Shown one piece after another: positions 1 to 64,000 of a DNA stretch of 64,000 nucleotides. Position numbers and translations under genes: made by a program. The notes beneath the pieces were generated by a model. The model was not told the origin of the DNA. It ran no database searches and was given only the letters and a program-made list of their open reading frames with translations. This stretch comes from Longimicrobium sp. (GTDB taxonomy: Bacteria > Gemmatimonadota > Gemmatimonadetes > Longimicrobiales > Longimicrobiaceae). The first letter of the stretch is position 1. Each line of letters opens with the position of its first letter. The stretch covers positions 1-64,000 of the forward strand of contig NZ_DATIND010000001.1 of assembly GCF_035474595.1 (NCBI RefSeq), in the 5' to 3' direction.

Positions 1-367
1 TCCCGGCCCTCCGGGCGCGCATCCCTTCTATGAGCACGCGCCGGTGTCAAGGGCCTGGAGGAGGGCAAAACCCGCCTCAGGGGCAGTTGTGCGTCTTTCT
101 GCCCCACTGCGATTCAATGGCACCGCCGCACTGCGGGCCGCTTCCCCTCGGGCGCCCGGGGGGACTCCACTCCCCCCGCGGTCCACCTTCTATCCGTGCC
201 GGCCCAGGGCCGGTCACCACATTCTCTATTCGCCGCAAGGCGAGTCTGGGAAGCACGGGGCGAGGGACCCCATCTCACGCTCGGACAGCCAAGCCGCCCC
301 GGGATTGCTCCGGGCCCTCGCACCCGCTCGTGCGGTGCCTTGTGCTACACGTCCCTCGGTTGCCGGG
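1..367 (-). ncRNA. Candidate bridge/seek RNA region of the IS110 element
   Basis: This 367-base stretch downstream of the transposase stop has no convincing gene but is rich in short perfect hairpins: 199-213, 231-242 (cgcc, gcaa loop, ggcg), 298-314 and 319-334. IS110/IS1111 elements are known to encode a guide RNA in a non-coding end, and in the IS1111 group that end is downstream of the transposase. Position and structure fit. The guide loops cannot be assigned without donor and target alignments. Confidence 0.3.
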
Positions 368-1531
368 CTACACCGTCTGCTGCCGCGGCCGCGTCTTCAG
401 CACCGCGCCCGCCGGCGGCGTCCCGGTCTGCAGGTACTTCCACAGCTCGATCAGGAGCTTCCGCGCCAGCGCCACGATCCCGATCTTCCGCAGCCGCGGG
501 CTGCCGTGGCCGTATCGCTCCTGGTACCATCGGCTCAGATCACTGTCCGGCTGGTACCGCAGCCATCCCCAGGCGATCTCGATCGCGACCGAGCGCATCC
601 ACCGGTTTCCCGCCTTGCAGATCCCCTGCTCCCGCCGGTCCGCCCCGCTCTGGTACGGCGTCGGGGTCAGCCCCGCCAGACCGCCGATCTGCCTCCGGTT
701 CTTGAACCCCCGCCAGGCGAAGAACTCGAGTGAGTACAGCCACGATGCGTTCGGTCCCATCCCCCGCAGCTGAATGAGCTTGCGCGCGCACTCCGAGCCG
801 CTGTCCTTCCCGTTGCGCAGCAGCTCCCGCCGCTGCTTCTCCAGTTCGGCGATCCGCCGCTGCAGCTGCTCCCGCTCCTGCCAGTCCTGCTCCACCCGCG
901 CCTTGAGCCACCGTGGCAGCTCCTTCCCGTTCCACAGCCGCAGCCGCTCCAGCACCCGCGGCAGCTCCACGATTTCCTTCAGCCGCACGCCCACCGTGGC
1001 CAGCAGCCCCTTGATCCGGTTCGTCACCGCCGTGCGCGCGCCCTTGGCTGTCTTCAGCGCCCGGTGCAGGTGGCGGCGGTCCTCTTCCTCTTCCGTCGGA
1101 ACCCGCACCACCCGGAACGCCCGCCGGTCTCCCGACACGTACCGCAGCAGCTGGTTCACCAGCTTCTCCGCGTCCAGCCGGTCCGTCTTCGCCCGCCTCG
1201 ACCGCCGGCTCACCTCGATCGCGGCCGAGTCCACCACCTGGTTCTTCACTCCGAGCAGCTCCAGCGCCCGGTGGATCCAGAACCCATCCCGTCCCGCCTC
1301 GTAGCAGCTCACCACCCGCACGTCCGCCGACAGCTTGAAGCGCGCCTTCGCCGCCGCGATCTCCTTCTTCACCGCTTCCATCTCGCCCGCCGCCACCGTC
1401 CGATGACGCGGTGGTTGCCCCAGCGCAGGGCTGAACGCCATCTTCCACTCCGTGGCGCCAAGCTCGAAGCCGATCGCCAGCACCAGCGTGTCCCCGCCCG
1501 CCGCGGTTCCCGAGGCCGTCGTGGTTCCCAT
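368..1531 (-). CDS. IS110-family transposase (387 aa)
   Basis: Transposase expected to catalyse RNA-guided recombination of its element. The N-terminal RuvC-like (DEDD) domain is visible: E78 in CYEAGRDGF, and D117 and D120 in KTDRLDAEKL. The usual first Asp is replaced by Glu (E23 in AIGFELG), which I recall as typical of one IS110 subgroup rather than a defect. A long charged helical region follows. The C-terminal domain (formerly called transposase_20) has GLAGLTPTPYQSG, containing the candidate catalytic Ser, and KAGN. Full length with no frameshift, so probably functional. The ATG at 1531 has AGGAGG just upstream, inside a hairpin that may limit translation. Confidence 0.93.
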   Translation of the reverse strand: MGTTTASGTAAGGDTLVLAIGFELGATEWKMAFSPALGQPPRHRTVAAGEMEAVKKEIAAAKARFKLSADVRVVSCYEAGRDGFWIHRALELLGVKNQVVDSAAIEVSRRSRRAKTDRLDAEKLVNQLLRYVSGDRRAFRVVRVPTEEEEDRRHLHRALKTAKGARTAVTNRIKGLLATVGVRLKEIVELPRVLERLRLWNGKELPRWLKARVEQDWQEREQLQRRIAELEKQRRELLRNGKDSGSECARKLIQLRGMGPNASWLYSLEFFAWRGFKNRRQIGGLAGLTPTPYQSGADRREQGICKAGNRWMRSVAIEIAWGWLRYQPDSDLSRWYQERYGHGSPRLRKIGIVALARKLLIELWKYLQTGTPPAGAVLKTRPRQQTV

Positions 1532-1573
1532 AAGCTCCTCCTGGTTGAGTGACTTCCTCCAGGTTCAGCTTAT
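1530..1573 (-). promoter_or_regulatory. Hairpin occluding transposase RBS and start
   Basis: An inverted repeat (arms 1530-1544 and 1559-1573; ATAAGCT and CCTGG pair with AGCTTAT and CCAGG, with a 3-base internal mismatch) covers the AGGAGG Shine-Dalgarno and part of the ATG. In the transcript it would fold over the ribosome-binding site. Translational masking that prevents expression from read-through RNA is known for other IS families. Its role here is inferred. Confidence 0.4.
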
Positions 1574-1823
1574 CACCACGGCGGCCTCGCTCACATGGAA
1601 TCTCACGCGGGCGGCGGCGCGAGGGTGGCCCGCCCCCTCGCGTGTCTCCTTCACCATTCAGCCCCGCCGCCGGACGCTCTGGATGCAACTGGCACGGCGG
1701 CACGGGTTTAGCGTCGGAGGCGGGTCCGGCTCCGGGCCATCCCGGGCGGAATCCGCCGCGGCGAAGCGCGCCGGAGGCGGGATCCGGGCCACGCGTCGAC
1801 CATTGCAAGCAAGTGAGGGAAGC

Positions 1824-3707
1824 ATGAAGTACCGCAGTCTGGCGGGAGTGCTGCTTGCCGCGGCGCTGGCCGCGTGCAGCGGCGGCGACGCCACCGGGCC
1901 CTCGGGCGGCACCATCAGCGTGCAGCCCAACCCCGTCACGGTGGCCGTGGGCGACACCGTGCGCCTGAACGTCACGGCCTCGGGCGCCGTCACCTTCCGC
2001 AGCCTGAACCCCGCGATCGCCACGGTCAGCTCGGCGGGCACCGTCACCGGCGTGTCGGTGGGCGCCACGCAGATCGTGGTCGAGTCCGGCAGCCGCTCCG
2101 ACACCGTGGCCGTGAACGTGGTGGCCGGCGACGTGGCGCGCACCTTCAACGTGAACACCGACCAGGCCTGCGGCGACCCGCTGCTGGTGGGCTTCCGCAC
2201 CGCCGCCGTGGGACAGCACGTGATCCTCATGGAGGACACGCGCAACCCCCCGGGCGGCTTCACCTCGGCCGAATACCAGGAGATCGCCAACCGCTTCGAC
2301 ACGCTGGTGTGGCCCACCGACGTGCAGGCGTTCGGCGCGCCCACCGACATCGACAACAACGGCAAGGTCATCGTCCTCTTCACCCGCGCGGTGAACGAGC
2401 TGACCCCCGCGAACGTGAACTTCGTCGTGGGCGGCTTCTTCTTCTCGCGCGACCTGTTCCCCCACACCGCCACCACGCAGCTGCAGGGGTGCGAGGGAAG
2501 CAACCTGGGCGAGATGTTCTACATGCTGGCGCCGGACCCGCAGGGCACCATCAACGGGAACGAGCGCACCGCCCAGTACGTCAGCAACACCACCATCGGC
2601 ACGCTGGCGCACGAGCTCCAGCACCTGATCAACTCGTCGCGCCGGCTGTTCGTGAACAACGCGCCCACCTTCGAGGCGGTGTGGCTGGACGAGGGGCTGG
2701 CGCACATCGCCGAGGAGCTGAATTTCTACGCGGCCTCGGGGCTGGGGCCGCGGCAGAACATCGGGCAGAGCACGCTGTTCGCCTCGCAGACGCGGGTCGA
2801 CGCCTTCAACGAGTTCGGCATCGCCAACTTCGGCCGCTTCGGCGAGTACCTGCGCAACCCGCCGCCCAACTCGCCGTACGCCGACAACGACTCGCTGGCC
2901 ACCCGCGGCGCCGCCTGGAGCCTGCTGCGCTACTCGGCCGACCGGAAGGGCGCGGGCGACCAGCCGTTCTTCAACGCGCTGGTGAACTCGGCCGACAGCG
3001 GGCTGGTGAACCTGGGCAAGGTGGTGGGCCCGGAGCTGGGCGCGTACGTGCGCGACTGGCAGGTGGCCAACTACGCCGACGACGCGGTTACCGGCGCCGA
3101 GGCGCGCTTCCAGCACCCGAGCTGGAACTTCCGCGACCTGTACTCCAACAAGGCGTTCGGCGGCTACCCGCTGCAGGTGAACGCGCTGGTGTCGGGGAGC
3201 ACGCGCACGGCCACCATCCGCTCCGGCTCGGCCGCCTACTACCGCTTCGGCGTGGCCTCGGGCGCCACGGCGGACGTGCGCGTCTCGGCCGCGGGGACCA
3301 CGGTGGCGAACGCGTGCACGCCGGTGACGCTCTCGGTGGGCCAGGCGGTGCAGGTCGACGCCGCGACCACCGCCGCCTTCTGCGTGGCGGGCGGCACGGG
3401 GAGCGACTACGTGCTGGTGGTGGGCTACCCCGTGCTGTCGACCGGCAGGACCGCCGCGGTCGCGGTGGTGGGCACCAACGTGACGGCGGTGAGCGGCGGG
3501 CCCACGCCCAACCGGCTGCCGGGGATCTCCGGCCCCGCCTTCACCCCGTTCACCGCGGTGGGTGGCGACGGCGGGTTCGAGCTGGCGCTGCGCCGCCGCG
3601 AGCGCGCGGAGCTGTCGCCGCTGATCGGCCGCCGCGGAGCCAGCGCGAGCATCGCCGCGGCGGTGGCGCCGACGGGGGTGACGCTGACGCTGATGCGCAC
3701 GCGGTAA
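1824..3707 (+). CDS. Lipoprotein metallopeptidase, M30 (hyicolysin)-like, with Ig-like domain
   Basis: A 627-residue surface or periplasmic lipoprotein. The signal peptide ends in LAAC (Cys18). Residues about 30-110 form a BIG2-type bacterial Ig-like domain with the usual SLNPAIATVSSAGTVTG pattern. The following domain carries a zincin motif, HELQH (H263 to H267), then WLDEGLAHIAEEL, as in M30 peptidases. The C-terminal 150 residues look like beta domains. The ATG at 1824 was chosen because it follows AGGGA and starts the signal peptide; the frame stays open upstream to 1452 but that part is not protein-like. A closely similar paralogue lies at 5192-7123. Substrate unknown. Confidence 0.8.
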   Translation: MKYRSLAGVLLAAALAACSGGDATGPSGGTISVQPNPVTVAVGDTVRLNVTASGAVTFRSLNPAIATVSSAGTVTGVSVGATQIVVESGSRSDTVAVNVVAGDVARTFNVNTDQACGDPLLVGFRTAAVGQHVILMEDTRNPPGGFTSAEYQEIANRFDTLVWPTDVQAFGAPTDIDNNGKVIVLFTRAVNELTPANVNFVVGGFFFSRDLFPHTATTQLQGCEGSNLGEMFYMLAPDPQGTINGNERTAQYVSNTTIGTLAHELQHLINSSRRLFVNNAPTFEAVWLDEGLAHIAEELNFYAASGLGPRQNIGQSTLFASQTRVDAFNEFGIANFGRFGEYLRNPPPNSPYADNDSLATRGAAWSLLRYSADRKGAGDQPFFNALVNSADSGLVNLGKVVGPELGAYVRDWQVANYADDAVTGAEARFQHPSWNFRDLYSNKAFGGYPLQVNALVSGSTRTATIRSGSAAYYRFGVASGATADVRVSAAGTTVANACTPVTLSVGQAVQVDAATTAAFCVAGGTGSDYVLVVGYPVLSTGRTAAVAVVGTNVTAVSGGPTPNRLPGISGPAFTPFTAVGGDGGFELALRRRERAELSPLIGRRGASASIAAAVAPTGVTLTLMRTR

Positions 3708-3730
3708 CCAGGCGGCATCGTCCAGACAGA

Positions 3731-3772
3731 AAGCCCCTCCCCGGATCACCGGGAAGGGGCTTCTCTCTTTCG
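3731..3772 (+). terminator. Intrinsic terminator after M30-like gene
   Basis: Stem with arms aagcccct...aggggctt, one imperfect pair and an 8-base loop, followed by TTCTCTCTTT. It starts 24 bases after the stop codon. Confidence 0.75.
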
Positions 3773-3834
3773 AGGGTAGTGCCGACGTTCGCGTGTCTCC
3801 TCATCAACCATCGCGCAGCCCGACATCGTCATGC

Positions 3835-3905
3835 CTCACGCGGAGACGCGGAGACGCGGAGGTGCAGGGCCCACACCTCCGCGTCTCTCCGCGTCTCCGC
3901 GTGAG
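3835..3905. repeat. Long inverted repeat built from CGCGGAGA units
   Basis: Arms 3835-3864 and 3874-3905 are almost perfect reverse complements and each is made of short CGCGGAGA direct repeats. The repeat sits between two convergent genes (M30-like and argF) and could terminate both transcripts, though no T-run follows. It may also belong to a dispersed repeat family. Confidence 0.6.
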
Positions 3906-3937
3906 ATTCCGCGATGCCTGGAGCGCGCGGGGAAAGG

Positions 3938-4861
3938 TCAGGCGGCGCCGGGCGCCATCACCTTCACCATGATGGCCTTCTGCGCGTGCAGGCGGTTCTC
4001 GGCCTCGTCGAACACGCGGCTGCGCGGGCCCTCGATCACCGCGTCGGACACCTCCTCGCCGCGGTGCGCGGGAAGGCAGTGCAGGAAGATGGAGCGCTGA
4101 GAGGCGCGGCCCATCAGCGCCTCATCCACGATGTAGCCCTGGAAGTCGCGCAGGCGCTTCTGCGACTCTTCCTCCTGCCCCATCGAGGTCCACACATCGG
4201 TGTTCACCACGTCGGCGCCCTCCACCGCCTCGCGCGGGTCGTGCGTGACCACGATCTTCGTGGCCGACTGGGCGCGGGCCAGGATCTCCGCGTCGGGCTC
4301 GTACCCGGCCGGGAAGGCCAGGCGCAGCTCGAAGCCCAGGCGGTAGGCGGCGTTCAGCCAGGAGTTGGCCATGTTGTTCCCGTCGCCCACCCACGCCACC
4401 TTCACCGGCTCCAGCTCCGGCCCGAACTCCTGGCGGATGGTCTGCAGGTCGGCCATGATCTGGCAGGGGTGCAGAAGGTCGGTGAGCCCGTTGATGACCG
4501 GGATGGAGCCGTAGCGCGCCAGGTCGTCCACGTCGGACTGCGCGAAGGTGCGGATCATGATCCCGTCCACCATCCGCGACAGCACCCGCGCGGTGTCGGC
4601 CAGCGGCTCGCCGCGCCCCAGCTGGATGTCGCGGCTGGAAAGGAAGAGCGCGTGCCCGCCCAGCTGGTACGTGCCCACCTCGAACGACACCCGCGTGCGG
4701 GTGGAGCTCTTGGCGAAGATCATGGCCAGCGTGCGGCCCTCCAGCGGCCGGGCCGTGTACTCGCCGCGCTTCATTCGCGCGGCCAGGTCCAGCGTGTCGA
4801 GCAGCTCCTCCCGCGAGAAGTCGGGGATGGAGACGAAGTGGCGCACCGGGCGTTCGGGCAT
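3938..4861 (-). CDS. argF: Ornithine carbamoyltransferase
   Basis: Catalyses carbamoyl phosphate + L-ornithine to L-citrulline + phosphate in arginine biosynthesis, in the cytosol. At 307 residues it has normal family length. The carbamoyl-phosphate loop is KSSTRTR (residues 51-57), followed by HPCQ (131-134), the ornithine-binding DVWTSMGQE loop (222-230) and the catalytic HCLP (261-264). It starts at ATG 4861 (MPERPVRHF). It stands alone between two M30-like lipoprotein genes, with no other arginine gene in view, so it is probably monocistronic. An arginine catabolic role cannot be excluded from sequence, but the biosynthetic role is the default. Confidence 0.95.
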   Translation of the reverse strand: MPERPVRHFVSIPDFSREELLDTLDLAARMKRGEYTARPLEGRTLAMIFAKSSTRTRVSFEVGTYQLGGHALFLSSRDIQLGRGEPLADTARVLSRMVDGIMIRTFAQSDVDDLARYGSIPVINGLTDLLHPCQIMADLQTIRQEFGPELEPVKVAWVGDGNNMANSWLNAAYRLGFELRLAFPAGYEPDAEILARAQSATKIVVTHDPREAVEGADVVNTDVWTSMGQEEESQKRLRDFQGYIVDEALMGRASQRSIFLHCLPAHRGEEVSDAVIEGPRSRVFDEAENRLHAQKAIMVKVMAPGAA

Positions 4862-5191
4862 GGCAGGACTCGGTCGGGCGTTCAGCGAGGGACGGATCGG
4901 GCGGCGGAAGATAGCATCCGTTCCGCGGGCGGACCACACCCGGGGAACACGCCTCGCGCGCGCGAGTACAAGTGCGTTCTCCGCATCAGGTTGTGGCATT
5001 CCGGCACGTCCCCCCGCGGACGCGCCCCCCGCGGGGGCGCCTTCCTTTTCGGGACGGCTGTTCCTACACTTGTCGGCGGCACGGCCTGGCAACGGCCGGC
5101 CGCGGCGTCCCGGCGGCGCCGCCCCGGACGTTCTCTCCGGTGTCCGCGCACGCAGCGCGGCCCACGCTCCCTCACACATCCCGAGCCCATC
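4862..5191. other. Divergent intergenic region argF / M30-like paralogue
   Basis: No gene. It must hold divergent promoters. A GC-rich hairpin lies at 5022-5040 (gcgcccccc/gcgggggcgc) followed by TTCCTTTTC, which reads like a weak plus-strand terminator or a leader structure. A weak plus-strand promoter is possible (TTCCTT at 5042, 17-base spacer, TACACT at 5066). Neither is secure. Confidence 0.3.
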
Positions 5192-7123
5192 ATGAAGCGC
5201 ACCCTCCCGGTCCTCCTCCTGGCCCTGGCCGGGCTGGCGGCCTGCAAGGACGGAACCGGCTCCAGCTCCAGCATCGCCGAGCTGGTGATCGAGCCCAGCA
5301 CCTATTTCCTGAGCCAGGGCGACACGGTGCGCCTGACGGCGGTGGGGATCGACGACGAGCAGAAGTTCGTGGGCATCACCGGCGCCTCGTACAAGAGCAC
5401 CAACCCGTCGGTGGCCAGCGTGACCGGCGACGGCAAGGTCACCGCGCTGGCGGTGGGCACCGCGCAGATCGTGGGGAAGGCCGAGGGCCGCGCCGACACG
5501 GCCACCATCAACGTGACCGCCACCGCCAACATCCGCACCTTCAACGTGGACGCGGTGGGCATCACCGGGTGCGACCAGCCGGTCTACCACAGCGCGCGCC
5601 AGGTGGCCAGCGCCGCGCACGTGCTGATCTACGAGGACACCAACAACCCGGCGGGCGGCTTCACCGCCGCCGAGTACCAGGCGATCGCCAACGAGTTCGA
5701 TGCCACCATCTACCCCACCGACCTGGCCAACTTCGGCACGCCCACGGACCTGGACGGCAACGGCAAGGTCATCATCCTGTACACCCGCGCGGTGAACGAG
5801 CTGACGCCGCCGGGGGCCGGCTTCGTGTACGGCGGCTTCTTCTATCCGCGCGACGCCTTCCCGCGCACGCCCACCACCGAGCTGGACGCCTGCCCCACCA
5901 GCAACGTGTCGGAGATGTTCTACCTGCTCTCGGCGGACCCCTCGGGGAGCATCAACGGGCACGTGCGCAGCAAGGACTACGTCCGCGAGAATACGCTGAC
6001 CACCACCGCGCACGAGCTGCAGCACCTGATCAACTACTCGCGCCGCCTGTACGTGAACAAGGTTCGCGAGGACGAGGAGGTGTGGCTGGACGAGGGGCTG
6101 TCGCACATCGCCGAGGAGCTGGCCTACTACGCCGAGAGCGGCCACGCGCCGCGGCAGAACATCGACCGCGCGCAGATCTTCGCGTCCACGCAGCAGACCA
6201 GCCTGTTCGAGGAGTTCCAGGGGCAGAACCTGGGGCGCTACGAGACGTACCTGCGCGACCCGTCGTCGAACTCGCCGTACGCCAACAACGACGAGCTGGA
6301 AACGCGCGGCGCCACCTGGAACTTCCTGCGCTACGCCGCCGACCGCCGCAACGGCAACGACGCCGCGCTCTGGTTCGCGCTGGCCAACGGCACCAGCGTG
6401 GGGCTGAACAACCTGTCCAACGCGCTGGGCACCGACCCCGTGGCCCTGGCGCGCGACTGGGCGGTGTCGGTGTACACCGACGACGCGGGGATTCCCGTGG
6501 CGCCGCAGTTCACGCAGCCCAGCTGGAACTTCCGCGACATCTTCCGCGCCACCACCGGGGGCGTGTACCCGCTGCGGGTGCTCGCGCTGGCGAACGGGGC
6601 CAATAACGTGTCGGTGAAGTCCGGCTCGGCGGCGTACTACAAGTTCGCGGTGGCGCCCGGGCAGCAGGCCGACGTGCGCGTGGCGCAGTCGGGGACCACC
6701 GTGGGCGGGGCCTGCACGGTGCTGAACCTGGCGGTGGGCCAGGTGCAGCAGGTGGTGATGAGCGGCGGGGTGGCGCTCTGCCCCACCGGCGGCGCGGCGG
6801 GGGCCGAGTACGTGGTCATCCCCTTCTACGGCTCGGCCACGCAGGATGCCACCATCTCGCTGACGCTGACGGCGCAGAGCGTGGGCACGGCAGTGGGTCC
6901 GCCGAACCCCAGCAAGTCGCTGGATCTGTCGGCGAGCGGCGTGTCGCCGTTCCCGCTCGACCGGATGTCCCTTCCGCAGGGCGGCGGGTTGGACCTGCAG
7001 ATGCGGCTGCGCGGCCAGCGCCTGATGCAGACGCTCGCCGGCGGCCGCAAGGGCCCGCGCATGGCCGTCAACGGAGTCGACGGCCCCGGCGGCGTGACGG
7101 TGAACATCGTCCGCACCAAGTAG
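5192..7123 (+). CDS. Lipoprotein metallopeptidase, M30 (hyicolysin)-like, paralogue 2
   Basis: A 643-residue lipoprotein with signal peptide and LAAC lipobox (Cys18). It has the same order as the protein at 1824: a BIG2-like domain (about 30-125), a peptidase domain with HELQH (H274 to H278) and WLDEGLSHIAEEL, then C-terminal beta domains. The two proteins align throughout, including the SGSAAYY and PSWNFRD segments, so they arose by duplication. The ATG at 5192 starts the signal peptide; the open frame upstream overlaps the intergenic region antisense to argF's 5' side and is not coding. A strong terminator follows 28 bases downstream, making the gene monocistronic. Probably an exported zinc protease; substrate unknown. 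Confidence 0.8.
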   Translation: MKRTLPVLLLALAGLAACKDGTGSSSSIAELVIEPSTYFLSQGDTVRLTAVGIDDEQKFVGITGASYKSTNPSVASVTGDGKVTALAVGTAQIVGKAEGRADTATINVTATANIRTFNVDAVGITGCDQPVYHSARQVASAAHVLIYEDTNNPAGGFTAAEYQAIANEFDATIYPTDLANFGTPTDLDGNGKVIILYTRAVNELTPPGAGFVYGGFFYPRDAFPRTPTTELDACPTSNVSEMFYLLSADPSGSINGHVRSKDYVRENTLTTTAHELQHLINYSRRLYVNKVREDEEVWLDEGLSHIAEELAYYAESGHAPRQNIDRAQIFASTQQTSLFEEFQGQNLGRYETYLRDPSSNSPYANNDELETRGATWNFLRYAADRRNGNDAALWFALANGTSVGLNNLSNALGTDPVALARDWAVSVYTDDAGIPVAPQFTQPSWNFRDIFRATTGGVYPLRVLALANGANNVSVKSGSAAYYKFAVAPGQQADVRVAQSGTTVGGACTVLNLAVGQVQQVVMSGGVALCPTGGAAGAEYVVIPFYGSATQDATISLTLTAQSVGTAVGPPNPSKSLDLSASGVSPFPLDRMSLPQGGGLDLQMRLRGQRLMQTLAGGRKGPRMAVNGVDGPGGVTVNIVRTK

Positions 7124-7150
7124 TTCGCTCGCCTGCAGGGAGATGGAACG

Positions 7151-7187
7151 AAGCCCCCGCCGTCGATCTCGACGGCGGGGGCTTTTT
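7151..7187 (+). terminator. Strong intrinsic terminator
   Basis: A perfect 15-base stem (aagcccccgccgtcg paired with its complement, 4-base loop) followed by TTTTTC. It ends the 5192-7123 transcript. Confidence 0.9.
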
Positions 7188-7206
7188 CGTGGCGGCAGGT
7201 CCGGGT

Positions 7207-8220
7207 TCAGTAGGTGAGCCCCGGATCGGGGGGAATCAGCGGCCCGGAGCAGTCGCGGCAAGCGTACTGGTACACGTCGATCGTGGCCTCGGCGGACACT
7301 CCGTCGACCGACGCCCGGATGACGGCGGTGCCCGCGGCCTTGGCCGTGATCTTCCCCGTCTGGTCCACCGTGGCGACGGAGGCGTTCGAGCTCGTCCAGG
7401 TGACCGGCTTGGAGATGAAGTTGCCGGCCGCGTCCTTCACGGTGGCCGTGATCTGGTACGTTCCCCCGATGCTTCCCACGATCCGGCTGACGCTCAGCGT
7501 GACGCTGGCCGCAAGCGGGCCGGCCGGGTTCACCGTGATCGTGGCTACGGCGTTGCGCCCCAGGAAGCTGGTGCGGATCACGGTGGTGCCGGCGCTCTTC
7601 CCCGCCACCACCACGTTGATGCCCGGGCCGTTCGCGCCACCCGCGGCAACGGTGGCGATGGCGGGGTTGTCGCTCGTGAACACCGGCTGGCTGGGCCAGT
7701 CGCCCGAGGGGATCTTCTGCAGCGTGGGCTCGTACGCCTCGAAGTACAGCGTGGTGGAGGAGCCCGCGGTTACCGTGGCGTGGTCGGTCAGGAACAGGTT
7801 CGCCGGCGCGATGGTCACGGAGACGGGATACGTGGCATCGCCGATCTCCCCGATGAAGGTGGCCGAGGTCTGCGACGCATCCTTCGCCTGCACCGTGGGC
7901 TGCTGCCCGCCCGATACGATGAGCACGGGCCCGGTCTGCGCGCGGAAGTTGGTGATGCAGGTGGTGATGTCGCGCACCCGGTACTTCTGCCCCGCGACGA
8001 GCGACGCCGACGCGCTGGAGCCGTCGGACACGCGCGTCCACGCGAGGCTGGGAGAGCAGCTGGCCGACTCCAGATCGGCCGGGTTGGAGATGACGGCCGC
8101 GGGGCCGCGGGCGGAGCGCTGCGGGAGGGTGGAGTCGCCGCCGCAGCCGGCCGCCCAGGGAAGGGCGAGGAGGGCGAGCGCCGCGGAGGCGCGGCGGGCG
8201 AGGATGCTGCGTGTCTGCAT
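7207..8220 (-). CDS. Lipoprotein with bacterial Ig-like (BIG2) domains
   Basis: A 337-residue predicted lipoprotein: signal peptide ending in WAAGC (Cys26) and then beta-rich sequence. At least two Ig-like segments are recognisable in the second half. The last (about 235-320) has the BIG2 signature VTWTSSNASVATVDQTGKI followed by AAGTAVIRAS, and an earlier one has FTSDNPAIATVAAGG. The tail contains a CRDC pair and a proline-rich end. No catalytic motif is seen. It is likely a surface-exposed structural or adhesive protein. It converges on the M30-like gene and has its own intergenic region upstream. Confidence 0.8.
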   Translation of the reverse strand: MQTRSILARRASAALALLALPWAAGCGGDSTLPQRSARGPAAVISNPADLESASCSPSLAWTRVSDGSSASASLVAGQKYRVRDITTCITNFRAQTGPVLIVSGGQQPTVQAKDASQTSATFIGEIGDATYPVSVTIAPANLFLTDHATVTAGSSTTLYFEAYEPTLQKIPSGDWPSQPVFTSDNPAIATVAAGGANGPGINVVVAGKSAGTTVIRTSFLGRNAVATITVNPAGPLAASVTLSVSRIVGSIGGTYQITATVKDAAGNFISKPVTWTSSNASVATVDQTGKITAKAAGTAVIRASVDGVSAEATIDVYQYACRDCSGPLIPPDPGLTY

Positions 8221-8496
8221 GGGGACCCGGATCGGGTGGGGGGTGTGGTGCGCCGGACTTCGGCGCCGCCAGCCCGGCGGTGCTCCGCTGGGCCTGCGCC
8301 GAACGTAAACGAGGCCCGCGAATCCGGTTCAACCGCTTCCCGCCACCCGCGGGACAAAGCTGTGTCTGCGGGACAAACCCATGTTTTTCGAGCCCGCGCG
8401 ACGGCGCGTTCCACCCCTCGCGGGAGACGGAGAGTGCGCCACGGAAGTGCATCCCACCCAAGCCTCTACGCACTCCCGCACTCCCGCACTTCTTTT

Positions 8497-9675
8497 CTAC
8501 ATCCCCACGTACTTCAGCCCGCTGCCGGTGTTGAAGAGGACGACGGTGTCGCTCTCGCGGATGGCGCCTGCAGTGCGCAGGCGCTGGGCGGCGGCGGCGG
8601 TGGCGGCGCCCTCGGGCGCGCAGAAGATGCCGGTGTCGGCGCCCACCACGGGCGTCCAGCGGCGCATCTCCTCGTCGGGCACGGCCACGGCGGCGCCGCC
8701 GGACTCGCGGATGGCCCGCAGCATCAGGAAGTCGCCCACGGCGCGGGGAACGCGCAGGCCGGAGGCGTAGGTGTGCGCGTCTTCCCACGGCGCGGCCTCG
8801 TCCGTCCCCTGCTCCCAGGCGCGGACGATGGGGGCGCACCCGGCCGCCTGCACCGAGATCATCCGCGGGCGCGCCGCGCCGATCCACCCCATCGCCTCCA
8901 TCTCCGCGAACGCCTTCCACATCCCCACCAGCCCGGTGCCGCCGCCCGTGGGGTAGACGATGACGTCGGGAAGGGTCCACCCCAGCTGCTCGGCCACCTC
9001 GTACCCCATCGTCTTCTTCCCCTCGGCGCGGTACGGCTCCTTCAGCGTCGACAGGTCGAACCAGCCGTGCTCGCGCGCGCCGGCGGCCACCCGCACCGCG
9101 CAGTCGGTGATCAGGCCGTCGATCAGCTCCACGTCGGCGCCCAGCGCGCGCATCTCCTCCACGATGGGCGCCGGCGTGTCGCGCGGGACCACCACGTGCG
9201 CGCCCATCCCCGCCGCGGCGGCGTAGGCGGCGGTGGCGCTCCCCGCGTTCCCGGCGCTGGGGAGCGCCACCTCCGTGATCCCCAGCTCCTTCGCGCGCGA
9301 CACGGCCAGGCACAGCCCGCGCGCCTTGAACGACGCGGTGGGGTTCTGCCCCTCGTCCTTGATCATCAGCCGCGCCACGCCCAGGCGGTCCGCCAGCCGG
9401 GGCGCGTCCACCAGCGGCGTCCACCCCTCGCCCAGGCGCACGGCGTTCGCGGGGTCGCGCACGGGCAGGAGCTCGTGGTAGCGCCACAGGTCGGCGCTGC
9501 GGCAGGCGAGCTCCTCGCGCGTCACGCGCGCGGCGATGGCGGGCAGGTCGTAGCGCGCGTACAGCGGCTTCTCGCAGCAGGGCGACAGCCGGTGCGGCGT
9601 CTCGCTCTCGTAGCGCGCGCCGCAGCGGGTGCACTCCAGGTGCGTGGCGCCGCCGAAGTTCTGGATGTCGGTCAT
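8497..9675 (-). CDS. thrC: Threonine synthase
   Basis: PLP enzyme converting O-phospho-L-homoserine to L-threonine. At 392 residues it fits the threonine synthase group with an N-terminal zinc-ribbon-like segment (C15-x2-C18 and C33-C34). The Schiff-base lysine is K117 in NPTASFKARG. LPSAGNAGSA (substrate/phosphate region) and the glycine-rich YPTGGGTGLVG loop are present. I chose ATG 9675 (MTDIQNFGG) because homology begins there; an in-frame ATG at 9718 with GGGAACG upstream is a possible alternative. No other threonine-pathway gene is adjacent, so the fold family (serine/threonine dehydratase-like) is surer than the exact substrate. Confidence 0.88.
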   Translation of the reverse strand: MTDIQNFGGATHLECTRCGARYESETPHRLSPCCEKPLYARYDLPAIAARVTREELACRSADLWRYHELLPVRDPANAVRLGEGWTPLVDAPRLADRLGVARLMIKDEGQNPTASFKARGLCLAVSRAKELGITEVALPSAGNAGSATAAYAAAAGMGAHVVVPRDTPAPIVEEMRALGADVELIDGLITDCAVRVAAGAREHGWFDLSTLKEPYRAEGKKTMGYEVAEQLGWTLPDVIVYPTGGGTGLVGMWKAFAEMEAMGWIGAARPRMISVQAAGCAPIVRAWEQGTDEAAPWEDAHTYASGLRVPRAVGDFLMLRAIRESGGAAVAVPDEEMRRWTPVVGADTGIFCAPEGAATAAAAQRLRTAGAIRESDTVVLFNTGSGLKYVGM

Positions 9676-10034
9676 CGGTCCGGAAGACGGGTGGAAGATG
9701 CGGATGGCGATGAACATCGTTCCCGGCCGCGCCGATGACAACGCCACCCCACGATCTCGATCACCGCACCCGTGTCCCCAATCGGTCGCTGCCCGGCGGA
9801 AAGCGCCGCGGACAACGGATCGGTGGGGAGCCCGTTCCGGCTTGGCCGCGCGCGAGCCAAGCGATGCCGGCAGGGTCGCCGGCACTCGCAAACTGGTGTG
9901 CTGCATCTGGCGCCAAGGTGGCGTAAACCCAGCAATCATGCGGTTCCCCAGCAGTTCCGCGGGTTGACCCGGGGACGTGGAGAAGCTATCCTTCCATCGG
10001 ATTTCAATTGCGCTCCCTTCAACATACCCGGCAC
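9676..10034. other. Divergent intergenic region thrC / darG
   Basis: No gene. It holds the darG promoter (9964-9992) and two adjacent perfect hairpins: cttggc/gccaag at about 9841-9861 and tgccggc/gccggca at about 9865-9884. These lie upstream of thrC on the minus strand and could be a leader structure, but no known riboswitch was recognised. Confidence 0.4.
9964..9992 (+). promoter_or_regulatory. Sigma-70-type promoter of darG-darT
   Basis: TTGACC (9964-9969), 17-base spacer, TATCCT (9987-9992). The predicted start is near 9999, leaving a 36-base leader before the ATG at 10035. Antitoxin-first transcription from this promoter fits an autonomous toxin-antitoxin operon. Confidence 0.65.
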
Positions 10035-10949
10035 ATGCTGACCTACGTCTCGGGTAACCTCTTCGAGGCCCCCGTCCAGACGCTCGTAAACGCGGTAAAC
10101 ACCGTGGGAGTGATGGGGAAGGGCATCGCCCTGACCTTCAGGGAGATCTTTCCGGAGATGTTCCGGGAATATCGCGCCGTCTGCGAGCGGGGCGATCTCC
10201 GGGTGGGCGGGCTTCACCTGTGGAGAGGGCCCACGCGGTACGTGCTGAACTTTCCCACCAAGGAGCACTGGCGTAACCCTTCCAGGCTGGAGTACATCGA
10301 AGCGGGGCTCAGGGCCTTCGTGAACATGTACGAGCGGGCCGGGATCCATTCCATCGCCTTTCCCCCGCTGGGATGCGGGAACGGCGAACTGGAATTTGCC
10401 GCCGTGCGCCCGCTGATGGAGCGGTACCTGGCGCCTCTCCCGATCACCGTGCTGATGTACGCCCCCGTGCCGCGCCGTGCGGTGGCCGAGCACCGGCAGC
10501 CGCGCGCCATCGCGGAGTGGCTGCGCTCCGCCCCGGCCGAGCTGCCGTTCGAGGAGGTGTGGGCGGATCTCACGGAGATGTTTCGCGTCCGTGTTGCGGT
10601 CGAAACGCCTTCGAAGGCAGGGCAGTTCGAAGTCCAGGTGGCCGACAGCGGGATTGCCGGGCTGCGGATCTGGATGTCGGGCCGGCGCACCACGGTGGTG
10701 CCGAAGGAGCAGCTCGCCGAAGCCTGGAAGCAGCTCCGGGACTTCGGGATCCTGACCGCGCGCCGGCTTCCGGTGGGACTGGAGAAGATCGGCTCGTATG
10801 TGCTGGGAATCCTGGCGCTGCTTCCGTATGTGCAGCTGGTGCCGCTGGGAACCGATTACCAGATGCTCGGGGGCTCTCCGATGACCGGCCTGCAGCTCGC
10901 CCCCGCCGTCGGGAGCAGCGAGCCGCAGCGGGAGCTCGCGTTCGGCTGA
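10035..10949 (+). CDS. darG: DarG-type antitoxin: macrodomain DNA ADP-ribosylglycohydrolase
   Basis: A 304-residue protein. The N-terminal macrodomain (about 1-160) begins YVSGNLFEAPVQTLVNAVN, followed by GVMGKGIAL and FPPLGCGNGEL, the ADP-ribose binding loops. The C-terminal part (about 165-304, with a GILTARRLPVGLEKIGSYV segment) matches the DarG region that holds the toxin. DarG proteins remove ADP-ribose from thymidine in DNA and also bind DarT directly. The start is ATG 10035; a TTG at 10008 is in frame but adds no homology. The gene ends 4 bases before darT, so the two are co-translated. Here the antitoxin comes first, the reverse of the commonly described darT-darG order. Confidence 0.9.
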   Translation: MLTYVSGNLFEAPVQTLVNAVNTVGVMGKGIALTFREIFPEMFREYRAVCERGDLRVGGLHLWRGPTRYVLNFPTKEHWRNPSRLEYIEAGLRAFVNMYERAGIHSIAFPPLGCGNGELEFAAVRPLMERYLAPLPITVLMYAPVPRRAVAEHRQPRAIAEWLRSAPAELPFEEVWADLTEMFRVRVAVETPSKAGQFEVQVADSGIAGLRIWMSGRRTTVVPKEQLAEAWKQLRDFGILTARRLPVGLEKIGSYVLGILALLPYVQLVPLGTDYQMLGGSPMTGLQLAPAVGSSEPQRELAFG

Positions 10950-10953
10950 TTCC

Positions 10954-11937
10954 ATGCCCGAAGCACCGGATGCGCGGGATATCCGTTCGTTCCTGAAAGA
11001 GCTGTCGGAGCAGAAGTGGCTGGGCCGGCAACGCCGAGACTGGCCGCTTCACCTCTACCACTTCAGCGACGTCCGCAACGTAGCCTCGATCCTCCGCAGC
11101 GGCCGCGTGTACAGCCGGCGGCGAGCGGAGGAGCTCGGGCTGCACGACGTGGAGATCGCCAGCCTGGACATCATCGAGGGGAGCCCGTGGGCTCACGGCC
11201 TGGCGCGGCTCTACTTCCGTCCGGTCACCCCGACCCAGTACCACAACGAAGGAATCCGGCCGCCCGAGCACCGGTCCAAGCACAGCCACTGCCCGGTGCC
11301 CGTCTTCCTGATCTTCGATGCCGCGGAGATGCTGACCCGTGGCGATGCGCAGATCACCGACGGAAACCTGGCGCGCCAGCGTTACCGGATCGGAAGTGGC
11401 GCCGCGTTCCTTCGCCGGCTGAACTTCCGCGCGATCTACCACGACGAGCCGTACCCCGCTTCGATGTCGCGCGGCGAGCGCGACGAGATCACGCGTGCAC
11501 GGTGCGCCGAAGTCGTGTTTCCCGGCGAGGTGGATCTGTCCGCGCTTCGCGAGGTGGTGTGCCGCACGCCCGCGGAGCGCACCACCCTGCTCACGCTCCT
11601 GGGACCGGAAAACAGGCAGTGGGCGCCGCGCGTGCGGATCCAGCAGCCGGGTGAGCGGATCTTCTACCGGGACTGGACGTTCGTACGTGACGTGAGCCTG
11701 ACCGACCGCGGGGTAAGGCTCTCGATCCAGTTCGGAAGCGGCGAGCATACGGTGGAAGCCAACAGCCGGTACCCCTCCGGGCAGCGCCAGAGCTGGCGCT
11801 GGGAGCCGGTCACCGTCGCGGGGCGCAAGGACCTCGATCTGGCGGTTCCTCCGGAGGTAACGCGTGTGTTCGTGGAGTTGAAGATCGCGGGTTGCCTTGC
11901 GTACCAGGGCTATCTTTCCCGGCAGTCGCTCTACTGA
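10954..11937 (+). CDS. darT: DarT-type ssDNA thymidine ADP-ribosyltransferase toxin
   Basis: A 327-residue toxin of the DarT (DUF4433) family, which ADP-ribosylates thymidines in single-stranded DNA using NAD+ and acts in phage defence. The N-terminal domain (about 30-215) has LYHFSDVRNVASILRSG (H36 region), YFRPVTPTQYH (87-97) and a late CAEVVFPGEV whose E186 is the candidate catalytic glutamate. Residues about 225-327 form an extra beta-rich domain not present in minimal ~210-residue DarTs; its role is unknown. The gene follows darG by 4 bases and ends in a perfect hairpin. It is intact, which needs a working antitoxin. Confidence 0.88.
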   Translation: MPEAPDARDIRSFLKELSEQKWLGRQRRDWPLHLYHFSDVRNVASILRSGRVYSRRRAEELGLHDVEIASLDIIEGSPWAHGLARLYFRPVTPTQYHNEGIRPPEHRSKHSHCPVPVFLIFDAAEMLTRGDAQITDGNLARQRYRIGSGAAFLRRLNFRAIYHDEPYPASMSRGERDEITRARCAEVVFPGEVDLSALREVVCRTPAERTTLLTLLGPENRQWAPRVRIQQPGERIFYRDWTFVRDVSLTDRGVRLSIQFGSGEHTVEANSRYPSGQRQSWRWEPVTVAGRKDLDLAVPPEVTRVFVELKIAGCLAYQGYLSRQSLY

Positions 11938-11958
11938 CGCGGCGCGGATCCGTGCGAG

Positions 11959-11986
11959 AACGGCCCCGGAGCGATCCGGGGCCGTT
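11959..11986 (+). terminator. Hairpin after darT
   Basis: A perfect 12-base stem (aacggccccgga/tccggggccgtt) with a GCGA tetraloop, 21 bases after the darT stop. There is no T-run, so it may act as an RNA-stabilising 3' end or a weak terminator. Confidence 0.6.
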
Positions 11987-12108
11987 CGGCGTGACGGGAC
12001 GATGTGCTCCGCGCCCCACCCCCCGCGTCCCACCCGTTCGGGCGGTTGCCGCGAAGCGCCGCACGGGAATAAATTTCACGTTCGCGCTTCGGACGAATCG
12101 AGGGAAAG

Positions 12109-12237
12109 ATGAACGGCGGATTGCTGGAGGTGGACGAAGAAGGGAGTGTGCCGGCCCGGGCCGCGTGGCCCTGGGCCGTTTTCACCGGCGCCCTGGTCGC
12201 CGGAATCGTCCTGTTCTTCGTCTATCCACCACGCTGA
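12109..12237 (+). CDS. Small single-pass membrane protein (42 aa)
   Basis: A 42-codon frame, ATG at 12109 preceded by a strong AGGGAAAG ribosome-binding site. The N-terminal half is hydrophilic (MNGGLLEVDEEGS); the second half is one hydrophobic helix (WPWAVFTGALVAGIVLFF) ending VYPPR. It stops 35 bases before thrS and may be co-transcribed with it. I do not recognise the family. RBS quality and the clean hydrophobic segment support it, but it is short and unconfirmed. Confidence 0.55.
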   Translation: MNGGLLEVDEEGSVPARAAWPWAVFTGALVAGIVLFFVYPPR

Positions 12238-12272
12238 AACGGCGGCCGACGACGGCCGCGGAGACATAGAGA

Positions 12273-14240
12273 ATGAGCATCGCAGAAAACGCAGGCGCGG
12301 TGAAGGTCACGCTTCCCGACGGCTCGCAGCGCGAGCTGCCGCGGGGCGCCACGGTGCTGAGCGTGGCCGAGGCCATCGGCCCGCGGCTGGCGAAGGCCGC
12401 GCTGGCGGCCCGGGTCGACGGCCAGGTCGTGGACCTCACGCGCCCCATCGAGCACGACGCGAAGGTCGAGATCCTCACGGAGAAGAACCCCGAGGCGCTG
12501 GACGTGCTGCGCCACTCGGCCGCGCACGTGCTGGCCACGGCCGTGCGCAAGGTGCGCCCCGAGGCCCGCATCGGCTTCGGGCCCTCCATCGCCGACGGCT
12601 TCTACTACGACTTCGAGGTCGACCGCCCCTTCACGCCCGAGGACCTGCAGCAGATCGAGCGGGAGATGGAGGCGGTGGCGAAGGACGACGAGTCGTTCGA
12701 GCGCCGCGTGGTGAGCCGCGACGAGGCGCGCGAGATCTTCGCCGACGACCCGCTGAAGCTGGAGCGGCTGGAGGAGCTGGGGCCGGACGAGACGATCACG
12801 ATCTACCGCAACGGCCCCTTCACGGACCTCTGCCGCGGCCCGCACGTGCCCAGCACGGGGCGATTGAAGCACTTCCGCCTGCTGAACACGGCCGGCGCGT
12901 ACTGGCGCGGCGACGAGAAGCGCCAGATGCTGCAGCGCATCTACGGCACGGCCTGGTTCACGAAGGAAGACCTGGAGCAGTACATCCACCGGCTGGAGGA
13001 AGCGCGCAAGCGCGACCACCGCAAGCTGGGGCGCGAGCTCGACCTCTTCCAGTTCCACCCCGTCTCCCCCGGCGCCGCGTTCTGGACGCCCAGGGGGACG
13101 ACGCTGTACAACACGCTGGTGGAGTTCGTGCGCGAGCGGCAGCTGCGCGACTTCGAGGAGATCAAGACGCCGCTGCTGTACAACAAGGCGCTGTGGGAGC
13201 AGTCCGGCCACTGGGGAAAGTACCGCGAGAACATGTTCCTGGTGCTCGACGCCGAGTCGGGCGAGCACGACATCTCGCTGAAGCCGATGAACTGCCCCTC
13301 GCACTTCATCTACTACGGCTCGGAGAAGCACTCGTACCGCGAGCTGCCGCTGCGCTACGTGACGTTCGACGTGCTGCACCGCAACGAGCTGTCGGGCGCG
13401 CTCTCGGGGCTCACGCGGGTGCGGCAGTTCCAGCAGGACGACTGCCACGTCTTCATGCGCGAGGACCAGATCACCGAGGAGGTGCGGTTCCTCCTGGGGT
13501 TCATCCTGGGCTACTACGAGACGTTCGGGCTCACGGCCACGCTGAAGTTCGCCACGCGCCCCGAGCAGCGCATCGGCAGCGACGAGATGTGGGACCGCGC
13601 CGAGGCCGGCCTGCGCGCCGCGCTCGAGGCCACGGGGATGCCGTACGAGCTGAAGGAGGGCGACGGCGCCTTCTACGGCCCCAAGATCGACTTCGACGTG
13701 ACCGACTCGATCGGGCGCGCGTGGCAGCTGGGCACGATCCAGCTGGACTACAGCAACCCCGAGCGCTTCGACCTGACGTACGTGGGGGAAGACAACCTGC
13801 CGCACCGGCCGGTGGTCATCCACCGCGCGGTCAGCGGCTCGTTCGAGCGCTTCATCGCCATCCTGATCGAGCACTTCGCGGGCGCCTTCCCGGTGTGGCT
13901 GGCGCCGGTGCAGGTGGTGGTGATCCCGATCAGCGACGACCAGGCCGGGGTGGCGCGCCAGTACGGGGCGGAGCTCAGGGAGATGGGGATCCGCGTGCGC
14001 GTGGACGACCGCAACGAGACGCTGAACTACCGCATCCGCGAGGCGGAGACGCAGAAGGTGCCGTACATGGCCGTGATCGGCGGGCGCGAGGCCGAGGGCG
14101 GCACGGCGGCGGTGCGGGTGCGCGGCGCCGGCCGCAAGCAGGAGGTGCTGGACCGCCGCGCGTTGGCCGACCGGATCCTGGAGCAGGTGCGCTCGCGCAC
14201 CTTGCAGGTGGGCTTCGAGGCGGCGGAAGCCGCGGAGTAG
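12273..14240 (+). CDS. thrS: Threonyl-tRNA synthetase
   Basis: Class II synthetase charging tRNA-Thr, with editing of Ser-tRNA-Thr. At 655 residues it has normal length. Order: TGS domain (about 9-70), editing domain with HSAAHVLATAV (95 onward) and CRGPHVPSTG, catalytic core with motif 2 DVLHRNELSGAL, zinc ligands Cys in MNCPSH and His in DDCHVF and VVIHRAVSGSFERF, motif 3, and a C-terminal anticodon-binding domain (VVVIPISDDQ onward). A strong terminator lies 20 bases downstream. Start MSIAENAGAVKV fits the usual N-terminus. A 42-aa membrane peptide precedes it. Confidence 0.97.
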   Translation: MSIAENAGAVKVTLPDGSQRELPRGATVLSVAEAIGPRLAKAALAARVDGQVVDLTRPIEHDAKVEILTEKNPEALDVLRHSAAHVLATAVRKVRPEARIGFGPSIADGFYYDFEVDRPFTPEDLQQIEREMEAVAKDDESFERRVVSRDEAREIFADDPLKLERLEELGPDETITIYRNGPFTDLCRGPHVPSTGRLKHFRLLNTAGAYWRGDEKRQMLQRIYGTAWFTKEDLEQYIHRLEEARKRDHRKLGRELDLFQFHPVSPGAAFWTPRGTTLYNTLVEFVRERQLRDFEEIKTPLLYNKALWEQSGHWGKYRENMFLVLDAESGEHDISLKPMNCPSHFIYYGSEKHSYRELPLRYVTFDVLHRNELSGALSGLTRVRQFQQDDCHVFMREDQITEEVRFLLGFILGYYETFGLTATLKFATRPEQRIGSDEMWDRAEAGLRAALEATGMPYELKEGDGAFYGPKIDFDVTDSIGRAWQLGTIQLDYSNPERFDLTYVGEDNLPHRPVVIHRAVSGSFERFIAILIEHFAGAFPVWLAPVQVVVIPISDDQAGVARQYGAELREMGIRVRVDDRNETLNYRIREAETQKVPYMAVIGGREAEGGTAAVRVRGAGRKQEVLDRRALADRILEQVRSRTLQVGFEAAEAAE

Positions 14241-14260
14241 TCGCCGGCGGGTAGACGCGG

Positions 14261-14300
14261 ACGAGCCCCTCTCCCCGGAGCATCGGGGGGAGGGGCTCGT
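14261..14300 (+). terminator. Terminator after thrS
   Basis: A stem of about 16 bases (acgagcccctctcccc / ggggggaggggctcgt) with one imperfect pair. It begins 20 bases after the stop codon. No clear T-run. Confidence 0.65.
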
Positions 14301-14305
14301 CGGCT

Positions 14306-14581
14306 TCGGCACCCGCCAATGAATTGGCGGGCAACAAAAGCACAAAGTCCCTGCGGGACTGCGGCCGCGGCCTCGTGGCGGGCGGGCGAGCGCCGGGCGT
14401 GGCCTTGGCACCCGCCAATGAATTGGCGGGCAACAAAAGCACAAAGTCCCTGCGGGACTGCGGCCGCGGCTTCGTGGCGGGCGGGCGAGCGCCGGGCGTG
14501 GCCTTGGCACCCGCCAATGAATTGGCGGGCAGCAAAAGCACAAAGTCCCTGCGGGACTGCGGCCGCGGCCTCGTGGCGGGC
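14306..14581. repeat. Three tandem 99-bp REP-like units
   Basis: A unit of exactly 99 bp begins at about 14311, 14410 and 14509; the third copy diverges after 14581. Each unit has two perfect hairpins, cccgccaat/attggcggg and agtccc-tgc-gggact, separated by caacaaaagcacaa, then GGCCGCGGCC. Read on the other strand this is the same two-hairpin order as the dispersed REP-like elements elsewhere in the window. Only a few substitutions separate the copies, so the amplification is recent. Confidence 0.9.
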
Positions 14582-14653
14582 CTGCATGCGCTGGAGCGGC
14601 CGCGCCGATGCAGGCGCACTCACGCACTTCCGCACTTCGTTTCGGAACGGACG

Positions 14654-14688
14654 AAAAGCCCGCCGACCGTGAAGAGGTCGGCGGGCCT
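14654..14688 (-). terminator. Intrinsic terminator of rpsT
   Basis: Read on the minus strand, a perfect 10-base stem (cccgccgacc / ggtcggcggg) is followed by CTTTTCG. It lies 25 bases past the rpsT stop. Confidence 0.8.
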
Positions 14689-14713
14689 TGTGCCCTCGGT
14701 GCTGCCCGGCGAC

Positions 14714-14971
14714 TTACGCGGCCAGGCGGCCGATGAAGGCGTTCAGGCGGCTCTTGGCGCGGGCGGCCTTGTTGGGATGCACGATCCGCTTGCGGGCCGC
14801 GCGGTCCAGCAGCGAGGTGGCCTCGCGCAGGGCGGCGGTGCCGTCCGCGGCGGTGGCGGCCGTGCGGACACGCTTCAGCGCGCTGCGCAGCCGCGAGCGG
14901 AAGGCACGGTTGCGGTCGGCGCGGATCTCGTTGGTCCGCATCCGCTTCTCGGCGGACTTGACGTTCGGCAA
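14714..14971 (-). CDS. rpsT: 30S ribosomal protein S20
   Basis: An 85-residue Lys/Arg-rich protein that binds 16S rRNA. The sequence begins (M)PNVKSAEKRMRTNEIR and continues as the typical three-helix S20 fold, ending NAFIGRLAA. The only start that fits the family N-terminus is TTG at 14971, preceded by CCGGAGG seven bases upstream. The gene has a consensus promoter (15065-15093), an ~87-base leader and its own terminator, so it is monocistronic. S20 is known to regulate its own translation in some bacteria and the weak TTG start fits that, but no specific leader fold was assigned. Confidence 0.95.
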   Translation of the reverse strand: MPNVKSAEKRMRTNEIRADRNRAFRSRLRSALKRVRTAATAADGTAALREATSLLDRAARKRIVHPNKAARAKSRLNAFIGRLAA

Positions 14972-15064
14972 GGCTGGCCTCCGGAAAACATCGGCGCCAC
15001 GCAGGGCGCCGGAGCTGGTTGAAACGATGGGTCGGAATGCTGGTCCCGGAAAACGGGAAGCCGA

Positions 15065-15093
15065 ATTATACCCGAACTGCCGGAGGGTGTCAA
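15065..15093 (-). promoter_or_regulatory. Consensus sigma-70 promoter of rpsT
   Basis: On the minus strand TTGACA (15088-15093), 17-base spacer, TATAAT (15065-15070): both boxes perfect with ideal spacing. Predicted start near 15058. Confidence 0.92.
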
Positions 15094-15112
15094 CCCCGCC
15101 TCCCCGCTTGCT

Positions 15113-15141
15113 TTGACAAGGTCCGGGCCCGCGTCTAACTT
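15113..15141 (+). promoter_or_regulatory. Promoter of the M50-scpA genes, near-leaderless
   Basis: TTGACA (15113-15118), 17-base spacer, TAACTT (15136-15141). The predicted start at about 15148 coincides with the ATG at 15149, so the mRNA would be leaderless or nearly so. It is back to back with the rpsT promoter. Confidence 0.75.
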
Positions 15142-15148
15142 GGCCGGC

Positions 15149-15820
15149 ATGGATCCACAACGCTTGCAGTACGTTCTTCTCAGCCTGCCCGTCCTGCTCC
15201 TGGCGTTCTCCGTCCACGAGTTCATGCACGCCTACGTCGCGCTGAAGCAGGGCGACGACACCGCGTACATGCTGGGGCGGGTTACGCTGGACCCGCGCGC
15301 CCACATCGACCCCATCGGGAGCATCCTGTTCCCGCTGATCGGGGCCATCTCGGGCGCGCCGCTCATCGGCTGGGCCAAGCCCACGCCCACCACCCCGCGC
15401 AAGTACCGCAAGTACGTGCGCGGCGACGTGCTGGTCTCGCTGGCCGGGGTCGCGGGCAACTTCCTGCTCATCCTGCTCTTCGCGCTCCTGCACGTCGTCG
15501 CCGCGCTGGTCTTCCGCGCCACGGGGGGGAACGAGGTGCTGGTGACGGCCGACAAGCTGTTCGTGATCGGCGTGGAGCTGAACTTCTTCCTCATCCTCTT
15601 CAACCTCATCCCCGTGCCGCCGCTGGACGGGTCGCACGTGCTGTATCACCTCCTCCCGGCCAACCTGGGAAGCGCGTACCGGCAGCTTTCCTCCTTCGGC
15701 TTCATCATCCTGTACGCCCTGATCTTCACCGGCGCGCTGAACCGGCTGTTCCTGGTGGCGCGGCCGCTGGGCGACCTGTTCCTGGTGCCCGGCGACCTGG
15801 TGGCGGGGATGACGATGTGA
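15149..15820 (+). CDS. Site-2-protease-type membrane metallopeptidase (M50)
   Basis: A 223-residue polytopic membrane protein. The zinc site is HEFMH in the first transmembrane helix, and the third ligand is the Asp in NLIPVPPLDGSHVL near the end of a later helix, the pattern of the short M50B family. About five hydrophobic helices are visible and there is no PDZ or CBS domain. It starts at ATG 15149, with essentially no leader after its promoter. Its TGA overlaps the GTG of scpA, so the two are translationally coupled; such proteases are often found next to scpAB. Substrate unknown. Confidence 0.9.
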   Translation: MDPQRLQYVLLSLPVLLLAFSVHEFMHAYVALKQGDDTAYMLGRVTLDPRAHIDPIGSILFPLIGAISGAPLIGWAKPTPTTPRKYRKYVRGDVLVSLAGVAGNFLLILLFALLHVVAALVFRATGGNEVLVTADKLFVIGVELNFFLILFNLIPVPPLDGSHVLYHLLPANLGSAYRQLSSFGFIILYALIFTGALNRLFLVARPLGDLFLVPGDLVAGMTM

Positions 15821-16596
15821 CGGCGCAGCAGACGCTGGAGGTTCCCGCGGCCGGGGCGCGCGACCCCTTCGAGATCGACCTGGAGCGCTTCCACGGGCCG
15901 CTGGACCTGCTGCTGCACCTGATCCGCAACCAGGACATCGACATCTTCGACATCCCCATCTCGCGGATCACGCAGCAGTTCCTGGCGGCCATCCGCGACC
16001 TCCAGCGGCTGGAGCTGGAGCGGGCGGGCGAGTTCCTGGAGATGGCGGCCACGCTGGTGCGCATCAAGGCGCAGATGCTCTTCCCGCGCCCCCCCGGCGA
16101 GGACGAGGGCGACGACCCGCGCGCCGACCTGGTGCGGCGGCTGCTGGAGTACGAGCACTTCCGCGAGGCGGCGCGGCTGCTGGAGCAGGCGGAGCGAGTG
16201 CGCTCGCGCCTGTTCTCGCGCGGCTACGTGGAGGTGCGCCCGCAGCCCCGCCTGTCCGAGCTGCCGCTGGAGACTTCGTGGCAGGACGTGTGGGACGCGG
16301 CGCTCCGGATGCAGGAGCGCCTGGCCGAGGCCCTGGTGGTGCACACCGTGCACGGGCGGCAGGTGCGCATCGAGGAGAAGATGGACGAGGTGGTGGACGC
16401 GCTGGTGGAGAAGCGCCGCGTGGAGTTCGCCGCCCTGGTCGAGCGCTGGGGAACGCGCATCCACGCCGTGGCCACGCTGCTCGCGTGCCTGGAGTTGGGG
16501 AAGCGCAACGTGGTCCGCCTGCGCCAGAACGTGCCCTTCGACCCGCTCTGGATCTACCGCGCCCGCGAGCGCCGCGAGCAGGAGGCCGAGGCGTGA
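15817..16596 (+). CDS. scpA: Segregation and condensation protein A
   Basis: Kleisin subunit of the SMC-ScpAB condensin complex that organises and segregates chromosomes. At 259 residues it has normal length. The N-terminal domain has FHGPLDLLLHLI and IDIFDIPI, followed by the helical region binding the SMC neck, a charged linker with PPGEDEGDDP, and a C-terminal winged helix ending FAALVERWGTRIHAV...LLACLELGK. The start is GTG 15817, overlapping the TGA of the M50 protease gene by 3 bases. scpB lies 271 bases downstream, separated by inserted repeats. Confidence 0.94.
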   Translation: MTAQQTLEVPAAGARDPFEIDLERFHGPLDLLLHLIRNQDIDIFDIPISRITQQFLAAIRDLQRLELERAGEFLEMAATLVRIKAQMLFPRPPGEDEGDDPRADLVRRLLEYEHFREAARLLEQAERVRSRLFSRGYVEVRPQPRLSELPLETSWQDVWDAALRMQERLAEALVVHTVHGRQVRIEEKMDEVVDALVEKRRVEFAALVERWGTRIHAVATLLACLELGKRNVVRLRQNVPFDPLWIYRARERREQEAEA

Positions 16597-16867
16597 ACGG
16601 CAGGGGACAGGGGACAGGGGACAGGGGACAGGGCGAGCATTCGTCGCGCGCCTGCGTGTGCCCGCCGGGAACGAACGGAACCATCCCCCGCGAGTCTGCA
16701 CCTGCCGCCGCGCCGAACAGCCTCGCGCGGTTTGCGAGGCTTCCCGTAGTTGTTGCTGCGGCTTCAGCCGCCGGTGCAGGCCTGCCCGGGCACTTCCCAT
16801 CCCGCGCGCGATCCAGGGATGCCGTCGGGCGCGCACGGGATCTGTTCGGCCCCGGGGCAAGGCGCGC
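16597..16867. repeat. scpA-scpB spacer with heptamer repeat and REP-like element
   Basis: The spacer starts with a GGGGACA 7-bp tandem array (about 16602-16633, four to five units). A REP-like element is at 16720-16774: hairpin gcctcgc/gcgaggc, linker ttcccgtagttgttgct, hairpin gcggc-ttca-gccgc. scpA and scpB are usually adjacent, so this looks like repeat insertion into an operon. No gene is seen. Confidence 0.75.
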
Positions 16868-17431
16868 ATGAGGGCCAGCCGCATGGTGGAGGCGCTGCTC
16901 TTCGCCAGCGAGGCGCCGCTCAGCGCGGCCGAGCTGGCGCGCGCCGACGAGTCGCTGGACGAGGAGAGCGTGGAGGCCGCCATCACCGAGCTGCGCGCCG
17001 AGTACGACGACCAGGAGCGCGCGTTCGGCATCTTCGAGGTGGGCGGCGGCTACCAGATCCTCACCCGCCCCGAGTACGCGCCGGTGCTGGAGCGCTTCGA
17101 CAGCGTGCCGTCTTCCCAGCGCCTGTCCGGGCCCGCGCTGGAAACGCTGGCCATCCTGGCCTACCGCCAGCCCGTGGGGCGCGCGGAGGTGGAGGAAATC
17201 CGCGGCGTGGGCGCCGGCGCCGTGCTGAAGACGCTGCAGGAGCGCGGCCTGATCGAGGTGGTGGGGCGCGGCGAGGGGCTGGGACGGCCGCTGCTGTACG
17301 GCACCACGCCCTTCTTCCTGCAGCACTTCGGCTTCCGCTCGCTGGACGACCTGCCGCGTCCCGAGGAACTTCCCGTGGTGCTCGCGCGCCGCGACCCCGA
17401 CCCCCAGCTCACGCTTGGTGATGCCGCGTAA
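16868..17431 (+). CDS. scpB: Segregation and condensation protein B
   Basis: Winged-helix dimer that binds ScpA within the SMC condensin complex. At 187 residues it is typical. It begins MRASRMVEALLFASEAPLS, continues with the first winged helix, GGGYQILTRPEYAP, and the second winged helix LETLAILAYRQPVGRAEVEEIRG...LKTLQERGLIEVVGR, then LYGTTPFFLQHFGF. ATG 16868 matches the family start; ATG 16883 is a weaker alternative. Its last 11 bases overlap the start of the pseudouridine synthase gene, a common arrangement that implies coupled translation. Confidence 0.94.
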   Translation: MRASRMVEALLFASEAPLSAAELARADESLDEESVEAAITELRAEYDDQERAFGIFEVGGGYQILTRPEYAPVLERFDSVPSSQRLSGPALETLAILAYRQPVGRAEVEEIRGVGAGAVLKTLQERGLIEVVGRGEGLGRPLLYGTTPFFLQHFGFRSLDDLPRPEELPVVLARRDPDPQLTLGDAA

Positions 17432-19628
17432 GACCCAGCCCACGCACGGCGAGGAAGTGCGCCTGCAAGCCTTCCTGGCGCACTCCGGCGTCGCCTCGCG
17501 GCGCCACGCCGAGGAGCTGATCGCCGCCGGGCGCGTGTTCGTGAACGGCGTGAGCGTGACCGCGCCCGGAATCAGGATCACCCCCGGCGTCGACCACATC
17601 GAGGTCGACGGGCAGCCCATCGAGGTGCAGCCCATCACCTGGCTCGCCATCAACAAGCCCAAGGGCTACGTCACCACGCGCGACGACCCGTACGGCCGCA
17701 AGACGGTGTACGACCTCCTCCCCGAGAAATTCCACGGGCTCTTCCACGTGGGCCGGCTGGACCGCGACAGCGAGGGGCTGCTGCTGCTGACCAACGACGG
17801 CACGCTGGCCAACCGCATGACGCACCCGTCGTTCGGCGTGACCAAGGAGTACTGGGCCGACGTGGAGGGGAAGCCCACGGCCGAGCAGATGCACCGCATC
17901 GTGGAGGAAGGGGTGGAGGACGATGGCGAGCTGCTGCGCGCCGAGTCCATCCGCCGCCTGCACCAGACGGGCGAGAACGAGCACCGCCTCTCGCTGGTGT
18001 TGCGCGAGGGGAAGTACCGCGAGGTGCGGCGGATGCTGGACGTGCTGGGCCACCCGGTGCACCGCCTGATCCGGCGCCGCTTCGGCCCGGTCTCGCTGGG
18101 CGAGCTGAAGCCGGGGAAGTGGCGCATCGTGACCGAGCCGGAGCTGGCCGCGCTGCGCAGGAAGCCGGGGAAGGCCGAGGCCGCCGGCGGCGAGCGCCCG
18201 CCGCGCCGCAAGACGGACGAGCATGCGGCCGAGGAGATGGTGGTCGCGCGCACCGAGAAGAGGGAGCGGGAGAAGATGACGAAGACCAAGCGCGGCTCCG
18301 AGCGCGGCAAGGGCGCGGACCGCGTCGCCCGCGAGAAGGCGCAGGCCCCGGCGCGCGGCAAGGACGCGGCGAAGGGCCCGCGAAAGACGAACACGTCGAA
18401 GCCGCGCCGCGCCTCGCAGGAGCGGGAGATGGACCGCGCGGGCGAGCGCCGCCCGTGGGACCCGTCGCGCCCACCCACCCGCGCGAAGCCAGCCGGAAAG
18501 CCCGCTCCGCGACGGGACTCGGGAGATGACGAGACGCCGGCGCGCGCCCCGGTCCGCCGCGCCACCCGCACCGCCGCCGGTGACGGGGCCGAACGCCCGA
18601 CGCGCGCTGCCAAGCCGTACTCTCGTCGGGAGTCGAGTGACGAAGAGGCCCCGAGGCGCGCTCCGGCACGTGGCGCCCGTCCGGCATCCGGCGATCGTCC
18701 CGAGCGTCCGACGCGCACCGCCAGGCCGTACGCGCGCCGCGATTCGGGGGATGAGGAGACGCCGTCGCGCGCTCCGGCTCGCGGTGCCCGTCCTGCTTCC
18801 GGCGATCGCACTGAGCGCCCGACGCGCGCCGCCAAGCCGTTCCAGCGCCGCGATTCGGGGGACGAAGAGAGGCCGCCGCGCGCCGGAAAGCCGTACGGGC
18901 GCCGTGACTCGGGGGATAACGAGAAGCCGACGCGCGCTCCGGCTCGCGGAGGTAGTGCCCGTCCCACGTCCGGCGATCGGCCGGCCCGCGCGGGCAAGCC
19001 GTACGCGCGCCGTGAGTCGGGGGATGAGGAGGCGCCGACGCGCGGGCCGGCTCGCGGTGCTCGACCCGCGGGCGGTGACCGGCCCGAGCGTCCAGCGCGT
19101 GGTGGCAAGCCGTACTCGCGCCGTGAGCCGGGGGATGAAGAGACGCCGCGTGGGCCGGCTCGCGGGCGCGGCGCATCGCGTCCGGCGGCGGGCGGCGAGC
19201 GCAGCGATCGTCCGGCGCGGGGCGGAAAGCCGTCGCCGCGGCGGGATCGGGACGAGGAGGCGCCGCGCGGGCCGGGCGGTGGACGCGGGGCGAAGCCGGG
19301 TGCTCCTCGCGATCGTGACGGCGACGACTCGGCGACGTCGCGTGGGCCCGGCTATGGGCGGCGCGGGACGTTCCACGACAGCGTGCGCGCCGGGCGCGAC
19401 CGCGACGAAGAGGAGTCGCGGCGGCCGTCGAAGCCGTCGGGGCCTCGCGGCGGCGGGCGTCCGTCGGGGCCGCGCGGCGGCGCGGGAGACGACTCTCCGC
19501 GGCGCGGCGGGAAGCCGGGCGGGGGGCGGCCTTCGGGACCGCGCGCGGGCGGCGGCGGATCGTCCCCGCGCGGGGGCGGGGGATCGCGCGGGCCGAAGAA
19601 GGGCGGCGCGCCGCGCGGGCGGCGGTGA
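17421..19628 (+). CDS. rluB: RluB/RsuA-type 23S rRNA pseudouridine synthase with long disordered tail
   Basis: Isomerises uridine to pseudouridine in rRNA, by similarity position 2605 of 23S rRNA. The S4 domain is at about 11-58 (LQAFLAHSGVASRRHAEELI). The catalytic domain has GRLDRDSEGLLLLTNDG with catalytic D114, and REGKYREVRRML. The family core ends near residue 250, but the protein runs to 735: the last ~480 residues are Arg/Gly/Pro-rich low complexity with about six ~37-residue repeats of the type KPYxRRDSGDEExPxRAPARG. ATG 17421 is preferred; TTG 17415 and GTG 17418 are also in frame. The tail stays in frame without stops, so it is likely translated and RNA-binding. Confidence 0.87.
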   Translation: MPRKTQPTHGEEVRLQAFLAHSGVASRRHAEELIAAGRVFVNGVSVTAPGIRITPGVDHIEVDGQPIEVQPITWLAINKPKGYVTTRDDPYGRKTVYDLLPEKFHGLFHVGRLDRDSEGLLLLTNDGTLANRMTHPSFGVTKEYWADVEGKPTAEQMHRIVEEGVEDDGELLRAESIRRLHQTGENEHRLSLVLREGKYREVRRMLDVLGHPVHRLIRRRFGPVSLGELKPGKWRIVTEPELAALRRKPGKAEAAGGERPPRRKTDEHAAEEMVVARTEKREREKMTKTKRGSERGKGADRVAREKAQAPARGKDAAKGPRKTNTSKPRRASQEREMDRAGERRPWDPSRPPTRAKPAGKPAPRRDSGDDETPARAPVRRATRTAAGDGAERPTRAAKPYSRRESSDEEAPRRAPARGARPASGDRPERPTRTARPYARRDSGDEETPSRAPARGARPASGDRTERPTRAAKPFQRRDSGDEERPPRAGKPYGRRDSGDNEKPTRAPARGGSARPTSGDRPARAGKPYARRESGDEEAPTRGPARGARPAGGDRPERPARGGKPYSRREPGDEETPRGPARGRGASRPAAGGERSDRPARGGKPSPRRDRDEEAPRGPGGGRGAKPGAPRDRDGDDSATSRGPGYGRRGTFHDSVRAGRDRDEEESRRPSKPSGPRGGGRPSGPRGGAGDDSPRRGGKPGGGRPSGPRAGGGGSSPRGGGGSRGPKKGGAPRGRR
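18595..19300 (+). repeat. In-frame ~111-bp coding repeats in the rluB tail
   Basis: About six imperfect units encode RPERPTRAAKPYSRRES-type segments followed by an acidic GDEE and then an APARGARP stretch. The alternation of acidic DEE and basic RR/ARG blocks is conserved while the DNA varies, which suggests selection on the protein pattern. Unit lengths differ by a few codons. Confidence 0.75.
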
Positions 19629-19668
19629 CCGCGAACCGCATCACATCACCCTGACGTATCGATTTCTT

Positions 19669-21372
19669 TTGGATATCCGCGATTCACGCATCGTGATCCT
19701 GGGCGGCTCGGGGCTGGTGGGGATGGCCATCGCCCGCGCGCTGCTGCCGCTGAAGCCCGGGCTGCTGGTCATCTCCGCCCTCACGCAGCGCGAGGCGGAC
19801 GACGGGGTGGAGGAGCTGCGCGCCCACGCCCCCGACGGCGTGGAGATCGCCGGCGAGTGGGGGAATCTGTTCGTGCCCGCCGCCCTGAAGGACGAGCGCC
19901 GCGACACGCTGCTGGACGACGCCGGTGCGCGCGGCGCCATGCTCGACGAGCTGTACGGGCCGCTGGGCGACGAGGCGCTGCTGCGCTCCGCGCTGGGCGA
20001 CCTGGTGCTGCGCCACCGCCCCGACGCGCTGATCGACTGCATCAACACGGCGACGGGGTTCGCTTACCAGAACGTGTTCAAGAGCGCGCAGTCGCTGCGC
20101 GAGGCGGCGCGCCGCGGGCCGGTGGACCTGGAGACCATCGAGAAGCACCTGGCCACCATCACCCTGCCGCACCTGATCCACCACGTGTGGGTGGCGCTGC
20201 ACGCCATGCAGGCCGTCGGCACGCGCGTCTACCTGAAGATCGGCACGGCCGGCACGGGGGGGATGGGGCTCAACATCCCCTTCACCCACAGCGAGGACCG
20301 GCCCAGCCGCCAGCTCCTGTCCAAGTCCGCGGTGGCGGGCGCGCACACGCTGCTGCTGTACCTGATGGCGCGCACCCCCGGCGCCCCGGCGGTGAAGGAG
20401 ATCAAGCCCACCGCCGCCATCTCGTGGAAGGGGATCCGCTCGGGCGACGTGGTGTGGCGCGGCGCGCCCATCACCCGCGTGGACGCGGTGGCGCCCGTCT
20501 CCGTCGCGGACGCGTTCGTGGCGCCGCCCGAGCCGGGGCGCGGCGGCGAGGCCCGGCTGGCGCGCAGGGAGTTCGGGCGCGACACGCTGTGGCGCGACAC
20601 CGGGCAGGTGCTGCAGGGCGTTTACCTGGACTCGGGCGAGAACGGATTGTTCAGCCCCGACGAGTTCGAGGCCATCACCTCGCTGGGGCTGATGGAGTTC
20701 ATCACCCCCGAGGAGATCGCTCGCGACGCGGTGCGCGAGATCACCGGGCACCCCACCGGCCGCGACGTGGTCGCCGCGCTGGACGCCTCCACCAGCGGCC
20801 CCACCTACCGGGCCGGTGTGCTGCGGCAGAGCGCGCTGGCGTACATGGAAGAGCTGGAGCGCGATGCGGAGCACCGGAGCGTGGGCTTCGAGATGCTGGG
20901 CCCGCCGCGGCTGACCAAGCTATTGTTCGAGGGCGAGATCCTGCGGCGCATCTGCGGCGGGAGCCTGGAGTGCGCCGCGCAGCTGGAGCCCGACGCCGCC
21001 GCGCGCGACGCCGACGCGCTGGTGGCCAGCGACATCGACCTGCGCACGCGCATCCTGTCGGCGAATCTCGCGATCCTCCTCCCCGACGGCGAGCGGGTGC
21101 TGCGCGGCCGCAAGGTGGTGGTGGAGCCCGAGCCGGCCGAGGCGCTGGACGACACCGCGTGGAAGGGGTGGGTGGACCTGCGCGCCGCCAACTGGGAGGC
21201 ATGGCGCGACCGCGCGGTGGGCGTGCTGGCCCGCATCACCGGGGAGCCCGGCCCCGAGGGCGGCAGCCAGTGGGACATGGAGCCCTGGCACCGCGAGCGC
21301 ACCATCCGCCCCGGCGCGCTGGCGGCGTGGGTGTTCCGGTACGAGGATGAGGGGGAGAGGATCAAGAGATAG
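19669..21372 (+). CDS. Rossmann-fold NAD(P)-binding protein, SDR/epimerase-like
   Basis: About 567 residues. The N-terminus has a dinucleotide-binding motif, IVILGGSGLVGMAIARALL, and the first half reads like an extended short-chain dehydrogenase (LIDCINTATGF; later KIGTAGTGGMGLNIPFTHS). The second half is a helical/mixed region of unknown role ending WHRERTIRPGALAAWVFRYEDE. No ATG fits; the best start is TTG 19669 (LDIRDSRIVILGG), without a clear ribosome-binding site, so the start is uncertain. The open frame upstream overlaps the rluB tail in another frame and is not coding. I do not know the reaction. Confidence 0.7.
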   Translation: MDIRDSRIVILGGSGLVGMAIARALLPLKPGLLVISALTQREADDGVEELRAHAPDGVEIAGEWGNLFVPAALKDERRDTLLDDAGARGAMLDELYGPLGDEALLRSALGDLVLRHRPDALIDCINTATGFAYQNVFKSAQSLREAARRGPVDLETIEKHLATITLPHLIHHVWVALHAMQAVGTRVYLKIGTAGTGGMGLNIPFTHSEDRPSRQLLSKSAVAGAHTLLLYLMARTPGAPAVKEIKPTAAISWKGIRSGDVVWRGAPITRVDAVAPVSVADAFVAPPEPGRGGEARLARREFGRDTLWRDTGQVLQGVYLDSGENGLFSPDEFEAITSLGLMEFITPEEIARDAVREITGHPTGRDVVAALDASTSGPTYRAGVLRQSALAYMEELERDAEHRSVGFEMLGPPRLTKLLFEGEILRRICGGSLECAAQLEPDAAARDADALVASDIDLRTRILSANLAILLPDGERVLRGRKVVVEPEPAEALDDTAWKGWVDLRAANWEAWRDRAVGVLARITGEPGPEGGSQWDMEPWHRERTIRPGALAAWVFRYEDEGERIKR

Positions 21373-21706
21373 TGCCTAGTGCCTAGTGCCTAGTGCCTAC
21401 TAGTGCCTAGTGCTGAGTGCTGAGTGCTGAGTGGCAGGTGCGTTTGGATGACGAGGTGCCCGCCGCGCTGATGCTGGTGCCACGCGCCCCGGCCGCCACC
21501 GCGCCGATGAAGTCCGCGAAGGCGGACTGCGTGCCCTTGTAGCCGCGACTTCAGTCGCATTTTTCGCTCGCCCCGATGTGCCTCATCACTCGGCACTCGG
21601 CACTCGGCACTCGGCACTTGGCACTTGGCACTCAGGACTCAGGACTTAGGACTTTAGGACTCAGGACTTCCCCAGTCCCGGACGCAGCACCACCGTCCCG
21701 AATCCC
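21373..21706. repeat. Inverted heptamer arrays flanking a REP-like element
   Basis: Left array 21373-21440 is built of AGTGCCT then AGTGCTG units; right array about 21594-21665 of CACTCGG, CACTTGG and GACTCAG units, broadly the reverse complement of the left. Between them, at 21511-21560, lies a REP-like element: agtccgc/gcggact hairpin, gtgcccttgtagc linker, gcgac-ttca-gtcgc hairpin, then a T-run. No gene. The downstream gene starts 40 bases after the array. Confidence 0.8.
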
Positions 21707-23296
21707 ATGAGCGGACCCAAGACCGTCCCCGCCATCGTCGTAGACCTCGCGAAAGGGCACTCCCTCAGCGAGTTCTACCCGATCGTCCATCCCACCCTGG
21801 TCACGCAGCTGCACCGGGTGGAAGAGGCGCTGCTGGCGTACGGCGACGACCTGGCCATCGACGTGGCGCCGGGCGGCTTGGCGGTGGCGGGCGAGACGGT
21901 GGCGCGGCGGTCGCCGCACGTGCAGCGGCTGGGCGCCAAGCTGGTGGAGCTGGGCGTGCGCGAGGTGGTGTTCCAGCACCACGTGCCGGCCGAGTCGCTG
22001 GGGCGCTTCCTGTCGGGCGTGGCGCTGCCGCCGCGCGTGATTGCCGCCGCGGGCGGGCTGGAGGCGGCGCTCTCGGCGGCGGGGGTGTCGCGCGTGGCGG
22101 TGAACGGGCGCACCATCACCGCCGCGCCCATCACGGTGGCGGCGTCGGGGCCGGCGCTCCCGGTGCCCGGGGCGGGGAAGAAGAAGGAGAAGGGCGAGTT
22201 CGACGGCGTGGCGCTGTGGAGCACGCACGACATGTATCAGCAGGTGCAGCTTTCCGCGCGGCGGGTGGAGACGGAGGACCTGGAGGAGCTGCGGAAGATG
22301 CTGCGCGAGGGCGCCGACAGCGACCGCGTGGAGGCGCTGCAGCGGCTGGAGTACGTGGCGCAGTGGTGCATCGAGCGGGGGATGATGGACCGCGCCATCG
22401 GCGTGCTGCGCGACCTGCGGCGCGACTCCGACGCGCTGGCCAAGCGCAACCCGTCCACGCGCGGCAGCATCGTCATGGCCATGCACCGCATCGCCAACCG
22501 CTACATCATCGAGGAGATCGTGGAGCGGCTGGGGCGCAGCAAGAGCGAGGACGAGCGCGCCGAGCTGCGCGGCGTTCTTCTCGCCCTGGGCGCCGAGGTG
22601 GTGACGCCGCTGGTGCGCAGCCTGGTGGGCGCCAGCGACCTGTCCGCGCGGCGCGCCTTCCGCGACGCGCTGGTGGAGCTGGACCGCGTGGGCGTTCCCC
22701 TGCTGGAGGACATGATCGGCGACGAGCGCTGGTTCGTGGTGCGCAACATGGTGGGGATCCTGGGCGAGATCCGCAGCGCCGACGCCCCCGAGCACTTCGC
22801 GCGCACCATCCGGCACCCCGACGTGCGCGTGCGCCGCGAGACCATCATCGCGCTCAGCAAGTTCGGCGGCGACGAGGCGGTGCAGCAGTTGATCGTGGGG
22901 CTGGGGGATGCGGAGCCGTCGCTGCGGTCGGCGGCGGCGCTGGGCCTGGGGCTCACCAAGGCGGGAACGGCGGTGGCCCCGCTGATCAAGCGCCTGGGCG
23001 GCGAGACCGACCAGGAGACGGTGATCGAGATCGTGCGCGCGCTGGGCCGCATCGGCGACCCGCGCGCCATCGCCGCGCTGGCCGACCGCGCGAACGGCGG
23101 CAGCCTCTTCTCGCGCGTCCCCATCCCCATCCGCGTGGAGGCCATCCGCGCCCTCGGCGATGTGGGCGGCGAGGCGGCGCGCACCGTCCTCCAGCGCCTC
23201 ATGCGCGACCGCAACGACGCCGTCCGCGAAGCCGCCATCAAGGCCAGCGAAGGGACGGCGGACCGGCCGGGAGACGGCAATCCCGACGTGGCGTAG
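21707..23296 (+). CDS. HEAT-repeat protein
   Basis: A 529-residue cytosolic protein without signal peptide. Residues about 1-145 form a separate alpha/beta domain (DLAKGHSLSEFYPIVHPTLV, FQHHVPAESLGRFL), followed by a charged linker with GKKKEKGEFDG. The C-terminal half (about 250-510) is a series of HEAT/PBS-lyase-type repeats such as HPDVRVRRETIIALSKFGG and DAEPSLRSAAALGLGL, typical protein-interaction scaffolds. A terminator follows. The N-terminal domain resembles regions of other HEAT-containing GGDEF/HD-associated proteins, but no catalytic motif is seen. Function unknown. Confidence 0.82.
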   Translation: MSGPKTVPAIVVDLAKGHSLSEFYPIVHPTLVTQLHRVEEALLAYGDDLAIDVAPGGLAVAGETVARRSPHVQRLGAKLVELGVREVVFQHHVPAESLGRFLSGVALPPRVIAAAGGLEAALSAAGVSRVAVNGRTITAAPITVAASGPALPVPGAGKKKEKGEFDGVALWSTHDMYQQVQLSARRVETEDLEELRKMLREGADSDRVEALQRLEYVAQWCIERGMMDRAIGVLRDLRRDSDALAKRNPSTRGSIVMAMHRIANRYIIEEIVERLGRSKSEDERAELRGVLLALGAEVVTPLVRSLVGASDLSARRAFRDALVELDRVGVPLLEDMIGDERWFVVRNMVGILGEIRSADAPEHFARTIRHPDVRVRRETIIALSKFGGDEAVQQLIVGLGDAEPSLRSAAALGLGLTKAGTAVAPLIKRLGGETDQETVIEIVRALGRIGDPRAIAALADRANGGSLFSRVPIPIRVEAIRALGDVGGEAARTVLQRLMRDRNDAVREAAIKASEGTADRPGDGNPDVA

Positions 23297-23319
23297 GTTT
23301 ACTCGGTGGGTAGAGGCGG

Positions 23320-23356
23320 AAGGCCCCGCGGCATTTGCCACGGGGCCTTCGGTTTT
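23320..23356 (+). terminator. Intrinsic terminator after HEAT-repeat gene
   Basis: Perfect 9-base stem aaggccccg/cggggcctt, then CGGTTTT. It lies 23 bases after the stop. Confidence 0.85.
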
Positions 23357-23388
23357 ACCTCCGCCGACGGACGGAAGTCACGACCGCA

Positions 23389-24534
23389 TCAGGCGGTTGT
23401 GTCGCACGAGCCAGTAACGGATGAGTTGGAAACCGAGTGGTGCGAATGGATCTCCCCCAAAATGCGGTGGAAGATGCCCCATGCCAGCGTTGTGTGGATC
23501 CTGGACGTGCCGGTCCAGCTGAAGCTGCCGCTGCGCGGCCCGGCCGGGTTGGACCCGGGAAGACCGATCTGCCCCTGGGTGAGCGTCGAGGTGAAGCTGT
23601 ACGAGAGCGTTCCCGGCTGGTACGTGCTGGCCCAGTACGACCACCACAGGAACTTCTTCTTTCGTTCCCACTCGGTCGTCACGCCCGCCTCGGTGTAGAA
23701 GAACCAGAAGGTCTTGTACGACGTGCCACGCATGCGGTTGCTGCTTCCGGCGTACACTTCGCAGACGCTGCCCACGCCGGGGATGTGGTGGAATCGGGGT
23801 CCATTCGTTGCCGTCAGGCTGGACAGCGGCTCCATGGATTCGCGGGGCACCGTGGTCTCCACCGGCGTAACCGCGATCCGTGGATCACCGTCTGCCGGGG
23901 GTGGAGAGCTGAGGGACGGTACCTTCTGCCGCAGCACGGGCAGATCCACCACGTTCACCGCGTAGACGTTGTCGCGCGTCACCTTGTACACGGTGTCTGC
24001 GATCTGGATCTCTCCCCGGTCGTTGAGTAGAGACAGGATGGCGTCACCGACCGGGAAGTCGGCACGAGTGACCCCGTCCTGCTCCAGCGTCGCGGCCTCG
24101 TTCCCGGTCGGCCCGTCGCTCCCCGCCCCGGCAGCCGCTCCTTCTTCCGTCGACTCGCCTCCGTCCAGGTGCGCGCGGAGCGACGGATATCCCTGCTGCT
24201 GCTCATATGCCACCAGCGTTTCGATCGGCGCGTCGATGCGGGGCGCCAGCTGGTTCATCAGTTCATCGCCGCTGGAGAACACCGCCCTCTCGGTCAGGAG
24301 CTCGAGGGGCGGCGGATCGCATTTCGTGTACACCGGCTCATCGTAGCGATTGTAGTCGTAGGAGGGCTGGATCCCGTCCGGATCGCAGAGACCCTTCTGG
24401 CCCGGTTGGGTCACGTACGCACGGCGGCCCGACGGAACGGTCGCCAAGGTCGAATCGCCACATCCGGAAACGATGGGTCCGGTAAGAGCGATCGACGCGC
24501 ATGCGAGTAGCGCGTTTCTGCGGAGCAACTTCAT
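23389..24534 (-). CDS. Putative lipoprotein, paralogue of the next gene
   Basis: A 381-residue exported protein with lipobox VSGC (Cys25). The middle region shares a long block with the protein at 24622-25629: QQQGYPSLRAHLD, PTGNEAATLEQDGVTR, AILSLLNDRGEIQIADTVYKVTRD, then PPPADGDPRI. The block LLN.RGEIQ..DTVYKVT resembles a segment I recall from secreted Bacteroidetes-type proteins of unknown function. The C-terminal third is aromatic-rich, with WFFYTEAGVTTEWERKKKFLWWSYW. No catalytic motif. It follows its paralogue on the same strand with an 87-base gap, so both may share a transcript. Confidence 0.72.
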   Translation of the reverse strand: MKLLRRNALLACASIALTGPIVSGCGDSTLATVPSGRRAYVTQPGQKGLCDPDGIQPSYDYNRYDEPVYTKCDPPPLELLTERAVFSSGDELMNQLAPRIDAPIETLVAYEQQQGYPSLRAHLDGGESTEEGAAAGAGSDGPTGNEAATLEQDGVTRADFPVGDAILSLLNDRGEIQIADTVYKVTRDNVYAVNVVDLPVLRQKVPSLSSPPPADGDPRIAVTPVETTVPRESMEPLSSLTATNGPRFHHIPGVGSVCEVYAGSSNRMRGTSYKTFWFFYTEAGVTTEWERKKKFLWWSYWASTYQPGTLSYSFTSTLTQGQIGLPGSNPAGPRSGSFSWTGTSRIHTTLAWGIFHRILGEIHSHHSVSNSSVTGSCDTTA

Positions 24535-24621
24535 GATGAGTCTGTTGTGGGAGAAATTCGCGTCAGGAACTGGCGATAGGCTGCTCCCGCGACTGGCGCG
24601 GGAGCAGGTGGAGAGGGTGGC

Positions 24622-25629
24622 TTACATGTAGACGGCCGTGTAGCAGGTGCCGATCGGCGACCAGTGCGTGCCGTAGATCGCGCCGCGGATGCTCTTGAAC
24701 CACCCCGAGGCGATCACCTTGCCCACCGAGGCGGTGCCGCTCTGCACGAAGCTGCCGGAGGTCGGGTAGACGTAGCTGCTGCCGATGGTCAGGCCGCCCA
24801 GCGAGTAGTAGTACCCCAGCGTGCCCGGCTGCCACTCGTTGGACCACCAGCTCCACCACAGGAAGCTGTGGCGGTGCTCCCAGTCGGTGCGGATCCCCGC
24901 CTCGGAGTAGAACCAGAAGCTGGTGATGTACGTCTTGCCGTGCATCCGGTTGCTGCCGCTCTGCCACAGGCAGCTGCTGGTGGCCGCGCCGATCGACGCC
25001 ATCCCCGCGGGGTCGCCGCTGCGGCTGGCGGCCGGCTTGTCGCCGCCGGGCATTTCGGTGGTCTTGATGGGTTCCACCACGATGCGCGGGTCGCCGTCGG
25101 CGGGGGCGGGCGAGCTGAGCGTGGGCACCTTCTCGCGCAGCACCGCCAGGTCGCGGACGTTCACCGCGTAGGCGTTGTCGCGCGTGACCTTGTAGACGGT
25201 GTCGCCCACCTGGATCTCGCCGCGGCTGTTCAGCAGCGACAGGATGCCGTCGGCCACGTTGAAGTCGCCGCGCGTCACGCCGTCCTTCTGCAGCGCCACC
25301 GCCTCGTTCCCGGTGGGCTCCTCGGAGTCGCCGCTCGCCCTGGCCGTCTCCTCGGTTGCGTCCGGGTCCAGGTAGGCGCGCAGCGACGGGTATCCCTGCT
25401 GCTCCTCAAGCCGCGCCAGGTCGGCGGTGAGCATCCCGGCGCGCCGGTCGGCGTCCAGGGCCAGCTCGTCGCCGCTGCGGTACAGCGCGCGGTCGCCCTC
25501 GGGCGCCAGCTCGGTGCGGGCGGTTCCGCCGGCGCCGCCGGTGAGCGTGGGCTCGTCGCACGCGGCGATTGTCGCGAACAGAACTGCGGTGGCGGCGATC
25601 GTGAAGATCGACCTGCTGCGGTGCTGCAT
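24622..25629 (-). CDS. Putative lipoprotein, paralogue of the preceding gene
   Basis: A 335-residue exported protein with signal peptide ending TIAAC (Cys24). It aligns with the 23389-24534 product through EEQQGYPSLRAYLD, PTGNEAVALQKDGVTR, ILSLLNSRGEIQVGDTVYKVTRD and APADGDPRI, and through the tail: SNRMHGKTYITSFWFYSEAGIRTDWEHRHSFLWWSWW in part. ATG 25629 is preceded by GGGAGAGG; the longer open frame upstream has no support. Tandem duplication with divergence is clear. The aromatic C-terminal half suggests a beta-rich binding domain. Function unknown. Confidence 0.74.
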   Translation of the reverse strand: MQHRSRSIFTIAATAVLFATIAACDEPTLTGGAGGTARTELAPEGDRALYRSGDELALDADRRAGMLTADLARLEEQQGYPSLRAYLDPDATEETARASGDSEEPTGNEAVALQKDGVTRGDFNVADGILSLLNSRGEIQVGDTVYKVTRDNAYAVNVRDLAVLREKVPTLSSPAPADGDPRIVVEPIKTTEMPGGDKPAASRSGDPAGMASIGAATSSCLWQSGSNRMHGKTYITSFWFYSEAGIRTDWEHRHSFLWWSWWSNEWQPGTLGYYYSLGGLTIGSSYVYPTSGSFVQSGTASVGKVIASGWFKSIRGAIYGTHWSPIGTCYTAVYM

Positions 25630-25952
25630 GGTCCTCTCCCTGCCAGGTGGGTGGATGAATCCGTTGCGTGCCGCCCCGCGGATCGCGAGGCGGGAGAACG
25701 GATGTTTATCGAGCGCGCAATATATAGCGGGAAATGGTATGATGCACAAGGGGCGGCAGTCGGGCCGAAAGAGCCCCTGCGTTCCGCGGGAAAATCCATC
25801 GCTTCACGACCCGGCTGATCATCTTCCGATCGAGCTCCCGTCCCTCCCGATCCCCTGTCCTGTTCCCTGTCCCCTGTCCCCTCCCGATTTGCCCTATCCC
25901 ACGGCCCGGCACGATCTTTCCCCGTGCACTGCGGGTTGGCCTCTGCGGGCGG
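25630..25952. other. Divergent intergenic region lipoprotein / moxR
   Basis: No gene. It contains an AT-rich patch (aatatatagc at 25719-25728) likely within the minus-strand promoter, and a 7-bp CTGTCCC-type tandem at about 25856-25882 (four units), the reverse-complement counterpart of the GGGGACA array downstream of scpA. Confidence 0.5.
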
Positions 25953-26969
<1,017 letters not shown>

Positions 26970-27336
26970 ACAGAGCCGGGGTGATGGGGATCGGGGCGGG
27001 GGAGATGCGGATCGCGGCGGCGATGGGCGGAGCCGTGGCGGGGATGTCCGGGATGTACGTGGTCGTGACGGCGTCGATCGTGGAAAATGCGAGTAAACTC
27101 GCGGCTACAACGGCACACAGTTCGCCTGCGCGGACTCCGGTGCGAGCCGTGGCATCCGCGCGCTGTGCCGAATACCCGGCGCACCTAAACCCCGTCGCCC
27201 CGCGGAGGGTTGCAGGCCCCGACGCAGCCCCGTCCCTCCCCCAGGCGGTTTTGGGGGAGGGACAGGCTGTCCGGACGCGACGGGAGTCGCGCCGGGCAGC
27301 CGGGGAGAGGGCCCGCGGGGCCATCCGGAGCGCGCC
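26970..27336. other. Spacer with REP-like element and hairpin
   Basis: No gene. A REP-like element in reverse orientation is at 27083-27137: gcgag-taaa-ctcgc hairpin, ggctacaacggcac linker, then a slightly imperfect agttcgcc/gcggact hairpin. A perfect hairpin at 27231-27263 (gtccctccccc/gggggagggac) lies just upstream of the DUF58 gene. Confidence 0.65.
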
Positions 27337-28343
<1,007 letters not shown>

Positions 28344-28347
<4 letters not shown>

Positions 28348-29459
28348 GGCGCGCCGCCCCGCTCCTGGCCGCCGTGGCGCTGCTGGCCGCCGCGCCGCTC
28401 TCCGCGCAGGACTCCGTTCCCGCGCGGACGGCCGCGCCGCGCGCGGAGCCCGGACGCCGCCTGGGCGCCCTCCGCCCGCGCACGCAGCGCCCGCCGCGCG
28501 CCGCTCCCTCCGCGCCGGCGGGGACGCGCGACACGATCCGCCCCACGCTGGACACCACCACGGCGACGATGCCGCCGCCGCCGGGGTTCGCGTACACGGC
28601 CAGCGTCCGCCCGCGCGCCGTCACCGTCGGCGAACGCTTCGTCTCCGGGCTGGCCGTCTCCGTTCCCGCGGGGACGCGCGTCGCCATCGACGTCGCGAAG
28701 GACTCCGCGGACCGCTGGCGCGTGGTCGGCCGGGCGACGGCGACGGCGGCGGACAGCGCGTGGACGCGCTACCTGGTGGTCGCGCCGATGGTGGCGTGGG
28801 TGCCGGGGCTTCCGGACACCGCGGGGGCGACGCTGCGGCTCACCGCGCCGGACGGGCGCGTCGCCACCATCCCCGTCGCCCTGCGCCTGCCGGAGGTGCG
28901 CTCCGTCCTCCCGGTGGACACGACGAAGTGGCGCGTCCGCCCGCCGCACGACGTGTGGGGCGCGTCGCGCGACTGGCGGCTGCTGGCGCTGCTGGCGGCG
29001 CTCGCGCTTCTCCTGATCGCCCTGATCGCCTGGCTGGTCGCGAAGCTGGTCCGCCGCCGCCGCGCGCGCCGCATCCCCGCGACGGCGCGGGAGCGCGCGC
29101 TGGCGCTGCTGGAGCGCGCGCGCACGAGCGGTTTCATCGAGGCGGGGAACTGGAACGCCTTCTACTCCCTCGTTTCCGAAGCCCTGCGCGGCCTGGCCGC
29201 GTCGCTGGACCCGCGCTGGAGCACGGACCTGACCACCGCCGAGCTGATGGGGGAGATGCGGAGCGCGCGAGCGGACGAGATCCATCTCGCCACCCTGGGC
29301 GAGCTGCTGCGCGTGGCCGACCTGGCGAAGTTCGCCCGCCGCGGGCGTGAGCCGGACGACGCCCGGCGCGACCTGGACCACGCGCGCGACTGGGTGAAGA
29401 CCTTCGCCGCGCCGGCGTCCGAGCCGGCGGAGGCCGTGGCCGCGGAGGTGGCGCCGTGA
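28344..29459 (+). CDS. Exported single-pass membrane protein, Bat-type cluster
   Basis: A 371-residue protein: signal peptide (MRRAAPLLAAVALLAAAPLSAQ), a Pro/Thr-rich extracytoplasmic stretch, a beta-type domain (about 75-205), one transmembrane helix at about 212-236, then a basic stop (RRRRARR) and a cytosolic helical domain (about 245-355). Position between DUF58 and the VWA genes corresponds to the DUF4381/BatD-like partner of such operons. Sequence similarity to those is not obvious to me, so the assignment rests on context. It overlaps both neighbours (ATGA and GTGA). Confidence 0.78.
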
Positions 29460-30442
29460 GGCTGGACCTGGCGCATCCGTGGGCGCTGCTGCTGCTTGCG
29501 CTCGTTCCCGTGTGGTGGTGGCGCGTCCGGCGCGCGCGCGACACGGCCATCGTCTTCTCCCGCGCCTCCACCCTTTCCGCGCTGGGAACGCGCGGCGCGG
29601 CGTTCCTGGGCGTGCTGCCGGAAATCCTGCGCACCGCGGCGCTCGTCTCCCTGATCGTGGCCATCGCCGGCCCGCGCACCGGCGCCCGCGTGGTCGAGGA
29701 GGCGTCGGAGGGGATCGACATCATGCTGGCGCTGGACGTGTCGTCGTCCATGCTGGCGGAGGACTTCACGCCCAACCGGCTGGGCGCGGCCAAGGCGACG
29801 ATGGCCGACTTCGTGGAGAACCGTCCCCACGACCGCATCGGGCTGGTGGCCTTCGCGGCCGAGGCGCTGACGCAGGTGCCCGCGACGGCCGACCACAACC
29901 TCCTGGGCATCCAGCTCGGGAACGTGCAGGTGGGGATGCTGCAGGACGGGACGGCCATCGGGCTGGGGCTGGCCACCGCCGCCAACCGGCTGAAGCAGAC
30001 GCCGGGGCAGAGCCGCGTCATCATCCTGATGAGCGACGGCGACAACAACCGCGGCGCCGTGGACCCGCGCGACGCGGCCAAGGCGGCGGCGGCGTTCGGG
30101 ATCCGCGTGTTCACTATCGGCGTGGGGTCGCGGACGCGCGCGCGCATCCCCGTGGCGGTGACGCCGAACGGGATGCTGCGCTACGCGTGGATGCCGGTGA
30201 GCATCGACGAGCCGCTGCTGCAGGAGATCGCGCGGACCACCGGCGGGCGATACTACCGCGCCACCGACCTGGGGGCGCTGCGGCGCATCTACGCCGAGAT
30301 CGACCGGCTGGTGAAGACGCGGGTGAACGTGCGGCGCTCCGTGCGCTTCAGCGAGCGGTATCTCCCCTTCCTGCTGGCCGCGGCGGTGCTGCTGGTGGCC
30401 GAATGGTGCTTCCGCGCCACGCGCTGGGGGAGGGTGCCCTGA
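29456..30442 (+). CDS. VWA-domain membrane protein, BatA-like
   Basis: A 328-residue protein. Two N-terminal transmembrane helices (about 8-22 and 53-72) and one near the C-terminus flank a von Willebrand A domain with an intact metal-ion site: DVSSSM (DxSxS), the Thr of GTAIGLGL and MSDGDNNRG. BatA/BatB proteins of Bacteroidetes and spirochaetes lie in the same gene order and affect stress tolerance. The start is GTG 29456, overlapping the previous TGA. Its stop overlaps the next ATG by one base. Confidence 0.9.
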   Translation: MRLDLAHPWALLLLALVPVWWWRVRRARDTAIVFSRASTLSALGTRGAAFLGVLPEILRTAALVSLIVAIAGPRTGARVVEEASEGIDIMLALDVSSSMLAEDFTPNRLGAAKATMADFVENRPHDRIGLVAFAAEALTQVPATADHNLLGIQLGNVQVGMLQDGTAIGLGLATAANRLKQTPGQSRVIILMSDGDNNRGAVDPRDAAKAAAAFGIRVFTIGVGSRTRARIPVAVTPNGMLRYAWMPVSIDEPLLQEIARTTGGRYYRATDLGALRRIYAEIDRLVKTRVNVRRSVRFSERYLPFLLAAAVLLVAEWCFRATRWGRVP

Positions 30443-31485
30443 TGGGGATGGCGCACCCGGAGCTCGTGCACCTGATCCCGCTCCTCCCCTGCATCGTGGG
30501 GCTGGCGATGCTGCTGTACGCGCGCCGCCGCCGCCAGGCCGCCGAGGCGCTGGGCGAGGCCGGGCTGGTGCGCCGCCTGAGCGCCGCCGACCTGACCGCC
30601 GCGCCCAACCGCCGCATCCTGCTGGTCACCCTGGCCGCGCTGATGCTGGGCGCCGCCATCGTCGGCCCGCTCTGGGGGGTGGATACCGAGGCCGGCGCGG
30701 AGGGGAACGCCGACGTCGTCCTCGTGCTGGACGCCTCCGGGTCGATGCGGGTGCGCGACCTGACGCCGGACCGGCTGGAGGTGGAGAAGCGCACCGCGCG
30801 CGAGCTCCTTGCGCGGCTGCAGGGCGCTCGCGTGGGTCTGGCCATCTTCGCCGGGCGGGGATACGCCATGTCGCCGCTGACCACCGACTTCAGCGCGCTG
30901 CAGCTGTACATCGACGGCCTGTCGCCGGACCTGGTGACGCAGGGCGGAAGCTCGCTCTCCGACGCCATCGTGCAGTCGCTGGGCCTGCTCGCGGGCGCGC
31001 GCGGCGACGCACCGTCCGGCGCGATGGTGGTGCTGACGGACGGCGACGCGCTGGAGGAGCGCGATGACGTGCTGCGCGCGGTGAACGTCGCCCGCCGCGC
31101 CGGGGTTTCGGTGAGCACGGTGGGGATCGGGACGCCGGCGGGCGGCCAGGTCCCCGACGTGGACCCGATGACGGGAAAGCAGGTGGGGTGGAAGCACGAG
31201 CCGACGGGCGAGGTCGCGACGTCCAGGCTGGGCGCGCCGCTGCTGCAGGAGATCGCGAAGCGCACCGGCGGCGTCTACGCGGACGCGTCCCGCCCCGGCG
31301 CCGCGGCCGCCGTCGCCGCCGCGGCGCGCAGCGTCCCCGCGCGCTCGCGCCGCACGGCGACGGGCGGCGCGCCAGGGAACCGCTACGCGTGGTTCGCGGG
31401 CGTCGCGCTCCTCCTGCTGGCGATCGACGCGCTCCTTCCCGAGGAGCCGGGGCGCCGCCGGCCGCGCGCGGAGGTGGCGTCGTGA
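30442..31485 (+). CDS. VWA-domain membrane protein, BatB-like
   Basis: A 347-residue paralogue of the preceding VWA protein with the same layout: N-terminal helices (HLIPLLPCIVGLAMLLY; ILLVTLAALMLGAAIV), a VWA domain with DASGSM, and a C-terminal helix (YAWFAGVALLLLAIDALL). The loop VPDVDPMTGKQVGW and a long Ala-rich linker precede the last helix. Coupled to both neighbours by overlapping start/stop codons. The two VWA proteins probably form a membrane complex served by the MoxR ATPase. Confidence 0.9.
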   Translation: MGMAHPELVHLIPLLPCIVGLAMLLYARRRRQAAEALGEAGLVRRLSAADLTAAPNRRILLVTLAALMLGAAIVGPLWGVDTEAGAEGNADVVLVLDASGSMRVRDLTPDRLEVEKRTARELLARLQGARVGLAIFAGRGYAMSPLTTDFSALQLYIDGLSPDLVTQGGSSLSDAIVQSLGLLAGARGDAPSGAMVVLTDGDALEERDDVLRAVNVARRAGVSVSTVGIGTPAGGQVPDVDPMTGKQVGWKHEPTGEVATSRLGAPLLQEIAKRTGGVYADASRPGAAAAVAAAARSVPARSRRTATGGAPGNRYAWFAGVALLLLAIDALLPEEPGRRRPRAEVAS

Positions 31486-32168
31486 GGCGGCTCCTTCTCC
31501 TGCTCGCGCTCCCGCCGCTGCTGGGCGGCGGGGTGGTGGAGGGAAACCGCCTCTACCGCTCCGGCCAGTTCCGCCGCGCCGAGGCCGTCTACCGCGCCCG
31601 TCTCGCGGCGGGGGACACCTCCACGTCGCTGCGCTACAACCTGGGGACGGCGCTGCTGCGGCTGGGGCGCTGGGACGACGCGCGCCCGCACCTGGAGGCG
31701 GCGGCGGAGGCGCCGGACGCGGAGTTGCGGCAGCGCGCGAAGTACAACGCGGGGAACGCAGACCTGGAGCCCGTCTTCCGCCGCCGGGTGACGGGCGCGG
31801 AGCAGCGCCGCGAGCGGCTGGAGCGAGCCATCGGCCGCTACAAGGAAGCGTTGCTGCTGCGGCCCGACGATGCGGACGCCAAGTGGAACCTGGAGCTGGC
31901 CGAGCGCCTGCTCCGCCGCGAGCCGCCGAAGCGCGGCGGCGGGGGCGGCGGCAGCCGGCAGGACCAGAGCGCGGGCGGCGGCGGCGCGCAGCCGCAGCCG
32001 TCTCCCTCGCCGCGGCCCGCGCCGAACCCCAACCCCGCGCCGCGCCCCGAGCTCAGCGAGCGGCAGGCCGAGCAGATCCTGACCGGCGCCTCGAACGCGG
32101 AGAAGGACGCCCAGCGCGAGGTCCTGAGCCGCAGCCGCGCCCAGCACCGGGCGGTGCGCGACTGGTAG
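31482..32168 (+). CDS. TPR protein, BatC-like
   Basis: A 228-residue protein starting at GTG 31482 with a short hydrophobic leader (RRLLLLLALPPLLGGG). Two to three tetratricopeptide repeats follow (EGNRLYRSGQFRRAEAVYRA; LRYNLGTALLRLGRWDDARP; a third with IGRYKEALLLRPDDADAKWN), then a Gly/Pro/Gln-rich low-complexity segment and a charged tail. Size, repeats and last position in the overlapping gene string fit BatC. The leader may be a signal peptide or an anchor. Its end marks the end of the operon. Confidence 0.82.
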   Translation: MRRLLLLLALPPLLGGGVVEGNRLYRSGQFRRAEAVYRARLAAGDTSTSLRYNLGTALLRLGRWDDARPHLEAAAEAPDAELRQRAKYNAGNADLEPVFRRRVTGAEQRRERLERAIGRYKEALLLRPDDADAKWNLELAERLLRREPPKRGGGGGGSRQDQSAGGGGAQPQPSPSPRPAPNPNPAPRPELSERQAEQILTGASNAEKDAQREVLSRSRAQHRAVRDW

Positions 32169-32291
32169 ACGATGGACACCTGCTTTTCAGGAAATCACGG
32201 ACAAACGCAGTGGATGGGACGGTTGACGAAATCGTATTTCGGCATTGATTTAGTGACTCCTTCACGGCTCTCGTCCAACCGATCTTTCTCC

Positions 32292-32861
32292 ATGAACCTC
32301 ATGCGTCCCGGAACCGCCGCGCTGGCGGCGTGCTTGCTCGCGCTCTACCCCCGTGCAGGCACCGCCCAGCAGGACATCGGCCCGCGGCAGGTGATCGGCA
32401 ACTTCGGCGTGTTCCACAAGGTCGATCCCATCACCGACGCGCGGCAGGACATGGCCATCGTCGTCTCCGCCGACCGCGGCCATGCGTCGGCGGTGGCGTG
32501 GGGATGCTTCGAGCGCGGCGCTCGGCTGTCGCTCGCGCTGGAGAACTTCACCGGCGCGCGGCTGAACGTGATCTACCGCTTCGACCAGGAGGCGGCGACC
32601 AACACCGTCGTCTCGCGCATGGTCGAGGGCGGCAACCTCTTCCTGCTGGACGAGGACGAGGTCTACGGCTTCAGCACGCGCGCGATGAACGCGGCGCGGC
32701 TGGTGGTGCGCGCGTTCGACGCGGACGGGCAGCCGTACGACTACTTCTTCGACCTGAACGGCTCCGGGCGCGCGTTGCGCTCGCTGCCGTGCATCGCCAC
32801 GCTGCGCCCGCCCGTCGCCGGCGAGCCTGCCGTGCGCAAGCCGTCGGACAAGCCGCGCTGA
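32292..32861 (+). CDS. Secreted protein with DPITD motif, paralogue 1
   Basis: A 189-residue exported protein: signal peptide cleaved near GTAQQ, then a compact domain starting VDPITDARQD, with VAWGCFERG, VIYRFDQE and a C-terminal LRSLPCIATLRPP. The gene at 33137 has the same elements in the same order. The layout (a DPI-[ST]-D start, one Cys before a beta strand, then YRFD) vaguely recalls TagO/VasI-like proteins, but I would not assign it. ATG 32292 begins the signal peptide; the open frame upstream is not protein-like. Confidence 0.7.
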   Translation: MNLMRPGTAALAACLLALYPRAGTAQQDIGPRQVIGNFGVFHKVDPITDARQDMAIVVSADRGHASAVAWGCFERGARLSLALENFTGARLNVIYRFDQEAATNTVVSRMVEGGNLFLLDEDEVYGFSTRAMNAARLVVRAFDADGQPYDYFFDLNGSGRALRSLPCIATLRPPVAGEPAVRKPSDKPR

Positions 32862-33136
32862 TCCCCATCTCCCGCCAGCCTTCCTCGCTGTGCGGGGAAC
32901 GGCTGAAATCGGAATTCGGCGGGATGCACGGAAGCTTGCAGATTGCCGCGGGGGATTGACGTAAACCGTTCTGGCGGTTTGTTTTTCTGCGCTCGATCCG
33001 CTCCTGCCCGTCTCCCGGAATTCCCTCCGATGTGAAGCGTATGCTCGAGGCCGCAGCCTTCGCCGAGCGGAGCGGCAGGTCGCGGGAGCAGGCGCCGCAT
33101 CCCCCCATCGATCACGCAACGAGCAGCAGAACCCCG

Positions 33137-33697
33137 ATGCAGAAGCGAATCATCCGCGCGTCCATGGCCGCGCTCCTGGGATTGATGGCGATGAGCGGCC
33201 GTGCGGTGGCGCAGAACCCCGTGCAGACCTTTGGCACCTTCACGATGTCGCGCAACGTGGACCCGATCAGCGACGAGGACCGCTCCAACGCGGCGGTGGC
33301 ATCGGTCGACAGCACGGCGGTGATGTGGTGGCAGTGCTACGGCGACACGGCCGGCGTGTTCGCGGCGTTCAAGGAGCCGCCCGAGGGCGAGGAGATCGAC
33401 GCCGTGTACCGCTTCGACCAGGACCGGCCCGACACCACGGTGCTGACCTCCGCGCCCAGCGACGGCTACGTCTGGCTCTTCTTCCCCGAGGAGGAGACGT
33501 ACGCCATCACGCAGCGGGCGATGACCGCCGGCCGCTTCGTCCTGCGCGTCTGGGACGCCGACGACAGCACCCGCGACTTCATCTTCACCCTGAGCGGCGG
33601 CGGCCGCGCGCTGCGCACCCTGCCGTGCGTCACGCGCATGCGCCCGCCTGTGGCCGGCCAGCCCGCCGTCCAGAAGCGCTCCGACAAGCCGCACTGA
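33137..33697 (+). CDS. Secreted protein with DPISD motif, paralogue 2
   Basis: A 186-residue exported protein with signal peptide (MQKRIIRASMAALLGLMAMS, then GRAVAQ). Shares with the 32292 product VDPISDEDRS, a Trp-x-Cys before a strand (WWQCYG), AVYRFDQD, TQRAMTAGRFVLRVWDAD, GRALRTLPC and a C-terminal PVAGQPAV...SDKP. Two conserved Cys suggest a disulfide in the cell envelope. A terminator follows. Function unknown. Confidence 0.7.
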   Translation: MQKRIIRASMAALLGLMAMSGRAVAQNPVQTFGTFTMSRNVDPISDEDRSNAAVASVDSTAVMWWQCYGDTAGVFAAFKEPPEGEEIDAVYRFDQDRPDTTVLTSAPSDGYVWLFFPEEETYAITQRAMTAGRFVLRVWDADDSTRDFIFTLSGGGRALRTLPCVTRMRPPVAGQPAVQKRSDKPH

Positions 33698-33716
33698 CCC
33701 GCAGATCTGCACGCAG

Positions 33717-33761
33717 AGCCGCGGAGCCGCCGAGAACCGACCGGGTTCTCCGCGGCTTTTT
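33717..33761 (+). terminator. Terminator after the secreted pair
   Basis: Outer stem agccgcgga/tccggcggct-type arms (33717-33725 with 33749-33757) enclosing an inner gagaacc/ggttctc hairpin, followed by TTTTTC. Confidence 0.75.
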
Positions 33762-33835
33762 CACGTTTGGAGTTGATGACTCGCCGATGTCGCATCCACG
33801 AACCTACGCCCTCCCGGCATCCCCCCTTGGGACGC

Positions 33836-34056
33836 CATCCTGAGGCCGGCCACCCCGCAAACTTAGTCTGCGCAGACGCTTGCAGGCCGAAGGATCCATA
33901 GCCTGTCCGCACGTCAGCCGGGGATACGCGCCGCGTCTTCTTCCGCTGTCAGGAAGATGGAGCGCGTCCTCCAGGTCACGTGCTGGACGGATTATGGGAT
34001 CCTTCGGCCTGCAACCGATTGTGCGGAAATAGCTCGGCGTGGCCGGCCTCAGGATG
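33836..34056. repeat. Inverted pair of a dispersed repeat (GATCCTTCGGCCTGC family)
   Basis: Left copy 33836-33900 runs from CATCCTGAGGCCGGCC to GCAGGCCGAAGGATCC; right copy 33993-34056 is its reverse complement with a diverged middle. The ~90 bases between them are unrelated. Terminal inversion with conserved ends and variable centres looks like a MITE-like or palindromic element. Related single copies begin near 44757 and 58801. Confidence 0.75.
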
Positions 34057-34527
34057 ACGTCGGCGGGATGATGGGATCATTCGCCTGATCACGCGTATGG
34101 CGACCCCGAACATGACTTGGCGATGAAATCGGGTAGGACCTGAATCCCCCCATCTCCAGCAGGCGCTCTGGCGAGGCCACGGACGCGGCTGTGCTGGATG
34201 TGCGGATTGCGGGCATTCCGTGCGATTTGGGAGTGCATGGGGCAGGCGCGGGCCATACGGATGGCGCATGCCGGGCGTGTTCCAACGGATTTTCGTCCTC
34301 CCGCGGAGACGCGCGAATGTCCTGACGGAGAGAAATTCGGAAAAATCCCCTCACACGCTGTTCATCTCACCGCTCCGCGTGCGCCACATCGGGGATGCAT
34401 GGGTTCCAGATGCGGCACGGGCGCCACAATCCGCGGCGCCGCGGCCTCAACTCGCGGTGAGCGGTGTTCAGCGAACGCCGCACTCGTCTGGCAAGAGATT
34501 GGGCCGAAACGACTTGCAATAATCGTC

Positions 34528-34556
34528 TTTACAGCCCTTTACGGGACTTCTATCGT
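34528..34556 (+). promoter_or_regulatory. Candidate promoter of the cassette
   Basis: TTTACA (34528-34533), 17-base spacer, TATCGT (34551-34556). The leader to the ATG at 34792 would be about 230 bases. Plausible but unproven. Confidence 0.35.
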
Positions 34557-34791
34557 CTGTCAGCCACGGCGGAGACGTCGCCGCGGCGGCCGGAGCGGTG
34601 ACCCCGGGCTCCATGGGAGGCCCATCCGCGGCGCTCCCGCCCCACCGGACGGGAGACCTGGCGCACCTGTGATTTCGTTCTGATTCGGACTGAACGAGTT
34701 CAGCTCGATACACGCCACGGCCAGTCCGGCTCGCAGACCCGTCGCCATCCCCGGCACCCCCACAGCAAACCGAGACGGAGCACCACCAACC

Positions 34792-35913
34792 ATGAATCAC
34801 GCGAAGACTTCCGAGACCAAGGTCGAGGCGCCCGCCCAGCCGGCGCCCGCGGCCCCGCAGCCCTCCTCGCTCGCCGCCGTTCCCGCGGCCTCGCAGCAGC
34901 TTTCCGCCCCCGCCGGCGGCGCCGAGCTGGCGGCGATGGCCGACTTGGCCGGCGACATCGCCGGGCTCGGCGCGACCACGCTCGAGGCCACGGGCGGCAT
35001 CACCGACGACCCGGTCCGCGCCGCGCAGGCGTCGGTCGTGGACGAGCTGGCCAAGGGCGGCCCGGCCTTCGGCGCCTTCCTGCGCTCGGTGGGGCTGGCC
35101 GTGGCCGAGACCCAGGGCGCGCTTGACAAGACGCTGGTGGAAACCAGCAAGGCGCTCTCCGAGGCCAAGGTGCAGACCGTGGCCATGTTCACGCAGGAGC
35201 TGAAGGACGACGGCACCTTCGACAAGGCCACGCCGGTGATGCAGGAGCTGCCGCTGATCGCCTTCGTGCAGCCCACCGCGTACCAGTTCACCACGGTGCA
35301 CCTCACCGCCGACATGGAGGCCAGCGAGTTCAACACCGCCAACGGCTTCAACATCAAGAAGGACCACAGCGACTTCGGCGCCGACCTGAAGGCCAGCTAC
35401 AGCGTGTTCGGCGGCTTCGGCGGCTCGCTGGACGCCAGCTACAACAACACCCACGACGAGACGCAGGAGCGCAAGAGCAGCAGCGAGCGCAAGGCCGCCG
35501 GCAAGCTGCACATGGAGGCCACCCTGGAGCCCCGCCCCGCCTTCGCGCTGCCGCAGCCGTTCGTGGTGCAGAAGGGCCCCAAGCTGGGCGTGCTGGTGAC
35601 CGGCCGGAAGGAGCTGGACAAGGACGGCAACGAGACCACCGACCCCAAGCTGGTGACCCAGCGCACGGTGACGGCGGTGGCCACGCTGCTGGACAAGGAC
35701 GGCAAGCCGATGGCCACCAAGGCGCTGGACGTGGCCTGCGACAACGCCAACATCGGCGTGGTGGTGGCCGACGGCGGGAAGACCACCACCGACGGCACGC
35801 TCACCATCACCCTGAAGCGCACCGGGCTGACGGCCGAGAGCTCGGCGGCGGTCAGCGCCCTGCTGCGGGTGTCCATGAACCTGGTGAACGCCAGCGTTCC
35901 GGTCAGCGTCTGA
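34792..35913 (+). CDS. DUF2589-like protein A, first gene of the cassette
   Basis: A 373-residue protein with no signal peptide. An Ala/Pro-rich N-terminus is followed by a helical segment with VGLAVAETQGALDKTL, then strands around ELPLIAFVQPTAYQF (about 152-166), a central alternating hydrophobic/polar Ser/Gly-rich region (FGADLKASYSVFGGFGGS), LHMEATLEPRPAF, and a C-terminal Ig-like domain (about 280-373). Proteins at 40063 and 41189 share every block, and a mini-version is at 42260. The order (VAxTQ helix, PL(I/V)xF.xP strand, amphipathic hairpin) resembles what I remember of DUF2589; this is a memory-based inference. It ends 3 bases before the next gene. Confidence 0.72.
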   Translation: MNHAKTSETKVEAPAQPAPAAPQPSSLAAVPAASQQLSAPAGGAELAAMADLAGDIAGLGATTLEATGGITDDPVRAAQASVVDELAKGGPAFGAFLRSVGLAVAETQGALDKTLVETSKALSEAKVQTVAMFTQELKDDGTFDKATPVMQELPLIAFVQPTAYQFTTVHLTADMEASEFNTANGFNIKKDHSDFGADLKASYSVFGGFGGSLDASYNNTHDETQERKSSSERKAAGKLHMEATLEPRPAFALPQPFVVQKGPKLGVLVTGRKELDKDGNETTDPKLVTQRTVTAVATLLDKDGKPMATKALDVACDNANIGVVVADGGKTTTDGTLTITLKRTGLTAESSAAVSALLRVSMNLVNASVPVSV

Positions 35914-35916
35914 GCC

Positions 35917-37116
35917 ATGGCCTCCCTACGCGAGTGGCACGGGTTCGAGAACAGCGTGCGCTGGCGGCTGGTTCCCGAAGGGGTGGAGATCGAGGGATCG
36001 GGGGTGGAGCGCTCGAAAGGGCGCCCCACCACGGTCGCCCGGGTGTGGGACGCGTTCGGCGAGGCCATCAACCAGGTGGCGAAGGCGCGCCAGGTGCCCT
36101 GCCCGCTGATCGTGGCCACCATCTGCACCGAGAGCGGCGGCAACCCCGACGCGGTGCGGCTCGAGCCCGGCTACGTGAGCGACGCGGCCACGCCGGGCCG
36201 GGTGAGCATCGGCCTCACGCAGACGCTGATCTCCACCGCGTCCGAGACCATGCGGATGAGCATCGACCGCGAGTGGCTGCGGCAGCCGCGCAACGCGATC
36301 GACGCCGGGGCCAGCTACATCGCCCGGCAGGGCAGGACCACGAAGTTCGACCCGCCGCTGGTGGCCGCGGCCTACAACGCGGGGCGGCTGGCGCACCAGA
36401 ACGGCGAGAAGAACCGCTGGAAGCTGCGGCAGTTTCCCATCGGCACCCCGGCGCACTGCGACCGCTTCGTGAAGTTCTACAACGACGCGGTGGCGATGAT
36501 GGCCGGCCACCCGCTGGCGCCCACGGTGCCGCACTCGGTGCTCATCGGCGGGAGCTACGAGCCGCCGGTGGTGTCGCAGGCGCCGCCGCCGCGCTACGCC
36601 GAGGCCAGCGGGTTCACCGCCCCGGGCGACGCCAAGGTGACGTTCGGCAGCAACGCCGACCCGCGGGCGGTCACGCCGTACAGCCTGCAGGTGCTGAAGT
36701 CGATCCTGAAGACGGCCAACCTGCGCGGGTGCATGGTCTCCAGCACCTCGCGCGACCCGGCGCAGCAGGCGCGGGTGATGTTCGACAACCTGGAGCGCTA
36801 CGGCGTGGAGCATCAGAAGCGGCTCTACGCGCGCGGCGGGCAGATGGTGTGCGACGCCTACGCCGAGGCCAGGGCGCGCGGCCTGTCGAGCGACGGGGTG
36901 AAGGACGCGATGGCCAGGAAGATCATCGCCATCGGCCCCACCAAGGTGTCGCGGCACGCGTCCGACCCCACGGTGCTGAACGTGTTCGACGTGGCGCCCA
37001 GCTCCATCACCGACCGCGTGGCGTTCGAGGCGGCGGTGCGGTCGGACCGGCGGGTGGCGTTCTTCCTCACCCCGCCGCGGGATCCGGGATACCATCTCGA
37101 GATTCCGCAGCCGTAA
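35917..37116 (+). CDS. Lytic transglycosylase (SLT) fused to an M15-like peptidase domain
   Basis: A 399-residue predicted peptidoglycan hydrolase. Residues about 45-200 are an SLT/goose-lysozyme-type domain with catalytic E72 in ICTESGGNPDAVR, IGLTQTLIS and AAYNAGRLAH. A linker leads to a second domain (about 235-399) with SSTSRDPAQQARVMFDN, SRH (H347), an Asp ten residues on (D358) and a final YHLEI (H393), the spacing of zinc ligands in M15 carboxypeptidases. There is no signal peptide, so export or lysis must come from elsewhere. The gene is 3 bases after the DUF2589-like gene. The transglycosylase call is firm; the M15 call is probable. Confidence 0.82.
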   Translation: MASLREWHGFENSVRWRLVPEGVEIEGSGVERSKGRPTTVARVWDAFGEAINQVAKARQVPCPLIVATICTESGGNPDAVRLEPGYVSDAATPGRVSIGLTQTLISTASETMRMSIDREWLRQPRNAIDAGASYIARQGRTTKFDPPLVAAAYNAGRLAHQNGEKNRWKLRQFPIGTPAHCDRFVKFYNDAVAMMAGHPLAPTVPHSVLIGGSYEPPVVSQAPPPRYAEASGFTAPGDAKVTFGSNADPRAVTPYSLQVLKSILKTANLRGCMVSSTSRDPAQQARVMFDNLERYGVEHQKRLYARGGQMVCDAYAEARARGLSSDGVKDAMARKIIAIGPTKVSRHASDPTVLNVFDVAPSSITDRVAFEAAVRSDRRVAFFLTPPRDPGYHLEIPQP

Positions 37117-37446
37117 GGAAAAGTGCGGAGTGCTGAGTGCTGAGTGCCGAAAAGAAGAAGTCCTAAGTCCTGAGTCCTGAGTCCCAAGTGGGCCGGATTT
37201 GACCCGACGGCGCGCCGGGCAGCAGCACCGAAATACCGCGATCCGGTACTCAGCACTCAGCACTCAGCACTTAGGACTTAGGACTCAGCACTTAGGACTT
37301 AGGACTTAGGACTTAGGACTTAGGACTTAGGACTTAGGACTTAGGACTTAGGACTTAGGACTTAGGACTTAGGACTTAGGACTTAGGACTCAGCACTTCG
37401 CTCCACCGCAGTCCCCGAATCCCAACTTTCCTTGAGGTCATAGATC
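37117..37446. repeat. Inverted heptamer array
   Basis: Left arm about 37123-37187 (AGTGCTG, then AGTCCTA/AGTCCTG units); right arm about 37241-37398 (CACTCAG, then some 14 uninterrupted ACTTAGG units). The arms are reverse complements in sequence type and could fold into a long hairpin around a ~55-base GC-rich centre. It lies between the hydrolase and subtilase genes. Confidence 0.85.
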
Positions 37447-40017
37447 ATGTACGCACTGGTGGACCGCGAACGCGAGGCGATGCTGGGCGGCCTGCGCGTG
37501 GTCGCGCGCTACCCGGCCTTCGTGCTGGTGAGCGGCGACGAGCTTCCCGCCGGCCTCCCCGCCGGCGAGGTGGAGGTCCTGGGCGACGAGACCATCTCCG
37601 TGCACGGCGAACCCGTGCGCATCGCCGGGGGCGTGTTCGAGACGGGCGATGCGCCGCACGTGCTGGTGCGCTTCGTCGGCCCCGTCACCGGGGAGTGGAA
37701 GGGCGAGCTCGCCGCGAAGTCGGTGGAGGTGCTTTTCTGGTGCCCCCGCTTCGGCGCCTGCGTCGCCCTTCCCGAGGGAATGGACGGGGCCGCGCTCCAG
37801 GCCGCCTTCCCCTTCATCGCCGGCGCGCAGCCGTACCTGGAGGAGCACTGCAGCCGCGGGCTCGAGGAGCAGTCCGGCAGCCGCACCGTCTCCCCGCCGG
37901 ACCTGTACGACCTCGTCTGCTTCTCGAAGGAAGACCGGGCGCGCGTCGCCGAGGAGCTGAAGGGGATGGGGATCGAGGTGCTCGACGCGTCCTCGTCCAA
38001 GATCCGCGTGCGCTTCCAGGGCGATCCGCAGGTGCTCCGCGACATCGTGGGCGTGAAGATCGTGGACCCCGCCCGCGTTCCCGTCACCCTGCAGACCGCG
38101 GCGGCCGCCGCCCCGGCGACGACCGCCGGCGCGCTCGGCCTGGCCGGCGGCGAGGCGGCGGGGCTCACCGGGCGCGGCCAGGTGATCGCCGTGGCCGACA
38201 CGGGGCTGGACACCGGCGCGGCGGACGCGTCGCTGCACCCCGACTTCCGCGGCCGCGTGCGCTTTCTCCGCAGCTGGCCCGTGAACCCCTCGTGGTCGCC
38301 GTTCGTGAAGACGCCCGGCGCCGACGACGGCCCGGCCGACCGCAACAGCGGCCACGGCACCCACGTGGCCGGGCTGGCGCTGGGCGGCGGCGCGCTCGAG
38401 GGCGCCCACCGCGGCGTGGCGCCCGAGGCGGAGCTCGTCTTCCAGTCGCTGGAGCAGTACACCGACGTCGCCACCGCCTACGCGTCGCGCATCCCCACCG
38501 GCTACTACCTGAGCGGCCGGCCGCTGGACCTGCGCGAGCTCTTCCGCGAGGCGCGGGCGCAGGGCGCGCGCATCCACGTGAACTCGTGGGGCGACCCGGC
38601 GCAGGGGCGCTACACCGACGACTGCTTCGAGGCCGACCTGTTCCTGCGCGAGAACCCCGACGCGGTGGTGCTCTTCGCCGCCGGCAACGACGGGTGCGAC
38701 CGGGACGGCGACCGGCTGCGCGACGCGGGATCGCTCTACGCGCCGGCCACGGCCAAGAACGTCGTCACCATCGGCGCCACCGAGGGCGCCGCGTCGGGGG
38801 TGGGCGTCCGCGGCAGCTGGGGCGACATGGACCCCGCGTTCGACCGCTACCGCAGCACCGCCGACCGCGCCGACGCGGTGTCGGGCGATCCCACGCAGCT
38901 GGCGCAGTTCTCCTCCGCCGGGCCCACGGCGGACGGGCGCATCAAGCCCGACGTCTGCGCGCCGGGGACCAACCTCGTGGCCCCCCGGTCGCAGCGCTGC
39001 CGCGGCAACGGCTGGGGGCTGGCCAGCCCGCTCCCGTACTACATGTACTTCGGCGGGACGTCGATGGCCAACGGCGTGGCGGGCGGGTTCGCCGCGCTGG
39101 TGCGGCAGGCGTGGGAGGCGGAGCTGGGGCAGGCCCCCGGTGGCGCGGCGCTGAAGGCGCTGCTGGTGCACGGCGCGCGCCCCGTCCTCCGCCGCGACGG
39201 AAAGGGCCCCGAGCCGCGCACCGCGGCCGGGTTCGGGCGGCTGCACTTCGACGGCTGCGCGCCGCGCCAGGCCGACCGGACGGTGAAGCTGGTGGAGGAC
39301 GCGCCGGGGCTCGGCAGCGGCGAGCTGCGCGAGTACCGCTTCACCCTGCGCCGCGCGGGGACGGTGCGCGCGGTGCTGGCCTGGTACGACGCGCCGGGCG
39401 AGCGGCTGGTGAACGACCTGGACCTCACCCTTTCCGGCCCCGCCGGGAAGGTGTGGGGGAACCACCCGGCCGGGCAGGCGGGCGCGCCCGACCGCGCCAA
39501 CACCGTCGAGGTCGTGCACCTGGACGACGCGGCGCCGGGCGAGTACGTGCTCCGCGTGACCGGCGCCAACGTTCCCGCCGGGCCGCAGCCCTTCGCGCTG
39601 GTCTACACCCACCCCGCGTCGCCCGCCGTCATCGAGCTCCCGGTGGACTTCATCTCGGGGATCGGCGCGGCGGCGGCGAAGAAGCTCGCGGCGGCCGGAG
39701 CGGCGACGGTGGGCGCGCTGCAGCGGATGGGCGACGACGAGATCGCCGCGCACACGGGGCTGCGCGGGAAGAAGCTGGAGACGCTGCGCGGCCGGCTGGC
39801 CGCGCTGGAGAGCGCGGCCGCGCGGCGCCCCGCCGCGGGGCTGCCGCCCTCGCTCACGCTGGCCCAGGTGGGCGCCCCCGCGGCGCCGCCCCCCGCCGGC
39901 GTGGCCCCCGAGGCGTGGACCCGCGCCGCGGCCGAGCTGCGGCCGCTGGCCGAGGTGTTCGACCGCACCCGCCTGGGACGCATCCGCCTGGCCGACCTGT
40001 TCGGCGCGGCGGGCTGA
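37447..40017 (+). CDS. Intracellular-type subtilase (S8) with C-terminal HhH domain
   Basis: An 856-residue serine protease without signal peptide. Residues 1-210 look like two pro-domain-type regions (LYDLVCFSKEDRARVAEELKGMGIEVLD). The S8 domain has D251 in VIAVADTGLD, H303 in SGHGTHVAGLA and S539 in FGGTSMANGVAGG. A P-domain-like beta domain follows (about 605-725). Residues about 728-790 form helix-hairpin-helix/DUF4332-type sequence (ISGIGAAAAKKLAAAGAATV). The HhH type recurs in the 42675 gene. The triad is intact, so it should be active, perhaps processing the neighbouring DUF2589-like proteins. A heptamer array precedes it. Confidence 0.88.
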   Translation: MYALVDREREAMLGGLRVVARYPAFVLVSGDELPAGLPAGEVEVLGDETISVHGEPVRIAGGVFETGDAPHVLVRFVGPVTGEWKGELAAKSVEVLFWCPRFGACVALPEGMDGAALQAAFPFIAGAQPYLEEHCSRGLEEQSGSRTVSPPDLYDLVCFSKEDRARVAEELKGMGIEVLDASSSKIRVRFQGDPQVLRDIVGVKIVDPARVPVTLQTAAAAAPATTAGALGLAGGEAAGLTGRGQVIAVADTGLDTGAADASLHPDFRGRVRFLRSWPVNPSWSPFVKTPGADDGPADRNSGHGTHVAGLALGGGALEGAHRGVAPEAELVFQSLEQYTDVATAYASRIPTGYYLSGRPLDLRELFREARAQGARIHVNSWGDPAQGRYTDDCFEADLFLRENPDAVVLFAAGNDGCDRDGDRLRDAGSLYAPATAKNVVTIGATEGAASGVGVRGSWGDMDPAFDRYRSTADRADAVSGDPTQLAQFSSAGPTADGRIKPDVCAPGTNLVAPRSQRCRGNGWGLASPLPYYMYFGGTSMANGVAGGFAALVRQAWEAELGQAPGGAALKALLVHGARPVLRRDGKGPEPRTAAGFGRLHFDGCAPRQADRTVKLVEDAPGLGSGELREYRFTLRRAGTVRAVLAWYDAPGERLVNDLDLTLSGPAGKVWGNHPAGQAGAPDRANTVEVVHLDDAAPGEYVLRVTGANVPAGPQPFALVYTHPASPAVIELPVDFISGIGAAAAKKLAAAGAATVGALQRMGDDEIAAHTGLRGKKLETLRGRLAALESAAARRPAAGLPPSLTLAQVGAPAAPPPAGVAPEAWTRAAAELRPLAEVFDRTRLGRIRLADLFGAAG

Positions 40018-40062
40018 AACCGCAGGACCCCCAATCAACCGAATCTCACGGAGAACTACATC

Positions 40063-41145
40063 ATGGCGGAGAGCAAGAAGCCGCGGGCGCAGCAGCCCGG
40101 GGCGGAAGCCGAGGTGAAGGAGCAGGAGATGGAGCTCGCGGGCGCGGCCGTTCCCACGGGGAGCATGTCGCTGGCCGAGGCGGGCGTGGACGCGCCGGTG
40201 ATCGGCGCCCCGGTGGGCGGCTTCTCGCCCGACTTCATGCCCGCGGGCGCGTCTACCGGCGCGCTGGCGCTGGGCGCCGACGTCACGGGCGGGCTGACCA
40301 GGCTGGCGCCCACCTTCGGCGAGGTGCTGCTGTCGGTGGGGCAGGGGGTGGCCGAGTCGCAGGCGGCGCTCGACCGGTCGCTCATCGACACGGCCAAGGA
40401 GCTGAGCAAGACCAAGATCAAGGTGGTGACCGACGTCATCCAGAAGCTGGACGACGACGGCCTTCCCGACGCCGAGCAGACGCAGCTGATCACCGAGGAC
40501 GTGTCGCTGATCAACTTCCTGAGCCCCGAGGTGCACGAGTGGAAGAACGTGGCCATCTCGATGGACTTCGAGGTGGGCGCCATCGACTCGGAGCGCGGGG
40601 TGCAGTTCAAGCAGAGCCAGGGCACCAGCAAGGTGCAGGCTGGCGCCAGCTTCTGGGGCTTCGGCAGCTGGTTCAACTACGACTACCAGTCGCAGTCCAC
40701 CCAGGTGAACAGCCACAGCGACTCCGAGAGCAGCTGGGCCACCGGCCAGGTGAAGCTCGACGCCACCCTGGCGCCGCGCCGCACCGAGAAGTTCACCGCG
40801 CCGTCGCAGGTGGTGATCGGGCCGCAGATCTTCTTCGCGCAGGGCGCCATCACCAGGGTCACCGCCAGCGGCAAGGAAACCGCCCGGTCGATGCCGATCA
40901 CCGTGACCGTGCTGAAGGCCAGCGGCGAGCCGAACCCCAACGCGCCGCTGGTGGTGGAGTGCGACAAGTTCGGGTACTCGTTCGTGGCCGACGCCCCCTT
41001 CAAGGGGAGCCTGACCAACCCCGACGGGCAGGTGAAGGTGATGGTCACGCGGCAGATCCCCGACGAGCGCTTCTCGGCCGCGCAGAAGGGCACCGTGACC
41101 GTGCGGCTGGGCGCCATCGTGCGCACCCTCGAGATCGTCCTCTGA
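40063..41145 (+). CDS. DUF2589-like protein B
   Basis: A 360-residue paralogue of the 34792 product. Conserved blocks: GQGVAESQAALDRSLIDTAK (helix), VSLINFLSPEVHEWKNVAI (about 147-165), a Ser/Trp-rich central stretch (SFWGFGSWFNYDYQSQ), LDATLAPRRTEKF, VVIGPQIFF, and an Ig-like C-terminus (ITVTVLKASGEPNPNAPLVV; NPDGQVKVMV). No signal peptide. RBS GGAG lies 12 bases before the ATG. The centre is the most divergent part and alternates polar and hydrophobic residues as an amphipathic beta-hairpin would. Function unknown. Confidence 0.72.
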   Translation: MAESKKPRAQQPGAEAEVKEQEMELAGAAVPTGSMSLAEAGVDAPVIGAPVGGFSPDFMPAGASTGALALGADVTGGLTRLAPTFGEVLLSVGQGVAESQAALDRSLIDTAKELSKTKIKVVTDVIQKLDDDGLPDAEQTQLITEDVSLINFLSPEVHEWKNVAISMDFEVGAIDSERGVQFKQSQGTSKVQAGASFWGFGSWFNYDYQSQSTQVNSHSDSESSWATGQVKLDATLAPRRTEKFTAPSQVVIGPQIFFAQGAITRVTASGKETARSMPITVTVLKASGEPNPNAPLVVECDKFGYSFVADAPFKGSLTNPDGQVKVMVTRQIPDERFSAAQKGTVTVRLGAIVRTLEIVL

Positions 41146-41188
41146 CCCCCCCCTTTGACGCTGAACGCGGAAAGCGAGACATAGAACG

Positions 41189-42121
41189 ATGGCGGACAAC
41201 AACCTGCCGGCGGGGCTGTTCGGCTCCGTGCTGGCCACCGGAACGAGCGACGTGAGCGGCGAGGGGCGGGCGGCCGGCCTGGCCTTCGGCGAGCTGATCA
41301 AGAAGACCGGCGAGGCCGTGGCCGAAACGCAGAAGCTGCTGAACCACACCTCGGCGCAGTCGGCCACCGCGCTGGCCACCACGCTGGTCGACGTGGTTGC
41401 GGTGGAGGAGAAGACGTACAACGACTCGGGCGTGCTGACCACCAGCACCGCGCACACCATGCAGCTGCCGCTGGTGAACTTCATCGACCCCACCTTCTAC
41501 CGCTGGAGCCAGGTGCGGCTGCAGGGCGAGTTCATCGCCCGCGAGTTCACCGGCGAGAGCGACACCGGCACCGACACGGCCACCTCGCAGAGCAACGTGG
41601 GGATCAGGCTGGGCGGCATCTTCGGCATCGGCTACGCGTCGGGCGGCGGGAGCAGCACGGGCACGTCGACGAGCACCGACACGAAGACCACGGCCAGCGA
41701 GGACTACTCGTACGGGCGGATCCGCGCCAACGCGCAGCTGAACCCCCGCCCCGACGTGGTGGTGCAGCGCCCCAACCAGGTGATCCAAGGCCCGCGCCTG
41801 GCCGTGATCTCGGGCGACGTGCAGGACGAGAAGACCGACGCCAGGATCACCGGCCGCACCATCAAGGTGCTGCTCACCTACCACCGCGCCTCGGGCGAGC
41901 CCATCAAGGACAAGCCGCTGGCGATCGACGTGCAGGGGCTCACCTGGAGCTACACCAACCCGGCGCAGGACAAGACCGACGCGAACGGGAACCTGCAGAT
42001 CACCGTGCACCGCGACATCCCGCTCGACGGCGAGGGGAACCAGGGCGACACCGCGCCGAAGGACTTCGTGGTCACCGCCCGGATCGGGATCATCCAGAAC
42101 AGCACGACGATCACGTTCTGA
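41189..42121 (+). CDS. DUF2589-like protein C
   Basis: A 310-residue paralogue lacking the long N-terminal linker of A and B. Conserved blocks: GEAVAETQKLLNHT, MQLPLVNFIDPTFYRWSQV (about 91-109), a Thr/Ser/Gly-rich centre (IFGIGYASGGGSSTGTSTST), AQLNPRPDVVV, and an Ig-like C-terminal domain (KVLLTYHRASGEPIKDKPLAI; TDANGNLQITV). No signal peptide. It follows B by 43 bases and is in turn followed by a heptamer array. Confidence 0.72.
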   Translation: MADNNLPAGLFGSVLATGTSDVSGEGRAAGLAFGELIKKTGEAVAETQKLLNHTSAQSATALATTLVDVVAVEEKTYNDSGVLTTSTAHTMQLPLVNFIDPTFYRWSQVRLQGEFIAREFTGESDTGTDTATSQSNVGIRLGGIFGIGYASGGGSSTGTSTSTDTKTTASEDYSYGRIRANAQLNPRPDVVVQRPNQVIQGPRLAVISGDVQDEKTDARITGRTIKVLLTYHRASGEPIKDKPLAIDVQGLTWSYTNPAQDKTDANGNLQITVHRDIPLDGEGNQGDTAPKDFVVTARIGIIQNSTTITF

Positions 42122-42123
42122 GT

Positions 42124-42240
42124 GAAAAGTGCCCAGTGCCTAGTGCCTAGTGCCTGGTTCTGGTGTCTCACGGACGGCGGTGCGGTTCACTTGGCACTTG
42201 GCACTTGGCACTTGGCACTTGGCATTTTGGCACTACTACT
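42124..42240. repeat. Inverted heptamer array
   Basis: Left arm about 42127-42156 (AGTGCCC/AGTGCCT units), right arm about 42189-42238 (CACTTGG units, five or six), broadly reverse complementary around a ~32-base centre. It separates the C and D paralogues. Confidence 0.8.
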
Positions 42241-42259
42241 CGCAGCAACGACGGAACCG

Positions 42260-42649
42260 ATGAGCGACGGATCCACGGGCGCCCCGCCTAGCATCGGGGT
42301 GGAGTTCGGGTCGCTGCTGACCACCACGGTGGCGGCGGTGGCGCAGGCGCAGCAGGAGCTGGACGACCGCACGCTGGCGCGCTCGCGCGAGTACCGCGCC
42401 CTTCCCGATGGCGAGCTGGCGGTGCCGCCGCTCTGGTTCGCCTTCAGCCAGGTGGCGCTGGAGCTGGAGATGTCGGCCACGGTGGCCGGCGGCGCCACCG
42501 GCGACGGGCGGCTCTTCTGCCGCACCGCCGACCCCACCATGGTGGGGCTGTACGGCTACGAGGCCTCGGCCGGGGTGAAGGTGCGGCTGCTGATGGGCCC
42601 GCGCGGGCCCCTGACCATCAAGGACGCGGGCGGCGACGACGCCCGCTGA
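42260..42649 (+). CDS. Mini DUF2589-like protein D (129 aa)
   Basis: A 129-residue protein with a shortened version of the paralogue pattern: TTTVAAVAQAQQELDDRTLA (helix), AVPPLWFAFSQVALELEMSA (strand pair), and a short beta tail ending GPLTIKDAGGDDAR. It lacks the central Ser-rich region and the C-terminal Ig-like domain. The ATG at 42260 was chosen because the open frame upstream runs through the heptamer array. Perhaps a subunit, chaperone or cap of the larger paralogues; this is inference. Confidence 0.65.
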   Translation: MSDGSTGAPPSIGVEFGSLLTTTVAAVAQAQQELDDRTLARSREYRALPDGELAVPPLWFAFSQVALELEMSATVAGGATGDGRLFCRTADPTMVGLYGYEASAGVKVRLLMGPRGPLTIKDAGGDDAR

Positions 42650-42674
42650 ACCATAGAGCGCAGGACGGAGCGAG

Positions 42675-43694
42675 ATGGAGGACACACCGCAGGCCGGCTA
42701 TCCGCAGATCCCCCTGGACATGCCGGTGTCGGGGGTCACGGCGGCCACCCTCACCACCGGGACCACCGACCCGGCGGTCACCATCAGCGCGCTGCAGCAG
42801 CAGGTGACCGACCTGCAGCTGGCCAACACGCAGCTGCGCAGCCAGCTGGTGACCATGCAGGAAACGGAGCTGGCCTACCGCGAGAAGCTGGTGGCGCTGC
42901 AGCAGACCGAGATCACGCTGCGCGAGCAGCTGGGGCAGACGCAGACGCAGTCCGGCCGCGAGCCCGACGACTTCGCCAGCGCGGTCAGCCACTCGCTCGA
43001 CACGCTGCAGACGCGGCTCTCGGGGCTCTCCAACCCGCTCACCGACTTCGCGGTGCGCGAGTTCTCGATCGACGCGAAGGTGGCGGTGAACGTGACGCGG
43101 CTGGGCACCGTGGAGTACCGCTTCATCCAGCCCGGCGAGAAGGTGGACCCCACCGCCGTCAGCAACGTGAAGATGACGGTGGTCCCGGTGCCCAAGCAGA
43201 CGCAGGCGGGAAGCTGGGGCCCGGTGGAGTTCACGCCGTCGGCCGGGGTGGACGAGATCCGCGGGATCGGCAGGCAGCTCCGGCAGCAGCTGAACCAGGA
43301 GGGGATCTACACCGTGGGCGACCTGCTGCACGCCGGCGGCCGCGTCCGCGGCACGGTGGAGCTGGCCTCGCTGCTCGAGGTGGACCGCTACCGGGTGGAG
43401 GAGTGGCTGGCGCACGCGCAGCTGCTGACCATCCGCGACGTGGACGGACGCACCGCGGGGGTGCTGTACGAGCTGGGGATCCGCAACCTGGAGCAGCTGG
43501 CCGCGAGCAACCCCGAAACGCTGGCCGCGGAGTTCAACGGCCAGGTGCAGCGCACCGGCCGGCGCCGCGTGAACGAGGTCGACGCCGCGCGGGTGACGCC
43601 GTGGATCGTGGCGGCGCGCAACTTCCTGGGCCAGCAGCCGCCCGCGGAGCCAGAGCCCATCCCGCCGGCCTCGCCACAGGATTCACCGGCATAA
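42675..43694 (+). CDS. Coiled-coil protein with DUF2589-like strands and HhH/DUF4332-type tail
   Basis: A 339-residue cytosolic protein. Residues about 35-95 form a coiled coil rich in Gln and Leu (SALQQQVTDLQLANTQLR and following). A middle beta segment (DFAVREFSIDAKVAVNV to MTVVPVPK) resembles the strand part of the neighbouring paralogues. Residues about 195-325 contain two HhH-like units: GVDEIRGIGRQLRQQLNQEG with TVGDLL, and VLYELGIRNLEQLAASNPE. HhH sequence also ends the subtilase, suggesting the two proteins bind a shared partner, nucleic acid or each other. ATG 42675 follows AGGACGGAG. Confidence 0.7.
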   Translation: MEDTPQAGYPQIPLDMPVSGVTAATLTTGTTDPAVTISALQQQVTDLQLANTQLRSQLVTMQETELAYREKLVALQQTEITLREQLGQTQTQSGREPDDFASAVSHSLDTLQTRLSGLSNPLTDFAVREFSIDAKVAVNVTRLGTVEYRFIQPGEKVDPTAVSNVKMTVVPVPKQTQAGSWGPVEFTPSAGVDEIRGIGRQLRQQLNQEGIYTVGDLLHAGGRVRGTVELASLLEVDRYRVEEWLAHAQLLTIRDVDGRTAGVLYELGIRNLEQLAASNPETLAAEFNGQVQRTGRRRVNEVDAARVTPWIVAARNFLGQQPPAEPEPIPPASPQDSPA

Positions 43695-43696
43695 GG

Positions 43697-43866
43697 AAGA
43701 AAAGAAGTCCTAAGTGCTAAGTCCTAAGTCCCAAGTGGGGCACTCAGCACTCAGCACTCAGCACTCAGCACTCAGCACTCAGCACTCAGCACTCAGCACT
43801 CAGCACTCAGCACTCAGCACTCAGCACTTAGGACTTAGGACTTAGCACTTAGGACTTAGCACTTCG
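43697..43866. repeat. Inverted heptamer array ending the cassette
   Basis: Left arm about 43705-43737 (AGTCCTA, AGTGCTA units), right arm 43739-43866 (about 12 CACTCAG units, then ACTTAGG/ACTTAGC units). The arms abut closely, giving a potential hairpin directly after the last cassette gene; it could act as a transcript end. Confidence 0.85.
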
Positions 43867-44637
43867 TTCCTCACGGACCGGGGCATCCCCCCGGCACCGG
43901 AGGACGGCTCTGGAACGGGGCGCGTCCCGAGCCGGCGGTCACCGCCGGGGAGGGCGTCATCCGACGGGAACTGGAGTAGGGGAGAACGGGGGATCACCGT
44001 CCGCCAGGCACCGGGCACGGGCGCAGGCACGGCGGGGAACCGGAAACGGAAGCGAAGGGGATGGGCTCCGGACCTGAAGGGCGTTCGCCACTACGGGAAC
44101 TCAACCCGGATGGAACGGTCCACCGGAACCGACGTGGACGCGGAAGGACAACTCGCACGGCCCAGACCAACGACCCGGGCGGACCGCGGTGAGCGCGGAG
44201 CCGGCCGCATCGCAGCCGCCCGACACCAGGGCACGCCGCCCGCTCGCGAGAGCGGGCCGACACGGCCCAGGCCGGGAGCTGGAGCGAAGCGCGGAAGGGC
44301 CGCGGCAATATGCGCGGGAGGCAGCAGGGCGGCACGGGCGATCATCCCGACGGCCATTCGAAACAGCGCTCCCTCCAGGGGGCGCCGGGAAGCGGCGCGG
44401 CATTCCGGTCTTCCGGGGTGCGAGCGGCGGACCGGGCGGGCAACGTCACCAGGGTCGGGGCGGCCTCCGCAGCTACGCTGTGGGAGGCCGTCCGCATTTG
44501 GGGGAAGATGAAGAAACCGGGCCGGCGCCGCCGCTCCGGGTGGTAACGTCATCCCGTGCCGTCCCCCACGCTGCGCGTCCAGGGAGGTGTGAAAGGAGAT
44601 CGGTCGTGAGCGCCGATGCCGCGGAGTGAGCGGATCA

Positions 44638-44692
44638 GCCTCGCGCAGTTTGCGAGGCTTCCCGTGGTTGTTGCTGCGACTTCAGTCGCCGG
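44638..44692 (+). repeat. REP-like two-hairpin element
   Basis: Hairpin gcctcgc/gcgaggc, linker ttcccgtggttgttgct, hairpin gcgac-ttca-gtcgc. Nearly identical to the element between scpA and scpB except for a matched stem change in the second hairpin (cgac/gtcg here, cggc/gccg there). Confidence 0.85.
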
Positions 44693-44940
44693 TGGCCGGG
44701 GGCGGCGGGAACCTCGGAGCCTTGGTCGCATCTCCCAAGCAGACGTGCTGTCCGGCGATAGATCCTTCGGCCTGCGGGCATTCGCGCGGGGACGCGCGCG
44801 GTGTGGACGGCCTGAATAGAAAGTCAGTCCAGATTGTGTTGTTCTGGGCGCCCGACTTTCATCCTCTGTGGTCGCGCGCAGCGCGGTGTCCGACTCAGGA
44901 TGACGTCTGTGTCTATTTCTCGCGTTCGGCCCCATAGACG

Positions 44941-44976
44941 GCAGGCGGCGCACCGATGGACCGATGCGCCGCCCTG
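44941..44976 (-). terminator. Stem-loop after ABC transporter operon
   Basis: Arms aggcggcgca and tgcgccgccct around a 12-base loop, 25 bases past the permease stop on the minus strand. No T-run. Confidence 0.5.
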
Positions 44977-45000
44977 TCGATCGTCTACCGGAGATTCGGC

Positions 45001-46275
45001 CTACGCGGCGCGGAGCCACTGGCCCAGCTCGGCCAGCGTCGGGCGCTTGCCGGTGCTGAGGATGCCGACGCGGTAGATCTTCCCGGCGACCCAGGCCACG
45101 GCCCACACCGTCACCACCAGCAGCGCCAGCGACGCGGCGATCTGCAGCGGCGGAATGGTCGTGGTCGCGAGCCGGATGGCCATCGTCACCGGCGCGGTGA
45201 AGGGGATGAGCCCCAGGACCGTGGCCGTCTGCCCCAGCGGGTCGCCCACGATGCGGCCCACGAACATGATGGGCACGATCAGCGGCAGGATGGCCAGCAT
45301 CTGGAACTGCTGCGCCTCCTGCTCGCTGTTCACCGCCGCGCCCAGCGCCGCGTACACGGCCGAGTACAGCAGGAAGCCGAGCACGAAGAAGCCGACCAGC
45401 CCCGCCACGGCCGTTGCCGGCACGTGCAGCACGTCGAAGGTCTCCGGCGGCACGTGGAAGCGCGCGGCCAGCGTGTTCCCGCGCATCCCCACCGCGGCGG
45501 TGAGGGCGGCCCAGATGGCCACCTGCAGCAGGGCCACCGCGCACACGCCCACGATCTTCCCCAGCATCAGGTGGCTGGCCTTCATGGAGCTGACGATCAC
45601 CTCGCTGATCTTGTTCGTCTTCTCCTCCAGCACGCTCCGCAGCACGTTCATCCCGTAGAACAGGATCATCATGTACATCAGGAAGCCCACGATGTAGCTG
45701 AGGAAGAAGCGCGACACGGCGCTGCCGCCCTTCTCGCCCTGCTCGGTCACCTGCATGGTGGTGAGCTCCACCGGCCGCACCAGCGCCGCCACCTGCGCCG
45801 GCGCGATCCCCGACTCGCGCAGCCGCGCAGCCTGCACCCCGCGCGACGTGGCGCGGCGCAGGTCGCTCAGCACGTTGAAGTTGGCCACGTTGCGGGCCCG
45901 GTAGTCGGCCTGGCTGGTGCGCACCAGGTCCGGCGGAAGGTACAGCCAGCCGTCGATCTCCTTCTTCGCCACGCGCTGGACCAGGCTGGCGTGCACCTGG
46001 TCCAGCGGGCGGGCGATGCGCTCGACCACGTAGGTGTTGCCGTCTTCCGACTTCGCGTCGGGATGCGTGAGCGCCTGCTCCACCATCTGCCCCACGCCGG
46101 CGGGCGCCTGGTCCACCATGGCGATCCTGTGCTCGCCGCCGCCCGAGCCGCCGCGCGCGGCCAGCGCGAACATCCCGGCCATGAACAGCGGGAACACCAG
46201 CGTGGAGATCACGAAGCTCCGGCTGCGCACGCGCTCCAGGAACTCGCGGCGCATCACCACCATCACCTCAGACAT
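45001..46275 (-). CDS. ABC-2-type export permease, NatB-like
   Basis: A 424-residue membrane protein. One N-terminal transmembrane helix (SFVISTLVFPLFMAGMFAL) is followed by a ~150-residue extracytoplasmic domain and five or six further helices, the ABC-2 export layout. FGMNVLRSVLEEKTNKISEVIVSS, a segment conserved in NatB-type permeases, follows the second helix. It starts at ATG 46275, overlapping the end of the ATPase gene by 8 bases. Substrate could be Na+, a drug or a peptide; no evidence decides. No peptide gene is in the same operon, although a lanthipeptide-like gene lies upstream. Confidence 0.9.
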   Translation of the reverse strand: MSEVMVVMRREFLERVRSRSFVISTLVFPLFMAGMFALAARGGSGGGEHRIAMVDQAPAGVGQMVEQALTHPDAKSEDGNTYVVERIARPLDQVHASLVQRVAKKEIDGWLYLPPDLVRTSQADYRARNVANFNVLSDLRRATSRGVQAARLRESGIAPAQVAALVRPVELTTMQVTEQGEKGGSAVSRFFLSYIVGFLMYMMILFYGMNVLRSVLEEKTNKISEVIVSSMKASHLMLGKIVGVCAVALLQVAIWAALTAAVGMRGNTLAARFHVPPETFDVLHVPATAVAGLVGFFVLGFLLYSAVYAALGAAVNSEQEAQQFQMLAILPLIVPIMFVGRIVGDPLGQTATVLGLIPFTAPVTMAIRLATTTIPPLQIAASLALLVVTVWAVAWVAGKIYRVGILSTGKRPTLAELGQWLRAA

Positions 46276-47218
46276 GGGCCACCTCGGGACGGCGGTTGGG
46301 GGTCACGGCGCCGCCCACGCGATCGATGAAGATCTCGTGGAGGCTCTTCTGCTCGCGCTCGAAGCGCACCACGGGGGCGTCCAGCTGCGCCAGCGCGCCC
46401 ATCAGCGCGCGCGGGTCGCCGTCCAGCTCGATGCGCCACCCCTCGCGGTGGGGCGTCACCGCGCCGAAGCGCGTCTCGCGCGCCATGAAGGCGCGCGCGG
46501 CCTCGGTGGCCGGATCGAACTCCACGTACCAGCGGTTGCCCAGGTTCTCGCGCCGCACGTCCTTCAGCCGCCCGTCCAGCACCTTCTTCCCCTGCGCGAT
46601 GATGCACACCGCCTCGCACATCTGCTCGGCCTGCTCCATGTTGTGGGTGCTGAAGATCACCGTCTTCCCGCGGTCGCGGGCCGAGAGCATGGTGTCGCGC
46701 AGCACCTCCTGGTTCACCGGGTCCAGGCCGGACTGCGGCTCGTCCAGGATCAGCAGGTCGGGGTCGTGGATGACGGTGGCGATGAACTGCACCTTCTGCT
46801 GCATCCCCTTCGACAGCGTTTCGACCTTCGCCAGCTTCCAGTCGCCCAGCCCCATCCGCTCCAGCCACTGCTCGCCGTCTACCCGCGCCTTGCGGCGGTC
46901 GGCGCCCTTCAGCTCGGCGAAGAAGACGATTACGTCGATCACCTTCATCTTCCGGTAGATGCCGCGCTCCTCGGGAAGGAAGCCCACGCGGCGCAGCACC
47001 GTGCGGTCGGTGGCGGGGTCGGCGCCCAGCAGCGAGACGCGCCCCGAGTCGCGGGCGATGATGTTCATCACCATCCGCAGCGTGGTGCTCTTGCCTGCGC
47101 CGTTGGGGCCCAGGATGCCGTAGATGGTGCCCGGGGGCACGCTCAGGCTCAGGTCGTCGACGGCGGTGTGGCCGGAGAACCGCTTCGATACTCCGTCCAG
47201 GATCAATGCGTCGTTCAT
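46268..47218 (-). CDS. ABC transporter ATP-binding protein, NatA-like
   Basis: A 316-residue ATPase. Walker A GPNGAGKST, Q-loop region VGFLPEERGIYRKM, signature LSKGMQQKVQ, Walker B LLILDEPQSGLDP and H-loop STHNMEQAE are present. The GFLPEERGLY-type segment is typical of NatA exporters. A ~90-residue C-terminal domain follows. ATG 47218 (MNDALILDGVSKRF) fits the domain start; an in-frame ATG at 47278 would add a Pro-rich stretch without support. It forms an operon with the overlapping permease. Confidence 0.93.
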   Translation of the reverse strand: MNDALILDGVSKRFSGHTAVDDLSLSVPPGTIYGILGPNGAGKSTTLRMVMNIIARDSGRVSLLGADPATDRTVLRRVGFLPEERGIYRKMKVIDVIVFFAELKGADRRKARVDGEQWLERMGLGDWKLAKVETLSKGMQQKVQFIATVIHDPDLLILDEPQSGLDPVNQEVLRDTMLSARDRGKTVIFSTHNMEQAEQMCEAVCIIAQGKKVLDGRLKDVRRENLGNRWYVEFDPATEAARAFMARETRFGAVTPHREGWRIELDGDPRALMGALAQLDAPVVRFEREQKSLHEIFIDRVGGAVTPNRRPEVAHV

Positions 47219-47615
47219 GCGGGTCAGCGGGTGCGGGGGCCGCGGCGCGCTGGGCGCGGCGGGGCGCGACTGGTCCATCGCGCCGGGCGAAGTTTACGCA
47301 AGCGTCCGGAGGATGGATTCAGCCGCGGCCCCGAACGGCGGGTTCCGCGCCGCGAATGGCACGGATGCGGGAACGAGCGGGATGCCGCGGGAACGGAAAA
47401 CGGATCGGAAGCTGGGATCGGGAGATGGAGACCGGCGATAGATCAGGAGATGAAGTTCGGGAGATGAAGTTCGGGAGATGGAAGACCAGGCGATACGATC
47501 ACGAGCTGCAGGGGGGAGGATACGACGACGAGGCCGGTCCGGCGCGGACCGGCCTCGTATCGCTCGCGGCGGCCCGATCCGGGTGATCGACGCGGCCATC
47601 GCAAGCGCGGCGGCC
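47219..47615. other. Intergenic region with short tandem repeat and stem-loop
   Basis: No gene. About 47446-47490 holds two to three copies of a 14-base GAGATGAAGTTCGG-type repeat. At 47528-47558 a perfect stem (acgaggccggtcc/ggaccggcctcgt, GGCGC loop) follows the 55-aa peptide gene on the minus strand and probably ends its transcript. Confidence 0.6.
47528..47558 (-). terminator. Stem-loop downstream of the 55-aa peptide gene
   Basis: Perfect 13-base stem with 5-base loop about 58 bases after the peptide stop on the minus strand; no T-run. Confidence 0.55.
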
Positions 47616-47783
47616 TCAGGCGCAGGGGTTCCCGCAGCTGGTGATGTCCGTGCAGTCCGAAGTGCAGCGGGTGTAGATGGTCCCCGCGTTCCCGCGCACG
47701 GTGCCCACGTTCGGCGTGTCGCCCTCCACCGTCGCGAACCCGTTCACCTTCAGCTCGTCGATGTTCAGCTTCAGCTTTTCCAT
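47616..47783 (-). CDS. Lanthipeptide-leader-like RiPP precursor (55 aa)
   Basis: A 55-residue peptide with GGGAG eight bases before ATG 47783. The N-terminus, MEKLKLNIDELKVNGFAT, matches the leader pattern K-L-x-L-x-(I/L)-(D/E)-x-(L/I)-x-V-x-x-F of class I lanthipeptide-type precursors in Bacteroidetes and relatives (pattern from memory). A GTVRG box follows, then a Thr/Ser/Cys-rich end (YTRCTSDCTDITSCGNPCA) with four Cys. The 100-aa peptide at 54621 shares the leader pattern and GTV box. No LanB/LanC-type enzyme, protease or dedicated exporter gene is in the window, so modification, if any, must be provided elsewhere. Confidence 0.72.
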   Translation of the reverse strand: MEKLKLNIDELKVNGFATVEGDTPNVGTVRGNAGTIYTRCTSDCTDITSCGNPCA

Positions 47784-47971
47784 GAGTCCGCTCCCGGAAA
47801 GAGAGTGAGGTGCCGGGCGACAGGTTCGCCCGGAGGCGGCTTCCGCACGGCGGCGAAAGCTTCGGCACCCATGCTATCAAATACAGTCCGGTAATGCAAG
47901 TAGCCGATCCCGCTCGCGGCTTCCGGGCGAGTGAGGGGAGACCGGCCGCGATTTTGCCGGTTGCCGCCGGC

Positions 47972-48739
47972 ATGGCTACCAGGATCCATCAGACCATCCG
48001 GAGCGAGCGCGCGGTCCCCGGCGGGCGGCGGCTGGAGGTGGAGTTCCGCACCACCGGCGAGTCGATCCCCGCCATCCTGCTCCTTCCCGAGACGTCGCCG
48101 TCGGGCGGGGTGCTGCTGCTGCACGGGTACTCGTCGCGGCGCGAGCACATGGCCGAGGGCGTGGGCGAGTCGCTGCAGCGCCACGGGCTGGCCAGCCTGT
48201 CCATCGACCTGCCGCTGCACGGCACCCGGCACGACCCGCTGCAGGCGCAGGCGGCGCGCAACCCGCTGGCCATCTTCGGCCTGTGGCGGCAGGCGCAGCG
48301 CGAGGTGAAGCTGGCGCTGCACTACCTGGCCGCGCGGCCCGAGGTGGACCGCGGGTGCCTGGGCGTGGCGGGCTACTCGCTCGGCAGCTTCCTGGCCGTG
48401 ATGCTGGCGGCCGACGAGCCCTCGGTGCGCGCCGTGGTCCTGGCCGCCGGCGGCGACCTTCCCGCGGAGACGCCGCTCGCGCTGGCTGCCCGCGCCGTGG
48501 CCGACCCCATGCGGGCGGTGCGCCGGCTGGACGGGCGCCCGCTGCTGATGATCCACGGCAGGAACGATCGCACGATGAAGCCGGAGCAGGCCCGGCGCCT
48601 GTTCGAGGCCGCGCGGGAGCCCAAGGAGATCCGCTGGTGGAACGCGGGCCACCGCCTCCCGCCGGACGCCATCGACTACGCCGCCGACTGGCTGGTGCGC
48701 CAGCTCGGCCGCCCCAAGGAGCAGCGCGCCGCGGGGTGA
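47972..48739 (+). CDS. Alpha/beta-hydrolase (dienelactone-hydrolase/peptidase S9-like)
   Basis: A 255-residue hydrolase. After a beta-strand N-terminus, GGVLLLHGYSSRREHM supplies the oxyanion region, AGYSLGSFLA the nucleophile Ser, MIHGRNDRTMKP the Asp and NAGHRLPP the His, so the triad is complete. No signal peptide. Start ATG 47972 is the best fit; upstream ATG 47894 is in frame but adds non-conserved sequence. It diverges from the 55-aa peptide gene with a shared ~190-base intergenic region. Substrate unknown. Confidence 0.85.
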   Translation: MATRIHQTIRSERAVPGGRRLEVEFRTTGESIPAILLLPETSPSGGVLLLHGYSSRREHMAEGVGESLQRHGLASLSIDLPLHGTRHDPLQAQAARNPLAIFGLWRQAQREVKLALHYLAARPEVDRGCLGVAGYSLGSFLAVMLAADEPSVRAVVLAAGGDLPAETPLALAARAVADPMRAVRRLDGRPLLMIHGRNDRTMKPEQARRLFEAAREPKEIRWWNAGHRLPPDAIDYAADWLVRQLGRPKEQRAAG

Positions 48740-48862
48740 GGCCCGAGCAGCGCGGGTGCCGCGATCCATATCTGGTCGCGCAGGGTGGACGATGGCCCGT
48801 GGCTCGGATAGAATACGCCTACTTTAGCTGTCGCATCACCGCGTTTCTCTCCTCCCTGATTC

Positions 48863-50167
48863 ATGTCCCGGACAACGCCCGAGCAGAGACGCGCGTTGGT
48901 GACGACGCCGCGGGACGGCTACCTCACCACCAGTCCACGCGGTGAGGCTTCCGGCGCGCACATCCTCCTCGAGCTTGCCGATCGTCCGGTGGGGCTCGCC
49001 ATCTGGCGTGTGTTCCGGCTGCTGACGTTGTGGATGGGTGAGCCGCCGGAAAGCCGCCGCGGGCTGCTGGACGCAGACAAGGTGCACGCGGCGCTGCTCG
49101 CGACCGCCGGCGACCAGCCGTTCGATCCCGAAGATCCTCGTGGTGCGCTCGTCTTCATTCTCGGCGAGATCACCGCATCGCAACCCGACTTGAGACGGGC
49201 TGCGCGGGCCTGCCTCGCCGTGGCCGATTGGGCTCTCGGCGCAGGTGCGGAAGACACCGCGCTGGCCTTCGCCCGCGCCGCCGCGCTCGTGGGGCAGAAC
49301 GCGCGTTATGCGTGGCTTGCCGGCCGGCTTCACCGCGAGCACAACCAGGCCCTGCAGGCCGAGATCTGGTGCCAGGTCGCCTACTCCCTCGCGGCACGAG
49401 AACACGACTGGGAGATCGGGGCACGCGCTCTCATGTCCTGGGGCCACGTTCACCTGAATGTCGGCCGGTACGCGAAGGCGAAGCGGCTCTTCGAACGCGC
49501 GGTGGCGACGGCCCACCGGTTCAAGCTGCCGGATCGCGAGGGTGAGGCTCACCACTACCTGTTCACGGTGGCGAGAGCCGTCTCCGACCGTTCCTCCGCG
49601 GATTTCCACAGCCGTGCGGCGGCCGCGTTGTACGGGCCCGAGCATCCCACGCTTCCCAACTTCGCGCACGACCTGGCCACCTACTGGATGGACAGCGGCG
49701 ACTATCCGCACGCCCTGCAGGTGCTTCTCGCGCTGGTGGGCGAACCCTCCATCGAATCGTACCCGCTCCAGCTCCTCTTCGCAGGGTCGGCGATGCGGGC
49801 CGCAGGAGCGTGCGGGCAGAACGCCACCTATGACGCGCTGAGGCGTCGGTTCGAGGCGCTGTGCGTGGAGTGCCCCACCTCACCCTTTTACGCACAGGCT
49901 CTGCTGCACGCAGGGCGCGGCGCGGCACTCCTGCTGCGCTGGACCGCGGCTGAAGATTTAACCTTGAAAGCCCTCGCCGCGGCCCGCGCAACGGGGCAGC
50001 ACGACACCATGTTCGCGGCGGAGCAGCTTCTCATGGAAGTGCGTGAGCTGCATCCGTTCAAACGGGTCGTTCACGAAAATCCCGAGAATGCAGAGGCTAC
50101 GCGCGTCACGGTCCAGTCACTGAGCGAGCGGCTCTCCGGGGTGGGAGCGTCGCTCGCGTCCACATAA
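48863..50167 (+). CDS. TPR-repeat protein, possible peptide-sensing type
   Basis: A 434-residue soluble, all-helical protein. Several TPR-like helix pairs are visible, for example AEIWCQVAYSLAAREHDWEI, ALMSWGHVHLNVGRYAKAKRLFERAVATAH (seen in parts) and YWMDSGDYPHALQVLLALV. The N-terminal ~120 residues (SPRGEASGAHILLELADRP) do not match a helix-turn-helix I can see. TPR proteins of RRNPP/Rap type bind exported peptides; two tiny lipoprotein genes lie immediately downstream on the opposite strand. That link is inference. Confidence 0.75.
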   Translation: MSRTTPEQRRALVTTPRDGYLTTSPRGEASGAHILLELADRPVGLAIWRVFRLLTLWMGEPPESRRGLLDADKVHAALLATAGDQPFDPEDPRGALVFILGEITASQPDLRRAARACLAVADWALGAGAEDTALAFARAAALVGQNARYAWLAGRLHREHNQALQAEIWCQVAYSLAAREHDWEIGARALMSWGHVHLNVGRYAKAKRLFERAVATAHRFKLPDREGEAHHYLFTVARAVSDRSSADFHSRAAAALYGPEHPTLPNFAHDLATYWMDSGDYPHALQVLLALVGEPSIESYPLQLLFAGSAMRAAGACGQNATYDALRRRFEALCVECPTSPFYAQALLHAGRGAALLLRWTAAEDLTLKALAAARATGQHDTMFAAEQLLMEVRELHPFKRVVHENPENAEATRVTVQSLSERLSGVGASLAST

Positions 50168-50178
50168 GCGAGATCGCC

Positions 50179-50349
50179 TCAGTTTCCACCGCCCGCAGTG
50201 CCAGGGCCGCGCTTTGCCGAATCGGGGGCGAACTCGGTGTGGTGCGCCGTGCTCGGCGGCGTGGGGGCGGTGATCTCGGCCTGCCGCGAGCAGCCTTGCG
50301 ACGCGAGCAGCACGAGTGCGAGAACCGGGAGCAGTGAACGGCTTTGCAT
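50179..50349 (-). CDS. Tiny lipoprotein with KRGPGT-x-GGG tail, copy 1 (56 aa)
   Basis: 56 residues with a perfect AGGAGG before ATG 50349. Signal peptide with lipobox ASQGC (Cys20), then ~36 residues ending SAKRGPGTAGGGN. The gene at 50751 encodes the same arrangement: ITAP after the lipobox, an ASV/APDS-like middle and KRGPGTFGGGA at the end. The promoter region is also duplicated. Convergent with the TPR gene, whose stop is 11 bases away. Function unknown. Confidence 0.75.
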   Translation of the reverse strand: MQSRSLLPVLALVLLASQGCSRQAEITAPTPPSTAHHTEFAPDSAKRGPGTAGGGN

Positions 50350-50394
50350 CTTGATCCTCCTGAGAGAACTGGGGTGAACATCGGGAGCAGCGGA

Positions 50395-50423
50395 ATCATC
50401 CCCCGTTCATTTCCATTCGTCAA
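50395..50423 (-). promoter_or_regulatory. Promoter of tiny lipoprotein copy 1
   Basis: On the minus strand TTGACG (50418-50423), 17-base spacer, GATGAT (50395-50400). The same boxes and much of the spacer recur upstream of copy 2. Leader of about 40 bases. Confidence 0.65.
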
Positions 50424-50471
50424 CGTGGACATTGCCGGAATTGACCGGGTGTGCGATCGGACAAAACAAGA

Positions 50472-50750
50472 GGCCGACTCCGCCGGAGCCGGCCCCTTCG
50501 TCTTCCCGCTGTGGGATTTTACCTGCGTCGTCGCGGGTTCAGCGCTTGCGGCCTCCGCGCGAACTCCGCGCAGGCGGAGTGCGTGCCGTTGTAGCCGCCA
50601 CCGCAGCAGACGTTCGACAGTTCGAGGTACACGCCGGCGCGCTGCATTCCGCGGTCCGGCGAATGCCACCGCCGCTGGTGGCGACCGTGAAATCGTTGGT
50701 GATCACTTCCACCGAAGAGTCGTTGCCCGCGTGCGACCTTCGTTCTAGGT
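50472..50750. other. Spacer between the duplicated lipoprotein genes
   Basis: At 50472-50494 a stem (ggccgactcc/ggagccggcc, one mismatch) followed on the minus strand by TCTTGTTTTGT is a good terminator for copy 2. At 50563-50600 is a partial REP-like element: the actccgc/gcggagt hairpin and gtgccgttgtagcc linker are intact but the second hairpin is lost. Short Cys-containing frames here are judged non-coding. Confidence 0.55.
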
Positions 50751-50912
50751 CTAGGCTCCTCCGCCGAACGTACCCGGCCCTCGCTTCAGGCTGTCGACCG
50801 ACGCGTCGTTGTGGGCCGGAGTCGAGGGGGCGGTGATTTCATTTTCTCTGGCGCAGCCAGCAACGGTGAGCACCACCACGAGCACGAGCGGAAGAGATCG
50901 ACGGACTCGCAT
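50751..50912 (-). CDS. Tiny lipoprotein with KRGPGT-x-GGG tail, copy 2 (53 aa)
   Basis: 53 residues; GGAG lies 9 bases before ATG 50912. Signal peptide MRVRRSLPLVLVVVLTVAGC with lipobox VAGC (Cys20), then ARENEITAPSTPAHNDASVD and SLKRGPGTFGGGA. It aligns with copy 1 across its length. The upstream ~75 bases are also near-identical to those of copy 1, so gene and promoter duplicated together. The mature part is only ~33 residues, compatible with a signalling or scaffold peptide. Confidence 0.75.
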   Translation of the reverse strand: MRVRRSLPLVLVVVLTVAGCARENEITAPSTPAHNDASVDSLKRGPGTFGGGA

Positions 50913-50958
50913 CGGACATGCTCCATGCAGACGGTGAATTGAGAACGGAGGACACGGA

Positions 50959-50987
50959 ATCATCCCCCGTTCATTTCCTTCCGTCAA
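50959..50987 (-). promoter_or_regulatory. Promoter of tiny lipoprotein copy 2
   Basis: TTGACG (50982-50987), 17-base spacer, GATGAT (50959-50964) on the minus strand, duplicated with copy 1's promoter. Confidence 0.65.
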
Positions 50988-51203
50988 CATGGACATTGCC
51001 TGAATTGACCGGGTGGAGATTTGTACGATCGAGAGGCCGGCCCCATTCCGGAGCCGGCCTCGTCACGTCACCACCCACTGCTCATCTGCTCGCGTCCGCC
51101 TTCACCGTGGGTTAACCGCACCGTCGCATCGGCCGCACCGGAACTCCGCGCAGGCGGAGTGTGTGCCGTTGTAGCCGCCACTTCAGTGGCATTTTTCCCC
51201 CCA

Positions 51204-51260
51204 CCGAACCGAACCGAACCGAACCGAACCGAACCGACCCGAACCGATCCGAACCAAACC
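51204..51260. repeat. GAACC pentamer microsatellite
   Basis: About seven perfect GAACC units followed by degenerate ones (gaccc, gatcc, gaaccaaacc), 26 bases past the stop of the beta-propeller gene. Copy number is likely to vary by slippage. Confidence 0.8.
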
Positions 51261-51285
51261 GCACCCCGTCAGCGGCCGGCCCCGC

Positions 51286-54200
51286 TCACGGCTCGTCCTC
51301 TTCCTCCTCCGCGGGCTTGTCCGGGTCGTCGGGCTCGGGGAGGGCGCGTACGGCCACGGGGGTGATGCCGGCGGCGCGGAGCCGGCGGTTCAGCTGGTCG
51401 AGGTCCTGCTGCTGCAGCGCGCGCCACGCCGCGAGCGCCACGTCCAGCGCGCGGAGACGCTGGTCCACGGCCTCGAGCGCCTGGCTGGTGGGCGCGGCGT
51501 CGGCGCTCTCGACCAGCGCGTAGAGCGTGGCCAGGTCGCCGTTCAGCTGCGCCAGGCTCATCGGCGCGCCGGCCGCCGCCGGTTCGTCGTCGCCCTCGTC
51601 GAGCGCGGCGGCGCGCTGGTCGAAGGTGGCGATGCCGGTCTGCAGCTCGGCCGCGCCCTTTCCCTTCAGCGCGGTCAGCTGCGTGCGCACGCCGCGGAGC
51701 TGGCCCAGCGCCTCGCTGTCGCGGCGCAGCCCGTCCGCCAGCCGCAGCGCCACGTCCAGCTGCTGCGCCAGCGCGGGCATCGGCGTCCGCACGCGCGGGT
51801 CCATGCGCACCGTGAGCGGCTGCGTGTACGCGCGCCCGTCCACCGTCAGCCGCACCGTGTACGCGCCGGGGAGCGCCCACGGCCCGCGCGGCTCCTTCGG
51901 CGTGTCGCGCGGCGTGGCGGAGATGGGGTACGCGCGCTCCAGCACGGCGGGCGGCGCGTGGTGCAGGTCCCACACGAAGCGGTGCATCCCCGCCTCGCCC
52001 GACAGCCGCTGCGGCGGGCGCACCCAGTACCAGGGCACGTTCCCCTCCGTGCGCACGGACGTCACCGAGTCGGTGCTCGCGTAGCGGCGGACGACGTGCC
52101 CCGCCGCGTCCACGATCTCCAGCGTCACGGGCGCCGAGGTGGCGCGGCCCAGCCAGTAGTCGATCACCGCGCCGTCGGGCGGGTTCTGGCCCATCGGCTC
52201 GTCCGGCGGCAGCGGCGTGTCGGTGTACGTGTTCCAGCGCGCGCGGACGGCGTCGTGCGGGCGGACGAGCATCGCCCCGGCCATCTCCGTCCGCGCGTCC
52301 AACTGCCGCAGCGGCGTCACATCGTCCAGGATCCAGAAGCCGCGGCCGTGCGTGCCGGCGATCAGGTCCTGGTCGTGGACCACGAGGTCGCGGATGGACG
52401 ACGCCGGCATGTTCAGCCGCAGCGACTGCCAGTGATCGCCGTCGTCGAACGAGACGTACACCTCGCGCTCCGTTCCCGCGTAGAGCAGGCCACGGCGCAC
52501 AGGGTCCTCGCGGATGGCGTTGGTGATCCCCGCGTTCGGAATCCCCGCCACGATCTCCTGCCACGTCCTCCCGCCGTCGCGCGTGCGGAGGAGGTGCGGA
52601 CGCAGGTCGTCCAGCCGGAAGGTGTTGATGGCGGCGTAGGCGACGGCCGTGTCGAAGCGCGACGCCTCGATCACCGACACCTTCGCCCAGGGGACCAGCT
52701 GCGGCGGGGTGACGTTGCGCCAGTGCGCGCCGCCGTCCGAGGTCACGTGGATCTGCCCGTCGTCCGTCCCCGCCCAGATGCGCCCCGCGTCCAGCGGACT
52801 CGGCGCGAGCGCGTAGACTACGCCACGGTGGTGCCCCTTCTCCGGGTCCTCGCCCACGAAGGCGCCGAGGTTCGCGGGGACGGCGTACTGCTCGCGCGTC
52901 AGGTCGGGGGAGATCTGCGTCCAGTGCGCGCCGCCGTCCATCGTCTTCCACACCGCGTTGCTGGCGAAGTACAGCGTGTGCGGGTCGGCGGGAGAGAAGA
53001 CGACCGGCTCGGTGCGCACCACGCGGTAGCCGTTCTCGCGGAAGGCGCGCGGCGCCACGTCCTGCACCTGACCGGTGCGCCGGTCCCAGCGGTTCAGCTT
53101 GCCGCCGTACACGATGTTGGGGTCCAGCGGATCGGGCACCACGTAGCCGTATTCCTCCGCGCCCACCGGGTGCCACTCGCGGAAGGTGATCTCGCCGTCG
53201 TTGCCGCGGCTGGCGATGCCCACCGACCCGCTCTCCTGCTGCGAGCCGTAGATGTTGTAGGGGAACGAGTTGTCGGTGGAGAGATGGTAGATCTGCGCGG
53301 TCGGCTGGTTGTACCACGAGCTCCAGGTCTCGCCGCCGTTCACGGTGATGATGGCGCCCTGGTCCGCCGCGTTCAGGATCACGCGCGAGTTGTTGGGGTC
53401 GATCCAGAGCCGGTGGTAGTCGTCGCCGCCGGGCGCGCCGCGGAACGCCTCGAAGGTCTTCCCGCCGTCCGTCGACTTCCAGGTGACCACGTTGGCGACG
53501 TAGACCACGTCCGGGTTCTTCGTGTCGGCGCGCACCTCGTTGAAGTCCCCATCGCGTCCCCAGAGGCGCGGATCGGGGTTCTGCAGATGCCAGCTCTCGC
53601 CGGCGTCATCGGAGCGGTACAGCCCGCCGCCGCGCCGCGCGCCGATCACCGCGTACATCCGCCGCGGGTCGCTGCGGCTCACCTCGATCCCGATCCGCCC
53701 CAGACCGTCGGCCGCGGAGGGGATGCCGTTGGTGATCTGCCGCCACGTCGTCCCGCCGTCGGTGGACCTGTACAGCCCGTTGTTGCGCGAAAGCGTGTAC
53801 GAGCCGCCGATCTCCCACGGCGCCTGCCGCGCGGACCACAGCACGGCGAACACCGTCTGCGGGTTCGACGGATCGAGCGCCAGGTCCATCCCGCCCGTGT
53901 TCTCGTCGCGATACAGCACCTTCTGCCATGTCCGCCCGCCATCGGTCGAGCGGAAGATGCCGCGCTCCGCGTTGGGCCCGTACGGATGCCCGAGCACGGC
54001 GGCAAAGACGCGGTCCGGATCGCGCGGATCGACGACGATCTGCGGCACCTGCCGCGCGTCGGCGAGCCCCAGGAGCGCCCACGTCCTGCCGCCGTCCGTC
54101 GATTTGAAGATGCCGTCGCCGGTGGAGAGGTCGGGCCGCTGCAGCCCCTCGCCGCTCCCGACGTAGACGACGTCCGGGTTCGATTCGGAGATGGCGATGG

Positions 54201-54480
54201 CGCCGATGGAGCCGGTCGCCTGGTCGTCGAAGATGGGGCGCCAGACGCGGCCGTAGTCGTTCGTCATCCACACGCCGCCGTTGTTGGCGCCGATGTAGAA
54301 CACCCCCGGCCGCGACGGCACGCCCACGGCGGCGACCGTGCGCCCGCCGCGGAACGGCCCGATCGTGCGCCAGTGCAGCCCCCCGAAGATCCGCGGGCTC
54401 ACCTGCGCGCAGGCGGGAGATGGAGATGCGGCCGCGAGGACGGCCAGTGCGGCGAACAGGCCGCGGCGTGCACGGATCAT
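51286..54480 (-). CDS. Exported Asp-box beta-propeller protein (sortilin/VPS10-like BNR repeats)
   Basis: A 1064-residue exported protein. Signal peptide MIRARRGLFAALAVLAAASP ends near ACAQ. The first ~760 residues contain repeated Asp-box motifs, e.g. IFKSTDGGRTWALL, IFRSTDGGRTWQKV, LYRSTDGGTTWRQI, WKSTDGGKTFEAF and LLRTRDGGRTWQEI, forming one or two beta-propellers as in sortilin-type or glycosyl-hydrolase-like proteins. The C-terminal 300 residues have an Ig-like segment and a helical part ending in an acidic EEEEDEP tail. Such proteins are often annotated as glycosyl hydrolases, but no catalytic residues can be assigned. ATG 54480 begins the signal peptide. Confidence 0.85.
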   Translation of the reverse strand: MIRARRGLFAALAVLAAASPSPACAQVSPRIFGGLHWRTIGPFRGGRTVAAVGVPSRPGVFYIGANNGGVWMTNDYGRVWRPIFDDQATGSIGAIAISESNPDVVYVGSGEGLQRPDLSTGDGIFKSTDGGRTWALLGLADARQVPQIVVDPRDPDRVFAAVLGHPYGPNAERGIFRSTDGGRTWQKVLYRDENTGGMDLALDPSNPQTVFAVLWSARQAPWEIGGSYTLSRNNGLYRSTDGGTTWRQITNGIPSAADGLGRIGIEVSRSDPRRMYAVIGARRGGGLYRSDDAGESWHLQNPDPRLWGRDGDFNEVRADTKNPDVVYVANVVTWKSTDGGKTFEAFRGAPGGDDYHRLWIDPNNSRVILNAADQGAIITVNGGETWSSWYNQPTAQIYHLSTDNSFPYNIYGSQQESGSVGIASRGNDGEITFREWHPVGAEEYGYVVPDPLDPNIVYGGKLNRWDRRTGQVQDVAPRAFRENGYRVVRTEPVVFSPADPHTLYFASNAVWKTMDGGAHWTQISPDLTREQYAVPANLGAFVGEDPEKGHHRGVVYALAPSPLDAGRIWAGTDDGQIHVTSDGGAHWRNVTPPQLVPWAKVSVIEASRFDTAVAYAAINTFRLDDLRPHLLRTRDGGRTWQEIVAGIPNAGITNAIREDPVRRGLLYAGTEREVYVSFDDGDHWQSLRLNMPASSIRDLVVHDQDLIAGTHGRGFWILDDVTPLRQLDARTEMAGAMLVRPHDAVRARWNTYTDTPLPPDEPMGQNPPDGAVIDYWLGRATSAPVTLEIVDAAGHVVRRYASTDSVTSVRTEGNVPWYWVRPPQRLSGEAGMHRFVWDLHHAPPAVLERAYPISATPRDTPKEPRGPWALPGAYTVRLTVDGRAYTQPLTVRMDPRVRTPMPALAQQLDVALRLADGLRRDSEALGQLRGVRTQLTALKGKGAAELQTGIATFDQRAAALDEGDDEPAAAGAPMSLAQLNGDLATLYALVESADAAPTSQALEAVDQRLRALDVALAAWRALQQQDLDQLNRRLRAAGITPVAVRALPEPDDPDKPAEEEEDEP

Positions 54481-54570
54481 GGGAGGCGCGGGGGCGACGG
54501 GAAGCGCTGGTGGGATGATGCGGAACAACGTGCGCGCGGCGGGGCCGGGAACGCAAGCGGCGCAAACGAA

Positions 54571-54598
54571 GCGGGAGGCGCCATCCGGCGCCTCCCGC
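54571..54598 (-). terminator. Terminator of the 100-aa peptide gene
   Basis: Perfect 12-base stem gcgggaggcgcc/ggcgcctcccgc with a 4-base loop, followed on the minus strand by TTCGTTTG, 22 bases past the peptide stop. Confidence 0.8.
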
Positions 54599-54620
54599 GT
54601 GCTGCGTCCCTCGGATGGCG

Positions 54621-54923
54621 TTACGCCACCACCTCGGGATCGGTCTCGGCGTAGCAGTGATAGCCCCAGCAGCTGGGCCAGTTGCCCCCGGTCACCTTGT
54701 TCCAGCAATCGGGCGTGTTCTTGGTAGCCACGCAGGCCACGCCGCACGAGGCGCCGTCGCAGGTGCTGCACCACGACCACCAGAGCGTCCCCGCCGCCAC
54801 CGCCTCCGCCGGCGCGTCGCCCTCCGACCGCGCGTGCACGGTGCCGTAGCTCGCGTGGTTCTCACCAAGATCGAAGGTGTCGACGGCGATGGCTTCGAGG
54901 TCGAGCCTGAGCTTCTTTCGCAT
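54621..54923 (-). CDS. Lanthipeptide-leader-like RiPP precursor (100 aa)
   Basis: 100 residues starting at ATG 54923, with GGAGG six bases upstream; an in-frame ATG at 54935 is less likely. The leader MRKKLRLDLEAIAVDTF fits the K-L-x-L-x-x-E pattern seen in the 47616 peptide, followed by YGTVHA (the GTV box) and an Ala/Glu linker. The last ~55 residues are rich in Cys (7), Trp (5) and Thr/Ser: WWSWCSTCDGASC, VACVATKNTPDC, NWPSCWGYHC. This leader/core split suggests a modified peptide, but no modifying enzyme is in the window. It is divergent from the fatty-acid hydroxylase-family gene and has its own terminator. Confidence 0.75.
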   Translation of the reverse strand: MRKKLRLDLEAIAVDTFDLGENHASYGTVHARSEGDAPAEAVAAGTLWWSWCSTCDGASCGVACVATKNTPDCWNKVTGGNWPSCWGYHCYAETDPEVVA

Positions 54924-55058
54924 GACGGCCTCCATCAGCGCTCAACCATCCGCATCCGGCGCACGACCGCGTGCGGTATCGGCCTTGTTGCGCCGCAACG
55001 GCCCGGGTATCGTTCGCGGGTCCTCCTCCCGCCGCTCCGCCCGCTCCGATCCGGCCGC

Positions 55059-56369
55059 ATGGGCATCATCCTCTTCTCCATCCCCTTCTTCTTCGTCCTG
55101 ATGGGCGTGGAGCTGGCCTATGCGGCGTGGTCGCGGCGGCGGCTCTTCCGGCTGAACGACTCCATCGCCGACCTGAGCTGCGGCATCCTGAGCCAGGTCT
55201 CGGGCGTGTTCTCCAAGCTGTTCGCGATCGGGATCTACGTCTGGGCGTGGCGCCGTCTGGCCGTGCAGCGCTGGCTTCCCGCTGTCCCCATGTGGGCGGA
55301 CGGGGCGCCGTTCGCGCGCAGCGCCGCCTTCCCCGGCTTCGCGGCGAACGCGCGCGAGCTGGCGGCGTGGACGGCGGCGTTCGTGCTCGTGGACCTGGCG
55401 TACTACTGGAGCCACCGGCTGTCGCACGAGATCAACCTGCTGTGGGCGGGGCACGTGGTGCACCACAGCAGCGAGGAGTACAACCTGGCGGTCGCGCTGC
55501 GGCAGAGCTCCATCCACGGGCTGTTCACCTGGGTGTTCTACGTGCCGCTGGCGCTGATCGGCATCCCGCCGGCCACGTACGTCACCTGCTACGCGCTCAA
55601 CCTGCTGTACCAGTTCTGGATCCACACCCGCGCGGTCGGCCGGATGGGGCGATGGACGGAGAGGGTGATGAACACGCCGTCGCACCACCGCGTGCACCAC
55701 GGGCGCAATCCCAGGTACCTGGACCGCAACCACGCGGGCGTGCTGATCGTGTGGGACCGCCTGTTCGGGACCTTCCAGGCGGAGGAAGAGGAGCCGGTCT
55801 ACGGCATCACGAAGCCGCTGCGGAGCTGGAATCCGTTGTGGGCCAACGTCCACGGCTTCGTGGAGATCGCCCGTGACGCCATGCGCGCGCGCAGCTGGCG
55901 CGACCGGTGGATGTACGTCGCCGGGCCGCCGGGGTGGCGCTCCGCCGCCGAGGGTGGCTCCGCCGCGCCGCCCCAGGTCGCCGCGGAGGTGGCGGAGGCG
56001 TGGGACCCCGTCGTCCCCGCCGGGCTGGCGGCGTACGGGTTCGCGCAGTTCGCGGCGGCGCTGGCGGGGAGCTTCGCGCTGCTGCTGAACGCGGCGTCGA
56101 TGCCGGGCGCGCACGTCGCCGCGGCGGGCTTCTACGTCGCCATCAGCCTGGCCGGCGTGGGCGGCGTGTTCGAGTCCGCGAAGTGGGCCGGCCCGATCGA
56201 GACGGCGCGGCTGCTGGTTCTCGGCGCCGCGTGCGCGCTGCTGGGATGGATGGGCGCGATCCCCGTTTCCGCCGCGGCGGCGGGCGTGGCGTTCTGCGCC
56301 GTCTCGCTCGCCTGGTTCCTCCCCCGCCGCGCCGCCCTCACCGAAACCGAGCTCGCGCCGATCATGTGA
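55059..56369 (+). CDS. Fatty-acid hydroxylase/sterol desaturase-family membrane protein
   Basis: A 436-residue polytopic membrane protein. The di-iron histidine clusters are intact: HRLSHE, HVVHHSSEEYN, and HHRVHHG...HAGVLIVWDRLFGTF. The core spans about residues 1-285; the last 150 residues add about four hydrophobic helices, an extension seen in some members. Start ATG 55059 (MGIILFSIPFFFVLMGVEL) begins the first helix. It diverges from the 100-aa peptide gene. Substrate (lipid, sterol or alkyl ether) cannot be told from sequence. Confidence 0.9.
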   Translation: MGIILFSIPFFFVLMGVELAYAAWSRRRLFRLNDSIADLSCGILSQVSGVFSKLFAIGIYVWAWRRLAVQRWLPAVPMWADGAPFARSAAFPGFAANARELAAWTAAFVLVDLAYYWSHRLSHEINLLWAGHVVHHSSEEYNLAVALRQSSIHGLFTWVFYVPLALIGIPPATYVTCYALNLLYQFWIHTRAVGRMGRWTERVMNTPSHHRVHHGRNPRYLDRNHAGVLIVWDRLFGTFQAEEEEPVYGITKPLRSWNPLWANVHGFVEIARDAMRARSWRDRWMYVAGPPGWRSAAEGGSAAPPQVAAEVAEAWDPVVPAGLAAYGFAQFAAALAGSFALLLNAASMPGAHVAAAGFYVAISLAGVGGVFESAKWAGPIETARLLVLGAACALLGWMGAIPVSAAAAGVAFCAVSLAWFLPRRAALTETELAPIM

Positions 56370-56472
56370 GCCGCGGGCCATCGAGCGACGACGAAGCGGC
56401 GCACGGGGCGATCCCGGGCGCCGCTTCGTTTCTCCATCTCCCGATCAGTCCAATCCCGATCCCGCCGCGAAG

Positions 56473-58158
56473 TCACGCCGCCATCGCCAGCTCCTCGGCG
56501 AGCGGGAGGGTGAAGGTCATCGTGGTGCCCTCGCCGACCGTGCTGTCGGCGCGGACGGTGCCGCCGTGCGCCTCGACGATACCGCGCACGATGGAGAGGC
56601 CGAGCCCCGCGCCCTTGCCGCGGGCGTCCGCCGCGCGCCAGAAGCGCTCGAACACGCGCGGCAGGTCCGCCGCCGCGATGCCGCGACCGGTGTCGCGCAC
56701 CGAGACCCGCACCTCGCCGCCGCGGATGGCGGCGGAGAGCGTCACCCGGCCGCCGCCGGGGGTGTGCGCCAGCGCGTTGCCGACCAGGTTCTGGAACACC
56801 TGCGCCACCCGCCGCGCGTCCGCCGCCACCGTGCAGGCCGGGAACTCCTCCACGCTCAGGGCGATTCCCCGGTCGGCCGCCTGGAGCCGCTGCGCGTCCG
56901 CCGCGTCCCGCAGCAGCGCGCCCAGCTCCACCTCGCGCGGGGCGATGGGGATGGCGCCGCCGTCCACCCGCGACGCATCGAGCAGGTCGTTCACCATCTC
57001 GCGCATCCGCTCGGCGGCATTGCAGATGGAGCCCAGCAGCATGGCCTCGGGGCCCTGCTCCCCGCCGGCCGACTTCGCGCGCAGCAGCGTCTCCGCCGCC
57101 AGGGTGATGCCGGTGAGCGGGCTGCGCAGGTCGTGCGCGACGGTGGCCAGCGCCTGGTCGGCCCAGCGCGACGCCGTCTCCGCCTGCACAGCGGGCGCCG
57201 GGGCGGCGGGGCGCGCCGCGCGCTGCTTCCACACCCAGCCGGCCGCTCCCTGCGCCCCGTCCGCCACGGTGACGGGGGACAGGCGCAGCTTCAGCGGGCG
57301 GTCGCCCGCGGTCCGCAGGCTCAGCGTGGACGGGCGGCCGGCGCGGATCGCCTCGCCCGCGGCCTTGCGCACCGGCTGCCATCCGCCGCTTTCCGGCGAG
57401 CCGCCCAGCAGCTCCGCCGCGACGGACGACCAGAGCGCCGGCTCGCCGTCGGCCCCGAAGGCGACCGCGCCCGCCGGCGCCGCGGCGACCACCGCGCGCA
57501 GCGAATCGGCCTCGGCGCGGAGGGCGGCGCGCTCGGCCTCGCGCTCGAACGCGGCGCCGAGCTGGCGTGCGGCGAAGACGCAGGCGTCGAGCACGGCGGC
57601 GTCCTCCGCCTCGTTCTGCGAGGCCCACGCTTCCACGACCGCCACCGCGCGCCCCGCCGCCATCACCGGAAAGGCGAGCGCGCTCCGAAGCCCCGCCTGC
57701 CGCGCCGCGAGCCACACCGCCAGCGTGGGGTCCTCGTCCACGTCCGCCGCCCACACCGGCCCGCCGGCCGCCAGCGCGCGCCCGGCCACGCCGCGCCCGT
57801 CCGCCGCGGCCACCGCCATCGACGCCTCGCGGAACGCGGCGAAGCGGCGGGGCGAGCCGTGCCACAGCACGTCCGTAGCGCGCCCGGCGGCGTCCAGCAC
57901 CACCGCCCGCCCGGCCTGCCAGCCGAGCCGCGTGCAGATCTCCTGCAGCGCCGTCCGGAGCGCGCCAGCCGCGGTGCCGCCCAGGTTCGCGGCGGCGGCC
58001 ACGCCTGCCCGCATCTCCAGCAGCGCGATCGTCCGCTCCGTCCGCCCGGTCGCGACGGGACGCGTCCGCCGGGGGGCGTGGTCGCGGGGGAGGAGGAGGG
58101 CGTCGGCCGGCTCGCGGAGGGAGCGGGGGAGGGGGCGGGCGATTCGGGTGGCGCGCAT
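56473..58158 (-). CDS. Soluble sensor histidine kinase with GAF domain
   Basis: A 561-residue kinase without transmembrane helices. A GAF-like domain (about 65-205: LRTALQEICTRLGW, AFPVMAAGRAVAVVEAW) is followed by a PAS-like segment (about 220-310). HisKA has phosphoacceptor His in TVAHDLRSPLTGI. HATPase_c has N-box QNLVGNALAHTP, DTGRGIA and GAGLGLSIVRGIVEAHGG. No response regulator is adjacent, so it is an orphan in this window. ATG 58158 is preferred; ATG 58215 would add a basic Pro/Arg-rich stretch. Confidence 0.9.
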   Translation of the reverse strand: MRATRIARPLPRSLREPADALLLPRDHAPRRTRPVATGRTERTIALLEMRAGVAAAANLGGTAAGALRTALQEICTRLGWQAGRAVVLDAAGRATDVLWHGSPRRFAAFREASMAVAAADGRGVAGRALAAGGPVWAADVDEDPTLAVWLAARQAGLRSALAFPVMAAGRAVAVVEAWASQNEAEDAAVLDACVFAARQLGAAFEREAERAALRAEADSLRAVVAAAPAGAVAFGADGEPALWSSVAAELLGGSPESGGWQPVRKAAGEAIRAGRPSTLSLRTAGDRPLKLRLSPVTVADGAQGAAGWVWKQRAARPAAPAPAVQAETASRWADQALATVAHDLRSPLTGITLAAETLLRAKSAGGEQGPEAMLLGSICNAAERMREMVNDLLDASRVDGGAIPIAPREVELGALLRDAADAQRLQAADRGIALSVEEFPACTVAADARRVAQVFQNLVGNALAHTPGGGRVTLSAAIRGGEVRVSVRDTGRGIAAADLPRVFERFWRAADARGKGAGLGLSIVRGIVEAHGGTVRADSTVGEGTTMTFTLPLAEELAMAA

Positions 58159-58542
58159 CGGTCGGTCCGTGGGTCGGGGTCGGCGGGGGGCGATGCGGAC
58201 TGGCTCGCCCCTCACGCGCTACACGTTGCGCCCGCGCCCTCAAGCGCATTTCCTCCTGCTCTCGCGCGCGATCAACCTCCTATCAACCTCCCTCTCATCT
58301 CCCTTATGCTGCAACGAGTTGTGAAATATGGCCTATTTCAGGCGTTGATCTAAACAGGTGGATTCGGATCGTTTCTCCACTCGCATGCAGCCCGTCCAGA
58401 GCAGATGGAGATTGCAATCTGCTACTCCAGATCGCGGTCGTCTGCTACTGGAATTTGGAAGCGACAGGACGAGCGCACAGCAGAAAGCTCCCACGCCGGA
58501 CAGGCGCGGGAGCTTCATCGTGTGCTGAAGTGCGTGTGATGT
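58159..58542. other. Intergenic region upstream of the kinase
   Basis: No gene. Lower-GC sequence at 58260-58460 probably carries the kinase promoter; gaaata-tggcc-tatttc (58323-58339) is a small palindrome that could be an operator. A stem at 58485-58515 (aagctccc/gggagctt with an inner imperfect part) lies downstream of the 56-aa gene and may end it. Confidence 0.4.
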
Positions 58543-58713
58543 TTACCGCTTCCGTGTCCCCCGCGGTCCGATCACCTCCGGACCGTCGTGGGTCAGGATG
58601 GCCTCGCGCGCTTCCGGGCTCATGGAGGAGAAGAACCCCGGCTGGCTGTGGATCCGCCGGCGCGCCTCTTCACGAGAGGGCACGGTGACACTGACAGAAA
58701 CCTTCCGCTCCAT
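58543..58713 (-). CDS. Small hypothetical protein (56 aa)
   Basis: 56 residues, with GGAGGAG directly before ATG 58713. Sequence features: a strand-like MERKVSVSVTVPSREEARRR, then SQPGFFSSMSPEAREAILTH and a GPEVIGPRGTRKR tail. No signal peptide or Cys. Family not recognised; the strong RBS and charged, structured composition support it. Confidence 0.6.
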   Translation of the reverse strand: MERKVSVSVTVPSREEARRRIHSQPGFFSSMSPEAREAILTHDGPEVIGPRGTRKR

Positions 58714-59172
58714 ATCTCCTCCAGACGCATCCCCAGTATCCCCATAATGAAATGGAGAAGAGGGATCGTGGCATGTCCCGGGCTGACGTGCGGGACGCGT
58801 TATGGATCCTTCGGCCTGCAAGTGCTTGCGTGGAATCGCGGTTGCGGTGTGGCCGGGCCTCCTAAGAAAGTCCTGCTCCCATCCTCTACTTTCTGCTGTG
58901 ATGGGCGGCGGTGGTCGTCTACAGGCGCTGAATAGAAGTTCGCGGCCTGCCCCCTCACCGGCGACTAAAGTCGCGGCAACAACTACGGGGAAGCCTCGCA
59001 AACTGCGCGAGGCTGTTCGGCTCGGCGACAGGTTCCGGCTCCGGAGGACGCCTCCCTTTCATCCATCATGGTCGCGCGAAGCGCGGTGTTCGACTCAGGA
59101 TGGCGTCTGTGTCGGGAGGCGGGGCGACACACGCACTCTCGCTCAAAGATAACGTCAACCCGATGGATGTGA
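58714..59172. repeat. Composite repeat region: GATCCTTCGGCCTGC element and REP-like element
   Basis: No gene. From 58799, TTATGGATCCTTCGGCCTGC begins a copy of the dispersed element; the matching end (GTCGCGCGAAGCGCGGTGTT then CGACTCAGGATGG) is at about 59069-59104 and resembles 44868-44903. Between them lies a reverse-oriented REP-like element at 58961-59016: gcgac-taaa-gtcgc hairpin, caacaactacgggga linker, gcctcgc/gcgaggc hairpin. One repeat appears inserted in the other. Confidence 0.75.
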
Positions 59173-62100
59173 CTACCGGATCGCGGCTTTCAGGCGCGGG
59201 TCGGCGCCGGACCAGAGGGTGGCGAGGGCGTGGCGCCAGTACTCGGCCGTGCGGGGGTCGCGGCCGGGGGATGCGAGCCGCACGCGCAGGCGCATGATGC
59301 CGAGGAGCGAGCCGGCCTCCTCGGGGGTGTCCAGCACGGTGTAGGGGAGCGCCTGGAGCGTCAGCAGCGTGCGGTCCAGCTCCTCCTGCGCGCCCGCGCT
59401 GTCGCCCAGAGCCAGCCGCAGCGCGGCCTGCGGGAAGACGTAGGACAGGTCCATGTCGCCCGGCCGGCGCGCGCCCAGCGCCTCGCGCAGGGCGGCCAGC
59501 CGCGCGCGCACCCCCGCCGCGTCGCCCCCGGCCAGCATCTGCTGCATCTCCATCGTGTAGTCGGCCTGCGGGAGCGGCGCCGCGCGCGGGGCGCCGTACG
59601 CGGTGGACAGCCGCCGCAGCGGGCTGAGCAGCGCGGTGCGCGCCGCGTCCTTGCGGGCGGGGTCCACCCACGCGCCAATCAGCCGCTCGAGCGACGCCTC
59701 GGCCTCGCGCTCCTCCGGCACCATCCCCAGCACCGCGTACGCCAGCGCGTCGCCCTGCGCCTCGGCCACGGGCACCTGCGCCTCCACCGGCTCGCCCAGC
59801 GGGGTGTTGAACTCGCGCTCGGGAGCCGCGGCGCGCAGCAGCCGGCGCGCCTCCTCCACCCGCCCGGTGAGGATGGCCAGCGGCGCGATCAGCCCCGCGT
59901 CGTGCGGGCCGGGCGAGCGCCAGAGTGCCAGGGTGGAATCGGCCAGCGCGCGCGCGTGCTCGAAGTCGCTGACCCGCAGGAAGAGCCGCACCTGGGTGAT
60001 GGAGAGCCGCAGCCGCTGCTCGGGGTCGGAGGCCAGCCCGCGCGCCGTGGCCACCTCGCTGAACGCCGAGGGGGCGCCCTGCTTCACCGCGCGGATCTGG
60101 CCCATCGCCTCGAGCGCGCGCGCCAGCCCCTCGTGCGCGTCGGGGCTGCGCGGGAAGGCGCGGGTCCACTCGTGCAGCACGTCGGCCAGCACGCCGCGGT
60201 TGCGCACGCCGGCGGCGCCGCGGGTGGCGGGGATGGTCTCCTTCTTCAGCGCGCTCACGTCCGCCACGGGCCAGGGCACGTACGCCACCGTGTCGCCCGC
60301 GAGCGCCACGTACGCGGCGAAGCGCAGCGTGTCGCCCGGCGCGGAGCCCGGGGCCTTGCCGGGGCGCAGCGTGCGGTCGTCGGTCTGCAGGAGCCGCTGC
60401 AGGCGCTCGAAGCCGGAGCCGCGGAAGGCCTGCAGCGCGCTGGGCACGGTGCGCAGCGCCCGGCTGTAGGCCAGGATGGCGCGGTGGTAGCTGCTGCGGA
60501 AGCGCCACCCGCTGGGGCTGGACGGGTCGCGCAGCACCAGGTCGTCGCGGCGCTGGCACTCGCCCAGCCCGTTCCACGCCGCGAAGTCGGTGGAGTCGCG
60601 CGCGACCAGGCCCTGGTAGGCGGCGCAGGCCTCGGGGTAGCGCTCGTCGCCGAGCAGCGCCAGCGCGCGCCCCAGGTCGCGCTCGCGGGCGGAGAGGCGC
60701 GTGGGATCGGCCAGCGCGCGGACGGCGTGGTCGCGCCACTCGGCCCGCGCGGTGCCGCCCCACTGCTGCGCCTGCGCCAGCCAGAAGTGCGCGCTGGCGT
60801 ACCCCGGGTCGATCTCCACCGACCGGGCCAGCTCCTGCCGCGCGCGGTCCAGGTCCCAGCGCGCCAGCGCCGTGCGCCCGCGCTGGTACGCCTGCCAGGC
60901 CGCCAGCGAGGTGGTTCCCGCCGCGTCGCCCGCCGACCCCCCGCGCCCCACCAGGGCGGCGACGAGCTCGCCCATCTTCTGCGACACGCCGTTCAGGTCG
61001 CGCCCCACGCGCACCGTGCGCTCGGCCAGCGAGCCGCCGCCGGACAGGTCGTACAGCGCGGCGCGCACGGCCACGCTGTCGCCCAGCGGGGTGATCTCGC
61101 CCCACACCAGCCGCCCCGCGCCGGCGTCGGCGGCGATGCGGCGCGCGTCCTCCAGCGAGGCGGGGGGGCCGCGGCGGGCCATCAGGTCGCGGGCGCGCTG
61201 CGCGTCCACCAGGCGCACGTCGCGCCACCGCGAGAGCGCGTCGTACACCAGCAGCTCGGCCTGGTCGGGCGAGAGCGCGGCCGCGCCGGCCCCGCTCCCG
61301 TGCTCGAAGGGGAGGACGATGAAGAGCGATTCGTCTCCCTTCGCCGGTGCGGGACGGAGGAGGAAGGTGAGCCCGACACCGGCCACCAGCAGCGCGGCCA
61401 CCGCGGCGATCCGCATCCCCCAGGTCCGCCGCCGCCGCGCCTCGCCCGATTCCACGGGGGCGGGGGAGGGGACCGCGGGCGCGGGAGCGGGCGCCGCCTC
61501 GGTCGCGGGGGTGGAGAGGGCGGGCGGGGCGGCCTCCATCACCGCCGTCCCCCCCTCCCCCGCCGCCGACCCGCCCGAAGCGGCCAGCGCGGAGACGGAC
61601 GGCGGCGGCGGGGCGGGGCGCGGCGCCTCGCGCAGGCGCCGGGCGAAGGCCTCGATCTCGGCGTCCGGCTCGGCGCCCAGCTCGCCGCGGACCAGCGCGG
61701 CGTGGACCGAGGCGTGGCGGACGGCGGCCGCGCGCTCGCCGCCGGCGTCCAGCGCCTGCATCACCCGCAGCGCCACGCGGGAGCTGTACGGGTCCTCGCG
61801 CGCCAGCCGCTTCCACCACTCCGCGGCGCGCAGCGGATGCCCCTCGGCTTCCGCCGTCTCCGCCAGCGCCTCGAGCGCGCGGGCGTGCGCGCGGGCCATG
61901 CGGTCGCGCTCCTGCTCGGCCCAGCGCTCGAAGTCCGGCGCGTCGGCCACGTAGAAGCCGTCCAGGAAGGGCCCGGCGTAGAGGGCGACCGCGCTTTCGG
62001 GGTCGTCGGCGTCCAGCGACTGGAAGAAGGCGCCCACGTCGCTCTGCACCACCGCCGGGTCCAGCGACAGCTCGTCGCCGGCCGAGACGAAGGCGTCGTC

Positions 62101-62331
62101 GCCGATGGCCTTGCGGAGGATGTAGAGGGATTCGGAAAGGAGGTGGCGCGCCGCGTCGCCCGAGTGGTCGGGCCACAGGTACCCGATCAATCGCTCGCGC
62201 CCCACCATGCGCCCCCGGGCCGCCGTCAGCACCGCCAGCAGGGCTATCCGCCTCCGGTGCACCGCGCGGCCGGAGACGGGAACGCCGTCGTTCTCCAGCG
62301 CGGCGCAGCCCAGGAGCTTCAGCGAAAACAC
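59173..62331 (-). CDS. BTAD-type transcriptional regulator fused to TM and TPR domains
   Basis: About 1052 residues, start GTG 62331 giving (M)FSLKLLGCAALEN. Residues 1-95 form the SARP-like winged-helix DNA-binding domain (RRRIALLAVLTAARGRMVGR, LLSESLYILRKAIGDDA). Residues about 100-250 are a bacterial transcriptional activation (BTAD) domain. A Pro/Ala-rich linker with a basic patch leads to one transmembrane helix (MRIAAVAALLVAGVGLTFLL), a TolB-like domain (FIVLPFEHGSG) and a long TPR region. The layout means a membrane-tethered DNA-binding protein. Target unknown. No SD sequence is evident before the GTG. Confidence 0.85.
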   Translation of the reverse strand: MFSLKLLGCAALENDGVPVSGRAVHRRRIALLAVLTAARGRMVGRERLIGYLWPDHSGDAARHLLSESLYILRKAIGDDAFVSAGDELSLDPAVVQSDVGAFFQSLDADDPESAVALYAGPFLDGFYVADAPDFERWAEQERDRMARAHARALEALAETAEAEGHPLRAAEWWKRLAREDPYSSRVALRVMQALDAGGERAAAVRHASVHAALVRGELGAEPDAEIEAFARRLREAPRPAPPPPSVSALAASGGSAAGEGGTAVMEAAPPALSTPATEAAPAPAPAVPSPAPVESGEARRRRTWGMRIAAVAALLVAGVGLTFLLRPAPAKGDESLFIVLPFEHGSGAGAAALSPDQAELLVYDALSRWRDVRLVDAQRARDLMARRGPPASLEDARRIAADAGAGRLVWGEITPLGDSVAVRAALYDLSGGGSLAERTVRVGRDLNGVSQKMGELVAALVGRGGSAGDAAGTTSLAAWQAYQRGRTALARWDLDRARQELARSVEIDPGYASAHFWLAQAQQWGGTARAEWRDHAVRALADPTRLSARERDLGRALALLGDERYPEACAAYQGLVARDSTDFAAWNGLGECQRRDDLVLRDPSSPSGWRFRSSYHRAILAYSRALRTVPSALQAFRGSGFERLQRLLQTDDRTLRPGKAPGSAPGDTLRFAAYVALAGDTVAYVPWPVADVSALKKETIPATRGAAGVRNRGVLADVLHEWTRAFPRSPDAHEGLARALEAMGQIRAVKQGAPSAFSEVATARGLASDPEQRLRLSITQVRLFLRVSDFEHARALADSTLALWRSPGPHDAGLIAPLAILTGRVEEARRLLRAAAPEREFNTPLGEPVEAQVPVAEAQGDALAYAVLGMVPEEREAEASLERLIGAWVDPARKDAARTALLSPLRRLSTAYGAPRAAPLPQADYTMEMQQMLAGGDAAGVRARLAALREALGARRPGDMDLSYVFPQAALRLALGDSAGAQEELDRTLLTLQALPYTVLDTPEEAGSLLGIMRLRVRLASPGRDPRTAEYWRHALATLWSGADPRLKAAIR

Positions 62332-62789
62332 GGCGGATTCGCGGGAGGTGATAGAGCCGGGAAAGAAGGTTGAGCCGGGAAACGCATAGTGGGGGGAGCA
62401 GGCCGGGAGTGCAAGTCCCACGGGAGCCCCTGATGCGCCACGCTGTAGCAGATTCGGTGACGTTCGGCGCCGCTGCCGCGTCTCTCCCTTCCGGTGGAGA
62501 GGGGCCTGCGGAGGACCGGTTTTCGGGATTCCGGATCGCCGCATCGGGCGGAGAGGCGAAGCGGCGCGCGGATGGGGACATCGGTGGCGCGGGGCGATTC
62601 GGATCGCTTGTGCGCGCGGGGAAGCCATGTAGTTTGCGCTGCGGAGGCGCCCGCTCGCCGCCCATCCCCCCGACTCTCCGCCGAGAACAGATCGTTTCGC
62701 CGGCCGCGGCCCCTTCGCCGCCGCCGGTTGGGCTCCGGGACGCGGGTGTGCCGGACGAATTCCATCCCCACATGATGCAGGAGGAGACA
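62332..62789. other. Divergent intergenic region
   Basis: No gene recognised in about 460 bases. It should hold divergent promoters for the BTAD regulator and the exported protein; nothing close to consensus was found. The plus-strand frame that stays open from 62370 is not protein-like before 62790. Confidence 0.5.
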
Positions 62790-63686
62790 ATGGACCGGGT
62801 GAAGCGAAGCGGAAGGCTGCTGCTGGGCGCGGCCGCGGTGCTGGCGTGCGTGCTGGCCGCCGGGCCGGCGGAGGCGCTGGACTCCCCGCCGGGCGGGGCG
62901 CAGGCGTGCACGCCCACGATCCCGGCGGACACCTTCATCAGCACCCGGGGCGGCCAGGGATGGCAGCGGGTGGCGGACTACATGAAGGCGGCGGGCGCGA
63001 ACTTCGACCTGGGGGTGATGGACACGCAGCCGGTGAAGCTGTGCAACACGAGTGGCGACCCCAGCTGCCTTCCCAAGGTGCTGCAGATCCGCTCCGAGCA
63101 CCTGGCCATGTGCCTGGACGCGGCGGCGTTCAACGGGCAGCTGCGGATCGTGGGGATGGTGGTGGGCCAGGGGCCGGGGTCGCTGCCGGCGTACGGGTTC
63201 GGGCCGGCCAACATCTCGGGCGGCGGCAGCAACCGCGACTCGGTGTACCTGTTCGTGCGCAACGACTCGGTGTTCGCGCTCTTCCGCACCACGGGCGACG
63301 TGACGGCCTTCGCGCCGCAGCCCGGACTGGTGACGCCGGGATGGGCGTTCTTCTTCCACGCGCCCGACACGCCGCCCGCCGGCACCTGGGCGCTGTGGAG
63401 GGCCGACACCACGCTGGCGTCGTATTCCGGCGCGTATTCTCCCGTGCGGGCGCTGCGGCGGGGCGGGCCCGCCGCGCCGGACGCGGGCGGCGAGGCGGCC
63501 GCGGGCGCGGTGCAGACCACGCTGTCGTACGGGTGGATGGCGTGCGCGGCGGGGTGCTGCCAGTTCCACGGCACCGGTGACGGCGGCGACCAGGAGCACG
63601 GCCCGCGCGGTCCCCGCGGCCACCATCCGTCTCCCAATCCCAATCCCAATCCCAACCCCCACCCGAACCCGGCCCGGCGCCGGTAG
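62790..63686 (+). CDS. Exported protein of unknown function with PN-repeat tail
   Basis: 298 residues. ATG 62790 has GGAGG seven bases upstream. Signal peptide (VKRSGRLLLGAAAVLACVLA, then AGPAEA). The mature part has ACTPTIPADTFISTRGG, several Cys (LCNTSGDPSCLP; MACAAGCCQFHG) and beta-type sequence (DSVYLFVRNDSVFALFRTTG). It ends in a charged/Gly stretch and a PNPNPNPNPHPNP repeat encoded by caatcc direct repeats. Followed by a hairpin and a lipoprotein gene in the same direction. Family not recognised. Confidence 0.68.
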   Translation: MDRVKRSGRLLLGAAAVLACVLAAGPAEALDSPPGGAQACTPTIPADTFISTRGGQGWQRVADYMKAAGANFDLGVMDTQPVKLCNTSGDPSCLPKVLQIRSEHLAMCLDAAAFNGQLRIVGMVVGQGPGSLPAYGFGPANISGGGSNRDSVYLFVRNDSVFALFRTTGDVTAFAPQPGLVTPGWAFFFHAPDTPPAGTWALWRADTTLASYSGAYSPVRALRRGGPAAPDAGGEAAAGAVQTTLSYGWMACAAGCCQFHGTGDGGDQEHGPRGPRGHHPSPNPNPNPNPHPNPARRR

Positions 63687-63695
63687 CGAAACCTT

Positions 63696-63720
63696 TCCGG
63701 CCGGCACCGGGCCGGCCGGA
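63696..63720 (+). terminator. Hairpin between exported-protein and lipoprotein genes
   Basis: Perfect 9-base stem tccggccgg/ccggccgga with a 7-base loop, ten bases after the stop; only TTG follows, so a weak terminator or processing site. Confidence 0.5.
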
Positions 63721-63752
63721 TTGCCCACCCCTTCAGTACAGGAGAGGTCCTG

Positions 63753-64000
63753 ATGCGTTGTTGGCGCACTTCGCCCCGGCTCGGCCGGTGGCTGGCGCTC
63801 ATCCCCGCGGCCGCGCTGGCGGCCTGCACCACCGCCGACCGCCCCCCCGCGGCGCGCCCCGAGAGCGCGCCTCCGCCTCCCGCGAGCGAGGCGGCGGTGG
63901 CCCGGGCGGACGCGGCGCCCGACTGCAGCCCGCCCTCGGCGCAGCCGCCCGCGGTCCCCGACACGGCGTTCAAGGTGACCGGGCCGGCGCAGGACTGGTC
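63753..64000 (+). CDS. Putative lipoprotein, truncated by window end
   Basis: Partial: 82 codons before the window ends. ATG 63753 follows AGGAGAGG. Signal peptide with RLGRWLALIPAAALAAC, lipobox LAAC (Cys25), then a Pro/Ala-rich linker (RPESAPPPPASEAAVARADA), DCSPPSAQPPAV and the start of a folded domain (DTAFKVTGPAQDW). Probably in the same operon as the preceding exported-protein gene. Function cannot be judged from this fragment. Confidence 0.65.
   Translation, partial: MRCWRTSPRLGRWLALIPAAALAACTTADRPPAARPESAPPPPASEAAVARADAAPDCSPPSAQPPAVPDTAFKVTGPAQDW

Follow-up and report, generated by a model that had tools for sequence, protein, structure and literature searches.

To our knowledge, no function has been described for DUF2589 (PF11655), and KP-43-type subtilases are secreted enzymes. 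An S8 subtilase that gates cell death has a precedent in the fungal HET-Q1/HET-Q2 system (PMC10989679). Peptidases are combined with wall-attacking effector domains in the EAD1/NucA multi-peptidase and MoxR-vWA conflict systems, found mainly in multicellular prokaryotes; neither DUF2589 nor DUF4332 appears in that description (PMC7159879).

The window analysed here is a stretch of 64,000 nucleotides from Longimicrobium sp. (GCF_035474595.1, contig NZ_DATIND010000001.1, positions 1-64,000, forward strand). It contains a seven-gene cassette, A to G, that pairs an internal protease with relatives of proteins usually encoded next to peptidoglycan hydrolases, and it could therefore represent an undescribed cell-lysis or self-defence device. 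An earlier note on this DNA knew of no described system with this combination of genes; none was found in the literature, nor in the defence-system comparison.

Organisation of the cassette

The cassette spans positions 34792-43694 and is composed of two modules, A-B (a paralogue and an SLT hydrolase) and C-D-E-F-G, separated by a heptamer array whose repeat is dispersed genome-wide (Table 1). Gene B starts 3 bp past gene A. The single orientation of the seven genes and the absence of signal peptides, both proposed earlier, were confirmed: no transmembrane or signal-peptide-like stretch was detected in A-G, with a highest 19-residue Kyte-Doolittle mean of 1.35. The open reading frame of F opens at 42122, and its first 46 codons are translated heptamer repeat; comparison with relatives supports the ATG at 42260 as the probable true start.

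Table 1. Genes and repeat arrays of the cassette, with predicted protein features.
Feature	Position	Strand	Description
Gene A	34792..35913	+	373 aa; DUF2589-superfamily core and C-terminal Ig-like domain
Gene B	35917..37116	+	399 aa; SLT domain (residues 50-167), C-terminal domain (residues 241-399), signal peptide absent
Heptamer array ACTTAGG	37248..37398	.	18.6 copies; separates module A-B from module C-G
Gene C	37447..40017	+	856 aa; KP-43-type subtilase
Gene D	40063..41145	+	360 aa; DUF2589-superfamily core and Big_1-like Ig domain
Gene E	41189..42121	+	310 aa; second core paralogue, architecture as D
Gene F	42260..42649	+	129 aa; mini-paralogue, core alone
Gene G	42675..43694	+	339 aa; coiled coil and DUF4332
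Heptamer array GCACTCA	43740..43863	.	17.7 copies; at the end of the cassette

In the window the cassette is flanked by a MoxR-vWA operon and an ABC transporter. A phage lysis cassette was considered and rejected: the flanks are not phage genes, no viral homologue of D, E or F was found, and no protein from A to G has a hydrophobic segment such as the transmembrane helices of a holin.

The paralogues and their relation to DUF2589

Genes A, D and E encode full-length paralogues with pairwise identities of about 24-30%, and F aligns with their core, in agreement with the three paralogues and one mini-paralogue of the earlier note. The two motifs proposed for them, VAxTQ in a helix and PL-x-x-F-x-x-P in a strand, are present but with small deviations. 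The helix motif reads VAETQ in A and E, VAESQ in D and VAQAQ in F; the strand motif reads LPLIAFVQP in A, VSLINFLSP in D and LPLVNFIDP in E, with VPPLWFAF in F. The predicted core of D comprises a helix (residues 83-116), strands (118-168 and 229-239) and a low-confidence S/T-rich insert (171-228), followed by the Big_1-like Ig domain (253-360). The AF2 models had a mean pLDDT of about 62, falling below 50 in the S/T-rich segment, and both searches for the fold of the D core were taken up by the Ig domain or by weak matches.

No significant match was found for A, D, E or F in Pfam, NCBIfam, PHROGs or PADLOC. The sole trace of a relation to Trypco was that of the distant relative G356 to Trypco2 (PF19631; E=0.045, below cut-off), with no match for the window proteins. 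No homologue of D, E or F was found in viral contigs or phages, and an origin of the cassette as a prophage was rejected.

The label "DUF2589-like" was borne out in part. The Pfam model (PF11655) matched neither A, D, E nor F, nor any protein of the whole genome at E<=10, but profile-profile comparison connected them to DUF2589 through a protease-less bridging family that lies between D/E/A and the true members. D/E/A matched the bridging family with a probability of 98 (E 1e-14, score 100 against a shuffled maximum of 19), and the bridging family matched true DUF2589 with a probability of 94 (E 1e-7, score 55 against a shuffled maximum of 18); in a control of 30 column shuffles, these two scores were 3-5 times the best shuffle. 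F matched the bridging family with a probability of 91 (E 1e-6). The direct match of D/E/A to DUF2589 was weak (E 4e-4). This chain of profiles supports A, D and E as remote members of a wider DUF2589 superfamily. Between core strands 3 and 4, D, E and DUF2589 each have a segment whose exact midpoint (0.50 +/- 0.03 of the length) is marked by a hydrophobic Gly/aromatic tip, stronger in all three than in shuffled sequences. Alternating hairpin arms are a feature of DUF2589 and of the bridging family, whereas D and E lack them.

True DUF2589 genes are mostly paired, and, as a raw count, 9 of 13 independent loci have a peptidoglycan hydrolase next to them. These hydrolases belong to six unrelated families (GH24, GH19, GH108, Amidase_3, PF11860 muramidase and MltF-like), and a signal peptide is absent from seven of the nine. 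As a weak control, two 49-kb stretches from two plasmids of the same set (70 genes) contained no hydrolase by name. The presence of relatives of the paralogues beside wall hydrolases fits the idea of lysis.

The same association would suit the exit of an assembled structure, namely a DUF2589-like particle, filament or tube that the protease matures and that a signal-less wall hydrolase helps to leave the cell. Multiple paralogues, a coiled coil and protease maturation recall particle assembly, and two contigs that carry DUF2589 pairs also have phage-type genes (L061, L062). However, Pfam and PHROGs gave no match of the paralogues to a sheath, tube, baseplate, capsid or portal, and the other C-G loci lack a hydrolase. 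We consider such a release device quite improbable.

Hydrolase B

The SLT domain of B scored 57.7 bits in Pfam against a cut-off of 21.3 (E=1e-15), which identifies the first half of the protein as a lytic transglycosylase domain; the N-terminus of B is hydrophilic. B had been proposed as a two-domain SLT/M15 hydrolase, of which the SLT half stands, but the M15 identity is unconfirmed because Pfam gave no peptidase M15 match for the whole protein or for its C-terminal domain alone. The second half contains SRH, FDVAP and YHLEI motifs conserved with L039, in a spacing that departs from the classical M15 motif. One relative of this half was found in an IMG/VR contig (57% identity), and no match among the phages searched.

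The subtilase C and gene G

Protein C consists of an N-terminal region of about 240 aa, an S8 domain (residues 242-597), a jelly-roll/PPC-like domain and a C-terminal HhH that is missing from the actinobacterial copies. That the protease is intact, as first noted, is shown by the triad D251/H303/S539, invariant across six orthologues, and by the match to Pfam S8 (E=1e-41). The closest solved structures are KP-43/SubHal (1wmd, E=2e-82), and C is thus a member of the S8 KP-43-like subtilases. An identity as a T7SS mycosin was rejected (50.7 bits against a cut-off of 278.75, and no signal or membrane stretch), as was IetAS (23.9 bits against an IetS cut-off of 900, and no AAA ATPase in the cassette). 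The idea that a small protein of the protease-less modules is a standalone I9-like inhibitor, with kinship to the N-terminal region of C, was also discarded (E=0.008 at best).

The reading of G as a coiled-coil/HhH protein was correct: a coiled coil is predicted from an AF2 helix at residues 33-93, and the DUF4332 helix-hairpin-helix domain covers residues 197-316 (Pfam E=8.8e-17). This domain resembles the RadA/RAD51 N-terminal and NusA AR2 domains (Z about 7-9). Residues 97-172 are modelled as one helix and four strands, an H-E-E-E-E order which suggests, from a low-confidence model, that G may hold a DUF2589-like core; the sequence comparison for such a core was not significant.

These parts could instead serve regulated proteolysis or quality control, with a DUF2589-like scaffold bringing clients to the subtilase through the Ig-like and HhH domains, no lysis, and A-B as a chance neighbour. 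Such a role would agree with a conserved core whose enzyme is a protease and not a hydrolase, with the cytosolic nature of every part, and with the frequent use of Ig-like and HhH domains, such as that of G, as interaction modules. On the other hand, paralogues and a coiled-coil gene of the same kind exist without the protease, suggesting that the paralogues act without it; a patchy spread across phyla is unusual for housekeeping functions, and the DUF2589-hydrolase association would be left unexplained. We regard this role as somewhat unlikely.

Distribution and gene order

The order and strand of C-D-E-F-G are identical in a Planctomycetaceae genome (Planctomycetota), a gammaproteobacterium, a member of the Zoogloeaceae (Betaproteobacteria; contig truncated at either end) and two Intrasporangium (Actinomycetota), and one congener has all seven genes in order elsewhere on its chromosome. 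The cassette is therefore beyond chance, since the seven genes recur in the congener and C-G in five genomes of other phyla, and gene order is conserved across phyla. The flanks of the homologues are unrelated, as would be expected of scattered genes, but the core moves intact.

A-B was found solely in this genome and the one congener. No orthologue of A was detected upstream of C-G at other loci, where A matched only the D/E paralogues, and no hydrolase was seen among their scanned neighbours, nor in the annotated neighbourhood of a protease-less copy in Sphaerotilus. None of the five other C-G loci had a match to B, which places B outside the conserved core. The interpretation in the earlier note is partly supported.

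The cassette is patchily distributed and very rare. It was present in 2 of 61 close relatives, including this genome, and in 3 of 395 genomes of the phylum, including this genome and one distant form. A second congener lacks the cassette, and there 1.9 kb separate the flanking genes that are 13 kb apart here. No full cassette was found on plasmids in a search with D.

A patchy distribution would also be expected of an anti-phage, peptidase-centred conflict system in which the subtilase is a toxic effector on host proteins and the paralogues are sensor and inhibitor. One SIR2-like gene adjoins one copy (L019), the catalytic domain of C is weakly similar to IetS (PADLOC E=1.5e-8), and published systems of this kind include wall-attacking effectors (PMC7159879). 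However, the AAA ATPase partner of IetAS is missing, as is any NTPase or nucleotide-signal module. A defence-island setting, which the earlier note suggested looking for, was not demonstrated because, apart from the SIR2-like gene, the neighbours of the copies are mostly housekeeping genes. This explanation is unlikely.

Proposed mechanism

We tentatively favour a reading in which DUF2589-superfamily proteins form a protease-gated assembly in the cytosol that targets the envelope, with suicide, defence or programmed lysis as its most plausible purpose and B as a local wall-cutting effector; this is a possible reading, short of a probable one. In this scheme the coiled coil and HhH domains of G would hold together a hetero-oligomer of D, E and F with the core portion of G itself and, in this genome, A. 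The subtilase would dock on it, perhaps through its own C-terminal HhH. Upon phage infection or another stress, C could cut the large paralogues, plausibly at the junction of core and Ig-like tail or in the exposed S/T-rich insert. The freed core of helix and strands would then act on the membrane, and the outcome would most plausibly be death or lysis of the producing cell. In this genus, A-B would add a signal-less lytic transglycosylase that cuts the wall after the membrane is breached, comparable to DUF2589 loci with an endolysin-like gene.

A bolder version, to which we give a low probability, is that DUF2589-superfamily proteins are soluble pore formers of a new class, with S/T-rich hairpin arms and a hydrophobic tip, that replace the holin. 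The simple form would let a signal-less endolysin reach the wall, and the form in the window would be armed by the subtilase as a protease-gated machine for suicide or defence, with no relation to gasdermins.

The recurrent association of DUF2589 with wall hydrolases of unrelated families is a testable clue to its function, and the cassette is a possible example of that function placed under protease control. If so, it would be a second, non-gasdermin path to protease-gated bacterial death. If the lysis reading is wrong, a conserved cytosolic subtilase complex across phyla would still need explanation.

Comparison with known systems

The DUF2589 pairs share with the cassette a homologous core, tandem genes, the absence of signal peptides and, as in A-B, an adjacent wall hydrolase at most loci. 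They differ in lacking a subtilase, Ig-like tails and an HhH/coiled-coil protein, and in matching the Pfam model, which the window proteins do not.

Protease-less modules were found in the Sphaerotilus sulfidivorans plasmid pSna507_unt10 (EWH46_RS19845-19865; five genes), in G356 and in a gammaproteobacterial MAG (four genes). Like the cassette, each has two core paralogues and then a coiled-coil gene; two of the three modules also include a third gene, small and core-like. Unlike it, they have no subtilase, Ig-like tails or HhH, and they begin with or contain a small protein missing in the window.

The EAD1/NucA and MoxR-vWA systems differ from the cassette, which has no NTPase, EAD, NucA or trypsin component. 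Gasdermin systems would work in a similar way if the proposed mechanism is right: in the fungal HET-Q1/HET-Q2 and the bacterial gasdermin-protease pairs an intracellular protease, of the S8 family in HET-Q2, gates a death protein encoded by a neighbouring gene (PMC10989679). No gasdermin similarity was detected by sequence, and Ig-domain matches dominated the structure search, the core model being of low confidence; here several paralogues are combined with Ig, HhH and wall-hydrolase parts. Finally, KP-43 and SubHal (1wmd, 5fax) share with C a catalytic domain followed by a jelly-roll (E=2e-82), whereas C lacks a signal peptide and has its long N-terminal region (about 240 residues) and an extra HhH.

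Organization of the cassette

The cassette comprises seven forward-strand genes, which encode three full-length DUF2589-like paralogues (A, D and E), a mini-paralogue (F), an SLT hydrolase (B), a cytosolic S8 subtilase (C) and a coiled-coil/DUF4332 protein (G). Its coordinates, and a scan of each protein that found neither signal peptide nor membrane stretch in any of the seven, bear out the earlier description of same-strand genes without signal peptides. A and B are separated by 3 bp, B and C by 330 bp containing a heptamer array, and C-D and D-E by 43-45 bp; the start codon of F is ATG 42260, and 25 bp lie between the end of F and G. Annotated-library matches were limited to SLT (B), S8 with a weak HhH (C) and DUF4332/HhH (G), while A, D, E and F had none.

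Heptamer arrays (units ACTTAGG, GCACTCA and CACTTGG) sit between and next to cassette genes, and one lengthens the apparent ORF of F; similar arrays match dozens of sites in this genome and also congeners. The upstream MoxR-vWA operon is kept in the genus without the cassette. Both members of the secreted pair match a single site at a contig end in congener G008.

Coordinates of features in the window and on compared contigs (L numbers)
Feature	Sequence	Position
Cassette A-G	window	34792-43694 (+)
Heptamer tandem arrays	window	21587-21670, 37248-37398, 42188-42234, 43740-43863
MoxR-vWA (Bat-like) operon, upstream of cassette	window	25953-31485
Tandem paralogous secreted proteins, family-less, close upstream of cassette	window	32172-32861, 33032-33697
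SIR2-like gene, divergent, just upstream of planctomycete core copy	L019	5201-7114
LuxR-type genes (GerE or response-regulator-like) adjoining DUF2589 pairs	L053, L054, L058, L063	3750-4091, 4027-4710, 6466-7056, 5825-6424
Conserved ~90 aa protein (KRI.VG.....N...C..G) accompanying DUF2589 pairs	L058, L059, L060	8434-8712, 9317-9583, 5678-5959
DUF922 protein (HEDGH motif) immediately upstream of single DUF2589 gene of G718	L056	7255-7779

Distribution of the core and the accessory pair

One of nine other genomes of the genus carries the cassette, with seven genes in the same order (~60-79% identity), on contigs C203/C74 beside other genes than in the window; the counterparts of the genes that flank the cassette in the window are on C205 and C37. 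In congener G004 these flanking genes are 1.9 kb apart, versus 13 kb in the window, and enclose two unrelated genes (judged by eye).

Among 84,980 species genomes scanned, a Planctomycetaceae MAG, a gammaproteobacterial MAG, Intrasporangium flavum and I. calvum carry C-D-E-F-G in this order, and so does a Zoogloeaceae MAG, on a contig cut at both ends. These counts are lower bounds because the pattern-based scan recovers only part of the existing copies, and Actinomycetota were sampled incompletely. Just one further, distant form came from sweeps that covered ~300-400 genomes per phylum in three phyla. At the five loci outside the genus B had no match and A matched only the D/E paralogues. Gene order is conserved across phyla for part of the cassette: C-G is the core and A-B an accessory pair of this genus. 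A look for defence-island neighbours, as proposed earlier, showed mostly housekeeping genes around the core.

Domain anatomy and homology

The subtilase C is of the KP-43 type (1wmd, E=2e-82). Besides an N-terminal region of ~240 residues, it has a jelly-roll-like domain and, at its C-terminus, an HhH; its invariant triad agrees with the intact protease noticed earlier. The coiled-coil/HhH reading of G was likewise confirmed: a coiled coil is followed by a stretch of one helix and four strands and by a pair of HhH-type units similar to the N-terminal domains of RadA/RAD51 (Z 7-9). The HhH of C is missing from the two Intrasporangium copies, where G also has a degenerate first hairpin, a hint that C and G contact each other via HhH.

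The earlier view of the paralogues stands: D and E are full-length, sharing a core (one long helix plus strands) and a C-terminal Ig-like domain, and F is a core-only mini-paralogue. In the predicted model of D, one of two, both of moderate confidence (core moderate, insert 171-228 very low), the Ig-like domain aligns with intimin D0/D1 (Z 9.8; 89 residues at rmsd 2.6).

The Pfam DUF2589 model (PF11655) found nothing in the window's own genome, but a bridging family provides the link. It is a protease-less module, in which two core genes are accompanied by a small and a coiled-coil gene, found in a gammaproteobacterial MAG (L024), in G356, a member of the same taxonomic order as the window's genome (L037), and on a Sphaerotilus plasmid (L038). 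Profile comparison matched it to D/E/A (prob 98, E 1e-14), true DUF2589 (prob 94, E 1e-7, across 160 columns) and F (prob 91, E 1e-6), all far exceeding 30 column-shuffled controls. The label DUF2589-like therefore holds at superfamily level, though not as Pfam membership.

DUF2589 loci and wall hydrolases

True DUF2589 genes, mostly tandem pairs, were found in 5/200 Pseudomonadota genomes, four plasmids and six viral contigs. Of 13 independent loci, nine have a wall hydrolase adjoining these genes, an association seen first and counted afterwards without a matched background rate: Amidase_3 (G740), GH19 (G863, G870), GH24 (Burkholderia stagnalis; flanking on both sides in L063-L065, counted once), GH108 (L060), MltF-like SLT (two Vibrio plasmids) and, a few genes downstream, a PF11860 muramidase (Smac51 plasmid). 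None was recognised near DUF2589 in G819, G718, L061 or L062. Seven of the nine hydrolases lack a signal peptide; in the two MltF-like enzymes the N-terminus is hydrophobic. Such exchange of unrelated families at one conserved partner looks like effector modules, and A plus B in the window, with its signal-less SLT, repeats the arrangement.

Neighbouring LuxR-type genes in four loci suggest dedicated control of the DUF2589 pairs. L061 and L062 carry their pairs among phage-type genes (RecA-like, DnaB-like, glycosyltransferase; by eye), and L062 also has short lipoprotein-like genes beside the pair.

Proposed mechanism

A segment of ~40-58 residues separates core strands 3 and 4. It is rich in S+T in E (40% vs 20% overall) and DUF2589 (31% vs 16%), and its midpoint (mean 0.50, sd 0.03) carries a hydrophobic tip of Gly and aromatic residues in D, E, DUF2589 and the bridging family alike. 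The tip beats shuffles for D, E and DUF2589 but not for the bridging family. The segment might resemble a pore-forming hairpin, but its arms alternate polar and apolar residues in DUF2589 and the bridging family alone, not in D and E. The protease would then arm a hairpin-bearing DUF2589-superfamily protein and the endolysin would act next, making a lysis device. No published description of such a cassette was found in the open-access literature. The nearest known logic to the inferred protease-armed lysis device is that of HET-Q1/HET-Q2, in which HET-Q2, an S8 protease, arms HET-Q1 (PMC10989679).
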